Positions 1-41,827 of a DNA stretch of 41,827 nucleotides are shown one piece after another. The stretch lies in the NCBI GenBank assembly GCA_035945995.1, contig DASYZR010000106.1:1-41827 (forward strand), read 5' to 3'. Origin of the DNA: a bacterium. Lineage in GTDB: Bacteria > Sysuimicrobiota > Sysuimicrobiia > Sysuimicrobiales > Segetimicrobiaceae. A model generated the notes under the pieces. That model searched no databases. It was not told where the DNA came from and was given only the letters and a program-made list of their open reading frames with translations. Numbering within the stretch: position 1 is the first letter of the stretch; each line of letters begins with the position of its first letter. The translations under genes were made by a program, and so were the position numbers.

Positions 1-28
1 TTAATATGAAAGCGCCAAGGGGGAGACT

Positions 29-592
29 TCAGGAGCCCCCGCCTCGTATGCGATAGAGCAAGTGGATTACTCCGGTGCTGAAACCGCGCGTCTCAAGGAG
101 TTCGAGATTCCGTCGTAAGGCGGCTCGGAATGCCGGCTTTCCGCCGCCGACGATCACCGGGTTGAGAAACAGGCGACATTCGTCGACGAGATCGGCTTCG
201 AGCGCAAGCCCCGCAAGCTCGGCGCCGCCAATGAAGAGGTCGTGCTCTGTTTCCCGCTTGAGCTTCCGAATAGCCTCGAGGTCGAAGTCCCGCTCGACAC
301 GCGTGTTGCGGGTCGTAGCGCCCGTCAGCGTTCGTGAAAAGACGATCTTCTCGGCGTTCTGCCAGACTCGCGCGAAGTCGCGGTGTTCGGGCGGATAGCC
401 CTCCACCGGCGCATCCCAGTAGGCCATCGTCTCATACAGTCGCCGCCCATAGAGATGGGTTCCGATCGGCCGCAGCAACTCAGTGATGAACGAAAAGTGA
501 ACTTGATCGGGAATGACCCAATCGAAGGCACCGGTTTCGTCCTCCACGTAACCGTCGAGCGACGTATTGGTGATGTAGATCAACTTCGACAT
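29..592 (-). CDS. RibD C-terminal / dihydrofolate reductase-like protein
   Basis: A 187-residue protein of the RibD C-terminal (DHFR-like) superfamily. It opens with MSKLIYITNTSLDGYVED, the usual first strand and substrate loop of the small stand-alone members. It continues with HLYGRRLYETMAYW in the middle, DLFIGGAELAGLALEADLVD for the dinucleotide-binding turn, and LNPVIVGGGKPAF near the end. Members use NADPH and often act as uncharacterised or drug/pterin reductases, so the substrate is unknown. An in-frame ATG four codons upstream (position 604) is also possible. Neither start has a strong Shine-Dalgarno sequence. The start was chosen by fit to family N termini. The gene lies directly downstream of an insertion-sequence remnant on the same strand, so its native promoter may have been disturbed. 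Confidence 0.88.
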   Translation of the reverse strand: MSKLIYITNTSLDGYVEDETGAFDWVIPDQVHFSFITELLRPIGTHLYGRRLYETMAYWDAPVEGYPPEHRDFARVWQNAEKIVFSRTLTGATTRNTRVERDFDLEAIRKLKRETEHDLFIGGAELAGLALEADLVDECRLFLNPVIVGGGKPAFRAALRRNLELLETRGFSTGVIHLLYRIRGGGS

Positions 593-741
593 ACGAGCGG
601 ACATTTCCAGTTTGACACCTGAACTCCTCCGCAAAGGTATCCACCCTGGCTCTTCCCGTTCAGGGTCCTTCCCCGCCGACCTCCGAAAGCCCGTTTGTGC
701 CCTGTTTGGACCCCCGACGCCCGGTACGGCTGCGTTGCCAA

Positions 742-1431
742 CCGTGTCAGGTGTCCTTCCGCGAGCAGTAGCCAATAGTACCGGGCGTGCTTCACGAGCC
801 GACCACCCGTCCGGATCAGCCGCTGCTGCAGGCTCGTGAGCGACCACGTGTCGATCCGCTTCGGCAGCGCGAGCCGCCGCCATAGGTTCCCCAGGTTGTA
901 GGCGATCACGCTCAGAGCGAGCCGTACTTCGTTCGCGCGGAACCGGTGGCAGCTCAGCCGCGTCATCTTCACCGCCAACTTGCCTCCCCTGATCCATTGC
1001 TCCGCCGTCCCCCGCTTATTGTAGAACCGCACGACCGCCCGACTGTCCATCTCCAAAGTCGTCACGATGAAGCCCACTCGAGGAAACAGCTCTCCACAGT
1101 GAAACTCGATCTTCGCGACCACCCGCCGCGCCGTTGTCCAACTGGCGGCCTGGTAACGGAAACTCTTGTACCGGACCACCGGGGTGTGACTGGGGCGTCC
1201 GACGGACCGCCGGAGCAACTCCTCGACCTCGCGCTCCAGGATGTCATTGGATGGGATGCGGATCGCGTACCTGACGCCCCGCTTCTCTAAAGCCTCGTAG
1301 AGCTCCGGCTTGGCGAACGCGGCATCAGCACGCTCGACCACGTCCTTGCCCTGTTGCTGCTGTCGCTCAATCTCCGGCAGAAGCACTTCCTCCCACTGCT
1401 CAGCACTATGGACGTTCCCCGGGCGCATGGA
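742..1431 (-). mobile_element. IS1380-family transposase remnant (C-terminal part only)
   Basis: About 230 codons match the C-terminal part of IS1380-type DDE transposases. Visible signatures are RPGNVHSAEQWEEVLLPEIE, RADAAFAKPELYEAL (with a DDE-domain Asp), the SVGRPSHTPVVRYKSFRYQ region, and AVVRFYNKRGTAEQWI carrying the YxxKRGTxE box with the catalytic Glu. LALSVIAYNLGNLWRRL and ARYYWLLLAEGHLTR follow. Intact members are roughly 430-500 residues. Here the whole N-terminal half is absent: upstream of the RPGNVH motif the reading frame is unrelated. After HLTR the sequence no longer resembles the family, so the extreme C terminus is also altered or lost. No convincing terminal inverted repeats were seen. 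It is a dead element left by insertion followed by deletion. Confidence 0.85.
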
Positions 1432-1551
1432 GCGGATATTGCGAGATGGCCGCAAAACCCATTGTGACAACGCCGTTACCTGTCTTTGACCCGCGCGTGA
1501 CCCCCGAGGGTGCACTATTTGTATAGGGGTTGGGTTTGTGGGGGTACGGCG

Positions 1552-1749
1552 ATGAGGCGTGGCATAGCTCTGGCACTCCTCGCGGCGGCTGGCCCCGGCT
1601 TGCCGCTGGCCGGCGCGGCGGCGGGGTCGGCTGGCATAGCGGTGGTGCAGTTTCCTATCTTCACGAGTGCCGTGATCGCTACTGGCGACGACCCTTCGCC
1701 GGTCGTTCAGTACAAAGTGACCGTCCAGGAGTCGGCATATGGCGATTAG
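1552..1749 (+). CDS. small secreted protein with VVQ-FTSAVI motif
   Basis: A 65-residue product of unknown function. It starts MRRGIALALLAAAGPGL, a signal peptide with Arg-Arg followed by a hydrophobic stretch and an Ala-rich cleavage region. This is followed by AGIAVVQFPIFTSAVIATG. That mature N terminus closely resembles AAVVQVQLFTSAVIFFV in the secreted protein encoded at 11259-11927 on the other strand, which supports it being a real gene or the remains of one. It ends only 11 bases inside the response-regulator gene, so translation may be coupled. There is an in-frame ATG 42 bases upstream, but that start would put a non-signal extension before the leader. It could be a truncated copy of a longer protein. 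Confidence 0.5.
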   Translation: MRRGIALALLAAAGPGLPLAGAAAGSAGIAVVQFPIFTSAVIATGDDPSPVVQYKVTVQESAYGD

Positions 1750-2488
1750 CTCACGGGCGGACAGCAAGGCGATGATTCCCGGGGCCGACCGTCACGCCGG
1801 CGGGCGCGTCCTTGTGGTGGACGACGATCGCCACATCGTCGAACTCATCTGCTACAATCTTCGCCACGAAGGGTTCGACGTCGATGTCGCCTACGATGGC
1901 CGCGAGGCTATCGAAAAAGTGCGCACGGCGTCCCCGGACCTCGTGATACTGGATCTCATGCTCCCGTACGTGGATGGGCTGGAAGTGTGCCGCGACCTGC
2001 GCAGACAGGGGCGCGTGCCGATCCTCATGCTCACCGCGAAAGACGCCGAATACGACCGCGTCCTGGGCCTGGAGTCCGGCGCGGACGATTACGTGACAAA
2101 GCCGTTCAGTCCGCGCGAACTCGTGGCGCGGGTGCGCGCGATTCTCCGGCGCGCCGGGGACCAGGGCGGGCACGCGGAGACCGCGCTGGCCTGCGGACAC
2201 CTCGCGCTCGACGCGACCACGCACGAAGTGCGGCTCGGCGACCGTCTCATCGACCTCACGGCCAAAGAATTCGATCTGCTGCGGCTGCTGATGAGCCACC
2301 CCAACCAGGTCTTCACGCGCGATTTCCTGTTGGAACACATCTGGGGCTACGAGTATGTCGGCAGCACGCGCACCGTCGACATGCACATGAGCCGTCTGCG
2401 CGAGAAGATCGAGGACGATCCCGACGCACCGCGCTTCATCGTCACGGTGCGCGGCGTCGGGTACAAACTGAAGAAGGACGCGCGATGA
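1739..2488 (+). CDS. OmpR/PhoB-family response regulator
   Basis: A 249-residue two-component response regulator. The receiver domain spans about residues 22-137. It has the acidic pocket VVDDD (28-30), the phospho-acceptor Asp72 in ILDLMLPYVDGLEV, Thr99 in LMLTAKD, and Lys121 in YVTKPF. A winged-helix DNA-binding domain follows (about 150-247), with LTAKEFDLLRLLMSHPNQ, the recognition region STRTVDMHMSRLREKI and the terminal VRGVGYKL hairpin. The sequence is closest to PhoB/ResD/WalR-type regulators. The stop overlaps the start of the kinase gene by four bases (ATGA), so the two are co-translated partners. A second in-frame ATG at 1772 would remove a non-conserved 11-residue leader and may be the true start. 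Confidence 0.95.
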   Translation: MAISSRADSKAMIPGADRHAGGRVLVVDDDRHIVELICYNLRHEGFDVDVAYDGREAIEKVRTASPDLVILDLMLPYVDGLEVCRDLRRQGRVPILMLTAKDAEYDRVLGLESGADDYVTKPFSPRELVARVRAILRRAGDQGGHAETALACGHLALDATTHEVRLGDRLIDLTAKEFDLLRLLMSHPNQVFTRDFLLEHIWGYEYVGSTRTVDMHMSRLREKIEDDPDAPRFIVTVRGVGYKLKKDAR

Positions 2489-4269
2489 ATATCGGCAGCC
2501 TACGCTGGAAGCTGACGGTGAGCCACCTCCTGCTGGTGGTGTTTTCGCTGACCGTGGTGGCCTCGTACCTCGTGCCCGCCCTGGTGCGATTGCAAAGGGA
2601 TCGGTACCAGCAGAGCGTCCTCACCGAGGCACGGATGGCCGCGCGAATGCTCGCGCGGTACCAGAGCGAGGGGCTGACGCTTGCCCAACTCGACGCGGTC
2701 GCCGACACGTTGGCGTGGCGCAAGGAGGTGTATATCGGCGTCAAGGACGCGGAGGGGCGCCCGCCTGCGACCAGCCGGTGGGCCGGCAGCGGCCCCGTCC
2801 CGCCGGAGGTGGCTGCGGCCCTCCACGGCGGACGTGCCCCCGTGGACACCCGCTATGATCCGGTGCTGCACGACACGCGGCTGTATGCCGCGGCGCCGCT
2901 TGTCTCGGACGGCCGCGTCACCGGCGTGGTGCAGGTGAGCGTGCCGCAGGTCTGGATGCGGGACGTGTTGATGCGCCTCTGGGAGGCGCTGGGGAGCGCG
3001 CTGCTCCTCGGCGTCGCCGCGGCGTGGTTCCTCGGCGCGCGGCGGGCGCGGACGCTGTCCGCGCCAGTGCAAGACCTCGCCCGCGCCGCCGACCGGATCG
3101 CTCGCGGCGATGTGGACAGCCGCGCGGTCGTGGCCAGCCGCGATGAGATCGGGTACCTCGCCCGCGCGTTCAACACGATGGGCGAGCAGTTGCGGCAGAA
3201 GCTTGACGCGCTGACTGAGGAACGCACAAAGATCGAAGCCATCATCAGTTCCATGAGCGACGCGGTGGTCGCGACCGACCGCGCGGGCCGGCTGCTGTTG
3301 CGGAACGGGGCGGCCCGGGATCTGCTCGGCATCCGCTCGGAGGATCTCGGCCGCCCAGCCGGCGAGGTCCTCGGTGACCACGCCGTCGGGCGCGCGCTCG
3401 ACCATGCCGCGCGCCGGGGAACGGATGTGGCCGAGGAGTTTAGCCTCGGCGCCGGCGCCGAGGAGCGGCTGTTCCACCTGAACGCGACGCCGCTTCGCAC
3501 CGCCGCCGGGCCCGCGGCCGGCGCGGTGGCCGTCGTGCGCGACATCACCGACCTCAGGCGCGCGGAGCGGCAGCGTCGCGAACTCACAGCGAACGTGTCC
3601 CATGAACTCCGGACGCCGCTGACGTCGATCAAAGGCTTTGCCGAGACCCTGCTCGCCGGCGCCTGGGCGGATGGCGAGACGTGCCGCCGCTTCCTCGCGA
3701 TCATCGACGCGGAGGCGACGCGACTGATGACGCTGGTGGACGACCTGATGGCGCTGTCGCGGTTCGAGTCGCGTGCCGCGCACATGACCTTGGCCCCGAT
3801 CGGGCTCGACACGCTGGTCCGAGAGGCGGTGAGTCGGATGCGGCCGCAGGCGGAACGGTATCGGATCGCGCTTAGAACCGCGCCGACGCCGCCCGTCACG
3901 GTCACGGCCGACGCGGACCGTATTCTGCAGGTGCTGACCAACCTGATGGACAATGCGATCAAGTTCACATCCGAAGGGGGCTGGGTCGAGGTCGGCCTCC
4001 ACGTGGACGGCAATGACGCCGTCGTGTCGGTGTGGGACTGCGGCCGCGGTATTCCGGCGGACGATCTGCCGCGGATTTTCGATCGCTTCTATCGGGTCGA
4101 CCGCTCGCGTAGCCGCGACGCGGGCGGCACTGGCCTCGGCCTCGCGATCGCCAAGCATATCGTGGAGGCGCACGGCGGGCGCATCGCGGTGACGAGCCGG
4201 ACCGGTCAGGGCAGCGTCTTCACGTTTACGCTGCCGCTGACACCGGCCGAGGTGCGGACCGCGCGCTAA
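2485..4269 (+). CDS. PhoR/WalK-type sensor histidine kinase
   Basis: A 594-residue membrane sensor kinase. A first transmembrane helix lies at about 11-33 (HLLLVVFSLTVVASYLV). An extracytoplasmic sensing domain runs to about 160, and a second helix lies at about 166-185 (LWEALGSALLLGVAAAWFL). HAMP follows at about 186-240, then a PAS domain at about 250-355 starting EAIISSMSDAVVATD. The HisKA box has the phospho-accepting His373 in NVSHELRTPLTSIKGF. The ATPase domain has the N box DNAIKFT, G1 box DCGRGI, F box FDRFYRVDRSR and G2 box GTGLGLAI. All catalytic boxes are intact. It is the cognate kinase of the overlapping regulator gene. The stimulus is unknown; phosphate-limitation or cell-envelope sensing would be typical for this architecture, but no phosphate genes are nearby. 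Confidence 0.95.
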   Translation: MNIGSLRWKLTVSHLLLVVFSLTVVASYLVPALVRLQRDRYQQSVLTEARMAARMLARYQSEGLTLAQLDAVADTLAWRKEVYIGVKDAEGRPPATSRWAGSGPVPPEVAAALHGGRAPVDTRYDPVLHDTRLYAAAPLVSDGRVTGVVQVSVPQVWMRDVLMRLWEALGSALLLGVAAAWFLGARRARTLSAPVQDLARAADRIARGDVDSRAVVASRDEIGYLARAFNTMGEQLRQKLDALTEERTKIEAIISSMSDAVVATDRAGRLLLRNGAARDLLGIRSEDLGRPAGEVLGDHAVGRALDHAARRGTDVAEEFSLGAGAEERLFHLNATPLRTAAGPAAGAVAVVRDITDLRRAERQRRELTANVSHELRTPLTSIKGFAETLLAGAWADGETCRRFLAIIDAEATRLMTLVDDLMALSRFESRAAHMTLAPIGLDTLVREAVSRMRPQAERYRIALRTAPTPPVTVTADADRILQVLTNLMDNAIKFTSEGGWVEVGLHVDGNDAVVSVWDCGRGIPADDLPRIFDRFYRVDRSRSRDAGGTGLGLAIAKHIVEAHGGRIAVTSRTGQGSVFTFTLPLTPAEVRTAR

Positions 4270-4344
4270 GGGGCTCCGTCCTTGACATGGTGATGGAATC
4301 GCCGCGGGGCCCGCAACGCTCGATCGCCGACAGTCATTCGTAGA

Positions 4345-5538
4345 ATGGGCCACCCGATCGACGTCCTGGTGGTGGGCGGCGGGCCGGCCGGAAGCGCCAC
4401 CGCGGCGCTCCTGGCGCGCCGTGGCTGGCGTGTGATGATCGTCGATCGCGCCGCCTTTCCCCGTCCAAAACCGTGCGGCGACTATCTCAACCCTGGCTGT
4501 GACGATGTCCTGGCCCGCGTCGGCGTCCGTGACGCGGTCGCGCGCGTGGGTGCCGCCGTGCGCGGCATGCGGATCGTCACGCCCGGCGGCGACGTCGCCA
4601 CCCTTCCGTTCCCGCGGGGACACGGGTGGGCCACCCCGCGTCAGACGCTCGACCAGGTCCTGCTGGAGCACGCCGCGCGGGCGGGTGCGGCGGTCTGCGA
4701 TGAAAGCCGCGTCGTGTCGCTCGACGCCGAGGCGCGGGCCGTCCGTGTCGGCGTGGAACGGCGCGGTTATCGCCGCGAATATCTTCCTCGTCTCGTCGTC
4801 GGCGCCGACGGCCTGCGCTCGTTTGTGGCGCGCGCGGCCGGCATCGGCTCTATCGGCCGACGGGGTCGCTACACCGTCGGCACGTATCTCGCCGGTGTCG
4901 ACTCCGGAGACTCCGACGCGGCGCGCTGGGGCGAGATTCACCTCAGACCGAACGGCTACTGCGGCGTATCCCACCTGCCGAACGGACTCGCCAACGTCAC
5001 GCTTGCCGTTCCCCGCGCCGTGGTGCGCGCGTGGCGGCGCGACCTTGAAGCCGGCTACCGGGCGTGGCTGCGGGCGTGCCCAGGGCTGTCGGCGCGCCTG
5101 AGTCGCGCGGAGCGCGCCGCGGCCTTTGCCGTGGTGGGTCCACTCGGCTATCACCGCCGGCCGGTGGGACGGGGCCGCGTGCTGCTGGTCGGTGACGCTG
5201 CGGCACACATCGACCCCATGACCGGTCAGGGAGTCTACTTTGCCCTGCGCGGCGCGGAGTTGTGCGCCGCGGCCGCGGCCGACGCGCTTGAGCGAGACAG
5301 GATGCCGGTGCTTCGCGGCTACGCGTACGCTCGGTGGCGCGAGTTCGGCCCCGTGTTCGCCGCGTCCCGACTGATCCAGTACCTGGCGTTTCGCCCCGCG
5401 GTGCTGCGGCGGGCCGCCTCCCGGCTCGCGATGCAGTCTCAACTCGGCGCGCGGCTCATCGGCGTCGTGGGCAACACCGAAGGGGTCGGCGGTGTGCTCA
5501 ATCCGGCGGTTCTTCTCCGCCTGCTGGGGCCGGCGTAA
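4345..5538 (+). CDS. geranylgeranyl reductase-family FAD oxidoreductase
   Basis: A 397-residue flavoprotein of the geranylgeranyl-reductase / p-hydroxybenzoate-hydroxylase fold. The FAD dinucleotide site is VLVVGGGPAGSATAALLARR (residues 7-26), with Asp of VDRAAFPR binding ribose. PKPCGDYLNPGC is the PxxKPCG-type substrate-side motif of this family. A central VVGADGLRSFVAR motif and the second FAD motif LLVGDAAAHIDPMTGQGV are present. Relatives reduce isoprenoid double bonds or hydroxylate polyketide-like and aromatic substrates, so the substrate cannot be fixed from sequence. The start has no strong ribosome site. The stop abuts the ATG of a broken SRPBCC gene, and a ketoacyl-ACP synthase lies 1.4 kb downstream. 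That grouping suggests a lipid or polyketide-type modification role. Confidence 0.88.
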   Translation: MGHPIDVLVVGGGPAGSATAALLARRGWRVMIVDRAAFPRPKPCGDYLNPGCDDVLARVGVRDAVARVGAAVRGMRIVTPGGDVATLPFPRGHGWATPRQTLDQVLLEHAARAGAAVCDESRVVSLDAEARAVRVGVERRGYRREYLPRLVVGADGLRSFVARAAGIGSIGRRGRYTVGTYLAGVDSGDSDAARWGEIHLRPNGYCGVSHLPNGLANVTLAVPRAVVRAWRRDLEAGYRAWLRACPGLSARLSRAERAAAFAVVGPLGYHRRPVGRGRVLLVGDAAAHIDPMTGQGVYFALRGAELCAAAAADALERDRMPVLRGYAYARWREFGPVFAASRLIQYLAFRPAVLRRAASRLAMQSQLGARLIGVVGNTEGVGGVLNPAVLLRLLGPA

Positions 5539-5625
5539 ATGCACACGAAGACCGTGGCACGGATTGACGGGCCGGTTGAAGTGATCTTTCGCTACGCCGC
5601 ACGGGTCGAGGATTCCGGCCCGGGT
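5539..5625 (+). pseudogene. 5' fragment of an SRPBCC/cyclase-type gene
   Basis: The ATG follows the flavoprotein stop with no gap and encodes MHTKTVARIDGPVEVIFRYA then ARVED. This is the standard first strand and helix of the Bet v1-like SRPBCC (polyketide cyclase/dehydrase) fold. After RVED the expected Trp-Pro-rich segment is replaced by unrelated sequence, and the frame then runs into the signal peptide region of the next gene. An intact family member has about 140-190 residues; only about 26 are recognisable here. A deletion joining this gene to the YceI gene is the simplest explanation. An intact SRPBCC gene with a comparable start (RAPLEVVYARARRVEDFPKF) lies at 31842. Confidence 0.6.
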
Positions 5626-5635
5626 ATTCTGCGGC

Positions 5636-6219
5636 GTGCTTCTCTCCGCCGTTCTCGCGGTCACGGCGGTCCGGGGCGCTCCCGGATCGGCAATGAGGTT
5701 GTTGCCGACCGGCACCTTTGAGATCATTCCGGGAGAGTCCTCGGTCGCGTTCTTCGTGCCCGACAATAGGGGCGGATTCACCGGACACACCACGCACGTG
5801 ACCGGCCGCGTGATCGTCGAGGCGAGACCCGGTAGTGATGTCTACGCGGCCCGCATCGCCGCGTCGATCGACACGCGGTCGCTCACCACAGGCGTCGGCA
5901 TCCGCGACGCGGCGATGCGGACGACGTTCCTGCACACTGCCGAGTTTCCCGCAATCACCTACGAGGGCACCGTGACGGCAACCCCGGGGACCGGCGTCCG
6001 CCCTTTCCCGGCGGCCGTCCACGATCGGCTCACGATCCAGACATCACGCGGGGCCAGGACTCCACGGCGACCGTGCTCGCGCTGGCGCGCGAATATGTCG
6101 CCGACGCCTCCACCACGTTGCGTATGGTGGACTACGAGATTCCCTACCCGCGGGCGTTCATCTTTGTGGCGCGGGACCCCGTGACCGTGAGGCTGCATAT
6201 TCGCGCCCGACAGCGCTGA
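5636..6219 (+). pseudogene. YceI-family lipocalin-like protein, frameshifted
   Basis: The first part, from a GTG start, encodes a signal peptide (LLSAVLAVTAV), then GTFEIIPGESSVAFFVPDN and RGGFTGHTTHVTGRVIVEA. It continues with AARIAASIDTRSLTTGVGIR and MRTTFLHTAEFPAITYEGTV. These are the standard YceI strands, a periplasmic or exported beta-barrel that binds isoprenoid-like lipids. At LTIQ (about 6037-6042) the frame breaks. One base earlier in phase the sequence continues DITRGQDSTATV and then MVDYEIPYPRAFIFVARDPV to a TGA at 6217. Restoring a single base between 6037 and 6043 would join both halves. It is either a genuine pseudogene or an assembly error. A lipid-binding role would fit the isoprenoid-type flavoprotein upstream. 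Confidence 0.75.
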
Positions 6220-6330
6220 CGGGGCATTTGGAACGTCTGCGACGGCCAAGGCCGCGATTCGTATCAGCGTCTATCCCGAATTCCAGTCGCGGGCCGATCT
6301 GTATGCTCATTGGATACCGTTTTGTGACAC

Positions 6331-6353
6331 CTTTTGGAAATAGACCAAAAGGG
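6331..6353. promoter_or_regulatory. perfect 8-bp inverted repeat upstream of coiled-coil gene
   Basis: The sequence CCTTTTGG, a 7-base spacer, then CCAAAAGG forms a perfect dyad. It ends 20 bases before the proposed ATG of the membrane coiled-coil gene. It is AT-rich in a GC-rich setting. It could be an operator bound by a dimeric regulator, or the transcribed hairpin of a terminator for the YceI remnant. A run of T is lacking on the downstream side, which argues against a simple intrinsic terminator. Confidence 0.4.
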
Positions 6354-6373
6354 GCGATTGTGAGGTGACTGAG

Positions 6374-6835
6374 ATGCACGCAGCCTATCCAAACTATCCA
6401 AAGGTCTCCGAGACCCGCATGTGGCCGGTCGCGGCCGCACTGGCGTTCGCCGTCATCGTTGCTGTGACTGTGGGAGGCATCTACCTGCTCGTCCAAGTCC
6501 ACGACATGTCGGAGCACCTGTCTCGGCTGACTGTGCAACTCGACGCACTCAGCGCGATGAACGGAAAACTCGATACGCTCGGAGCAATGAACAAAACGCT
6601 TACCAAGGTTGATGGCAAGCTTACAACGACGAACACACTGCTGCGGGCGACCAATACAAAACTCGACGGCACCCAAGCTGCGGTCGACAAGACGAGCCGA
6701 GGGCTCAATCAGATGCAGCACTCGCTCGGCATCATGGGGACGGCGCTCGGCAGGGTGGAAGCGGCGCTTGGGACGATGGAGATCAACATCGGCCAAATGA
6801 CGCAAAAGATCATCCATGCAGCGCTCTTGTTCTGA
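6374..6835 (+). CDS. membrane-anchored coiled-coil protein, function unknown
   Basis: A 153-residue protein not recognised as a named family. A short cytoplasmic N terminus is followed by one transmembrane helix at about residues 17-40 (VAAALAFAVIVAVTVGGIYL). A long polar helix then carries repeating hydrophobic positions and units such as KLDTLGAMNKTLTKVDGKL and NTLLRATNTKLDGTQAAVDK. This looks like a rod-like coiled coil resembling methyl-accepting or spacer helices without a signalling tip. The ATG was chosen because GAGGTG lies six bases upstream; a GTG three codons earlier overlaps that ribosome site. It may tether or space partners at the membrane. Base composition is less GC-rich than its neighbours, which hints at a separate origin. 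Confidence 0.7.
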   Translation: MHAAYPNYPKVSETRMWPVAAALAFAVIVAVTVGGIYLLVQVHDMSEHLSRLTVQLDALSAMNGKLDTLGAMNKTLTKVDGKLTTTNTLLRATNTKLDGTQAAVDKTSRGLNQMQHSLGIMGTALGRVEAALGTMEINIGQMTQKIIHAALLF

Positions 6836-6930
6836 GGGGCGGGGGGCCGTCCCGCTGTGTGGGCGGTCGGTCGCGGAGGTTCAGAGGGCAACGGCGCACG
6901 TCTTCGGAGCGGCGGCGCGGAGGTGAGCGG

Positions 6931-8175
6931 TTGAACAACAAGCGACTAGTGGTCGTGACGGGCATCGGTGCCGTCACACCGATTGGATCCGGGACAGGCC
7001 GCGGTCTCTACGAGGGCGTCCGTCGGGAGCGCTCGGCCATCACCCGGGTCACGCGGTTTGACCCTTCACCATACTCCTCCCAAGTGGCGGGGGAGGTGGC
7101 CGACTTCGATCCGGCGGCGTACATCGAGCCCCGGCGGCTTCGGCGCCTGGATCGGTACGCGCAGATGGCCGTCGTGTGCGCGCGGCTGGCGATCGACGAT
7201 GCCGGATTGCGGCTGGAGGATGAGGACCGCGACGCGATCGGCTGTTTCGTCGGCTCCGCACTCGGCGGTGCGGCGTTCGCCGAGGAGCAGTACGGCGTGT
7301 TCCTGACCCAGGGGCCGCGGCGCATCCGGCCCCAGCTTGCCCTCTCGGTCTTCTGCGGCGCGGGATCGTGCAACGTGGCGATTGAGTACGACCTTCGCGG
7401 CCCCGCGAGCGCCAACTCGGACAGCTGCTCGAGCGGCGCGATCGCGATCGGCCATGCCTTCCGGGTCGTGCGCGACGGGTACGCGGACGTGATGCTTGCG
7501 GGCGGTATCGAGGCGCCGCTCGCCCCGCTGATCTTCGGCGCGTTCGACGTGATCCACGCTATGTCGACGCATAATGACGAACCGGATCGCGCGTGCCGCC
7601 CGTTCGACCGCACGCGCGACGGTTTCGTCATGGCCGAAGGCGGCGCCCTGCTCGTCCTCGAGGCACTGGAGCACGCCCGCCGGCGGGGGGCGCCGATCTA
7701 CGGCACCGTATTGGGCTACGGCCTTTCCAACGACGCCCATCACATGACGGCCCCGCTCCCGTCGGGCGCCCAGGCGGCAAGAGTGATGCGCCTCGCGCTC
7801 GCCGAGGCTGGCATCGCGGCCGAGGATGTCGACCACATCAACGCCCACGGCAGCAGCACGCCCCTCAACGATGCGACCGAAACGCTTGCGATCCGGCAGG
7901 TGCTCGGTGAGCACGCGTACCGGATCCCGGTCAGCGCGACTAAAGCCATGCACGGGCACTCGCTCGGCGCAGCTGGCGCGATCGAAGCGGCGATCTGTTT
8001 TCTCGGCCTTCGGCACGGTTACGTGCCGCCGACGCTGAACCTTCAGGAGCCGGACGAGGCGTGTGACCTCGACTACGTGACGGACCACGGCCGCGAGATG
8101 CCGCTGCGCCATGTGATGAGCAACTCGTTTGGATTCGGCGGCATCAACGCGTCGCTCGTCTTCGGTGCGGCGTAA
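6931..8175 (+). CDS. fabF: beta-ketoacyl-ACP synthase II (FabF-like)
   Basis: A 414-residue condensing enzyme of the KAS II type that extends acyl-ACP with malonyl-ACP. The thiolase-fold signature VVVTGIGAVTPIGSG is at the N terminus. The active-site Cys166 lies in NSDSCSSGA, the first catalytic His306 in INAHGSSTPLND, and Lys338 and His343 in TKAMHGHSLGAAGAIE; the usual consensus there is KSxTGHxxGA. The start is TTG with GGAGGTG five bases upstream, matching the family length of about 413. No ACP, FabD or FabG lies next to it, so it is unlikely to be the housekeeping fatty-acid copy. With the flavoprotein and SRPBCC remnant upstream it may belong to a specialised acyl or polyketide-like pathway. 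Confidence 0.92.
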   Translation: MNNKRLVVVTGIGAVTPIGSGTGRGLYEGVRRERSAITRVTRFDPSPYSSQVAGEVADFDPAAYIEPRRLRRLDRYAQMAVVCARLAIDDAGLRLEDEDRDAIGCFVGSALGGAAFAEEQYGVFLTQGPRRIRPQLALSVFCGAGSCNVAIEYDLRGPASANSDSCSSGAIAIGHAFRVVRDGYADVMLAGGIEAPLAPLIFGAFDVIHAMSTHNDEPDRACRPFDRTRDGFVMAEGGALLVLEALEHARRRGAPIYGTVLGYGLSNDAHHMTAPLPSGAQAARVMRLALAEAGIAAEDVDHINAHGSSTPLNDATETLAIRQVLGEHAYRIPVSATKAMHGHSLGAAGAIEAAICFLGLRHGYVPPTLNLQEPDEACDLDYVTDHGREMPLRHVMSNSFGFGGINASLVFGAA

Positions 8176-8581
8176 GCACGCCGGGCGCGCCGCCACGTAG
8201 CTAAACGCAGAGACGACCAGCCGAATACGCCCCCGGTGGCGACGCCAGTCGTTCAAGCAACCCACGGAAAGCTTCACGGTAAGTCTAAGTCAAGCTGACG
8301 TGGCCATGGATCGAGCTAAGCCCACTTCCTTGATCTGCCGCTCGTCGATCGACGGCTCATGGCCGCCTCGAGTCGCCTCGTACAAGGGATCGTCAGATGG
8401 GAATGATCAACAGCGTGTCGGTCGACGGGGACTGCGGGTACCGCGGTGTTCATGCTCGTCAGGTGGCGCTGGGTATATTTTGATTCAGCAGCCAGGGCAT
8501 CCGGCCAGCCGGTGCGCCGCTACGGCGTTCATTGCGAGCGGTCGAAAGGCGTGAGAGGATCCGATCTCGGGCCGCCGGGTC
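8176..8581. other. 406-base stretch with no recognisable gene
   Basis: Nothing in any frame resembles a known family, and the composition is less GC-biased than coding DNA around it. A 28-codon frame at 8397-8483 reads MGMINSVSVDGDCGYRGVHA and stops soon after. A longer open frame at 8300-8554 has Cys- and Ser-rich, non-gene-like composition. No clear terminator, tRNA or repeat was seen. It probably holds the 3' ends of two converging transcripts and perhaps gene debris. Confidence 0.4.
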
Positions 8582-9175
8582 CTACGGCTGTTCCACCAAC
8601 GTCCTGATCAATCCGGGCACGGTCGGGCTCAGGGCCTCGTGCAGCGCTCGTTCCGCGAGGAGTTCGCGGACGAAGCCGGTCGTCGACGCCCATTGCCGCG
8701 TCTCCGCCACGATCCGTCCCTGCGCCGCGCTAAACACCTGAACGACAACCGTTGCGTCACCGGTCGGCGCGCCGTTGCCGCCGCCGTCGGGGGGGAAGGT
8801 TTGGTGTCCCCCCGTCTCGACGCTGAGACTCGTGATCCACCCCACCACCAGTTCGTTCACGCCGACGGCCCGGGCCAGCGCGGTCAGGCGGGCGAAGCGC
8901 AAGGCGTCCTCGTTGTGCCAGCGGAGGGATGCTTCGGCCTGTTCGACCCGGGCACGCGGAACCAGCGCAAGCCGCCCCGCGCCCGCGGAGACGAGCTGAG
9001 CGCTCAGATCGTCCGCCGCAAAGCGCTCCGGGACCATTCCTTCGAAGGATCCGACTGGAGTCGGCGCATAGAACTCCGCCACGGCGACGGCCGGAATGTT
9101 CGCCGCGCCCGCGCCACCCGGCAGGGCGAGCATGAAAAGAAGGACCGCGGAGAAGGGCACAGCGCGGGCCGTCAT
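8582..9175 (-). CDS. secreted protein, CsgG/TolB-N-like
   Basis: A 197-residue exported protein. The leader MTARAVPFSAVLLFMLALPG with an Ala-Gly-Ala cleavage region is followed by IPAVAVAEFYAPTPVG. A region SAQLVSAGAGRLALVPRARV then resembles the alpha/beta nucleotide-like fold of CsgG, FlgO and TolB N-terminal domains. In those proteins a strand is followed by a helix, then by the LVPR-R-VEQA segment. LARAVGVNELVVGWI and a late DATVVVQVFSAAQGRIVAET strand also fit. Such proteins sit in the periplasm or outer envelope and often support export or assembly. The ATG was chosen to give a clean signal peptide; an alternative ATG lies 21 codons upstream. It is divergent from the HD-GYP gene. The family assignment is moderate. 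Confidence 0.7.
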   Translation of the reverse strand: MTARAVPFSAVLLFMLALPGGAGAANIPAVAVAEFYAPTPVGSFEGMVPERFAADDLSAQLVSAGAGRLALVPRARVEQAEASLRWHNEDALRFARLTALARAVGVNELVVGWITSLSVETGGHQTFPPDGGGNGAPTGDATVVVQVFSAAQGRIVAETRQWASTTGFVRELLAERALHEALSPTVPGLIRTLVEQP

Positions 9176-9269
9176 GCGCCTCGATACATTGCGGCCACTC
9201 ACACGATAAAGGGTTCGCCGCCAAGGGCCGGCTTCCATTCCTTGCCGGCCTCCTTGCCGGCCGGCAGCC

Positions 9270-9300
9270 TTGACGCAGGACAATCAAACAGTGGGCTAAT
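9270..9300 (+). promoter_or_regulatory. possible sigma70-type promoter for the HD-GYP gene
   Basis: TTGACG is followed 19 bases later by GCTAAT, 59 bases before the ATG of the PAS-GAF-HD-GYP gene. This is in a relatively AT-rich patch between divergent genes. The -35 is good, but the -10 matches only four of six bases and the spacing is long, so this is a weak call. Repeated GCCGGC dyads lie just upstream at about 9244-9265. Confidence 0.3.
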
Positions 9301-9359
9301 CGGGACCGTTTGTGGGCACAAGCCACATTTTGGGGCAGCGCACGTCCGTGGGGAGGCCT

Positions 9360-11237
9360 ATGTCCCGTCGCAGGATTCAGTTTGTCGCAGGCGGCGCCGA
9401 CTTCCGCGCGCTCTTTGCCGGCAATCCTCTCCCCATGTGGGTCTACGATCTGGAGACGTTGGAATTTCTCGAAGTCAACGACGCGGCGGTGGCCAAGTAC
9501 GGGTATTCGCGCGAGGAATTCCTGAGCATGCGCCTCTCCGACATCCGTCCGCCGGACGACGTGCCCCGGTTCCGCACCGAGGCCGAGCAGCACCGGAGCG
9601 GTCTGCAATTTTCCGGCGAATGGCGGCAGCGCCGAAGGGACGGCCGCCTCATCGACGTCGCCATCATGTTGCGCACGATCGAATTCGGCGGGCGTCCGGC
9701 GGTGCTGGCCGTCGCGCGGGACGCCGCGGAGCGCCGGGCGGCCGAGGGGGACCGGCAGGAGCTCGAGGCGCGGTATCGGCAGTTATTCGACAATACGAAT
9801 GACCTTGTGTACACGATCGACCACACCGGACGGTTCACGTCGGCCAACCAGGCTGCGCTGACGGCGACCGGCTACACGCTGGAAGAGGCCCTGTCGTCGA
9901 ATTTCACTACGGTCGTCGCTCCCGAATACCTGGAGCTGGCGCGGACGATGATGACCCGCAAACTGGCCGGCGTCGAGGACACCAACCGCTACGAAATCGA
10001 GATCGTCACCAAGGACGGGCGGCGGATTCCGGTCGAGCTCAGAACGGGGGTGATCCTGGCGGAGGGAACGGCCGTGGGGATCCAGGGGATCGCCCGCGAT
10101 ATTTCGGACCGGAAGCACGCGGAGGAGAAGTTGCGCGTCCTGTATGAGACGCAGGCTCAGCGGGTCGCGGAGTTGGAGGCGCTCTACAATCTGAGCGGCC
10201 TGTTGCGTGCCGCCCAGCATGTGGAGGAGATGTACCCGATCCTGACGGGCCACGCGAAGGACCTGCTGCGCGCCGATTATGCATCGCTGACGGTGTGGGA
10301 GCCGAAGCGCAAAGTGCTGACGTGCGTGGATTCGGCGGGGAGCACCGTGGAGCGGCCGGGGACGATCCTGTCCCTGCACGGCAGCCTCCCGGGATGGGTG
10401 GTCCGGACGGGAGTGATGTATCTTACGGACGATTTCCCTCGCGAACCCGTGCCCGCCGATATGGACGTGTCTTCGTACCGCACGTGGGGTCCCCTCGTGA
10501 TTGCGCCCGTCCGCTCAGAGCAGGAGGTGACCGGAACGCTGGCGGTGGCCCGAACCCGGGGATCCGGCCGGCCGCCGTTCGCGGCGGCTGAGCTCCGCCT
10601 GCTGAAGAGCATCGCCGAAATGGCCGGCACGGCGGCCCGCCGCGCCCAGCTGTTTCAAGACCTCCAGCAGACGCATGTGCAGACGGTGCTGGCACTGGCC
10701 CACGCCATCGAGTCCCGGGACTTCTACACGGCCAACCACAGCGCGCGGCTCGTCGCGATCGCGGAAGCGGTGGCCCGCAAGCTGGGCTGCCGCGAGGACG
10801 AGATCGAGGACATCCGCTGGGGAGCGCGCCTGCACGACATCGGAAAGATCGGCGTCCCGGACAGCGTCCTCGGGAAGGCGCAAGGGCTCACGGAGCCCGA
10901 GTGGACGCTCATGCGGCGGCATCCGGAGATCGGCGCGGAAATCCTCGGGCCGGTGGACCGGATGCGGGGCGTCGCCACGATCGTCCGGCATCATCAGGAA
11001 AAATGGGACGGCACGGGATATCCCGACGGGCTGCGGGGAGCGGAGATCCCGCTCGGGGCGCGCATTCTCGCCGTGGTGGATGCCTACGGCGCGATGACCG
11101 ACACGCGGCCGTATCAGCCCGCCCGCACGCCGGAAGAGGCCACCGCCGAAATTCAACGATGCGCCGGAACGCAGTTCGATCCCCGGGTCGTGGAGGCCTT
11201 CTGCGCCGCAGCGCAGGCGGCCGACGGAGCGCCCTAG
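9360..11237 (+). CDS. PAS-PAS-GAF-HD-GYP c-di-GMP phosphodiesterase
   Basis: A 625-residue soluble signalling enzyme. Domains in order: PAS at about 12-125 (FAGNPLPMWVYDLETLEFLE), PAS at about 135-255 (QLFDNTNDLVYTIDHTGRFT), GAF at about 280-425, and HD-GYP at about 440-610. The HD-GYP domain keeps the metal-binding HD pair in LHDIGKIGVPD and the paired His plus GYP loop in HHQEKWDGTGYPDGLRG. IPLGARILAVVDAYGAMT follows. All metal ligands seem present, so it should hydrolyse c-di-GMP in response to ligands sensed by PAS/GAF. The ATG was chosen because GGGGAGG lies four bases upstream; a GTG 16 codons earlier lacks a ribosome site. It converges with the next gene with a 21-base gap. It opposes the GGDEF enzyme at 17203. 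Confidence 0.94.
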   Translation: MSRRRIQFVAGGADFRALFAGNPLPMWVYDLETLEFLEVNDAAVAKYGYSREEFLSMRLSDIRPPDDVPRFRTEAEQHRSGLQFSGEWRQRRRDGRLIDVAIMLRTIEFGGRPAVLAVARDAAERRAAEGDRQELEARYRQLFDNTNDLVYTIDHTGRFTSANQAALTATGYTLEEALSSNFTTVVAPEYLELARTMMTRKLAGVEDTNRYEIEIVTKDGRRIPVELRTGVILAEGTAVGIQGIARDISDRKHAEEKLRVLYETQAQRVAELEALYNLSGLLRAAQHVEEMYPILTGHAKDLLRADYASLTVWEPKRKVLTCVDSAGSTVERPGTILSLHGSLPGWVVRTGVMYLTDDFPREPVPADMDVSSYRTWGPLVIAPVRSEQEVTGTLAVARTRGSGRPPFAAAELRLLKSIAEMAGTAARRAQLFQDLQQTHVQTVLALAHAIESRDFYTANHSARLVAIAEAVARKLGCREDEIEDIRWGARLHDIGKIGVPDSVLGKAQGLTEPEWTLMRRHPEIGAEILGPVDRMRGVATIVRHHQEKWDGTGYPDGLRGAEIPLGARILAVVDAYGAMTDTRPYQPARTPEEATAEIQRCAGTQFDPRVVEAFCAAAQAADGAP

Positions 11238-11258
11238 CCCGCCACGCCTGTCACCACG

Positions 11259-11927
11259 TCAGGGGACCCCGGTCACCGCCAGCGCTTGGAGCACTCCCGA
11301 GGGCCATCCGTCGGGCACGACGCCCGCACCGTAGAACACCCCCGTCGCCTGCACCCTCAGCCCGTTGCGCAATTTGGACGCCTGCCCACCCACGAGAACC
11401 GAGATGGATCGCCAGTCGTTCGTGAATTGAAAGAGCATGTACGGATGACCGCGCTCGTCGACGAACTCTTCCAGGCGCGAGATCGTCCCGGTTACGCTGA
11501 GGACGCGCCGGTTATAGAGTTCCGGTGCCCGGGCAACGTTGCCGACCGATTCCACGGCCGGCGGGGGCATGTTGGCCGGCGGGTCTGCGACGTCCACGAT
11601 GGGCGCCGAGATCGGGATTGATGGAAGAAGCGGCGCGATGAACGGTACCGCGGGTGACAGGACCACGACGGCCCTCGGCGCGATAAAGACGGCGGGCCGG
11701 ACCACGATGACGGGCTGGATGATCACCGGGAATAATGTGGGCCGTCCAAAGAGAAAGATCGGCTGCGCGCTCAGGCCCGACGTGACGAAGAAGATCACCG
11801 CGCTCGTGAAGAGCTGCACCTGCACGACCGCCGCGCCGGCCGGTGCCGGCGACGGAAACCCGGCCACGGCGAGCACGAGACCGAGAATCCCTGCTGCCAC
11901 CAGTACGCGATGCCGCGGGCGTCCCAT
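11259..11927 (-). CDS. secreted protein with Pro/Val-rich linker and OB-fold-like C terminus
   Basis: A 222-residue exported protein of unknown function. The leader VLVAAGILGLVLAVAGF ends in an Ala-rich cleavage region, and the mature part starts AAVVQVQLFTSAVIFFV. A hydrophobic Pro/Val/Ile-rich repeat-like stretch (residues about 55-115: PVIIQPVIVVRPAVFIAP, then AVVVLSPAVPFIAPLLP) follows. The last 90 residues look like a small beta-barrel of the nucleic-acid or tRNA-anticodon-binding-like OB type: NRRVLSVTGTISRLEEF, GHPYMLFQFTNDWRSISVLV, LRNGLRVQATGVFYGAG. Exported proteins with this fold usually bind ions or oligosaccharides, and here it is only inferred. A GGGGGGA ribosome site precedes the ATG. 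Its mature N terminus is shared with the small gene at 1552. Confidence 0.7.
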   Translation of the reverse strand: MGRPRHRVLVAAGILGLVLAVAGFPSPAPAGAAVVQVQLFTSAVIFFVTSGLSAQPIFLFGRPTLFPVIIQPVIVVRPAVFIAPRAVVVLSPAVPFIAPLLPSIPISAPIVDVADPPANMPPPAVESVGNVARAPELYNRRVLSVTGTISRLEEFVDERGHPYMLFQFTNDWRSISVLVGGQASKLRNGLRVQATGVFYGAGVVPDGWPSGVLQALAVTGVP

Positions 11928-12115
11928 CCGCGCGTCCCCCCCGGCCGAGCCGGCTGTGTCCTACGAACATCATACCTCCGCAATGTAACGATCCGTGCCC
12001 GCGGCGAAGTCACGGTTCGGGCCGCGCCGGCCAAGACACCATTGGGGCCCGGACGAGGAAGGGCCGCGCACGCCCAAGAACTGCCTGCAGAGGCGCGCGG
12101 GGGAGGGATGAGAGC

Positions 12116-13753
12116 GTGAGGGTCGCGACGGCGGTGGCCCAGATCCTGAAGCGCGAGGGCGTGGAGTTTCTCGTCGGCTACCCCGTCAACCCGATCATCG
12201 AAGCGGCGGCTGCGGCCGACATCCGCACGATCATCGTCCGGCAGGAGCGCACCGGCATCCACATGGCCGACGCGGTGAGCCGGCTCTCATCGGGCCGGCG
12301 CATCGGCGTCTTCGCGATGCAGCACGGGCCGGGCGCCGAAAATTCCTTCGGCGCCGTCGCGCAAGCTTACGGCGACTCATCTCCGATCGTGGTCCTGCCC
12401 GCCGGCTATCCGCGCCGGCTCACCAACGTGGCGCCGAACTTCAACTCGGCGCTGAACTACCGGCATGTCACGAAGTGGGCCGAGCAGGTGCTGCTCCCGG
12501 CGGAAGCCCCCGCCGCGATGCGCCGCGCGTTCACCCAGGTGCGTAACGGCCGTCCGCGGCCGGTGCTGATCGAGTTTCCGACCGACGTCCTGGCATCGGA
12601 CATTCCCGAACCCGTGGATTACCGGCCTCCGGTGGCCGTCCGGGTCGGACCCGATCCGGCGGCGATCGAGGCGATCGCCGCGGTGCTGGTCGGGGCGGCC
12701 CGGCCGGTCATCTATGCGGGGCAGGGCGTCCACTACGCCCGCGCGTGGGGCCGGCTGAAGGAGCTCGCCGAATGGCTCGGCGCGCCGGTCACGACCAGCC
12801 TGCAGGGCAAGAGCGCGTTTCCGGAGACGCATCCGCTGTCGCTCGGCTCCGGCGGCCGGTCGATGCCGAAGCCGGTGCACGACTTCCTTGGGGACAGCGA
12901 CGTGATCTTCGGCATCGGTTGCAGCTTCGCCACGACCAATTACGGCGTGACGATGCCGGAGGGCAAGACCCTGATCCACGCCACCCTTGACCCCGCCGAC
13001 GTGAACAAAGATCTCGCCGTCGAGCACGTCGTGATCGGCGATGCCGCGCTGGTGCTTGAGGCATTGCTGGCCGCGGTGCGGGACCGGGTGCCTGCACCGC
13101 GGCGGGACCGGGCAGCGGCCCTCGCCCGCAAGATCGAGACCGCGCGGGCCGAATGGCTCGCGCAGTGGACGGCGAAGCTCGCATCGGACGAGATCCCCCT
13201 AACGCCGTACCGGGTCATCCGGGATCTGCTGCGCACCGTGGACGTGCCCAACACCGTGATCACGCACGACGCGGGCAGTCCGCGGGATCAGCTGTCACCG
13301 TTCTGGCGGGCCGAGTCCCCGCTGTCCTACATCGGCTGGGGGAAGACGACCCAGCTGGGCTACGGCCTCGGGCTGGCGATGGGCGCCAAACTCCACGCGC
13401 CGCAGAAACTCTGCATCAACGTCTGGGGCGACGCCGCGATCGGGTTCACCGGGATGGATTTCGAGACCGCGGTCCGGGAGCGGATCCCGATTCTCTCCGT
13501 GCTGTTCAACAACTCGTCCATGGCGATCGAGCTGCCCGTGATGCCGGTCTCGACGGAAAAATACCGCAGCACGGACATCTCCGGGAACTACGCGGCGTTC
13601 GCGCAGGCCCTCGGCGGGTACGGTGAGCGCGTGACGACACCGGGGGAGATCGTCCCGGCCATTCAGCGGGCAGTCAGGAAAACCGACGAGGGGACCCCGG
13701 CGCTGCTCGAATTCATTACCTCGCGCGAGCTCGAAACATCTATCTTCAAATAG
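12116..13753 (+). CDS. thiamin diphosphate-dependent enzyme (acetolactate synthase-like)
   Basis: A 545-residue enzyme with the three-domain ThDP fold of the acetolactate synthase / benzoylformate decarboxylase superfamily. The N domain has the cofactor-activating Glu44 in IIVRQERTGIHMADAVSR and the GPGAENSFGAVAQAYGDSSP loop. The middle domain has RPVIYAGQGVHYARAW and FGIGCSFATTNYG. The C domain carries the Mg/ThDP motif, here GDA rather than GDG: VWGDAAIGFTGMDFETAV, ending LFNNSSM about 30 residues later. The reaction is uncertain: 2-oxo-acid decarboxylation or carboligation. A GTG start is preceded by GGGAGGGA eight bases upstream; the ATG eight bases before it is out of frame. Its need for ThDP relates it functionally, not by operon, to the thiamin salvage genes at the window end. 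Confidence 0.9.
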   Translation: MRVATAVAQILKREGVEFLVGYPVNPIIEAAAAADIRTIIVRQERTGIHMADAVSRLSSGRRIGVFAMQHGPGAENSFGAVAQAYGDSSPIVVLPAGYPRRLTNVAPNFNSALNYRHVTKWAEQVLLPAEAPAAMRRAFTQVRNGRPRPVLIEFPTDVLASDIPEPVDYRPPVAVRVGPDPAAIEAIAAVLVGAARPVIYAGQGVHYARAWGRLKELAEWLGAPVTTSLQGKSAFPETHPLSLGSGGRSMPKPVHDFLGDSDVIFGIGCSFATTNYGVTMPEGKTLIHATLDPADVNKDLAVEHVVIGDAALVLEALLAAVRDRVPAPRRDRAAALARKIETARAEWLAQWTAKLASDEIPLTPYRVIRDLLRTVDVPNTVITHDAGSPRDQLSPFWRAESPLSYIGWGKTTQLGYGLGLAMGAKLHAPQKLCINVWGDAAIGFTGMDFETAVRERIPILSVLFNNSSMAIELPVMPVSTEKYRSTDISGNYAAFAQALGGYGERVTTPGEIVPAIQRAVRKTDEGTPALLEFITSRELETSIFK

Positions 13754-13926
13754 CCGTTTCGATCCCCGGGTCGAGCCCGCAAGCACGCGTTCGGACGGCG
13801 GTGACCCCGTCCCTCGCGCCGGGGGTCAATTGAAGTGTCCGAAACTCGGGTGTACGCAGTATTGCTGGCTTCTGCGGACCCGTGCTACGTTATGCACGTT
13901 TGCTTCGAGCCCCGGGGGGAGAAGGC

Positions 13927-14772
13927 ATGCAGCAGGAAGACGGGCGTCGCCCGTTCGATCGGCGTCGCCTGCACTGGACCGCCGCGCTTCTCATCCCGGT
14001 CCTTCTCCTCGGCGGCACGGCCTTGTCAAACCAGGGCGTGGGCGCCCAAGATTGGCTGCAGGCCGGCTGGGAAGCGTACGAGGCCGGGCACCTGCCGCAG
14101 GCGCAACACGCGTTCGCCAAGGCCGCGGCCGCGTCGCCCGAGTCCGCCACGCCGGCGATGTGGATGGGTGCCGTGACGCTCGCGCGGGGCGACAGCGTCC
14201 ACGCGGGCCTCTGGTTTCGAGAAGTCCTGCTGCTGAATCCGACGACGGCCCAGGCGCACTATGCGCTGGCCTGGCTCGCACGCCTCGGCCAGCCGAGCCG
14301 CCCGCCCGATCCCACCACGGCCGGGACGACTACCGCAGACGGCATCGCGCAATTCATCCTCGCGTCCAACCCGCGCATCCCGGCGAGACAGGCACAATGG
14401 GAAGGCCGCGCGATTCGTGAGGCCGCCGCCCACGAGGGGGTGGATTCGCGGCTCATGACCGCGCTCGTCTGCGTCGAGAGCCGGTTCGATCAGGGTGCCG
14501 TGTCGCGGGTGGGAGCACGGGGACTCGGCCAACTGATGCCCAAGACGGCCGCCGAGCTCGGCGTGAATCCCCACGATCCGTGGCAGAACCTCGTCGGCTC
14601 GGCCCGGCTGCTCCGCGTGGACTATGCCCAGTTCCATTCGCTGCCGCTGACCCTCGCCGCGTACAATGCCGGCGACAACGCCGTCCGGCACTACGGCGGC
14701 ATCCCTCCGTACCCGGAGACACAAGTGTACGTGTGGGAGGTGCTGGCGATTTTCGGGCGGCTGCTCGTCTGA
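13927..14772 (+). CDS. lytic transglycosylase with TPR-like N-terminal part
   Basis: A 281-residue exported or membrane-anchored murein hydrolase. A hydrophobic helix sits at about residues 18-38 (AALLIPVLLLGGTALSNQ). It is followed by TPR-like helices at about 44-120 (AGWEAYEAGHLPQAQHAFAK). The SLT domain covers about 165-275, with the catalytic Glu184 in CVESRFDQGAVSRVGARGLG, then QLMPKTAAELGV and LAAYNAGDNAVRHYGG. These are the three conserved Slt/MltC-type motifs. It cleaves peptidoglycan glycan strands to 1,6-anhydro ends. The ATG was chosen because it follows a purine-rich GGGGGAGAAGG. It stands alone between the ThDP enzyme and a small secreted protein. Confidence 0.92.
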   Translation: MQQEDGRRPFDRRRLHWTAALLIPVLLLGGTALSNQGVGAQDWLQAGWEAYEAGHLPQAQHAFAKAAAASPESATPAMWMGAVTLARGDSVHAGLWFREVLLLNPTTAQAHYALAWLARLGQPSRPPDPTTAGTTTADGIAQFILASNPRIPARQAQWEGRAIREAAAHEGVDSRLMTALVCVESRFDQGAVSRVGARGLGQLMPKTAAELGVNPHDPWQNLVGSARLLRVDYAQFHSLPLTLAAYNAGDNAVRHYGGIPPYPETQVYVWEVLAIFGRLLV

Positions 14773-14872
14773 CGCCCGCGCCGCCGCGGCATTGCTCGGC
14801 GCCGGCACAGGCCGCCCCTCGATTTTTTGGGGAAATACCCTCATGACCATTCGAACCGGATGGAGCGAACCC

Positions 14873-15241
14873 ATGAGACACGTTCTCGCGTTCATGCTGG
14901 CCGCGATCATGACGACCGCCGCTATTGTCACGGGAGGGAGCGGCACGATCGCCGCCGGCCCGCGGAAGCCGCCGGTGGTCCGACCGGTCGTGCGGGCGGC
15001 CGCGCCACGCGCCGTGAGGCCGAACGTGCGGGCGGCCGCGCTACCGGCCCATCACGCCTCTGTGCGCCACATCGCGGTGCTGCATTCGCCGGCGCCGCAG
15101 CTCGGCACGATGGAAATCGGGCCGAAGACCCAGCCGTCCCCGTCGATCATCGTCGCGCCCAGCCCCACGCCGACCGGCGCCTGCGCCCAGTGCCCGCAGC
15201 CGACCGTCGTCCAGTTGAACGTCGTGCAGGTGCCGCTCTAA
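14873..15241 (+). CDS. small secreted Ala/Pro/Val-rich protein
   Basis: A 122-residue protein not recognised as a known family. A signal peptide (MRHVLAFMLAAIMTTAAIVT) precedes a low-complexity mature region. This has repeated VRPVVRAAAPRA- and VRPNVRAAALPA-like units, several His residues, a PSPSIIVAPSPTPTG linker and a single CAQC pair near the end, followed by PTVVQLNVVQVPL. The CxxC pair could bind metal or form a disulphide. A start 10 codons upstream is possible, but TGGAG seven bases before this ATG supports it. It may be a cell-surface or wall-associated peptide. It follows the lytic transglycosylase by 100 bases and precedes the aldolase gene. Confidence 0.55.
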   Translation: MRHVLAFMLAAIMTTAAIVTGGSGTIAAGPRKPPVVRPVVRAAAPRAVRPNVRAAALPAHHASVRHIAVLHSPAPQLGTMEIGPKTQPSPSIIVAPSPTPTGACAQCPQPTVVQLNVVQVPL

Positions 15242-15302
15242 CCTAGCCCCGCCGCCGCTTCGCGGCAGGCCCCGGCGGCCCATGGGCCGAAGCGAGAGGC
15301 CC

Positions 15303-16118
15303 ATGGACTGGGGCATGCGCAACCGGCTCGACCGCATCATCCGGCCGGACACCGGCCGCACCGTGATGCTCGCCGTCGACCATGGATACTTCATGGGGCC
15401 GACGACGAACCTCGAAGTGCCCCGCACAACGATCGGGCCGCTGTTGCCCTTCGCGGATTCGCTCATGGTCACCCGGGGCGTGGTGCGGACGTCCGTGCCA
15501 CCCTCGGCCGCGGTGCCGATCGTGCTGCGCGTCTCCGGCGGCGCGAGCATCCTTGCCGACGACCTCTCGAACGAAGGCCTCATGACCACGATGAAGGACG
15601 CGGTCCGGCTGAACGTCGCGGCCGTCGCGTTGTCGATCTTCATCGGGACCGGCCACGAGCGTGAGACCCTGCTCAACCTCGGCGCGCTCGTGAGTGAAGG
15701 GCTGGAATACGGGATGCCGGTGCTGGCGGTCACCGCCGTCGGCAAGGAGCTCGCGCGGCGCGACGCGCGCTACCTCAGTCTCTGCTGCCGGATCGCGGCC
15801 GAAGCGGGCGCGCAGCTCGTGAAGACATACTACTGCGACGGCTTCGACACAGTCGTCGAAGGCTGCCCGGTGCCGCTCGTGGTGGCCGGCGGCCCCAAAC
15901 TCGAGACGGAGCTGGACGTGTTTGAGTTGACCGCCCGGGCGATCCGGCAGGGCGCCGCGGGCGTGGACATGGGCCGGAACATCTGGCAGCACGCCGCGCC
16001 GGTGGCGATGATCAAAGCGATTCGGGCCATCGTGCACGACAACGCCTCGCCGGAGGACGCGCTGAGCCTGTTCCGCCGGGCCCGCGCCGAGGAGCCGCAG
16101 CAGGCGGCACGCCGGTGA
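15303..16118 (+). CDS. LsrF/DhnA-type class I aldolase
   Basis: A 271-residue TIM-barrel class I aldolase or thiolase. MDWGMRNRLDRIIRPDTGRT followed by VMLAVDHGYFMGPTTNLE closely follows the LsrF family. LsrF is 3-hydroxy-5-phosphonooxypentane-2,4-dione thiolase, the last step of AI-2 breakdown. The Schiff-base Lys is Lys174 in AQLVKTYYCDGF. VPLVVAGGPKLETE and AAGVDMGRNIWQH form the phosphate site. An ATG seven codons upstream is in frame; the chosen ATG has GAGAGG close by. No lsrACDBK, lsrG or lsrR genes are nearby, so AI-2 catabolism is not shown. A sugar-phosphate or dideoxyheptulosonate-type aldolase is an alternative. It precedes the zinc dehydrogenase by 40 bases and probably shares its transcript. 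Confidence 0.85.
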   Translation: MDWGMRNRLDRIIRPDTGRTVMLAVDHGYFMGPTTNLEVPRTTIGPLLPFADSLMVTRGVVRTSVPPSAAVPIVLRVSGGASILADDLSNEGLMTTMKDAVRLNVAAVALSIFIGTGHERETLLNLGALVSEGLEYGMPVLAVTAVGKELARRDARYLSLCCRIAAEAGAQLVKTYYCDGFDTVVEGCPVPLVVAGGPKLETELDVFELTARAIRQGAAGVDMGRNIWQHAAPVAMIKAIRAIVHDNASPEDALSLFRRARAEEPQQAARR

Positions 16119-16158
16119 CCCCCTCGCGGATGCGGCCGGGGCGCGGCGGCACCCCGGG

Positions 16159-17193
16159 ATGATGCGGGCGGCAGTATACTACACGAATCACGACGTCCGC
16201 CTCGAGGACCGCCCGGTCCCCGACATCGGTCCGGACGAGTTGCTGATGCGCATCGACGCGAGCGGCATTTGCGGCAGCGACGTGATGGAATGGTATCGCC
16301 GCGGCCGCGCACCGCTCGTGCTGGGGCACGAAGTCGGCGGCGTGGTCGCCTCGGTGGGCGTGAGCGTTCGAGGCTACCGGCCGGGCGACCGCATTACCGC
16401 GGCACACCATGTGCCCTGCAATGCCTGCCGGCATTGCCTCCGCGGTCACCACACGATGTGCGCGACTCTCCACGCGACGAACTTCGACCCCGGCGGCTTC
16501 GTCGAGTACGCGCGCCTCTCGGCGATTCACGTGGACCGGGGCGTGTTCCGCCTGCCCGACGACGTGTCGGCCGAGCAGGCGGTGTTCGTAGAGCCCCTGG
16601 CCTGCGTCGTGCGCGCGCAGCGGATCGCGCCGGTGCGGCGGGACGAGACGGTCTTCGTCGTCGGCAGCGGCATCATCGGGCTGCTCCACATCAAGGCCGC
16701 CCGCGCGGCCGGCGCCGCGCGCGTTCTCGCCACGGATCTCTCGGACTACCGCCTCGCCGCCGCGGCCCGGTTCGGCGCCGAGACCGCCTTCCGGCCCGGG
16801 GCCGACCTGGCCGCGCAGGTGCGCGAGGCCAACGGCGGGCGGCTGGCGGACCTGGTCATCGTCTGCACCGGCGCCGTGACGGCCATCGCCCAGGCGCTGC
16901 GCTGCGCCGAGCCCGGAGGCACGGTGATGCTGTTTGCCCCCGCGGGGCCGGACGCGGCCTTTCCGCCGGTGCCGTTCAACCAGACGTTCTTCCGGACGGA
17001 TCTCACGGTGACGACCTCGTACGGCGCGGCACCGGCGGACTACGCGGAGGCGCTCGACCTCATCCACCGCCGGCGGATCCAGGTCGACGACATGATCACG
17101 CACCGGCTCGGCCTTTCGGCCGCCGCGGCCGGCTTCCGGCTCGTGGCGGACGCCGGTGACTCGATCAAGATCATCCTCGATCCCCGGCGGTAA
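16159..17193 (+). CDS. zinc-dependent medium-chain alcohol/polyol dehydrogenase
   Basis: A 344-residue MDR-superfamily dehydrogenase. Catalytic zinc ligands are Cys38 in ASGICGSDVMEW, with His57 and Glu58 in LGHEVGGVV. The structural zinc lobe has four cysteines (Cys87, Cys90, Cys93, Cys101 in VPCNACRHCLRGHHTMC). A Rossmann domain begins ETVFVVGSGIIGLLHIKAA. The sequence is closest to sorbitol, threonine and galactitol-phosphate dehydrogenase types, which oxidise a secondary alcohol with NAD. With the aldolase immediately upstream, a short sugar or polyol degradation module is likely: the dehydrogenase makes the keto compound and the aldolase cleaves it. Two ATG codons are adjacent, and either may start. 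It converges with the GGDEF gene with only nine bases between. Confidence 0.9.
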   Translation: MMRAAVYYTNHDVRLEDRPVPDIGPDELLMRIDASGICGSDVMEWYRRGRAPLVLGHEVGGVVASVGVSVRGYRPGDRITAAHHVPCNACRHCLRGHHTMCATLHATNFDPGGFVEYARLSAIHVDRGVFRLPDDVSAEQAVFVEPLACVVRAQRIAPVRRDETVFVVGSGIIGLLHIKAARAAGAARVLATDLSDYRLAAAARFGAETAFRPGADLAAQVREANGGRLADLVIVCTGAVTAIAQALRCAEPGGTVMLFAPAGPDAAFPPVPFNQTFFRTDLTVTTSYGAAPADYAEALDLIHRRRIQVDDMITHRLGLSAAAAGFRLVADAGDSIKIILDPRR

Positions 17194-17202
17194 ACCGGGA
17201 AC

Positions 17203-19314
17203 TTAGATCGGGGTGGTCGCGGCTTCGGCGCGGGCGCGGCCGTTTTGCTTGGCCCGATACAACGCGGCGTCGGCCGCCCGGAGCAGCGCCTCACCGCTCG
17301 CGCCGTGCTGGGGGAAGGCGGCGACGCCGAGCGACGCCGTCGTGGCGCCGAGCGGCTGGCCCTGATACGACACCGCCAGGTCCCGTACCGCCTCGCCCAA
17401 CGACCGGGCGCGCTGCAGCGTAGACTCGAGCGTCGCATCCGGGAGGACGACGACGAACTCCTCGCCGCCGTAGCGGCAGACGACATCGTCGCGGCGGAAC
17501 CGGTCGCGGAGCATCGCGCCGAGTTCGCGCAGGAACGTGTCGCCCGCTTCGTGGCCGTAGGTATCGTTGAATTGCTTGAACCGGTCGAGATCGAAGATGA
17601 TGAGGCCGAGCGGATTCTCGCCCCGCTGCGCCCGCCGGATTTCGCGTTCCAGCGTCTCCTCGAGATAGCGGCGGTTGAAGACGCCGGTGAGCGGATCGCG
17701 AATGGACTGCGCCCGCAGCGACTCGCGCAGCCTGAGGTTCGCGATCGCGAGGCCCACCCGGTCGCTGATCGAGCGGGCGAGCGCGAGGGCGGAGTCGAGC
17801 GCGGCCGACGAAGGCGCCGCGACGTCCCCGGCGGGTGCGGCCGGGAAGCTCAGCTGGAGAATGCCGAGGGTGCCGTCCTGCGAGGTGAGGGGTAGGCAGA
17901 GGTTGGCGGCCGGGCGCTGGGTCGGCAGGTGGCGGCACAAGACCCCGTCCCGCTGCACGTCAACGGCGTACGGCAGACCCCGCAGCAGGGCCCAGCAGTC
18001 GTCCGGCGCGAAGGCCGGCGGCAGCGCAAACGCCGCGCCCCACGACGCCGCGAGCTCCGCCGCATCCCGCGAGTCAGCGATCAGGTAGACGCCGCCGACC
18101 GTGCCGGGGAACAGGTCCTGGACATAACGGCTGGCGACGCTCAAGGCCTCGTCGACCGAGGGGCTCGCCTCGAGCATCTCGCTCATCTGCTGCACGAGGG
18201 CCGATTGGCGGGCACGGGTGGCCATCTGCTCCGCCATCTCGTTGAACGCGGTCGCCAGCTGACCGATCTCGTCGCCGCGGCGCACGGCCACCCGGCGGCT
18301 GAGGTCTCCGTCGGCGATCCCCCGCGAGGCCTCGATGATGCGGTCGATCGCGTCCGTGGCCGCGCCGGCATGCGAGAACCCGAGGAGCACCAGCAGGACC
18401 ACCGTCACCGGAAGCGCCAGCGCGGCGCCTTCGGCCGTCCGGGTCGCCGTGCGGCCCTGCGCCACCTGCGCGGCGAGCCGGGCGTCCTCGGTGACGCCGA
18501 ACGCCACGTACACCGGGCGGAAATTGTCGGCAAACACCTGCCCGCTCCGCCGGGTGATGAGCGTCATGACCCTCGACTCCGCCGCGCCCGCGGCGAGCGC
18601 GTGCCGCCGGACGATCGCCTCGACCACCGTCGCCGCCGTCAGCAGCGGCGCCGGCGCCGACGCGGGGCGTGCGACGGCCATGACGTCGAGCAGCCGCTGC
18701 GCCCGCGCCCAGTCTGTGGCCGCGGGTGATGCCGGGGGCGTCGTGCGGAGCATGCCGGTGAGGTGGTCCCGAAGCGACGCCGCCTGCGCCCGAACCACGC
18801 GCAGGCTGTCTTCGCCGCCCGAGGCGGCGTACGCGGCGGCCGTCTGACGCAAACGGGCGGCTTCCGCGGCCGCACCTCGGGCGGCTTCGGCGTAGCCCGC
18901 CGGTGCGGCGCGGCGCGCGGCGATCTCGGACCGGGCGGCCTGATCGCACCACTGCGTGTAGAGCGACACGAGCCGGCGCACGCGACCCACCTGCACGGTA
19001 TCGCCCCCCAAGAGGTCGGCGAGGCGCACGGCGGTCTGCGGCACTGCCGTCAGGGCGTCGGTGTACCCGGCCAGGAACCGCTCGTTGCCGGTGAGGAGGA
19101 AGGCGCGCTCGCCGGCCTGGGCGTCGACGAAGCTTTCGAGCATCCGGTCCGCGGCGTTCCGGACCTCGCTCGTCCGGGCGACGCGTTCACTCGTCTGACG
19201 GGTCACGAGGATCGCGCGGAAGATCACCGCGGCGCCGGCCGTCGTGACCAGGACCTGCACGATGAGGCCCATGAGCACCAAGGTGCGCAGCGGATGCCGG
19301 GTCAGCAGGTTCAC
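17203..19314 (-). CDS. CHASE3/HAMP/GAF/GGDEF diguanylate cyclase
   Basis: A 703-residue membrane-bound diguanylate cyclase. The first transmembrane helix is at about 12-33 (LVLMGLIVQVLVTTAGAAVI). A large extracytoplasmic domain follows, with the CHASE3-like segment FVDAQAGERAFLLTGNERFL. A second helix is at about 300-318 (LALPVTVVLLVLLGF), then HAMP, then a GAF-like region to about 520. The GGDEF domain starts at DPLTGVFNRRYLEETLEREI, has DLDRFKQFNDTYGHEAGD, and the active site RYGGEEF. The inhibitory-site RxxD motif is present just before it (RRDD). Catalysis and product feedback are therefore expected to be intact. The start is a GTG with a weak ribosome site. Its antagonist, an HD-GYP protein, is encoded 6 kb upstream. 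Confidence 0.92.
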   Translation of the reverse strand: MNLLTRHPLRTLVLMGLIVQVLVTTAGAAVIFRAILVTRQTSERVARTSEVRNAADRMLESFVDAQAGERAFLLTGNERFLAGYTDALTAVPQTAVRLADLLGGDTVQVGRVRRLVSLYTQWCDQAARSEIAARRAAPAGYAEAARGAAAEAARLRQTAAAYAASGGEDSLRVVRAQAASLRDHLTGMLRTTPPASPAATDWARAQRLLDVMAVARPASAPAPLLTAATVVEAIVRRHALAAGAAESRVMTLITRRSGQVFADNFRPVYVAFGVTEDARLAAQVAQGRTATRTAEGAALALPVTVVLLVLLGFSHAGAATDAIDRIIEASRGIADGDLSRRVAVRRGDEIGQLATAFNEMAEQMATRARQSALVQQMSEMLEASPSVDEALSVASRYVQDLFPGTVGGVYLIADSRDAAELAASWGAAFALPPAFAPDDCWALLRGLPYAVDVQRDGVLCRHLPTQRPAANLCLPLTSQDGTLGILQLSFPAAPAGDVAAPSSAALDSALALARSISDRVGLAIANLRLRESLRAQSIRDPLTGVFNRRYLEETLEREIRRAQRGENPLGLIIFDLDRFKQFNDTYGHEAGDTFLRELGAMLRDRFRRDDVVCRYGGEEFVVVLPDATLESTLQRARSLGEAVRDLAVSYQGQPLGATTASLGVAAFPQHGASGEALLRAADAALYRAKQNGRARAEAATTPI

Positions 19315-19484
19315 CCAACGGGCGATGAACCAACGGTGTCCGTGTCGAAGCGTGAGGGTCCCCCGGGTAAGTCGTCCCCGGCGATTCGTCGGAGGGAGGG
19401 CAAACCCTTCAGACGCGGCCCATGCCGCGCGCGCCGGGTCATCCGGGAGGGGGGCTTTGCCGCCGGGCGGAATAGGTCGCGGCG

Positions 19485-21092
19485 ATGGGCGTCCTCGATT
19501 CGCACGTCGATACCGGCTCCTCCGAATTTCAGAGCAATCGCGAGCACCATGAAGGTCTGGCGCGGCTGCTCGGGGAGCGCCTTGCTCAGATCAAGGCGGG
19601 GGGCGGCGACCGCGCCCATCGCCGGCTGCGGGAGCGGGGCAAGTTGAGCGCGCGCGAGCGCATCGACCTGCTGCTGGATCCCGGCTCGCCGCTGCTCGAG
19701 ATCGCGCCGCTGGCCGCCTGGGCAATGTACGGCGGCGACGCGCCGGCCGCGGGGCTCGTCGCCGGCATCGGGCGTGTGCGCGGGCTCGAGTGCATGATCA
19801 TCGCGAACGACGCGACCGTGAAGGGCGGTACGTACTACCCGATGACCGTAAAGAAGCATCTCCGGGCGCAGCGGATCGCCCGCGACAACCGGCTCCCCTG
19901 CATCTACCTCGTCGACTCCGGCGGCGCGTTCCTGCCCCTGCAGGCCGAGGTCTTTCCGGATCGCGAGCACTTCGGTCGTATCTTCTACCATCAGGCGGTG
20001 CTCTCCGCGGACGGCATCCCGCAGATCGCCGCGGTCATGGGCTCGTGCACGGCCGGCGGCGCCTATGTGCCGGCGATGGCCGACGAAGCGGTGATTGTCC
20101 GCGGCACCGGCACCGTGTTCCTCGGCGGGCCGCCGCTCGTGCGGGCGGCGACGGGGGAGGAGGTCTCGGCCGAAGAGCTCGGCGGCGCCGACGTGCACTG
20201 CCGCCGGAGCGGCGTCACGGATCACATGGCGGACGACGACGCGCACGCGATGGAGATCGTCCGCGACATCGCCGGCACGCTCAACCGCGTCAAGCAACCG
20301 GCCCTCGATCTCGCCCCGCCCGAAGAGCCGCGCTACGATCCCCGCGAGATCTACGGCGTGCTGCCGCGGGACCTCCGCCGGCAGTTCGACGCCCGGGACG
20401 TGATCGCCCGGCTCGTCGATGGCAGCCGGTTTCAGGAGTTCAAGGCGTTGTACGGCACCACGCTCGTCACCGGCTTCGCCCGCATTCAGGGCATTCCGGT
20501 CGGCATCGTGGCCAACAACGGCGTGCTCTTCGTCGAAAGCGCCGAGAAGGGCGCGCACTTCATCGAGCTCTGCGGACAGCGGCGGATCCCGCTTCTCTTC
20601 CTGCAAAACATCACCGGGTTCATCGTCGGCCGCCAATACGAGGCCGCCGGGATCGCCCGCGCGGGGGCCAAGATGGTGCACGCCGTCGCGACCAGCGGGG
20701 TGCCGCGCGTGACCGTCATCATCGGCGGCTCGTACGGCGCCGGGAACTACGCGATGTGCGGCCGGGCCTACGACCCGCGATTCTTGTGGATGTGGCCCAA
20801 CGCCCGCATCTCGGTGATGGGCGGGGAACAGGCGGCCACGGTGCTGCTGACCGTCAAGCGCGACCAGTTGCGGCGCGAAGGCCGCACGATGTCTCCCGCC
20901 GACGGAGAGGCGCTCGTCCAGCCGATCCTGGCGAAGTATGAGACGGAAGGCGATCCCTACTACAGCACGGCGCGCCTGTGGGACGACGGCATCATCGATC
21001 CGGCGGAGACACGCACCGTGCTCGCCCTCGCCCTGTCGGCGACGCTCAACGCGCCGATCGACGGGATGCGCCCGGGCGTCTTCCGGATGTAG
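19485..21092 (+). CDS. mccB: acyl-CoA carboxylase carboxyltransferase, beta subunit (MCC type)
   Basis: A 535-residue carboxyltransferase of the 3-methylcrotonyl-CoA carboxylase beta type. It transfers CO2 from carboxybiotin to an acyl-CoA. Typical features are [55 protein letters not shown], the oxyanion-loop [13 protein letters not shown], and the second half with [39 protein letters not shown] and [10 protein letters not shown] follow near the end. Length and order agree with MccB rather than PccB, whose motifs and length (about 510) differ. Substrate is inferred; geranyl-CoA carboxylase is related. It is first in a tight run: the carboxylase gene starts four bases after it stops. The lead ATG lacks a strong ribosome site. 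Confidence 0.93.
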
Positions 21093-21096
21093 CCGC

Positions 21097-22677
21097 GTGG
21101 CGGCGCGCGCAGACCCGCCCGACCGCGGCCTGCGCCGGATCCTCGTGGCCAACCGCGGGGAAATCGCCGTGCGGATCATCCGCGCCTGCCGCGAGCTCGG
21201 CCTCGAGGTGGTGGCCGTCGCGAGCGACGCGGACCTCGATGCCCCCCACGCGCGGCTGGCGGACCGCACCCTGCACCTCGGGCCCGCCGATCCGGCCGAG
21301 AGCTACCTGCACGTCGGCCGCCTTCTCGACGCGGCGCGGCAATCGGGCGCGGATGCCGTCCACCCCGGGTACGGATTCCTCGCGGAGTCGTCCGCCTTTG
21401 CGGAGGCGGTCGCCGGCGCCGGGCTGCGCTTCATCGGGCCGCCCGCCGCGGTGATCGCCCGGCTGGGCGACAAGACCGCGGCGCGTACGCTCGCCGAGGC
21501 GGCGGGCGTCCCCACGGTTGCGGGGGGCGGCGGCGACGGCAGCGCGGACGCTTTGGCCGCGGCGGCTCAAACGCTCGGGTACCCGGTGGTCGTCAAGGCG
21601 GCGGCCGGCGGCGGCGGCCGCGGCATGCGCGTGGTCGAACGTCCGGCGGACCTCCGCCCGGCGCTCGAACTCGCGGAGCGGGAGGCACGCGCGGCCTTCG
21701 GGGACGGGCGGCTGTTCCTCGAGCGTCGGCTCCCCGACGTCCGCCACGTCGAGGTCCAGATCCTGGCGGACGCGCACGGACACGCGCTCGCGCTCGGCGA
21801 ACGCGAGTGCAGCGTGCAGCGGCGTCACCAGAAACTGGTGGAAGAGGCGCCGTCGCCGTACGTCGACGGGGACCTCCGCGGCCGGCTGGCGGCCGCCGCC
21901 GTCGCCGTGGCCCGGGCGGCGGGCTACGTCAACGCCGGCACCGTGGAGTTCCTGCTCGCGCCCGACGGGCGGTTCTATTTTCTCGAGGTCAACACGCGGC
22001 TGCAGGTCGAGCATCCGGTCACCGAACTTGTCACCGGCGTGGACCTCGTCAAAGCGCAGCTACGAATCGCCGCCGGAGAGCCCCTGTCCGGAAGCGGCGA
22101 CGCGGCCGGCCTCTCGCTCGGCGAATCGCCCGAGCCGCGGGGGCATGCGATCGAATGCCGCGTTTGCGCGGAGGACCCGGCGGAGGGATTCCGGCCGTCA
22201 CCCGGGCCGATTCTCGTCCTGGACGAGCCGGGCGGCCCCGGCGTCCGCGTCGACTCCGGGCTACGGCAAGGCTGGCGCGTCCCGGCGGCGTACGACTCTC
22301 TGCTCGCCAAGGTGATCGTGTGGGACCGGTCGCGCGCCGGCGCGATCGCACGCATGGACCAGGCCCTGCGCGCGTACGTGATCCTCGGCTGCGGCACGAA
22401 CCTGGCGTTTCTTCGCGACGTGATCCGGCACGAGGCCTTCCGGCGGGCCGAAACGACCACCGACTTTCTCGACCGGTACTTCGCGGGCTGGCAACCCGAG
22501 GCATCCGCGGGGGCGCTCGCCGTAGCCGCCGCGCTGTCGGCGGACGCGCCGCCGGGTGATCGGGCTCCCCGGGACCAGGAGGGGACCCGGGAGCGGCGAG
22601 ACCGCGACCGGCTCCCCGATCCGTGGGACGCGGGGTCGGGGTGGCGCCTCGGATCAGGCCAGCAGTCCGATGACTGA
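21097..22677 (+). CDS. biotin carboxylase subunit (MccA N-terminal part)
   Basis: A 526-residue biotin carboxylase that carboxylates the biotin of the carrier protein using ATP and bicarbonate. ILVANRGEIAVRIIRACREL is the N-terminal biotin-carboxylase signature. The ATP-grasp glycine loop is VVKAAAGGGGRGMRVVE. GYPVVVKAA, ALGERECSVQRRHQKLVEEA and FYFLEVNTRLQVEHPVTELV complete the active site. After about residue 470 comes a poorly conserved tail that ends GSGWRLGSGQQSDD. In fused MccA proteins the GWRL motif is followed directly by the BT and biotin domains in the same frame. Here those are in the next gene, which overlaps by eight bases in another frame. GTG start. Confidence 0.9.
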   Translation: MAARADPPDRGLRRILVANRGEIAVRIIRACRELGLEVVAVASDADLDAPHARLADRTLHLGPADPAESYLHVGRLLDAARQSGADAVHPGYGFLAESSAFAEAVAGAGLRFIGPPAAVIARLGDKTAARTLAEAAGVPTVAGGGGDGSADALAAAAQTLGYPVVVKAAAGGGGRGMRVVERPADLRPALELAEREARAAFGDGRLFLERRLPDVRHVEVQILADAHGHALALGERECSVQRRHQKLVEEAPSPYVDGDLRGRLAAAAVAVARAAGYVNAGTVEFLLAPDGRFYFLEVNTRLQVEHPVTELVTGVDLVKAQLRIAAGEPLSGSGDAAGLSLGESPEPRGHAIECRVCAEDPAEGFRPSPGPILVLDEPGGPGVRVDSGLRQGWRVPAAYDSLLAKVIVWDRSRAGAIARMDQALRAYVILGCGTNLAFLRDVIRHEAFRRAETTTDFLDRYFAGWQPEASAGALAVAAALSADAPPGDRAPRDQEGTRERRDRDRLPDPWDAGSGWRLGSGQQSDD

Positions 22678-23173
22678 GATCGCGCTGCTCGTGCGCCGCG
22701 CGCGTCTGACCGCGCAGGTCACCGTGCACGGAGCCGAGATCACGGTACGGCTCGGCGGCCGCGAGGTGCGCGTGCGCCTCGAGCGGCTGGACGGCACCGT
22801 CTGGCGCGCGATCATCGACGACGGCCCGGCCCGCCTCGTTCGCACCATCGACGAGGCGGGGACCCGCTGGATCCACGTCGACGGGGAGACGCTCGCGGTC
22901 CGAATCGACGCGGTCCGGCCCCGGCCCCCCGCGGCAACGCGGCCGGAATGGCTCGAGGCGCCGATGCCGGGCGCCGTGACTCAGGTGGCCGTCGGGGAGG
23001 GCGACCTCGTCGCCGCAGGGCAGCCGATCGTCATCGTCGAGGCGATGAAGATGGAACACGTGATTCGCGCGCCCCACGCCGGCCGGGTCCTGGCGCTCCG
23101 CGTGCGCGCCGGCGACCAGATCGAGGCCGGCGCCGTCGTCGCGGAGCTCACGCCGGAGGAACCGGGCCGGTGA
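22670..23173 (+). CDS. biotin carrier protein with BT-like domain
   Basis: A 167-residue carrier. Residues about 8-82 form a small beta domain matching the BT (biotin carboxylase-transferase linker) region of MccA: VTVRLGG-like strands, VRVRLERLDGTVW and ARLVRTIDEAGTRWIHVDGE. Residues about 95-165 are the biotinyl domain, MPGAVTQVAVGEGDLVAAGQ and the biotin site EAMKMEH with Lys127. IRAPHAGRVLALRVRAGDQI follows. The ATG overlaps the carboxylase stop (ATGACTGA), so synthesis is coupled. As a separate gene it is a fission product of MccA or the result of a frame change. The downstream HMG-CoA lyase starts inside its stop codon (GTGA overlap). Confidence 0.9.
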   Translation: MTEIALLVRRARLTAQVTVHGAEITVRLGGREVRVRLERLDGTVWRAIIDDGPARLVRTIDEAGTRWIHVDGETLAVRIDAVRPRPPAATRPEWLEAPMPGAVTQVAVGEGDLVAAGQPIVIVEAMKMEHVIRAPHAGRVLALRVRAGDQIEAGAVVAELTPEEPGR

Positions 23174-24123
23174 ATCCGCGCCGCGTGCGCGTCGTCGAGG
23201 TCGGACCGCGCGACGGCCTGCAGAACGAGACGGCGGTGCTGTCGCTCGACCGGAAGGTCGAGTTCGTCACCCGGCTCGCCGCGTGCGGGCTGCCGGCGAT
23301 CGAGGCGGGCGCGTTCGTGCGAGAGGACCGCGTCCCCCAGATGGCGGGGACCGACGCGCTGTTCCGACGCCTCGTCCCGCAGGGGGGACAGGTCCCACCG
23401 GAGGGAGGGCCGATCCTCTCCGCGCTCGTCCCCAACCGCCGGGGCATGGTGCGCGCCCTTGCCTGCGGGACCGCCGAGGTGGCGGTATTCACCGCCGCCT
23501 CCGATGCGTTTGCCCGCCGCAACATCGGGATGAACGTCGCCGAATCGCTGGTCCAGTTTCGCGAGGTGCTCGCGATGGCGGCGGACCATGGCCGGCGCGT
23601 TCGGGCGTACGTCTCGACGGCCTGGTGGTGTCCGTACACCGGCCGGGTGGCCCCCGAGACCGTCCGCCGTGTCGCGGTTGCGCTCGCCCGGATAGGGTGC
23701 TACGAAATCGCCCTCAGCGATACGATCGGTGCGGCGACGCCCGATGAGGTGGGGGCGCTCATCGAGACCGTGGCCCGCGACGTGCCGGTGGAGCGCCTCG
23801 CGGTCCACCTGCACGATACCCGCGGCACCGCGCTCGCGAATGTGCTGACGGCGCTGGCGGCCGGGGTGACAACCGTCGATGCGGCCGCCGGCGGCCTGGG
23901 CGGCTGTCCCTACGCGCCGGGCGCCTCCGGCAACCTCGCCACTGAGGACCTCCTCTACATGCTGCACGGAATGGGGGTGGAGACCGGCGTCGACCTGGAC
24001 GCGGTCGCCGTCACGTCGCACTGGCTCGCCGCGATCATCGGCCACACGCTGCCGTCACGGTACCTCAGCGCCGGGCGCCTCCGGCCCGCGGAGGCCGGGC
24101 GGGGCGCCGATGCGAAAGCCTGA
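23170..24123 (+). CDS. hydroxymethylglutaryl-CoA lyase
   Basis: A 317-residue HMG-CoA lyase that splits 3-hydroxy-3-methylglutaryl-CoA into acetoacetate and acetyl-CoA. VVEVGPRDGLQNETAVLSLD is the N-terminal signature with the catalytic Arg and metal-binding Asp. FTAASDAFARRNIGMNVAES is the second conserved region. HLHDTRGTALANVL supplies metal-binding His residues. GGLGGCPYAPGASGNLATED holds the catalytic Cys of the HMG-CoA lyase signature. The GTG start overlaps the carrier stop. The gene for methylglutaconyl-CoA hydratase, which would join the carboxylase product to this enzyme, is not in the window and is presumably elsewhere. Confidence 0.95.
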   Translation: MNPRRVRVVEVGPRDGLQNETAVLSLDRKVEFVTRLAACGLPAIEAGAFVREDRVPQMAGTDALFRRLVPQGGQVPPEGGPILSALVPNRRGMVRALACGTAEVAVFTAASDAFARRNIGMNVAESLVQFREVLAMAADHGRRVRAYVSTAWWCPYTGRVAPETVRRVAVALARIGCYEIALSDTIGAATPDEVGALIETVARDVPVERLAVHLHDTRGTALANVLTALAAGVTTVDAAAGGLGGCPYAPGASGNLATEDLLYMLHGMGVETGVDLDAVAVTSHWLAAIIGHTLPSRYLSAGRLRPAEAGRGADAKA

Positions 24124-24125
24124 TC

Positions 24126-25142
24126 ATGCGCCTCGGCTTGATGCTCGTCAACCAGCACCCGCCGGCCGATTCACTCGTGGGCCGCTGGGGCGAGATCCTC
24201 GACCAGGTCCGGCTGGCCCGGAGCCTGGGGTTCGACCTGATCGTCTTCGGGCAGCACTACCTCGTCGGTGAATTCGCGATGCTGCAGCCGGCCGTCTCGG
24301 TCGCGCGGGCGGCGGCCGAGGCCGGGACGATGCGGATCGGCGTCTCCATCTACCTGCTGCCGCTCCTCAATCCGGTCGCGATCGCCGAGGAGACGGCCAC
24401 TCTCGACGTCATCACCGGCGGCCGGTTCATCTTCGGCGTCGGTCTCGGCTACCGCGACGTCGAAGACCGCGCCTTTGGGGTGGCGCCCGGCGAACGCGTC
24501 CACCGGCTGCGCGCCCACCTGCGCGTCATCCGCGAGCTCTGGGCCGGCGGACCCGCGACGCTCGACACGCCCTACTGCCGTCTCGACGGCGCGCGCATCG
24601 GTCTGCGCCCCGTGCAGCGGCCGGGCCCGCCCGTCTGGATGGCCGCGAATAACGACCGGGCGGTGGCGCGCGCCGCAGAGATCGGCGACGCCTGGGTGAT
24701 CAACCCGCATGCGACGCTCGGGACGATCACGCGGCAGATCGGTATCTACCGCGCGGCCCTGGAGCGGTTCGGCCGGCCTGTCCCGGCGGAACTGCCGATG
24801 CGCCGCGAACTGTTCGTCGCGGAGACCTCGGCCCGGGCGATCGACCTGGCGCGTCCCTACATCGAGAAGAAATACGACGCGTACGTGGCCTGGGGACAGC
24901 ACAGGGCCCTGCCGGCCGGCGACGACATGACGCAGGCCTTCGAGGGCCTCGCGCAGGACCGATTCATCCTGGGCGACCCCGCGCGATGCGCGGACGAGAT
25001 CACCCGGTGCGCCGAGCTCACCGGGGCGACGACGATGATCTTCCGCGTCAATTTCCCCGGCATGCCGCCCGACGTGGTCACCGGCGCGATGCGGCTCCTC
25101 GCAGAGCAGGTGCGGCCGCGTCTCGCGGGTAAAGCGTCGTGA
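24126..25142 (+). CDS. LLM-class flavin-dependent oxidoreductase
   Basis: A 338-residue luciferase-like monooxygenase with an (alpha/beta)8 fold using reduced flavin (FMNH2 or F420). Visible family segments are MRLGLMLVNQHPPADS, LGFDLIVFGQHYLVGEF, IGVSIYLLPLLNPVAIAEE, LDVITGGRFIFGVGLGYRDV, RAHLRVIRELWAGG and the late MIFRVNFPGMPPDVV. The His of FGQHY is typical. The substrate is unknown. It follows the HMG-CoA lyase by two bases and precedes the periplasmic binding protein by 43 bases, so it probably acts on the same imported compound or one of its intermediates. The flavin type cannot be told from this sequence alone. Confidence 0.92.
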   Translation: MRLGLMLVNQHPPADSLVGRWGEILDQVRLARSLGFDLIVFGQHYLVGEFAMLQPAVSVARAAAEAGTMRIGVSIYLLPLLNPVAIAEETATLDVITGGRFIFGVGLGYRDVEDRAFGVAPGERVHRLRAHLRVIRELWAGGPATLDTPYCRLDGARIGLRPVQRPGPPVWMAANNDRAVARAAEIGDAWVINPHATLGTITRQIGIYRAALERFGRPVPAELPMRRELFVAETSARAIDLARPYIEKKYDAYVAWGQHRALPAGDDMTQAFEGLAQDRFILGDPARCADEITRCAELTGATTMIFRVNFPGMPPDVVTGAMRLLAEQVRPRLAGKAS

Positions 25143-25185
25143 ACTCTACCGGCGCCCGATGGGGCGCCGACGGGGAGGGATGGGC

Positions 25186-26415
25186 ATGGTGCGTGCCAAG
25201 AGCCGCGTAGGGATCGCGATCGCCGCGATGGTCGCCATGGGCGCGCTCGGCGTCACCGCGGGCGCGCTGCACGGTGCCGAGATCCTCAAACTCGGCGCGC
25301 CGCTCGCCGCAACCGGCGCGGACGCCCGGGAAGGCGCCCTGGCCAAACAGGGGTACGACCTCTGGGCGGAGACCGTGAACGCCCGCGGCGGGATCAAAGC
25401 CGGCGGACAGACATATAAAGTCCAGATCGTGTATTACGACGACCAGAGCAAGCCGCAGACCTCGGCCGAACTTACCGACCGGCTCATCACCCAGGACCAC
25501 GTCGCGCTGCTGCTCGGGCCCTACGGCAGCCCGGCCACGTTTGCCGACGCCGGCATCGCCGACAAGTACAAGGTGCCCATGGTCGACTCGAACGGCGCCG
25601 CGGTGAAAATCTTCGAGCAGGGCTACAAGTACGTCTTCGGGGTCACCAGTCCGGCCGCCGATTACGCGGCGGCCATGCTCAAGGCCGCGACCTCGTTGTC
25701 GCCCAGGCCGACGACCGTGGCGATCGTCTCCGCCGACGATCTGTTCTCACTCGAGGTCGCGAACGGAGCGAAGGATTGGGCCGACCACAACGGGCTCCGC
25801 GTCGTCTACTTCCAGAAGTATCCGGTCGGCGCGAACGACCTGAGCGCGGCGCTCACCGCCGTCAAGGCCGCCGGCGCAGACGTTCTCATCGGGTCCGGAC
25901 ATTTGCAAGAATCCCTCCTCACGATGCGGCAGGCGCAGAGTCTGGAAGTGAACGCGAAGTTCTTCGGATTCACGGTGGGCCCGACGACGCCGGACTTCGT
26001 CAAGGCGCTCGGGCCGGCGGCCGAGTACGTCTTCGCCTCGTCCCAGTGGACGCCCGATGTCAAGTACACCGGGCCGCTCTTCGGAAGCACCCGCCAGTAC
26101 GCCCAGGTGTTCATGAAGCGCTACGGCTTCGAGCCAGACTACCATGCCGCGAACGGGTCGGCGGGCGGCCTCGCCCTGCAACTGGCGATCCAAAACGCCG
26201 GCGGCATCGACCGGCAGAAGGTGAGGGACGCCCTCGCCGCGCTCGACGTCACGACGTTCTACGGCCGGATCAAGTTCAATGAGAAGGGCCTGAACGTCTA
26301 CAAGCCGATGGTCACCGTCCAGATCCAGCACGGCAAAGTGGTGACGGTCTGGCCCGGAAACGTCGCGGCCGCCAAGACGATGTACCCGACGCCGGTGTGG
26401 ACGGCGCGCAAGTAG
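25186..26415 (+). CDS. branched-chain amino acid-type ABC substrate-binding protein
   Basis: A 409-residue periplasmic binding protein of the LivJ/LivK (type I) family. The leader VRAKSRVGIAIAAMVAMGAL gives a signal peptide ending HGAEI. Mature features include LKLGAPLAATGADAREGALA, GYDLWAETVNARGGIKAGGQ, VQIVYYDDQSKPQTSAELTD, LLGPYGSPATFADAGIADKY and YHAANGSAGGLALQLAIQNA. The ATG chosen has GGGGAGGG seven bases upstream; two earlier in-frame ATGs would place the leader after an unlikely extension. Close relatives bind branched-chain amino acids, but also aromatic acids and amides. The neighbouring carboxylase and HMG-CoA lyase suggest a branched-chain ligand. Confidence 0.92.
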   Translation: MVRAKSRVGIAIAAMVAMGALGVTAGALHGAEILKLGAPLAATGADAREGALAKQGYDLWAETVNARGGIKAGGQTYKVQIVYYDDQSKPQTSAELTDRLITQDHVALLLGPYGSPATFADAGIADKYKVPMVDSNGAAVKIFEQGYKYVFGVTSPAADYAAAMLKAATSLSPRPTTVAIVSADDLFSLEVANGAKDWADHNGLRVVYFQKYPVGANDLSAALTAVKAAGADVLIGSGHLQESLLTMRQAQSLEVNAKFFGFTVGPTTPDFVKALGPAAEYVFASSQWTPDVKYTGPLFGSTRQYAQVFMKRYGFEPDYHAANGSAGGLALQLAIQNAGGIDRQKVRDALAALDVTTFYGRIKFNEKGLNVYKPMVTVQIQHGKVVTVWPGNVAAAKTMYPTPVWTARK

Positions 26416-26464
26416 CCGCAAGAAATCCTGAGGCCGCGGTGCGGGGGGCCGTTCCGGTCCGCGA

Positions 26465-26506
26465 AGCCGGGGCTGCGCTGCCTCCCCCTTCGTGGGACTC
26501 TCGCCG
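26465..26506. repeat. 42-bp dispersed inverted repeat, copy A
   Basis: Reverse complement of positions 29255-29296 with four mismatches in 42 bases by eye. It contains a core CCTCCCCCTTCGTGGGACT. It fills the space just before the livH GTG, where a ribosome-binding site would be expected. Copy B lies within livF. Confidence 0.8.
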
Positions 26507-27394
26507 GTGAGCCCGGCAGCCCAGATCGCGTTACAAAACGCGGTCAACGGCCTGCTGATCGGCGGCACCTACGCCACCGTCGGCCTCGGCATGTCCCTGG
26601 TGTGGGGCGTGCTCAACGTCATCAACATTGCGCACGGCGCGTTTGTGATGCTGGGCGCGTACACGACCTACTGGCTGTTTACGCTCTACGGCATCGACCC
26701 GTTTGCGGCACTGCCGCTTGCGGGTGCGGCCCTGTTCGTCCTCGGTTACGGGCTACAGCGCGTGGTGGTCAACCAGGTCATCCGCGCGTCGTTCTTGATC
26801 ACGTTTCTGCTGACGTTCGGCTTTGAGCTGCTGATCACGAACATCGCCCTCGCGGCGTGGACGGCCGACGTGCGGGCCATCACGACGGCCTACTCCGGCC
26901 GGAGCCTGCACCTCGGGCCCGTGATCGTCCCGGCCATCCGCCTCATGACGCTCGGCGCGGCGCTGCTCGTCGCCGTGCTCCTGCACCTCCTCATGAGCCG
27001 GACGCGCCTCGGGAGCGCGATCCGGGCCACGGCGTCGGATCAGGAAGCGGCGCGCCTGATGGGGATTCCGATCGGCCACGTCTACGCGATCACGTTCGCG
27101 ATCGCACTCGCGACGGCCGGGATCGCCGGGGGGCTGGCCGGCATGAGCTTTCCCATCTACCCGGCGATGGGCGCCAACTACACCTTCATCGGCTTCGTGG
27201 TCTGCGTGCTCGGCGGCCTCGGCAGCGTCGCCGGCGCCTTGGTGGGCGGGCTGATCTTCGGCCTGCTGACGACGTACGCCGCGGGCTGGCTCGGCCCCAA
27301 CTACGACTACATCGTGGCGTTCAGCGCGTTGATCCTCGTCCTGCTCGTGCGTCCCGCCGGGCTGCTTGGACGCGCGGCGCGGTTTCGCGGATGA
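26507..27394 (+). CDS. livH: LivH-type ABC permease
   Basis: A 295-residue inner-membrane permease of the branched-chain amino acid family, with about eight hydrophobic helices. Diagnostic parts are NAVNGLLIGGTYATVGLGMS, VWGVLNVINIAHGAFVMLGA, FLLTFGFELLITNIALAAWT, the ATASDQEAARLMGI EAA-like loop that contacts the ATPase, and GFVVCVLGGLGSVAGALVGG. It pairs with LivM to form the channel. The GTG taken lies directly after repeat copy A; an in-frame GTG 15 bases upstream lies inside the repeat. Neither has a good ribosome site. The stop overlaps the livM ATG by four bases. Confidence 0.93.
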   Translation: MSPAAQIALQNAVNGLLIGGTYATVGLGMSLVWGVLNVINIAHGAFVMLGAYTTYWLFTLYGIDPFAALPLAGAALFVLGYGLQRVVVNQVIRASFLITFLLTFGFELLITNIALAAWTADVRAITTAYSGRSLHLGPVIVPAIRLMTLGAALLVAVLLHLLMSRTRLGSAIRATASDQEAARLMGIPIGHVYAITFAIALATAGIAGGLAGMSFPIYPAMGANYTFIGFVVCVLGGLGSVAGALVGGLIFGLLTTYAAGWLGPNYDYIVAFSALILVLLVRPAGLLGRAARFRG

Positions 27395-28467
27395 CGGGGC
27401 AGGTCCCGCGCGAGACGGGGCAGGAGGACGCGAAGCGGCCGGAGGTCCCGCGCGAGACGGGGCAGGAGGACGCGGAGCGGCCGGAGGTCCCGCGCGAGAC
27501 GGGGCGCGACTTGCGCGGCCTCGCCGTCCCGGCGGCCGTCCTGGTCGTGGCACTTGCGCTGCCCGGCGTCCTCAACACCTACTACGTCCGGATCCTCACC
27601 GGCATCTTCTTGTTCGGCATCCTCGCCTCAGCGTGGAACCTCATCGGCGGCTACACCGGCTACCCCGACTTCGGCGGCGCGGCGTTCCTCGGCATCGGCG
27701 CCTACACGACCGGCATCGTCATGGTGCGGGCCCACCTGCCGTTCGCGGCGGCGCTGCCCGCCGGTTGCGTGGTGGCCGCGGCCGCGGCGACTGGTATGGG
27801 CGCCCTGCTGCTCCGGCTGCGCGGCCACTACTTTGCCATCGCGACGCTCGGCTTCATGTTTGTCCTGCGGCAGCTCACCGCGAACCTCGAGATCACCGGC
27901 GGGGGATCGGGGATGAACCTGCCGGCGGCGAGCGACTTCAAGATCTTCTACTACTGGATGCTCGCCGCGCTCGTGCTGTCGGTCTCCGCCGGGTTCGCGC
28001 TGCCGCGCACGCGGGCCGGCTATGCGATCGCGGCGATCCGCGAGAATCAGGACGCCGCCCAGGTCCTCGGCATCGAACCTCTGCCCTACAAAATCCTGGC
28101 GTACGCGGCGAACGCGTTCCTGTTCGCCGCCGCCGGAGGCATCTACGCGTATTGGCTCACGTTCATCGAGCCGCTCAGCGTCTTCAACATCGACTTCACG
28201 GTCCAGGCGGTGGTCATGGCCCTCTTCGGCGGGCCCGGAACGGTCTTCGGGCCCGTCGCCGGCGCGATTATTCTCAAGACGCTCGACGTCGCCCTGACCA
28301 ACGTCTCGCTGTTTCTCCACAACGTCTTCTTCGGCGCGCTTGTCTGCGTGCTGGTCATCTTCGCTCCGCGGGGGCTGGCCGAACTCTTCCGGGCCTCCTC
28401 GGGCGAGGGCGGGCCGGCGGGGCTGCGCGCGTCGATTCGCGACGCGCTGCAGGAGAACCGGGTCTAG
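27391..28467 (+). CDS. livM: LivM-type ABC permease with repeat-built N terminus
   Basis: A 358-residue permease. The first about 40 residues are an acidic/basic tandem repeat (PEVPRETGQEDAKR units of 14 residues), not part of the family. From about residue 45 the normal permease follows: LAVPAAVLVVALALPGVLNT, FLFGILASAWNLIGGYTGYP, DFGGAAFLGIGAYTTGIVMV and RLRGHYFAIATLGFMFVLRQ. GYAIAAIRENQDAAQVLGIE is the ATPase-contact loop. AVVMALFGGPGTVFGPVAGA is also present. It forms the translocation channel with LivH. The ATG overlaps the livH stop. Codons after the repeat are like those of neighbouring genes, so only the N terminus is unusual. Confidence 0.93.
   Translation: MTGQVPRETGQEDAKRPEVPRETGQEDAERPEVPRETGRDLRGLAVPAAVLVVALALPGVLNTYYVRILTGIFLFGILASAWNLIGGYTGYPDFGGAAFLGIGAYTTGIVMVRAHLPFAAALPAGCVVAAAAATGMGALLLRLRGHYFAIATLGFMFVLRQLTANLEITGGGSGMNLPAASDFKIFYYWMLAALVLSVSAGFALPRTRAGYAIAAIRENQDAAQVLGIEPLPYKILAYAANAFLFAAAGGIYAYWLTFIEPLSVFNIDFTVQAVVMALFGGPGTVFGPVAGAIILKTLDVALTNVSLFLHNVFFGALVCVLVIFAPRGLAELFRASSGEGGPAGLRASIRDALQENRV
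27401..27505. repeat. 42-bp tandem repeat, 2.5 copies, in livM
   Basis: Two full units start at 27401 and 27443 and a half unit at 27485, each beginning AGGTCCCGCGCGAGACGGGG. Period 42 bases equals 14 codons, so it keeps frame and adds VPRETGQEDA-type units to the cytoplasmic N terminus. Units differ at only one or two positions, so duplication appears recent. Confidence 0.92.
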
Positions 28468-29219
28468 TGCCGCTCCTCACGGCGATGGGGGTGACGAAGT
28501 TCTTCGGCCGCCTGGCGGCCGTCCACCGGGTCGACCTCGCGATCGAACCCGGCGAGATCGTCGGGCTCATCGGTCCGAACGGCGCCGGGAAGAGTACGCT
28601 CGTGAACGTCATTACGGGCATGGAGGCGCCGACCGCCGGCCGCGTCGAGTTCGCCGGGTCGGACATCACGGGCCGGCGCCCCGCGGCGATCGCGCGGCTC
28701 GGCATCGCCCGGACGTTCCAGATCGCGCAGCCGTTCCGCAACATGTCGGTCCGCCAGAACGTCGCGGTGCCGCTGCTGTTCCGCGCGGCGCCCGCCGCCG
28801 GCGTCGCCGACGCGCTCCGCCGGGCGGACGAGGTGCTGGAGGCCGTCGGGCTCGCCGCGAAGCGCGACCTTCCGGCGCGCGTGTTGACGACCCCCGACCT
28901 CCGCCGGCTCGAGCTCGCCAAGGCGATCGCGCTGCGTCCGCGCCTCATGCTCCTCGATGAGGTGATGGCCGGGCTCACGCACGCAGAGACCGACGCGGAC
29001 ATGGCGCTGCTCCGCCGCATCAACGCGCAGGGGATCACGCTGCTCGTGATCGAGCACGTGCTGCGCGTCGTGATGGGGCTGTGCCGGCGCGTCGTCGTGC
29101 TTCACCACGGCTCGAAGATCGCGGAGGGATCCCCGCAGCAGGTGACGTCCGATCCCGCCGTCATCGACGCGTATCTGGGACCGCGCCACGCGTTGCGCGG
29201 CGGGCCGGGGTCGCGATGA
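28467..29219 (+). CDS. livG: LivG-type ABC ATPase
   Basis: A 250-residue ATPase of the branched-chain amino acid transporter. Walker A is GLIGPNGAGKSTLVNVITG. The Q-loop region is GIARTFQIAQPFRNMSVRQN. Walker B is LMLLDEVMAGL, followed by switch His in LVIEHVLRVVM. The C-terminal DPAVIDAYLG is the LivG tail. The ABC signature is divergent: the usual LSGGQ(Q)RRLE is replaced by LTTPDLRRLELAKAIAL. The partner LivF has a normal LSGGEQQM, so the dimer may have one canonical and one degenerate site. GTG start shares its first base with the last base of the livM stop (TAGTG); its stop overlaps livF by four bases. Confidence 0.92.
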   Translation: MPLLTAMGVTKFFGRLAAVHRVDLAIEPGEIVGLIGPNGAGKSTLVNVITGMEAPTAGRVEFAGSDITGRRPAAIARLGIARTFQIAQPFRNMSVRQNVAVPLLFRAAPAAGVADALRRADEVLEAVGLAAKRDLPARVLTTPDLRRLELAKAIALRPRLMLLDEVMAGLTHAETDADMALLRRINAQGITLLVIEHVLRVVMGLCRRVVVLHHGSKIAEGSPQQVTSDPAVIDAYLGPRHALRGGPGSR

Positions 29220-30031
29220 CCCCGTCTTCGCGGGGCGGTGCGGCCCCGTCTTCGCGGCGACAGTCCCACGAAGGGGGAGGCGGTGCGGCCCCGGCTCCAC
29301 TCCTCCACGTCGAGCGCCTCGATGCCGGCTACGGCGGCGTCCAGGTCCTCTGGGACGTCACGCTCGAGGTGCGGCGGGGGGAAGTGGTCGCGCTCGTCGG
29401 CAGCAACGGCGCCGGCAAGTCGACGCTGCTGCGCGCCGTCTCCGGCCTGCTGCGGCCGTGGCGCGGCAACGTACGCTGGGACGGGCGAGACATCGCCGGA
29501 CTACCGCCCGAGGCGATCGTCCGGCTGGGAATGGCGCACGTGCCCCAGGGCCGGCGCCTCTTCGCGGATCTGACACTGCAGGAGAACCTCCTCGTCGGCG
29601 CCTACGCCCGCACGGACCGCGGGGCGATCGCCGCGGACCTCCGCGACGTCCTCGACCTATTCCCGGTCCTGGGGGAGCGCCTTCATCTGACGGCCGGCCA
29701 GTTGAGCGGCGGCGAGCAGCAGATGGCCGCCCTGGCCCGCGCGCTCATGGCCCGGCCGCAGCTGCTGCTGATCGATGAGCCGTCGCTGGGGCTCGCCCCC
29801 ATCGCGGTCCAGGGGCTCATGGACGCCGTCGACCGGCTGCGCGGGCGCGGCACGAGTCTTCTGCTCGTCGAGCAGGACGTCGCCGTCGCCCTGGAGCACG
29901 CCGACCGCGGGTATGTCATGGAGACGGGCCACATCGCGCTCGCCGACACCGCGAGCGCGCTCTTGCGGAGTCCGCGGGTGAAAGAAGCGTACCTCGGTGT
30001 GGCCGCCGGGAGCGCCGAGACGCTACAATAA
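29216..30031 (+). CDS. livF: LivF-type ABC ATPase with repeat-derived N-terminal extension
   Basis: A 271-residue ATPase. Residues about 1-28 (MTPSSRGGAAPSSRRQSHEG and following GGGAAPAP) are encoded by repeat DNA and are not part of LivF proteins. The family begins LLHVERLDAGYGGVQVLWDV. Walker A is GSNGAGKSTLLRAVSG. The Q-loop region has MAHVPQGRRLFADLTLQENL. The signature is QLSGGEQQMAALARALMARP and Walker B LLLIDEPSLGLAPI. Switch His is replaced by the usual Gln of LivF (LVEQDV), and the tail RVKEAYLG is standard. If translation starts at the ATGA overlap, the repeat-coded part is made; a start after the repeat is not visible. Confidence 0.92.
   Translation: MTPSSRGGAAPSSRRQSHEGGGGAAPAPLLHVERLDAGYGGVQVLWDVTLEVRRGEVVALVGSNGAGKSTLLRAVSGLLRPWRGNVRWDGRDIAGLPPEAIVRLGMAHVPQGRRLFADLTLQENLLVGAYARTDRGAIAADLRDVLDLFPVLGERLHLTAGQLSGGEQQMAALARALMARPQLLLIDEPSLGLAPIAVQGLMDAVDRLRGRGTSLLLVEQDVAVALEHADRGYVMETGHIALADTASALLRSPRVKEAYLGVAAGSAETLQ
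29255..29296. repeat. 42-bp dispersed inverted repeat, copy B, within livF
   Basis: Inverted copy of 26465-26506, 38 of 42 bases identical by eye, with core AGTCCCACGAAGGGGGAGGC. It sits next to a 24-base direct repeat (CCCCGTCTTCGCGG at 29220 and 29244) and a repeated GGCGGTGCGGCCCC (29234 and 29279). The two copies bracket about 2.75 kb of the transporter operon. Confidence 0.82.
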
Positions 30032-30043
30032 CTCGCGAGCGCT

Positions 30044-31042
30044 ATGCCCGCGAATCTGACACCGCAATATCTCGAAGCCGAGCGCCGATTCCGGCAGGCC
30101 ACCACGCCGGACGAGCAGCTCGAAGCGCTGGAAGCCATGATGGCCACGATCCCCAAGCACAAGGGAACCGAGCACATGCGCGCGGACATCCGCCGGCGCA
30201 TGGCGAAGGTGCGGACCGAAGCCGCCCGCAGCCGGAAATCCGCCGCCAAGGGGCCGACGTGGCACCACGTGCCGCGGGAGGGCGCCGGCCAGGTGGCGCT
30301 CGTCGGAGCGCCGAACGCGGGCAAGTCGCGCCTGCTCGCCGCGTTGACCAACGCGAACCCCGTCGTTGCGCCGTACCCGTTCGCGACCCGGACACCCTTG
30401 CCGGGGATGGTGCCGTTCGAGGATATCAAGATCCAGTTGGTCGACCTGCCGCCGATCGCGCCCGAGACCGCCGAGCCGTGGCTGTTCGCGCTCATCCGGC
30501 AGGCCGACGGCGCCCTGCTCGTGGCGGATCTCGCCGACGACGATCTGCTCGCCTCGATGGATGGTGTCATGGCGCTCACGGCGGAAGGCCGCGTCGAGTT
30601 CGTCCGTCGCCGGGGACAACAGGGCACGACGCCGGCCCTGCTCGTCGCGACGAAGAGCGACGCCCCGGACGCAGGCGTCCGCCTCGAACTGCTCCGCGAG
30701 GCCTACGGCGCGCGCTTCGACATCCTGCCTGTCTCGGCGGAACTCGGCGAGGGGCTGGAGACGCTGAAGCCGGAGTTGTTCCGGCTGCTCGGCGTGATCC
30801 GCGTCTACACCAAGGCGCCGGGCCGCCGCGCGGACAAGTCGGTGCCCTACGTGTTCCGGCGCGGCATCACGGTTGAGGAAGCCGCCGCGGTGGTCCACAA
30901 AGACTTCGGCGAGCGGCTCAAGTACGCGCGGGTCTGGGGAAGCCACGACTCCGCGGGGGGTGGCGGCCGCACGTACGAGGGCCAGATGGTTCAGCACGAG
31001 CATGTCCTGGAGGACGGCGACGTCCTCGAACTGCATGCCTAG
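30044..31042 (+). CDS. DRG/OBG-related GTPase with TGS domain
   Basis: A 332-residue GTPase of the TRAFAC class. An N-terminal helical region (about 1-65, EAERRFRQATTPDEQLEALE) precedes the G domain. P-loop (G1) is VALVGAPNAGKSRLLAALTN at about 84-103, PYPFATRTPLPGMVPFED is the switch I region, LVDLPPI is the G3 region, and ATKSDAPD is G4. A C-terminal TGS domain is at about 255-332 (IRVYTKAPGRRADKSVPYVF, ending HVLEDGDVLELHA). The layout resembles eukaryotic/archaeal DRG proteins and some bacterial OBG relatives linked to ribosome or stress functions. G3 has DLPP in place of DTPG, typical of this group. Its stop overlaps the SDR start by eight bases. Confidence 0.9.
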   Translation: MPANLTPQYLEAERRFRQATTPDEQLEALEAMMATIPKHKGTEHMRADIRRRMAKVRTEAARSRKSAAKGPTWHHVPREGAGQVALVGAPNAGKSRLLAALTNANPVVAPYPFATRTPLPGMVPFEDIKIQLVDLPPIAPETAEPWLFALIRQADGALLVADLADDDLLASMDGVMALTAEGRVEFVRRRGQQGTTPALLVATKSDAPDAGVRLELLREAYGARFDILPVSAELGEGLETLKPELFRLLGVIRVYTKAPGRRADKSVPYVFRRGITVEEAAAVVHKDFGERLKYARVWGSHDSAGGGGRTYEGQMVQHEHVLEDGDVLELHA

Positions 31043-31790
31043 CGGCAGCCAGGTTGTGGTGGTGACGGGTGCCGGCCGTGGAATCGGGGCCGCGGTGGCA
31101 CGGCTCGCAGGCGCCCGCGGCTACGCGGTCGCCGTCAACTATGTCCGGGACGGCGGGAGCGCGCTCGACGTGGTCCGAGACATCGAGCGCGCGGAAGGGC
31201 GGGCCCGTGCGTTCAAGGGCGACGTCTCCAAAGAAGAGGACGTGGTGGCGTTGTTCGAGGAAGCGGCGCGCGTATTGGGCTCGGTGACCGCGCTCGTGAA
31301 CAACGCGGGTGTGTCGGGCCGGCCGGGGCGGCTGGACGCCCTCACGGGGAGCGAACTGTCGCGCGTGCTCGGCATCAACGTGACCGGGACCATCCTGTGC
31401 GCGCGCGAAGCGGTACGCCGGATGTCCCGACGCCACGGCGGACAGGGCGGTGTCATTGTCAATCTTTCGTCCGCGGCCGCGCGCCTGGGCGGCGCCGGCG
31501 AATGGGTGCACTATGCCGCGACCAAGGGGGCCGTCGAGAGCTTCACGATCGGCCTGGCACGTGAGGTTGGCGCGGAGGGGATCCGCGTAAACGCGGTTCG
31601 GCCCGGGCTGATCGAGACCGAGATGCATGCGACGGCCGGCGAGCCGGGCCGGGCGGCGCGCCTCGCCCCGACGGTCCCTATCGGGCGGGCGGGAACGGCC
31701 GGAGAGGTTGCGGAAGCGATCCTCTGGCTGTTGTCGCCGGCTGCATCCTATACGACCGGCGCGATCCTCGACGTAGGCGGCGGGCGATGA
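31035..31790 (+). CDS. short-chain dehydrogenase/reductase (SDR)
   Basis: A 251-residue classical SDR. The cofactor site is VVVTGAGRGIGAAVARLAGA near the N terminus. The adenine/acidic Asp is in GDVSKEEDVV, NNAG is in ALVNNAGVSGRPG, and the catalytic triad is Ser in VNLSSAAARLGGAGEW followed by Tyr and Lys in HYAATKGAVESF. AEGIRVNAVRPGLIETEM and SYTTGAILDVGGG at the end are typical of FabG-like and sugar dehydrogenases. The presence of Asn-Tyr after the first motif (AVNYVRDGG) suggests NADPH or NADH without certainty. The reaction is oxidation or reduction of a hydroxyl/keto group. It overlaps the GTPase gene and has no close lipid partners, so substrate is open. Confidence 0.92.
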   Translation: MPSGSQVVVVTGAGRGIGAAVARLAGARGYAVAVNYVRDGGSALDVVRDIERAEGRARAFKGDVSKEEDVVALFEEAARVLGSVTALVNNAGVSGRPGRLDALTGSELSRVLGINVTGTILCAREAVRRMSRRHGGQGGVIVNLSSAAARLGGAGEWVHYAATKGAVESFTIGLAREVGAEGIRVNAVRPGLIETEMHATAGEPGRAARLAPTVPIGRAGTAGEVAEAILWLLSPAASYTTGAILDVGGGR

Positions 31791-31841
31791 GGATTCCCGC
31801 GTCGGGCTCATCGGCTCGTCGCCGGACGGGGAGGCACATCC

Positions 31842-32285
31842 ATGCCTGAGGTCAGCGCCTCGATCGTCATCCGGGCACCGCTCGAAGTAGTGTACGCGCG
31901 CGCCCGGCGCGTGGAGGATTTCCCAAAGTTCATGCCCGACCTCGAGCGGGTCACGGTGCTGGAACGGCGCGGCGAGGTGCCGACGCTGACGGAGTGGGTC
32001 GGGAGCGTCGAGGGACGGCGCATCCGCTGGGTGGAAGAAGACGTATGGGACGACGCGGCCCACCGGTGCGGCTTCCGCCAGCGGGAGGGGGATTTTGATC
32101 GGTACGAAGGCAGGTGGGAGTTCGCCGCGGACGGGGCGGCGACCCGCACGACGATCACCGTCGAGTTCGAGTTCGGAATCCCGTTGATCGGCCGCCTGCT
32201 GAGCGGTCTGCTGCGGGTCAAAATGCGCGAGAACATCGACGGCATGCTTCGGGCGCTTCAACAGCAGGTCGAGGCCGGCGCGTGA
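31842..32285 (+). CDS. SRPBCC family protein (cyclase/COQ10-type START domain)
   Basis: A 147-residue Bet v1-like protein. VSASIVIRAPLEVVYARARR then VEDFPKFMPDLERVTVLER is the standard opening of the polyketide cyclase/dehydrase and COQ10 START group. The final amphipathic helix (LLRVKMRENIDGMLRALQQQ) is typical. It forms a hydrophobic pocket that binds lipids, quinones or polyketide-like molecules, and the ligand is unknown. GGGGAGG is nine bases upstream of the ATG. A 20-base hairpin separates it from the aminotransferase gene. A broken relative exists at 5539. Confidence 0.9.
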   Translation: MPEVSASIVIRAPLEVVYARARRVEDFPKFMPDLERVTVLERRGEVPTLTEWVGSVEGRRIRWVEEDVWDDAAHRCGFRQREGDFDRYEGRWEFAADGAATRTTITVEFEFGIPLIGRLLSGLLRVKMRENIDGMLRALQQQVEAGA

Positions 32286-32305
32286 AGCCGGTCCCGCAGC
32301 GGGGT

Positions 32306-32325
32306 CGCGGGCGGGGGCGCCCGCG
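32306..32325 (+). other. strong GC hairpin between SRPBCC and aminotransferase genes
   Basis: An 8-bp perfect stem (CGCGGGCG and CGCCCGCG) around a GGGG loop, starting 20 bases after the SRPBCC stop. No T-run follows, so it is not a standard intrinsic terminator. It could still pause RNA polymerase or protect the upstream mRNA end. Confidence 0.45.
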
Positions 32326-32370
32326 CAGGAAATGCCGGCGAGGTGCAGAACAGTCGTTCGGTCACCAAGG

Positions 32371-33492
32371 ATGATGCCGACGACCTCGCGTCACCTGATC
32401 CCGATCGCCCGGCCTCTCATTTCCGACGAGGACAAGCGCCGCGTCCTCGAGGTCCTCGATTCCGGGCAGTTCGTCGCCGGCCCGCGGGTGGCGGAGTTCG
32501 AGCGTGAGTTCGCGGCGTATGTGGGCACGCCCCACGCGGTCGCGGCCAGTTCCGGCACGACGGCCCTCATGGCGGCGCTCCGGGCCGCCGGGATCGGGCC
32601 GGGAGACCGGGTCGTCACCACCCCGTTTTCCTACGGGGCCACGGCGAGCACAATTCTGTCCTGCGGGGCGGAGCCGGTCTTTGCGGACATCGATCCGCGT
32701 ACGTTCAACCTGGACCCCGAGGCCGCGGCGGACGTCCTCCGCCGCACGCCCGGCGCGCGCGGCATCCTGGTGGTGCACCTGTACGGGCTGCCGTGTGCGA
32801 TGGACCGGTTCGAGGCGCTTGCGCAGTCGTTTGGAACCGTGCTGATCGAGGACGCGGCCCAGGCGCACGGCGCGGCGTTCCAGGGACGACGCGCCGGCGG
32901 CTTCGGGCGCGCGGCGGCGTTCAGCTTCTATCCCTCCAAAAACATGACGACGGGCGAGGGCGGCATGGTGACGACGGGCCAGGCCGACGTGGCGGACCGC
33001 GCGCGCCTGTTCGTCCGCGGCGGCGAGCGCCAGCAGTACGTGTACGAGGCTGTGGGTTACAACTACCGGATGACGGAGATCGCCGCCGCGCTCGGAGTGG
33101 GGCAGTTGAGCCGGCTCGAGGGCTGGAACGTCCGCCGGCGGCACAATGCGGCCCGGTTGACGGCGGGCCTCGCCGGCCTGGGATGGCTCACGTGCCCGTC
33201 CGAGCCAGAGGGGTACACGCACGTCTACCATCAATACACGGTGCGGGTCGCGCGCGGGCGCGCCCGGCTGCGTCGCCATCTCGAGGCGGAGGGCGTCGGA
33301 ACGCGGATTTACTATCCGGTGCCGATTCACGAGACGCCCTTGTACCGCGGCCGTTACGGCGGCAGCCGGTGCCCCGAAGCCGCGCGGGCCGCCGAGCAGG
33401 TGCTCAGCCTGCCGGTCCACCCGGCGCTCGGGGAGGAGGACGTCGACCGGATCGTGGGGGCCGTGCGCCGGTTCGATCCCGACGCGTTCTAA
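32371..33492 (+). CDS. DegT/DnrJ/EryC1-family PLP aminotransferase
   Basis: A 373-residue sugar-nucleotide aminotransferase. LIPIARPLISDEDKRRVLEV and GPRVAEFEREFAAYVGTPHA give the N-terminal part. AASSGTTALMAALRAAGI binds the PLP phosphate. VLIEDAAQAHGAAFQGR contains the Asp that contacts the pyridine nitrogen. The PLP lysine is in FSFYPSKNMTTGEGGMV. GYNYRMTEIAAALGVGQL completes the family. It forms a 3- or 4-amino sugar from a keto-sugar nucleotide. The Gfo/Idh/MocA gene follows by 13 bases; the WbpE-WbpB pair of UDP-diacetamido-uronate synthesis has this order of activities. Alternative starts exist at 32332 and 32374, and none has a strong ribosome site. Confidence 0.92.
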   Translation: MMPTTSRHLIPIARPLISDEDKRRVLEVLDSGQFVAGPRVAEFEREFAAYVGTPHAVAASSGTTALMAALRAAGIGPGDRVVTTPFSYGATASTILSCGAEPVFADIDPRTFNLDPEAAADVLRRTPGARGILVVHLYGLPCAMDRFEALAQSFGTVLIEDAAQAHGAAFQGRRAGGFGRAAAFSFYPSKNMTTGEGGMVTTGQADVADRARLFVRGGERQQYVYEAVGYNYRMTEIAAALGVGQLSRLEGWNVRRRHNAARLTAGLAGLGWLTCPSEPEGYTHVYHQYTVRVARGRARLRRHLEAEGVGTRIYYPVPIHETPLYRGRYGGSRCPEAARAAEQVLSLPVHPALGEEDVDRIVGAVRRFDPDAF

Positions 33493-33505
33493 CATGGAGG
33501 TGGCC

Positions 33506-34435
33506 ATGGGCGGACCGATCCGCCTCGGCGTCGTGGGCCTGGGCCAATGGGGCCAGCACCACGTGCGCATATACCATCAGTTGCCCGGCACGGTCCTGGC
33601 CGGGGTCGTCGACACCGCCGCCCGCGAGGCCACAAATTTCGCCCGACGCTACGCCACGGTGGGATCGCAGGACTACCGCGATTTGTTCGCCCGGGTGGAC
33701 GCGGTCAGCCTCGTCGTCCCCACGGCGCTGCACTACGAGATCGCGCGCGACTTCCTGGAACACGACATTCACGTGCTCGTCGAGAAGCCGATCACGACCA
33801 GCGTCGACGAAGCGGCCGAGCTGGTGGAGATTGCGGAGCGCCGCGGCCTGGTGTTGCTCGTGGGACACGTGGAGCGGTTCAAGCCGGCCGTCCAGCGCCT
33901 GCGTGATCTCGTCACGGATCCCCTGTTCCTCCAAGTCCGGCGCGTCCGGCCCTGGAATCCTCGACGGATCATGGATGTCGGCGTCGTGCTCGACCTCATG
34001 ATCCATGACCTCGACATCGTCCTGCACCTGATACGCGCGCCCGCGTCACGCGTGAGCGCGGTCGGTGCCGCGATCCACGGGGACGACGAAGACCTGGCGG
34101 TGGCCCACCTGACGCTGCGCAACGGGTGCATGGCGAGCTTCGTCGCGAGCCGTGTCTCCCCCGTGAAGGCCGCGGAACTCGAGATCACGCTGCCCCACGG
34201 CTTCATCCATCTCAATTATCTGAGCCAGCAGCTCACCGTCCGGCGGGACGGGACGGAGCAACGGCTCGTCGTGCCCGCCGGGGAGCCGCTACGCGCGGAG
34301 CTGACGCACTTCGTCCAGTGCGTCCGGGGCGAGACGGCGCCCCTGGTGTCGGGGGAGGACGGCCTGCGGGCGCTCGAGGTCGCGCTGGAGATCCTGCAGA
34401 CGATGACGGTCATCACGCCGCGCGTCACGGTATAA
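33506..34435 (+). CDS. Gfo/Idh/MocA-family oxidoreductase
   Basis: A 309-residue NAD(P)-dependent sugar dehydrogenase. The N-terminal Rossmann domain begins IRLGVVGLGQWGQHHVRIYH and keeps the EKP motif HVLVEKPITTSVDEAAELVE. The C-terminal domain carries GVVLDLMIHDLDIVLHLI, with the catalytic His of this family. GGAGGT lies five bases before this ATG; an ATG four codons upstream overlaps that site and is unlikely. It probably oxidises or reduces a sugar nucleotide, as WbpB does with UDP-GlcNAc uronate, handing the product to the adjacent aminotransferase. No acetyltransferase or epimerase gene is seen nearby, so the pathway is incomplete within the window. Confidence 0.9.
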   Translation: MGGPIRLGVVGLGQWGQHHVRIYHQLPGTVLAGVVDTAAREATNFARRYATVGSQDYRDLFARVDAVSLVVPTALHYEIARDFLEHDIHVLVEKPITTSVDEAAELVEIAERRGLVLLVGHVERFKPAVQRLRDLVTDPLFLQVRRVRPWNPRRIMDVGVVLDLMIHDLDIVLHLIRAPASRVSAVGAAIHGDDEDLAVAHLTLRNGCMASFVASRVSPVKAAELEITLPHGFIHLNYLSQQLTVRRDGTEQRLVVPAGEPLRAELTHFVQCVRGETAPLVSGEDGLRALEVALEILQTMTVITPRVTV

Positions 34436-34476
34436 CCCCCGTCCCGCCCCGTGCGCCGGCGCGTCGTGTCGGGCGG

Positions 34477-34713
34477 CTACGTGGGGACGGTGACGCAGGT
34501 CACGATTTTCGCGACGCCGTCGATCGTCCGGATGTGCGCGTCCACGAGCGCGGAGATGTCCCGCGTGAGATCCGCGTGAATCACAGCCAGCACGTCGTAG
34601 TCGCCCATCACCGCGTGCGCCTGGGCCACCCCCGGAAGCGCGCGGATCAGGCGGGCCACTTCCGCGGGGGTGCCGCGATCGAGGTTGATGAGGACAAAGG
34701 CGGTCTCGGCCAT
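34477..34713 (-). CDS. stand-alone RAM (Lrp/AsnC ligand-binding) domain protein
   Basis: A 78-residue alpha/beta sandwich lacking the DNA-binding helix-turn-helix. MAETAFVLINLDRGTPAEVA and LIRALPGVAQAHAVMGDYDV are followed by a strand-helix ending IDGVAKIVTCVTV. These are the signatures of the C-terminal RAM/SAM domain of Lrp/AsnC. Stand-alone copies form dimers or octamers that bind amino acids and can join other Lrp proteins. An ATG six codons upstream is also possible. It lies opposite the HypE-like gene, with 68 bases between, and may act as a small amino-acid sensor. Confidence 0.88.
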   Translation of the reverse strand: MAETAFVLINLDRGTPAEVARLIRALPGVAQAHAVMGDYDVLAVIHADLTRDISALVDAHIRTIDGVAKIVTCVTVPT

Positions 34714-34781
34714 GGGGAGCCGCTCGTTCATTCGGCGCAGCCCCCGGTGTTCCTGTGATCACGCTTTAAAGCGAGCTTGCG

Positions 34782-35789
34782 ATGGGTGACCGGCGCGACC
34801 ACGCGCTGCCGATCGGGAAAGTTCCACCGGACATGCTTGACGCGCTCGTGTACCGGCATCTCGGGACACGGCGGTCCGACGTGCTGGTGCATGCCGCGTT
34901 CGGCGAGGACTGCGCGGTGGTCGATTTTGGCCCCGGCCTCGCCGCGGTGACGACCGATCCCATCACCGGCGCCGGAGCCGATCTTGGGTGGTATGCCGTC
35001 CTGATCGGAACCAACGACCTCGCGGCCGCGGGGGCGGACCCGGTGGCCGTGTTGCTCACGGTGCTGCTCGCGCCCGAGCGGGCGGCGGAGGATCTGGCCC
35101 GCGTCATGCGCGACGCCGCCGCGGCGGCCGCCTCGCTCGGCGTCGAAATCGCCGGCGGGCACAGCGAGGTCGTCGGCGGCATCGCGCGCACCATCATCAT
35201 CGTAACGGCATTAGGCCGGGTGATGCGCGATCGCCTCCTCCGCAGCGGCGCCGCGGAACCCGGCGACGCGGTGGTGCTGACCAAGGCGGCCGCGATCGAA
35301 GGCACCGCCATCTTGGCGGATGCCCGCCGGCCGGACCTCCTGCCGGCGGTCGGCGAGGAGACGCTGTCGCGCGCCCGCGCGCTGCGGGAGCGCCTGAGCG
35401 TTCTGCCCGAGGCCCGCGCCGCCGCGGCCGCCGGCGCGCATGCCATGCATGACGTCACGGAGGGCGGCGTGCTCGGCGCGGTGTACGAACTGGCCGCCGC
35501 ATCGGGGCTCGGCGTCGTGCTCGACGCCGACCGGGTGCCGGTGCTGTCGGAAACACGGGCCGTCTGCGACGTCCTCGGCGTCGATCCGCTCGCCTTGATC
35601 GGCAGCGGTGCGCTGCTCGTGGCGACCCCCGATCCGGATCGCACCACCGCGGCAATCACAGGCGTCGGGGTGCCGGCCACGCTGATCGGGACGCTGGCGC
35701 CAGGCGAATGCCGGCTCCGCCGGGCCGGGCGGGAGGCACCGCTCACGCCGCCGGCCCGCGACGAGTTGTGGCGGGTGCTGCCGTCATGA
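34782..35789 (+). CDS. AIR synthase-family (HypE/ThiL/SelD-fold) protein
   Basis: A 335-residue ATP-dependent enzyme of the PurM fold. LPIGKVPPDMLDALVYRHLG and VHAAFGEDCAVVDFGPGLAA give the N-terminal part, with the Asp-containing ATP site. TTDPITGAGADLGWYAVLIG and TNDLAAAGADP are the metal and phosphate site. GGHSEVV and HDVTEGGVLGAVYELAAASG are also typical of HypE. HypE itself needs a C-terminal Cys, and the end here (PPARDELWRVLPS) has none, so it is probably not a NiFe-hydrogenase maturation enzyme. ThiL is a more distant relative, and its DxxVEGxHF motif is absent. It ends about 420 bases before the thiamin riboswitch, with one small gene between. Confidence 0.85.
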   Translation: MGDRRDHALPIGKVPPDMLDALVYRHLGTRRSDVLVHAAFGEDCAVVDFGPGLAAVTTDPITGAGADLGWYAVLIGTNDLAAAGADPVAVLLTVLLAPERAAEDLARVMRDAAAAAASLGVEIAGGHSEVVGGIARTIIIVTALGRVMRDRLLRSGAAEPGDAVVLTKAAAIEGTAILADARRPDLLPAVGEETLSRARALRERLSVLPEARAAAAAGAHAMHDVTEGGVLGAVYELAAASGLGVVLDADRVPVLSETRAVCDVLGVDPLALIGSGALLVATPDPDRTTAAITGVGVPATLIGTLAPGECRLRRAGREAPLTPPARDELWRVLPS

Positions 35790-35811
35790 TGGAGCCCGGC
35801 CCCGCCGCGGC

Positions 35812-36129
35812 ATGAAACGAGCCCGCCGCCGCGCCGGGCGGCCCAAGCCCCGCCGGAAGGCCGGGCCGCGGGTTTCCCGCGCGAAGACAAAGCGGGGAGG
35901 GGTGCCGAAACGGGAACCACCGGCCGGTCCGGACGCGGCTCGAGAGGACCCCGGCGACCGCCGGAGCCCCACGTTGCGATCACAGTCGCAGCGCGAAGTC
36001 CCCCTGGCGCGGGGGGCGCGGCCGCTCACCGCCGTAGAACAGGCGGCCCGGCTTGCGAGCGCCCAAATGGAACGGAGGATCGGCCGGCTGCTGTCGCGGC
36101 GCGTCAAGTTGAAATTCCGATCCTCGTGA
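35812..36129 (+). CDS. small basic protein, hypothetical
   Basis: A 105-residue, very Arg/Lys-rich frame. The first 65 residues are low-complexity (RPKPRRKAGPRVSRAKTKRG). The last 35 (LTAVEQAARLASAQMERRIG then RLLSRRVKLKFRSS) could be a basic amphipathic helix. No ribosome-binding site is convincing and no family is recognised. It fills the space between the HypE-like gene and the thiamin riboswitch. It may be a nucleic-acid-binding small protein or chance open DNA; GC at the third codon position is high enough to be compatible with coding. Confidence 0.4.
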   Translation: MKRARRRAGRPKPRRKAGPRVSRAKTKRGGVPKREPPAGPDAAREDPGDRRSPTLRSQSQREVPLARGARPLTAVEQAARLASAQMERRIGRLLSRRVKLKFRSS

Positions 36130-36184
36130 AAATCGCCGGCGCGCCGCCACGTGCGCCGGACCCGCCGCCGGCCTTGCACCGGAA

Positions 36185-36193
36185 TGGTATACT
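36185..36193 (+). promoter_or_regulatory. extended -10 promoter for the thiamin operon
   Basis: TGGTATACT is a TGn extended -10 with TATACT (one mismatch to TATAAT). It lies about 20 bases before the riboswitch aptamer, so transcription would start close to its 5' end. No -35 box is seen at normal spacing, which is usual for extended -10 promoters. Confidence 0.6.
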
Positions 36194-36211
36194 CAGGTCG
36201 ACAACCGCATA

Positions 36212-36304
36212 GTCCGTGGGGGAGCTTGGGACCACCAGGCTGAGAGGATGGCTAACCCTGCCATCGACCCCGGAACCTGATCTGGGTAATGCCAGCGGAG
36301 GGAA
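36212..36304 (+). ncRNA. TPP riboswitch (THI element)
   Basis: The aptamer has the conserved pieces in order: GTGGGGGAGCTTGG, then CAGGCTGAGAGGATGG (pyrimidine-sensing CUGAGA), ACCCTGCC, GACCCCGGAACCTGATCTGG and GTAATGCCAGCGGAGGGAA (pyrophosphate arm). This is the classic thiamin pyrophosphate riboswitch. When TPP is bound it should favour the downstream hairpin and stop expression. It lies in the leader of the thiamin salvage operon, so those genes are turned on when TPP is scarce. Confidence 0.97.
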
Positions 36305-36309
36305 TGGGT

Positions 36310-36348
36310 ACGCGCCGCCCGGGTTCCGGGGACGGCGCGTTCGCTTTT
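36310..36348 (+). terminator. riboswitch expression-platform hairpin (intrinsic-terminator-like)
   Basis: An 8-bp stem (ACGCGCCG pairing with CGGCGCGT) with a 15-base loop, itself containing CCCGGGTTCCGGGG which can pair further. It is followed by TCGCTTTT. It sits between the aptamer and the first ATG, the position of a transcription-termination switch. The T-run is short, so attenuation may be partial. Confidence 0.65.
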
Positions 36349-36386
36349 GGCCGGTGGTTCGTCATAGACGGCACTGAGGTGCGGCC

Positions 36387-37160
36387 ATGTCCGCGGCACT
36401 GGAGATTCGAGACCTGAGGAAGCGGTTCTGGCGCGACGGCGAATGGCTCGACGTGCTGGCCGGGGTGTCGCTCGACGTCGCGCCGCGCGAGTTTGTCGCG
36501 CTGGTGGGACCGAGCGGCTGTGGAAAGAGCACCGTCTGCAACATCGTCGCGGGTCTCTTCCGGCCCGATGCCGGCACCGTGACGATGCTCGCCGGCGGGA
36601 ACCGCACCGGCGCGGCCCCCGGCCGCGTCGCCTACATGCAGCAGAAAGACCTGCTGCTGCCGTGGCGCACCGTGCTCGACAATGCCATCCTGGGCCTCGA
36701 GATCCAGGGGACGCCGCGGGGCGCGGCCCGCGAGGAAGCCCGCGTGATGCTCCGGCGCTTCGGGCTGGAGGGCTTCGAGCGCGTCTACCCGGCGACGCTC
36801 TCCGGCGGCATGCGGCAGCGCGTGGCGCTCGTGCGCACGCTGCTCTGCCGGCGCGACCTCCTCGTGCTGGACGAGCCGTTCGGCGCGCTGGATGCGATGA
36901 CCCGCGCGGCGATGCAGGGGTATCTCTTGCGGCTGCGCGAGGAGTTCGGCCGCACGGTGCTGTTCATCACCCACGACGTCGAAGAGGCCGTGCTGCTGTC
37001 GGATCGCGTCTACGTGATGGGGGCGCGTCCCGGCCGCATCCGCGCGGAAATCCGGCTCGATCTCCCGCGGCCCCGCCGCGCGACCGAGGCGGGCGTCGTC
37101 CGCGAGAAGGCCGCCATTCTCGACCTGCTCCACGCCGAGACGGCGGAGGCGTTCGCGTGA
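36387..37160 (+). CDS. thiZ: ABC transporter ATPase (ThiZ-like)
   Basis: A 257-residue ATPase of the NrtD/TauB/ThiZ class. Walker A is LVGPSGCGKSTVCNIVAGLF. Q-loop region PGRVAYMQQKDLLLPWRTVL has the LLPW motif typical of taurine, nitrate and pyrimidine importers. ABC signature is TLSGGMRQRVALVRTLLCRR, Walker B LLVLDEPFGALDAMTRA, and the switch His is in FITHDVEEAVLLSDRVYVM. GAGGTG lies seven bases before the ATG. It powers uptake of a thiamin pyrimidine precursor by the permease and binding protein that follow, and it is first in the riboswitch-controlled operon. The stop overlaps the permease GTG by four bases. Confidence 0.92.
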   Translation: MSAALEIRDLRKRFWRDGEWLDVLAGVSLDVAPREFVALVGPSGCGKSTVCNIVAGLFRPDAGTVTMLAGGNRTGAAPGRVAYMQQKDLLLPWRTVLDNAILGLEIQGTPRGAAREEARVMLRRFGLEGFERVYPATLSGGMRQRVALVRTLLCRRDLLVLDEPFGALDAMTRAAMQGYLLRLREEFGRTVLFITHDVEEAVLLSDRVYVMGARPGRIRAEIRLDLPRPRRATEAGVVREKAAILDLLHAETAEAFA

Positions 37161-38047
37161 GCCTGCTTCGGCCGCACGGAGCGCAGGCCGGAGCGGCCGC
37201 GGCCCGTCCGGCCGCGCTCGAGTCGGCGGAGCGCATCCGCACGCCGGCCGCCCGCGAGACCGGCCCCGCGGGCGGCCGGCGCCTCCGCGGCTGGACCGCG
37301 CGCATCGTGCCGCCCCTCGTGCTGCTCGCCGCCATCCTGGCCGGTTGGGAGACCGCGGTCCGCGCGTTCGGCATCCCATTCTACATTCTCCCGGCGCCCA
37401 GCCGCATTGCCGGTGTGCTCGTCGACGATCGCGCGTTGCTGCTGGGAGAAGCGGCCGTGACGCTCGCCGAGGTGATGTTGGGGTTCGCGATCGCGTTCGT
37501 CGTCGGGGTGCTGCTCGCGCTCGCGATCTTCGCGTCCCGGACGGTCGAGCGCGCGGTCTACCCGCTCGTGATCGCGAGCCAGACCGTCCCCGTGTTCGCG
37601 ATCGCTCCGCTGCTGGTCGTCTGGTTCGGCTACGGGACGCTCTCGAAAGTGGTGATGGCCGCGCTCATCGTCTTCTTTCCGATCGTCGTCAACACGGTCG
37701 ACGGACTCCGGGCGGCCGATCCCGACATGGTGAACCTCCTCGTGATCCTCGGGGCCCGGCCGGCGGAGATCGTCCGGCGCGTGCGCGTGCCCGCGGCGCT
37801 CCCGTTCGTCTTCTCGGGGACGCGCATCGCCGTCGCGACGAGCGTCATCGGCGCCGTGATCGGCGAGTGGGTGGGGTCGACGCGCGGGCTCGGGTATCTC
37901 ATGATCCATGCGAACGCCCAGCTCCATGTCGATCTCGTGTTTGCGGTGATCGTGTATCTGAGCGTGATGGCCACGGCGCTGTTTTGGACGGTCTCGCTGG
38001 TCGAATGGGCGGCGCTGCCGTGGCGCCGGGCCGGGACGCAGGCGTAG
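37157..38047 (+). CDS. thiX: ABC transporter permease (ThiX-like)
   Basis: A 296-residue permease of the SsuC/ThiX family. A cytoplasmic, Ala/Arg-rich N terminus of about 50 residues precedes about six transmembrane helices, beginning IVPPLVLLAAILAGWETAVR. YPLVIASQTVPVFAIAPLLV then VWFGYGTLSKVVMAALIVFF are standard. MVNLLVILGARPAEIVRRVR is the EAA loop, which docks with the ATPase. The binding-protein-dependent transport pattern continues to GEWVGSTRGLGYLMIHANAQ. It forms the membrane channel of the pyrimidine importer. GTG start overlaps the ATPase stop. Confidence 0.93.
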   Translation: MSLLRPHGAQAGAAAARPAALESAERIRTPAARETGPAGGRRLRGWTARIVPPLVLLAAILAGWETAVRAFGIPFYILPAPSRIAGVLVDDRALLLGEAAVTLAEVMLGFAIAFVVGVLLALAIFASRTVERAVYPLVIASQTVPVFAIAPLLVVWFGYGTLSKVVMAALIVFFPIVVNTVDGLRAADPDMVNLLVILGARPAEIVRRVRVPAALPFVFSGTRIAVATSVIGAVIGEWVGSTRGLGYLMIHANAQLHVDLVFAVIVYLSVMATALFWTVSLVEWAALPWRRAGTQA

Positions 38048-38068
38048 GAGCGGAGGGGGTGTCGGGTA

Positions 38069-39055
38069 GTGCGTAGACCAATCCCCGTAGTCGCGGCGGC
38101 CGCGATGCTGGCCGCCGTGCTGTGCGCAGGCCCGGTCTGGCCCGGGGTCGCCGGCGCGGGCACGTCCGGGACGCCGCTTGTGTTCATGCTCGACTGGTTC
38201 CCCAATCCGGATCACGTGCCGCTGTACGCGGCCATCGGGGCGGGGTATTTCACGCAGGCCGGGCTCAACGTCGTCCTCCAGGTGCCGGCGAACGCCGATG
38301 ACCCGCTCAAGCTCGTCGCCGCGCGCCGGGTCGACGTCGCGGTCAACTACGAGTCGGGGGTCATCTTTGCCCGCTCCCAAGGACTGCCGGTGCGCAGCAT
38401 CGGCCTTCTGGTGGCCCAGCCGCTCACGACGGTCATGTACCTGAAACGCTCCGGCATCCGGCGCCCCAAGGACTTGGTGGGGCGCCGCGTGGGCTTCGCC
38501 GTGTCGGGTCTGGAAGACGCCATGATCGACCAGGTTCTTCGCTCGGACGGGGCGACGAAGGCCAACGTGACCCTGGTGAACGTCGGGTTCGACATCGTGC
38601 CGACCCTGCTGTCGCGGAAGGTCGACGCGGTCATCGGCGCGTACCGGAACGTCGAACGCGTGCAGATCGAGATGCAGGGGCAGCCGGTCGGGATGTTCGA
38701 GCCCGAGCGGTACGGCGTGCCGACGTTCTACGAACTCGTGCTGATCGCCAACGACGCCGCGCTCACGACGCGGCGGCCGGCGCTGACCCGGTTCGTGCAG
38801 GCGGTCGGCCGCGGTCTCGCGCTCACAGAAGCGCACCCGGACCAGGCCTTTCGCTATTATGTCGCGCTCAACCCGAAGCTCAACGACGCGTTCAACCGCA
38901 GATCGTTCGACGCGACGCTGCCCGCCTACGCCCGCACGCAGCGGCAGCGCCGGGCCACGTGGGCGGCGTTCGACGGGTGGATGGCGGCGCGGAAGGTGAT
39001 TCCAACGGCCGTGCCCCCGGATCAGCTCTATACCAACCTGGGAGGGCGTCCGTGA
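38069..39055 (+). CDS. thiY: NMT1/THI5-like substrate-binding protein (ThiY-like)
   Basis: A 328-residue exported binding protein. The GTG-initiated leader ends in an Ala-rich site, then LVFMLDWFPNPDHVPLYAAI marks the NMT1/THI5-like fold. YFTQAGLNVVLQVPANADDP, RRVDVAVNYESGVIFARSQG, LVGRRVGFAVSGLEDAMIDQ and PEPERYGVPTFYEL-like FEPERYGVPTFYEL follow. Relatives bind hydroxymethylpyrimidine or formylaminopyrimidine. The normal PNTNHTGLY of that group is PNPDHVPLY here, so ligand fit may differ slightly. Operon position behind a TPP riboswitch supports a thiamin pyrimidine precursor as the ligand. Its stop overlaps the deacylase start (GTGA). Confidence 0.92.
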   Translation: MRRPIPVVAAAAMLAAVLCAGPVWPGVAGAGTSGTPLVFMLDWFPNPDHVPLYAAIGAGYFTQAGLNVVLQVPANADDPLKLVAARRVDVAVNYESGVIFARSQGLPVRSIGLLVAQPLTTVMYLKRSGIRRPKDLVGRRVGFAVSGLEDAMIDQVLRSDGATKANVTLVNVGFDIVPTLLSRKVDAVIGAYRNVERVQIEMQGQPVGMFEPERYGVPTFYELVLIANDAALTTRRPALTRFVQAVGRGLALTEAHPDQAFRYYVALNPKLNDAFNRRSFDATLPAYARTQRQRRATWAAFDGWMAARKVIPTAVPPDQLYTNLGGRP

Positions 39056-40359
39056 CGGACGCACCGGGATCCACCCTCGCGGTCCGCCCGGCGTGGCCGT
39101 GGGCCGGGGCCCTCGACGCGGCGCTCGAGGCGCGGCGGGAGGAATTGTTCGGCCTCACCGAGCGGCTGATCGCCTTTGAGACACCGTGCCCGCCCGGCCG
39201 GAACACCGGGCCGATCCAGGAGTTCCTCGCCGCCCGGCTCCGGTCGCTCGGTGCCGAGGTCCGGACGATTCCGCTCTATCCCGGCGACCCGCAGATCGTG
39301 GCCCGGCTGCTCGGGCGCGGCGGAGGACGGTCGCTGCTCCTGAACGGGCACGTCGATGTGGCGTCGACGGTGCCCGGCGAGCCGTGGACGGCCCCGCCGT
39401 TCCACCCCGTGCGGTGCTGCGGCCGCATCTATGGCCGCGGCGCGACCGACATGAAGGGCGGCATCGCGGCCGCGCTTGTCGCGCTCGAGACCGTGGTCGG
39501 GACGCTCGGGCGGCCGCGCGGCGACATCCTGGTCCAGCTGGTCACCGGGGAGGAGATGGGAGAGGCGGGCACGTTGACGGCGATCGACGAGACCCCGCCG
39601 GCCGGCCTTGCGCTGGTGCTCGAACCCAGCAACGGTGAGATTTCGGTCGGCCAGGGCGGTGTCGTCACCGGCTGGATCACCATCCAGAGCCCCCAGACGT
39701 TCCACGACGCGCTCCGCCGCCGCATGATTCACGCGGGCGGCGGCGTGCACGGGGCCAGCGCCATCGAAAAGATGATGGTCGTGCTGCAGGCCCTCCAGGC
39801 ACTCGAGCGCCACTGGGCGGTTGTGAAGACGCACCCGGGGTTCCCGCCGGGGACCACGACGATCAATCCGGCGGCGATCGAAGGCGGCCGCCACCCCGCG
39901 TTCATCGCCGACCGGTGCGCGTTGTGGGTCACGGTGCACTTTTATCCCGGCGAGACGATGGAGGGCGTCACGGGCGAGATCGAAGCCACGGTCCGCGCGG
40001 CGTCGTCGGCCGATCCATGGCTGCGCGAGCATCCGCCGGCCTTCCGCTGGGGCGGCCGCTCGATGATCGAGGACCGCGGCGAGGTGTTCCCCGCGTTTGA
40101 GACACCGATCGAGCATCCGGGGACGGCGTTGGTCGCGCTGGCCCACGCGGACGTGTGCGGGGTGACACCGTCGTACCGGATGTCCGGCGGCGTCTGCGAC
40201 GCGGGATGGCTCGCGGAACACGGCATTCCGGCCGTCGTCTATGGACCGGGCGGCTGGGGACAGGCGCATGCGGTGGACGAGTACGTGACGCTCGACGATC
40301 TGGTCCGCTGCGCCCGCGTCTACGGCCGGGTGATCGCCGCGTGGACGGGCGCGGTATGA
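39052..40359 (+). CDS. M20-family deacylase, probable formylaminopyrimidine deformylase role
   Basis: A 435-residue zinc hydrolase of the ArgE/DapE/ACY1 family. Metal ligands and catalytic residues are seen in LLNGHVDVASTVPGEPW, IYGRGATDMKGGIAAALVAL, VTGEEMGEAGTLTAID and LVLEPSNGEISVGQGG. The last His is in QAHAVDEYVTL, and the dimerisation insert lies at about 215-345. In Bacillus thiamin salvage, YlmB, a member of this family, deformylates N-formyl-4-amino-5-aminomethyl-2-methylpyrimidine before TenA acts. Here an M20 gene lies between the pyrimidine binding protein and TenA, so it is the likely YlmB counterpart. A good GGGAGGG ribosome site precedes the GTG. Confidence 0.88.
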   Translation: MTDAPGSTLAVRPAWPWAGALDAALEARREELFGLTERLIAFETPCPPGRNTGPIQEFLAARLRSLGAEVRTIPLYPGDPQIVARLLGRGGGRSLLLNGHVDVASTVPGEPWTAPPFHPVRCCGRIYGRGATDMKGGIAAALVALETVVGTLGRPRGDILVQLVTGEEMGEAGTLTAIDETPPAGLALVLEPSNGEISVGQGGVVTGWITIQSPQTFHDALRRRMIHAGGGVHGASAIEKMMVVLQALQALERHWAVVKTHPGFPPGTTTINPAAIEGGRHPAFIADRCALWVTVHFYPGETMEGVTGEIEATVRAASSADPWLREHPPAFRWGGRSMIEDRGEVFPAFETPIEHPGTALVALAHADVCGVTPSYRMSGGVCDAGWLAEHGIPAVVYGPGGWGQAHAVDEYVTLDDLVRCARVYGRVIAAWTGAV

Positions 40360-41018
40360 GCCTGTTCGCGCGACTCCAGGACGCCGCCGCCCCGATCCGC
40401 GCGCGGATCCTCGAGCACCCCTTCGTGCGCGGGTTGGGGGACGGGACGCTCCCGGGCGATCGGTACCAGTACTACCTCAAGCAAGACTACGTCTTCCTCA
40501 TCGAGTACTGCCGGGTGCTGGCGCTCGCGTCCGCGCGCGCGGCCGAGCCCGTCGTCGCGGCCCGATTCTCCGATCTCCTGAACCAGACCCTCAACGTCGA
40601 GATGGACCTGCACCGGGAGACGTGCTGGGCCTCCGGCATCTCGCCCGAGGCGCTCGAAGCGACGGGCCCGGCGCCGACGACGCTCGCCTACACGAACCAC
40701 CTGCGGCTTGTCGCGGAAACGTCGGATCTCGCCGCGATCGTCGCGGCGATCCTACCCTGCGCCCACGGATATTGGGAGATCGCCGCGGCGCTGCGCAAGC
40801 GGGGCCTGCCCGCCGTCCCGGCGTACGCGAACTGGATCAAGAGCTACACCGCGGACGAGTACGCTGCGGCGGCGCGGTGGCTGGCGGGGGTCCTCGACCG
40901 TCTGGAGGAGGAGCGGCCCCCGGACGAAGGCGCGCTGCGCGAGGTGTTTCTCACGAGCGCGCGCTACGAGTATTTGTTCTTCGAGATGGCGCACCGCATG
41001 GAGGAGTGGCCGATATGA
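40356..41018 (+). CDS. tenA: TenA thiaminase II (Cys class)
   Basis: A 220-residue all-helical protein that hydrolyses 4-amino-5-aminomethyl-2-methylpyrimidine to hydroxymethylpyrimidine (HMP) in thiamin salvage. [20 protein letters not shown] and [20 protein letters not shown] are the first helices with active-site Asp44. The catalytic nucleophile is Cys135 in [20 protein letters not shown], the same position as in Bacillus TenA. The late Glu210 is in [17 protein letters not shown]. The residues place it in the TenA_C class. ATGA overlaps join it to both the deacylase and ThiW genes. Confidence 0.96.
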
Positions 41019-41533
41019 CCAACAACAGCCTGCATCTCCGACGCCTCGTCCTCGCCGCGATGTTCGCGGCCATCGCCACGGTATTGGGCTCGTTACCCGG
41101 GCTGGGCAGCATTCCGGTGGGGCCCACGCGCATCGCTCCCTTCCAACACGCGATAAACGCCCTCGCAGGGGTATTAATCGGCCCATGGTACGCGGCCGGC
41201 GCCGCGCTCGTCACGGCGATCCTCCGGTACAACTTGCACTCTGGCTCGATCTTCGCGTTTCCCGGCAGCCCGTTCGGGGCGCTCGTCGTGGGCTACGCGT
41301 ATCGCTGGCTGCGGAACGACGTCGCGGCGCTGGCCGAGCCGCTCGGAACCGGGCCGATCGGCGCGACGCTGGCGGCGCTCGCGTTCCAGCCCATCGTGCA
41401 CTCGCAGCATACGATCTGGTGGTTCCAGGTGACGTTTCTCTCGAGCAGCATCCCGGGTGCGATCCTCGGCTATCTCGTCCTTCGGGCCCTGCGCCCGGCG
41501 CTCGGCATAGTCCGGACCGGCGTGCGGGTCTAG
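41015..41533 (+). CDS. thiW: ThiW, energy-coupling-factor S component for thiazole
   Basis: A 172-residue integral membrane protein with about five or six helices. [20 protein letters not shown] then [20 protein letters not shown] are ThiW signatures, as are [20 protein letters not shown] and [20 protein letters not shown]. In other bacteria ThiW is a substrate-binding S component for the thiazole (hydroxyethylthiazole) that joins a shared EcfAA'T engine. No Ecf ATPase or EcfT gene is present here, so the engine must be encoded elsewhere. Its ATG overlaps the tenA stop, and thiM follows by eight bases. Confidence 0.94.
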
Positions 41534-41541
41534 CGGCCCCA

Positions 41542-41827
41542 ATGCCTGCCCGCGGCGCCGCCCTCGATCCGGCCGCCGCGGCCGAGTTGTTGGCGCGCGT
41601 CCGGGAGACCAAGCCGCTCGTGCACCACATCACGAACACCGTCACGCAGAACGACGTCGCGAATGCCACGCTCGCCATCGGCGCGTCCCCGGTGATGGCG
41701 CACGCCCTCGAAGAAGTCGAAGCGATGGTGGCGCAGGCGCGGGCCCTCGTGGTGAACCTCGGCACGCCGACTCCGGCCGGGGTGGACGCGATGCTCCTCG
41801 CCGCCCGGCGGGCCAACGCGGAAGGCG
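41542..41827 (+). CDS. thiM: ThiM hydroxyethylthiazole kinase, 5' part (cut by window end)
   Basis: The first 95 codons read [20 protein letters not shown], then [40 protein letters not shown] and [20 protein letters not shown], matching the N-terminal third of ThiM. The kinase phosphorylates 4-methyl-5-hydroxyethylthiazole taken in by ThiW. The gene runs off the right edge, so the ATP-binding end cannot be checked. The frame has no stop in the window. ThiE and ThiD would be expected further on. Confidence 0.94.

Follow-up and report, generated by a model that had tools for sequence, protein, structure and literature searches.

In a 41,827-nucleotide stretch of bacterial DNA (the window), we find what is, with a probability of roughly 0.87, a three-subunit enzyme of the 3-methylcrotonyl-CoA carboxylase (MCC) type, with an alpha subunit that is naturally the product of two overlapping genes. 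The two-gene form of the MCC alpha subunit is itself natural and conserved across the family: in 12 of 12 genomes of the family, the window included, a carrier gene is present with a separate biotin carboxylase (BC) gene directly upstream. What resembles a broken MccA gene is a design that relatives conserve, and automated pipelines ought therefore not to label such a pair as frameshifted.

The gene pair and the enzyme it encodes

The BC gene (21097..22677, + strand) starts with GTG and is translated into 526 amino acids (P0004) with the Pfam domains Biotin_carb_N, CPSase_L_D2, and Biotin_carb_C. The C-terminal end of the protein is DPWDAGSGWRLGSGQQSDD, the stop codon TGA is at 22675-22677, and the BT helix and hook are encoded at the end of the gene. 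The gene for the BT barrel and biotinyl carrier (22670..23173, + strand) runs from ATG 22670 to a stop at 23171-23173 and encodes 167 amino acids (P0001) with a Biotin_lipoyl domain (Pfam, 2.3e-18). These translations confirm the initial annotation, in which the carboxylase gene ends here and the BT and biotin part continues in another frame from ATG 22670 with an overlap of eight bases. The overlap of stop and start, ATGACTGA (22670..22677, + strand, 8 nt), has an identical length in 11 of 12 family genomes, window included, and sets the carrier in frame +1 relative to the BC frame. Such an overlap of the stop and start codons is one of the marks of a pair coupled by termination-reinitiation.

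The carrier frame had also been described as open from 22556. It is open, and even from 22526, as no stop occurs from that position and the first start codon upstream of ATG 22670 is GTG 22556, but this openness is not evidence of coding, because the G+C-rich DNA here has many spurious open frames. Within the genus, substitutions are highest at the third position on both sides of the junction, as is typical of coding DNA, and the alignment of 22556-22669 is gappy, with neither frame having a clear coding pattern. A carrier start at GTG 22556 instead of ATG 22670 was considered and rejected for these upstream features, and it is also contradicted by the 19 of 21 loci in the order that have a start codon overlapping the stop.

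The carboxyltransferase (CT) gene (19485..21092, + strand; Pfam Carboxyl_trans, 2.5e-153) is of the MCC beta type. In comparison with PDB entries, its product scored 784 bits with human and 763 bits with Pseudomonas aeruginosa MCC beta, relative to 457 with geranyl-CoA carboxylase (GCC) beta, which places it closest to MCC beta and not to GCC beta, as expected of an MCC. It also scored 783 to AccD1 (4q0g), which has the depositor name "probable acetyl-/propionyl-CoA carboxylase", and 761 to 9tps, named "propionyl CoA carboxylase beta"; the 9tps sequence recurs in 9tqc, titled as the L. pneumophila MCC holoenzyme. The AMKM motif with the biotinyl lysine, a further mark of MCC, is present as EAMKME. 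The carrier gene is followed, with a 4-nt overlap (GTGA), by a gene for HMG-CoA lyase (23170..24123, + strand; NF004283, 352 bits relative to a cutoff of 246), and further downstream by a gene for a branched-chain amino-acid-type binding protein, which at 81.5 bits is below the curated cutoff of 477. The neighborhood is thus one of leucine catabolism, as is usual for MCC, and the locus looks like a leucine-catabolism operon, so that the enzyme is most likely 3-methylcrotonyl-CoA carboxylase. BC, carrier, and CT are encoded on three polypeptides, as in three-subunit acyl-CoA carboxylases, and the arrangement of the classical two-subunit MCC, with BC, BT, and BCCP on one polypeptide, is replaced here by two genes in different frames.

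Two other features were evident downstream. Between the genes for HMG-CoA lyase and the binding protein, 24126-25142 encodes a luciferase-like (LLM, F420-type) oxidoreductase. In 25159-30031, the binding protein gene is followed by frames that, by eye, resemble genes for the permease and ATPase components of that transporter; the profile scan of this region covered the binding protein alone.

Conservation of the split and probable coupling of translation

In order to determine the arrangement in relatives, the carrier protein was searched in 61 genomes, 55 of which had a match. In 11 of the 12 family loci, the carrier gene is in a different frame from the BC gene and overlaps it by 8 nt, with ATG or GTG as the start codon, and in the remaining locus (L018) it is in the BC frame, behind a stop and a 15-nt gap. 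Elsewhere in the order, a 4-nt overlap is present in seven of seven loci of one family (f4) and in one of two loci of another (f6), where the other locus (L025) has a gap. A split arrangement is shared by all 21 MCC-type loci that the order yielded (8 nt, n = 11; 4 nt, n = 8; gap, n = 2), and comparison of orthologs in the 12 family genomes and the 21 order loci accordingly yielded no case of one continuous MccA frame. A separate observation concerns a relative (L021, on G019:C3) that has an internal TAG in the carrier frame and a BC match that changes frame, which points to a broken or mis-assembled copy.

This conservation decides one of the explanations offered at first, namely that a one-base sequencing or assembly error has broken up what is in fact a continuous gene. 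The window is one of the 181 contigs of a draft genome, where an error of this kind could arise, but two genes are present in 12 of 12 separate family genomes, 11 of them with the identical overlap. Because the split is conserved across the family and order loci, an error is excluded.

Fused and split forms were both found outside the order. Eighty named loci, mostly from Streptomyces and other Actinomycetota, were matched by the carrier protein, and 79 of these are fused and one is split (L081). A carrier profile matched 291 of 389 genomes; it was built from split forms alone and its ranking therefore favors split forms, and among the 33 top-ranked places of the longer list outside the order for which DNA was read (L128 and L131-L162), 23 are clearly split and 4 are fused. 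For five of the remaining six, no BC hit lies upstream on that strand, and one (L155) is ambiguous in that its BC match itself changes frame. Of 581 plasmid records examined, none had a single place covering 80% of the query.

Another of the initial suggestions was a programmed frameshift giving some fused product; here this would be a +1 ribosomal shift shortly ahead of 22675, yielding BC-BT-BCCP. It would agree with a carrier frame that is open upstream of its start, and a +1 shift would yield a sensible MccA of 691 residues that folds like one when modeled. However, a programmed frameshift needs one conserved frame relation, and none exists, since an 8-nt overlap sets the downstream gene in frame +1, a 4-nt overlap sets it in the opposite frame (+2), and relations of +0, +1, and +2 are all present in other bacteria. 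That stop and start codon overlap in 19 of the 21 loci of the order also argues against a frameshift, as does the lack, by eye, of a slippery stop context at GAT GAC TGA. Given the differing frame relations between lineages, we regard this mechanism as highly improbable.

Overlapping genes are commonly coupled by termination-reinitiation. Strict coupling is reported in PMC6728339 for 13 of 14 overlapping pairs tested, and PMC10666635 describes overlapping pairs as often encoding subunits of heteromeric complexes. The Shine-Dalgarno sequence before the carrier start is weak, with at least four contiguous matches to AGGAGG in 1 of 12 family loci, which is what one would expect of a start that relies on translation of the gene before it. 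Termination-reinitiation coupling appears to fit the junction best. In such a mechanism, ribosomes terminating at TGA 22675 would re-initiate a few bases back at ATG 22670, and the BC and carrier chains would be produced together. Docking of the BC chain's helix and hook with the barrel of the carrier chain would then rebuild the BT domain, which would hold BC and CT together, and biotin on Lys127 would shuttle CO2 from BC to CT during leucine breakdown.

Position of the cut within the BT domain

The BT domain consists of a central helix, a long loop termed the hook, and an eight-stranded barrel, with one barrel strand missing in P. aeruginosa MCC, and the C-terminal part of the hook starts with a Trp (543 in human MCC numbering) that is buried in the CT subunit, as described in passages of PMC4673880. 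In the BC chain of the window, the central helix is predicted at P0004 residues 471-483 (22507..22545, + strand; AlphaFold2, joined reading of the two genes), and the hook motif DPWDAGSGWRLG at residues 508-519 (22618..22653, + strand) aligns with the hook of fused MccA. The initial annotation likened this tail to the start of the BT region in fused MccA, a resemblance that phmmer upholds: its alignment of P0004 with P. aeruginosa MCC alpha (3u9s) reaches residue 525 and takes in the DPWDAGSGWRLG stretch. From the residue numbers, we infer that W516 is the equivalent of human MCC Trp543.

The hook is a consistent feature of these tails. Each of the 21 MCC-type BC genes in the order encodes a PW pair within its last 25 residues, relative to 5.6 expected from shuffles, as do 18 of 24 split rows outside the order, relative to 3.1 expected, where the 24 rows include the ambiguous L155, scored with a wrong tail. 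It was found in none of eight split paralogues of another type and is absent from the genome's own AccC. The second hook Trp is present in 16 of 21 order loci and is replaced by R, S, or A in the other five (L014, L015, L016, L020, and L022), all of which keep PW, so that the contact made by the second Trp is not universal. For the fused named loci, the biotin motif could be found in 78 of 79, and 70 of these 78 contain P[WF]x3-6W.

In the carrier chain, AlphaFold2 predicts the eight strands of the BT barrel at P0001 residues 2-84 (22673..22921, + strand) and the strands of the biotinyl domain at residues 93-162 (22946..23155, + strand); the 167-amino-acid carrier modeled alone gave a barrel and a biotinyl domain with a mean pLDDT of 92.4. 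The presumed biotin lysine K127 (23048-23050, + strand) is part of EAMKME (residues 124-129) and is invariant in 20 of 20 rows. By structure comparison, carrier residues 1-163 align with human MCC alpha 550-717 and residues 1-161 with human PCC alpha 558-728, and residue 1 corresponds to residue 550 of both human and P. aeruginosa MCC alpha; the rmsd of the long alignments is 12-16 A, probably due to differing placement of the two domains, and they therefore show order and extent, not exact superposition. Helix 471-483 and eight strands at 526-604 come together in the one model of the joined reading, where the hook, modeled in isolation and as one chain, has a low pLDDT.

Because the helix and hook are on the BC chain and a complete predicted barrel is on the carrier chain, the cut is predicted to fall between the hook and the first barrel strand, within the BT domain. 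Such a cut site says that the BT helix and barrel can come from different chains, and it leads to a testable prediction on how three-subunit carboxylases tie BC to CT. No published description of a BT domain divided between two chains was found among titles, abstract openings, and passages.

Comparison with known systems sets this cut apart. The MCC alpha6beta6 holoenzyme (P. aeruginosa 3u9s/3u9t and human 8j4z) shares the MCC-type CT, BC, hook, barrel, and biotinyl domain, arranged along the sequence as in the window, but in the latter alpha would consist of two chains, cut between the hook and the first barrel strand. The structure 1z6h, which we take to be Bacillus subtilis BLAP, is a biotinyl domain alone of about 72 residues without a barrel, whereas the carrier of the window has one. 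BLAP (YngHB) is likewise a separate biotinyl protein; according to passages of PMC4016012, its neighbor genes in the yng cluster have carboxylase-subunit annotations and are suggested to encode an MCC that serves leucine degradation. The archaeal three-subunit acyl-CoA carboxylases also have separate BC, BCCP/carrier, and CT, according to passages of PMC3199775. A three-subunit carboxylase is already a known kind, and what merits attention from specialists is where the cut falls, inside the BT domain.

Origin of the two-gene form

The locus is relevant to the question of which came first, separate chains or a fused alpha subunit. A tree was built from hand-chosen rows, comprising 25 of 83 fused loci, 18 of 21 order loci, 8 split XCC, 22 further split loci (L081 plus 21 of the 23 that are clearly split outside the order), and 11 AccC sequences as an outgroup. 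In this AccC-rooted tree, the fused sequences sampled, 25 in all, group together (84/90), the window's lineage lies outside that group, the 18 order sequences form a group of their own (100/98), and one change is needed for the fused/split character. It replaced an earlier tree with a single AccC row, where support for the fused group was 61/91 and the AccC row was placed beside the window's order.

The initial annotation had proposed, as one option, a natural fission with coupled translation. The natural split holds, and coupled translation would fit the junction, but fission, in which an ancestral fused MccA was cut into two overlapping genes in this lineage, is doubtful on the rooted tree (84/90). 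A cut inside one structural domain does resemble a broken fusion, and a tree in which the order was forced together with actinobacterial fused sequences was not rejected (AU p 0.138). However, the best tree places one fused group apart from the window's lineage, the corresponding grouping with proteobacterial fused sequences was rejected (p 0.027), and 23 clearly split loci are in lineages outside the order. We therefore consider fission unlikely. The two-gene form probably predates the fusion present in Actinomycetota and Pseudomonadota, which is a likelier history for these sequences than fission. A three-subunit ancestor with a later BC-BCCP fusion is proposed in passages of PMC3199775, and this fits such a history.

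A wider reading, to which we give even odds as a whole, is that in many lineages of bacteria two proteins are obligately needed to assemble the BT domain of acyl-CoA/methylcrotonyl-CoA carboxylases, with the BC chain giving the central helix and, at its very C-terminus, the hook that contacts CT, and the carrier giving the barrel. In this reading, co-translation of the overlapping genes would aid the pairing in the window's lineage, and the fused alpha subunit known from structures would be a derived form that arose by a single later fusion.

A second split BC/carrier pair is present in the same genome (L002, on G000:C21), with a 4-nt overlap and a different BC tail, AWIEAARREGLS. A similar motif, W..AAR.EGL, closes the sequence in several of this paralogue's relatives within the order, and it is possible that this tail is a second type of hook.
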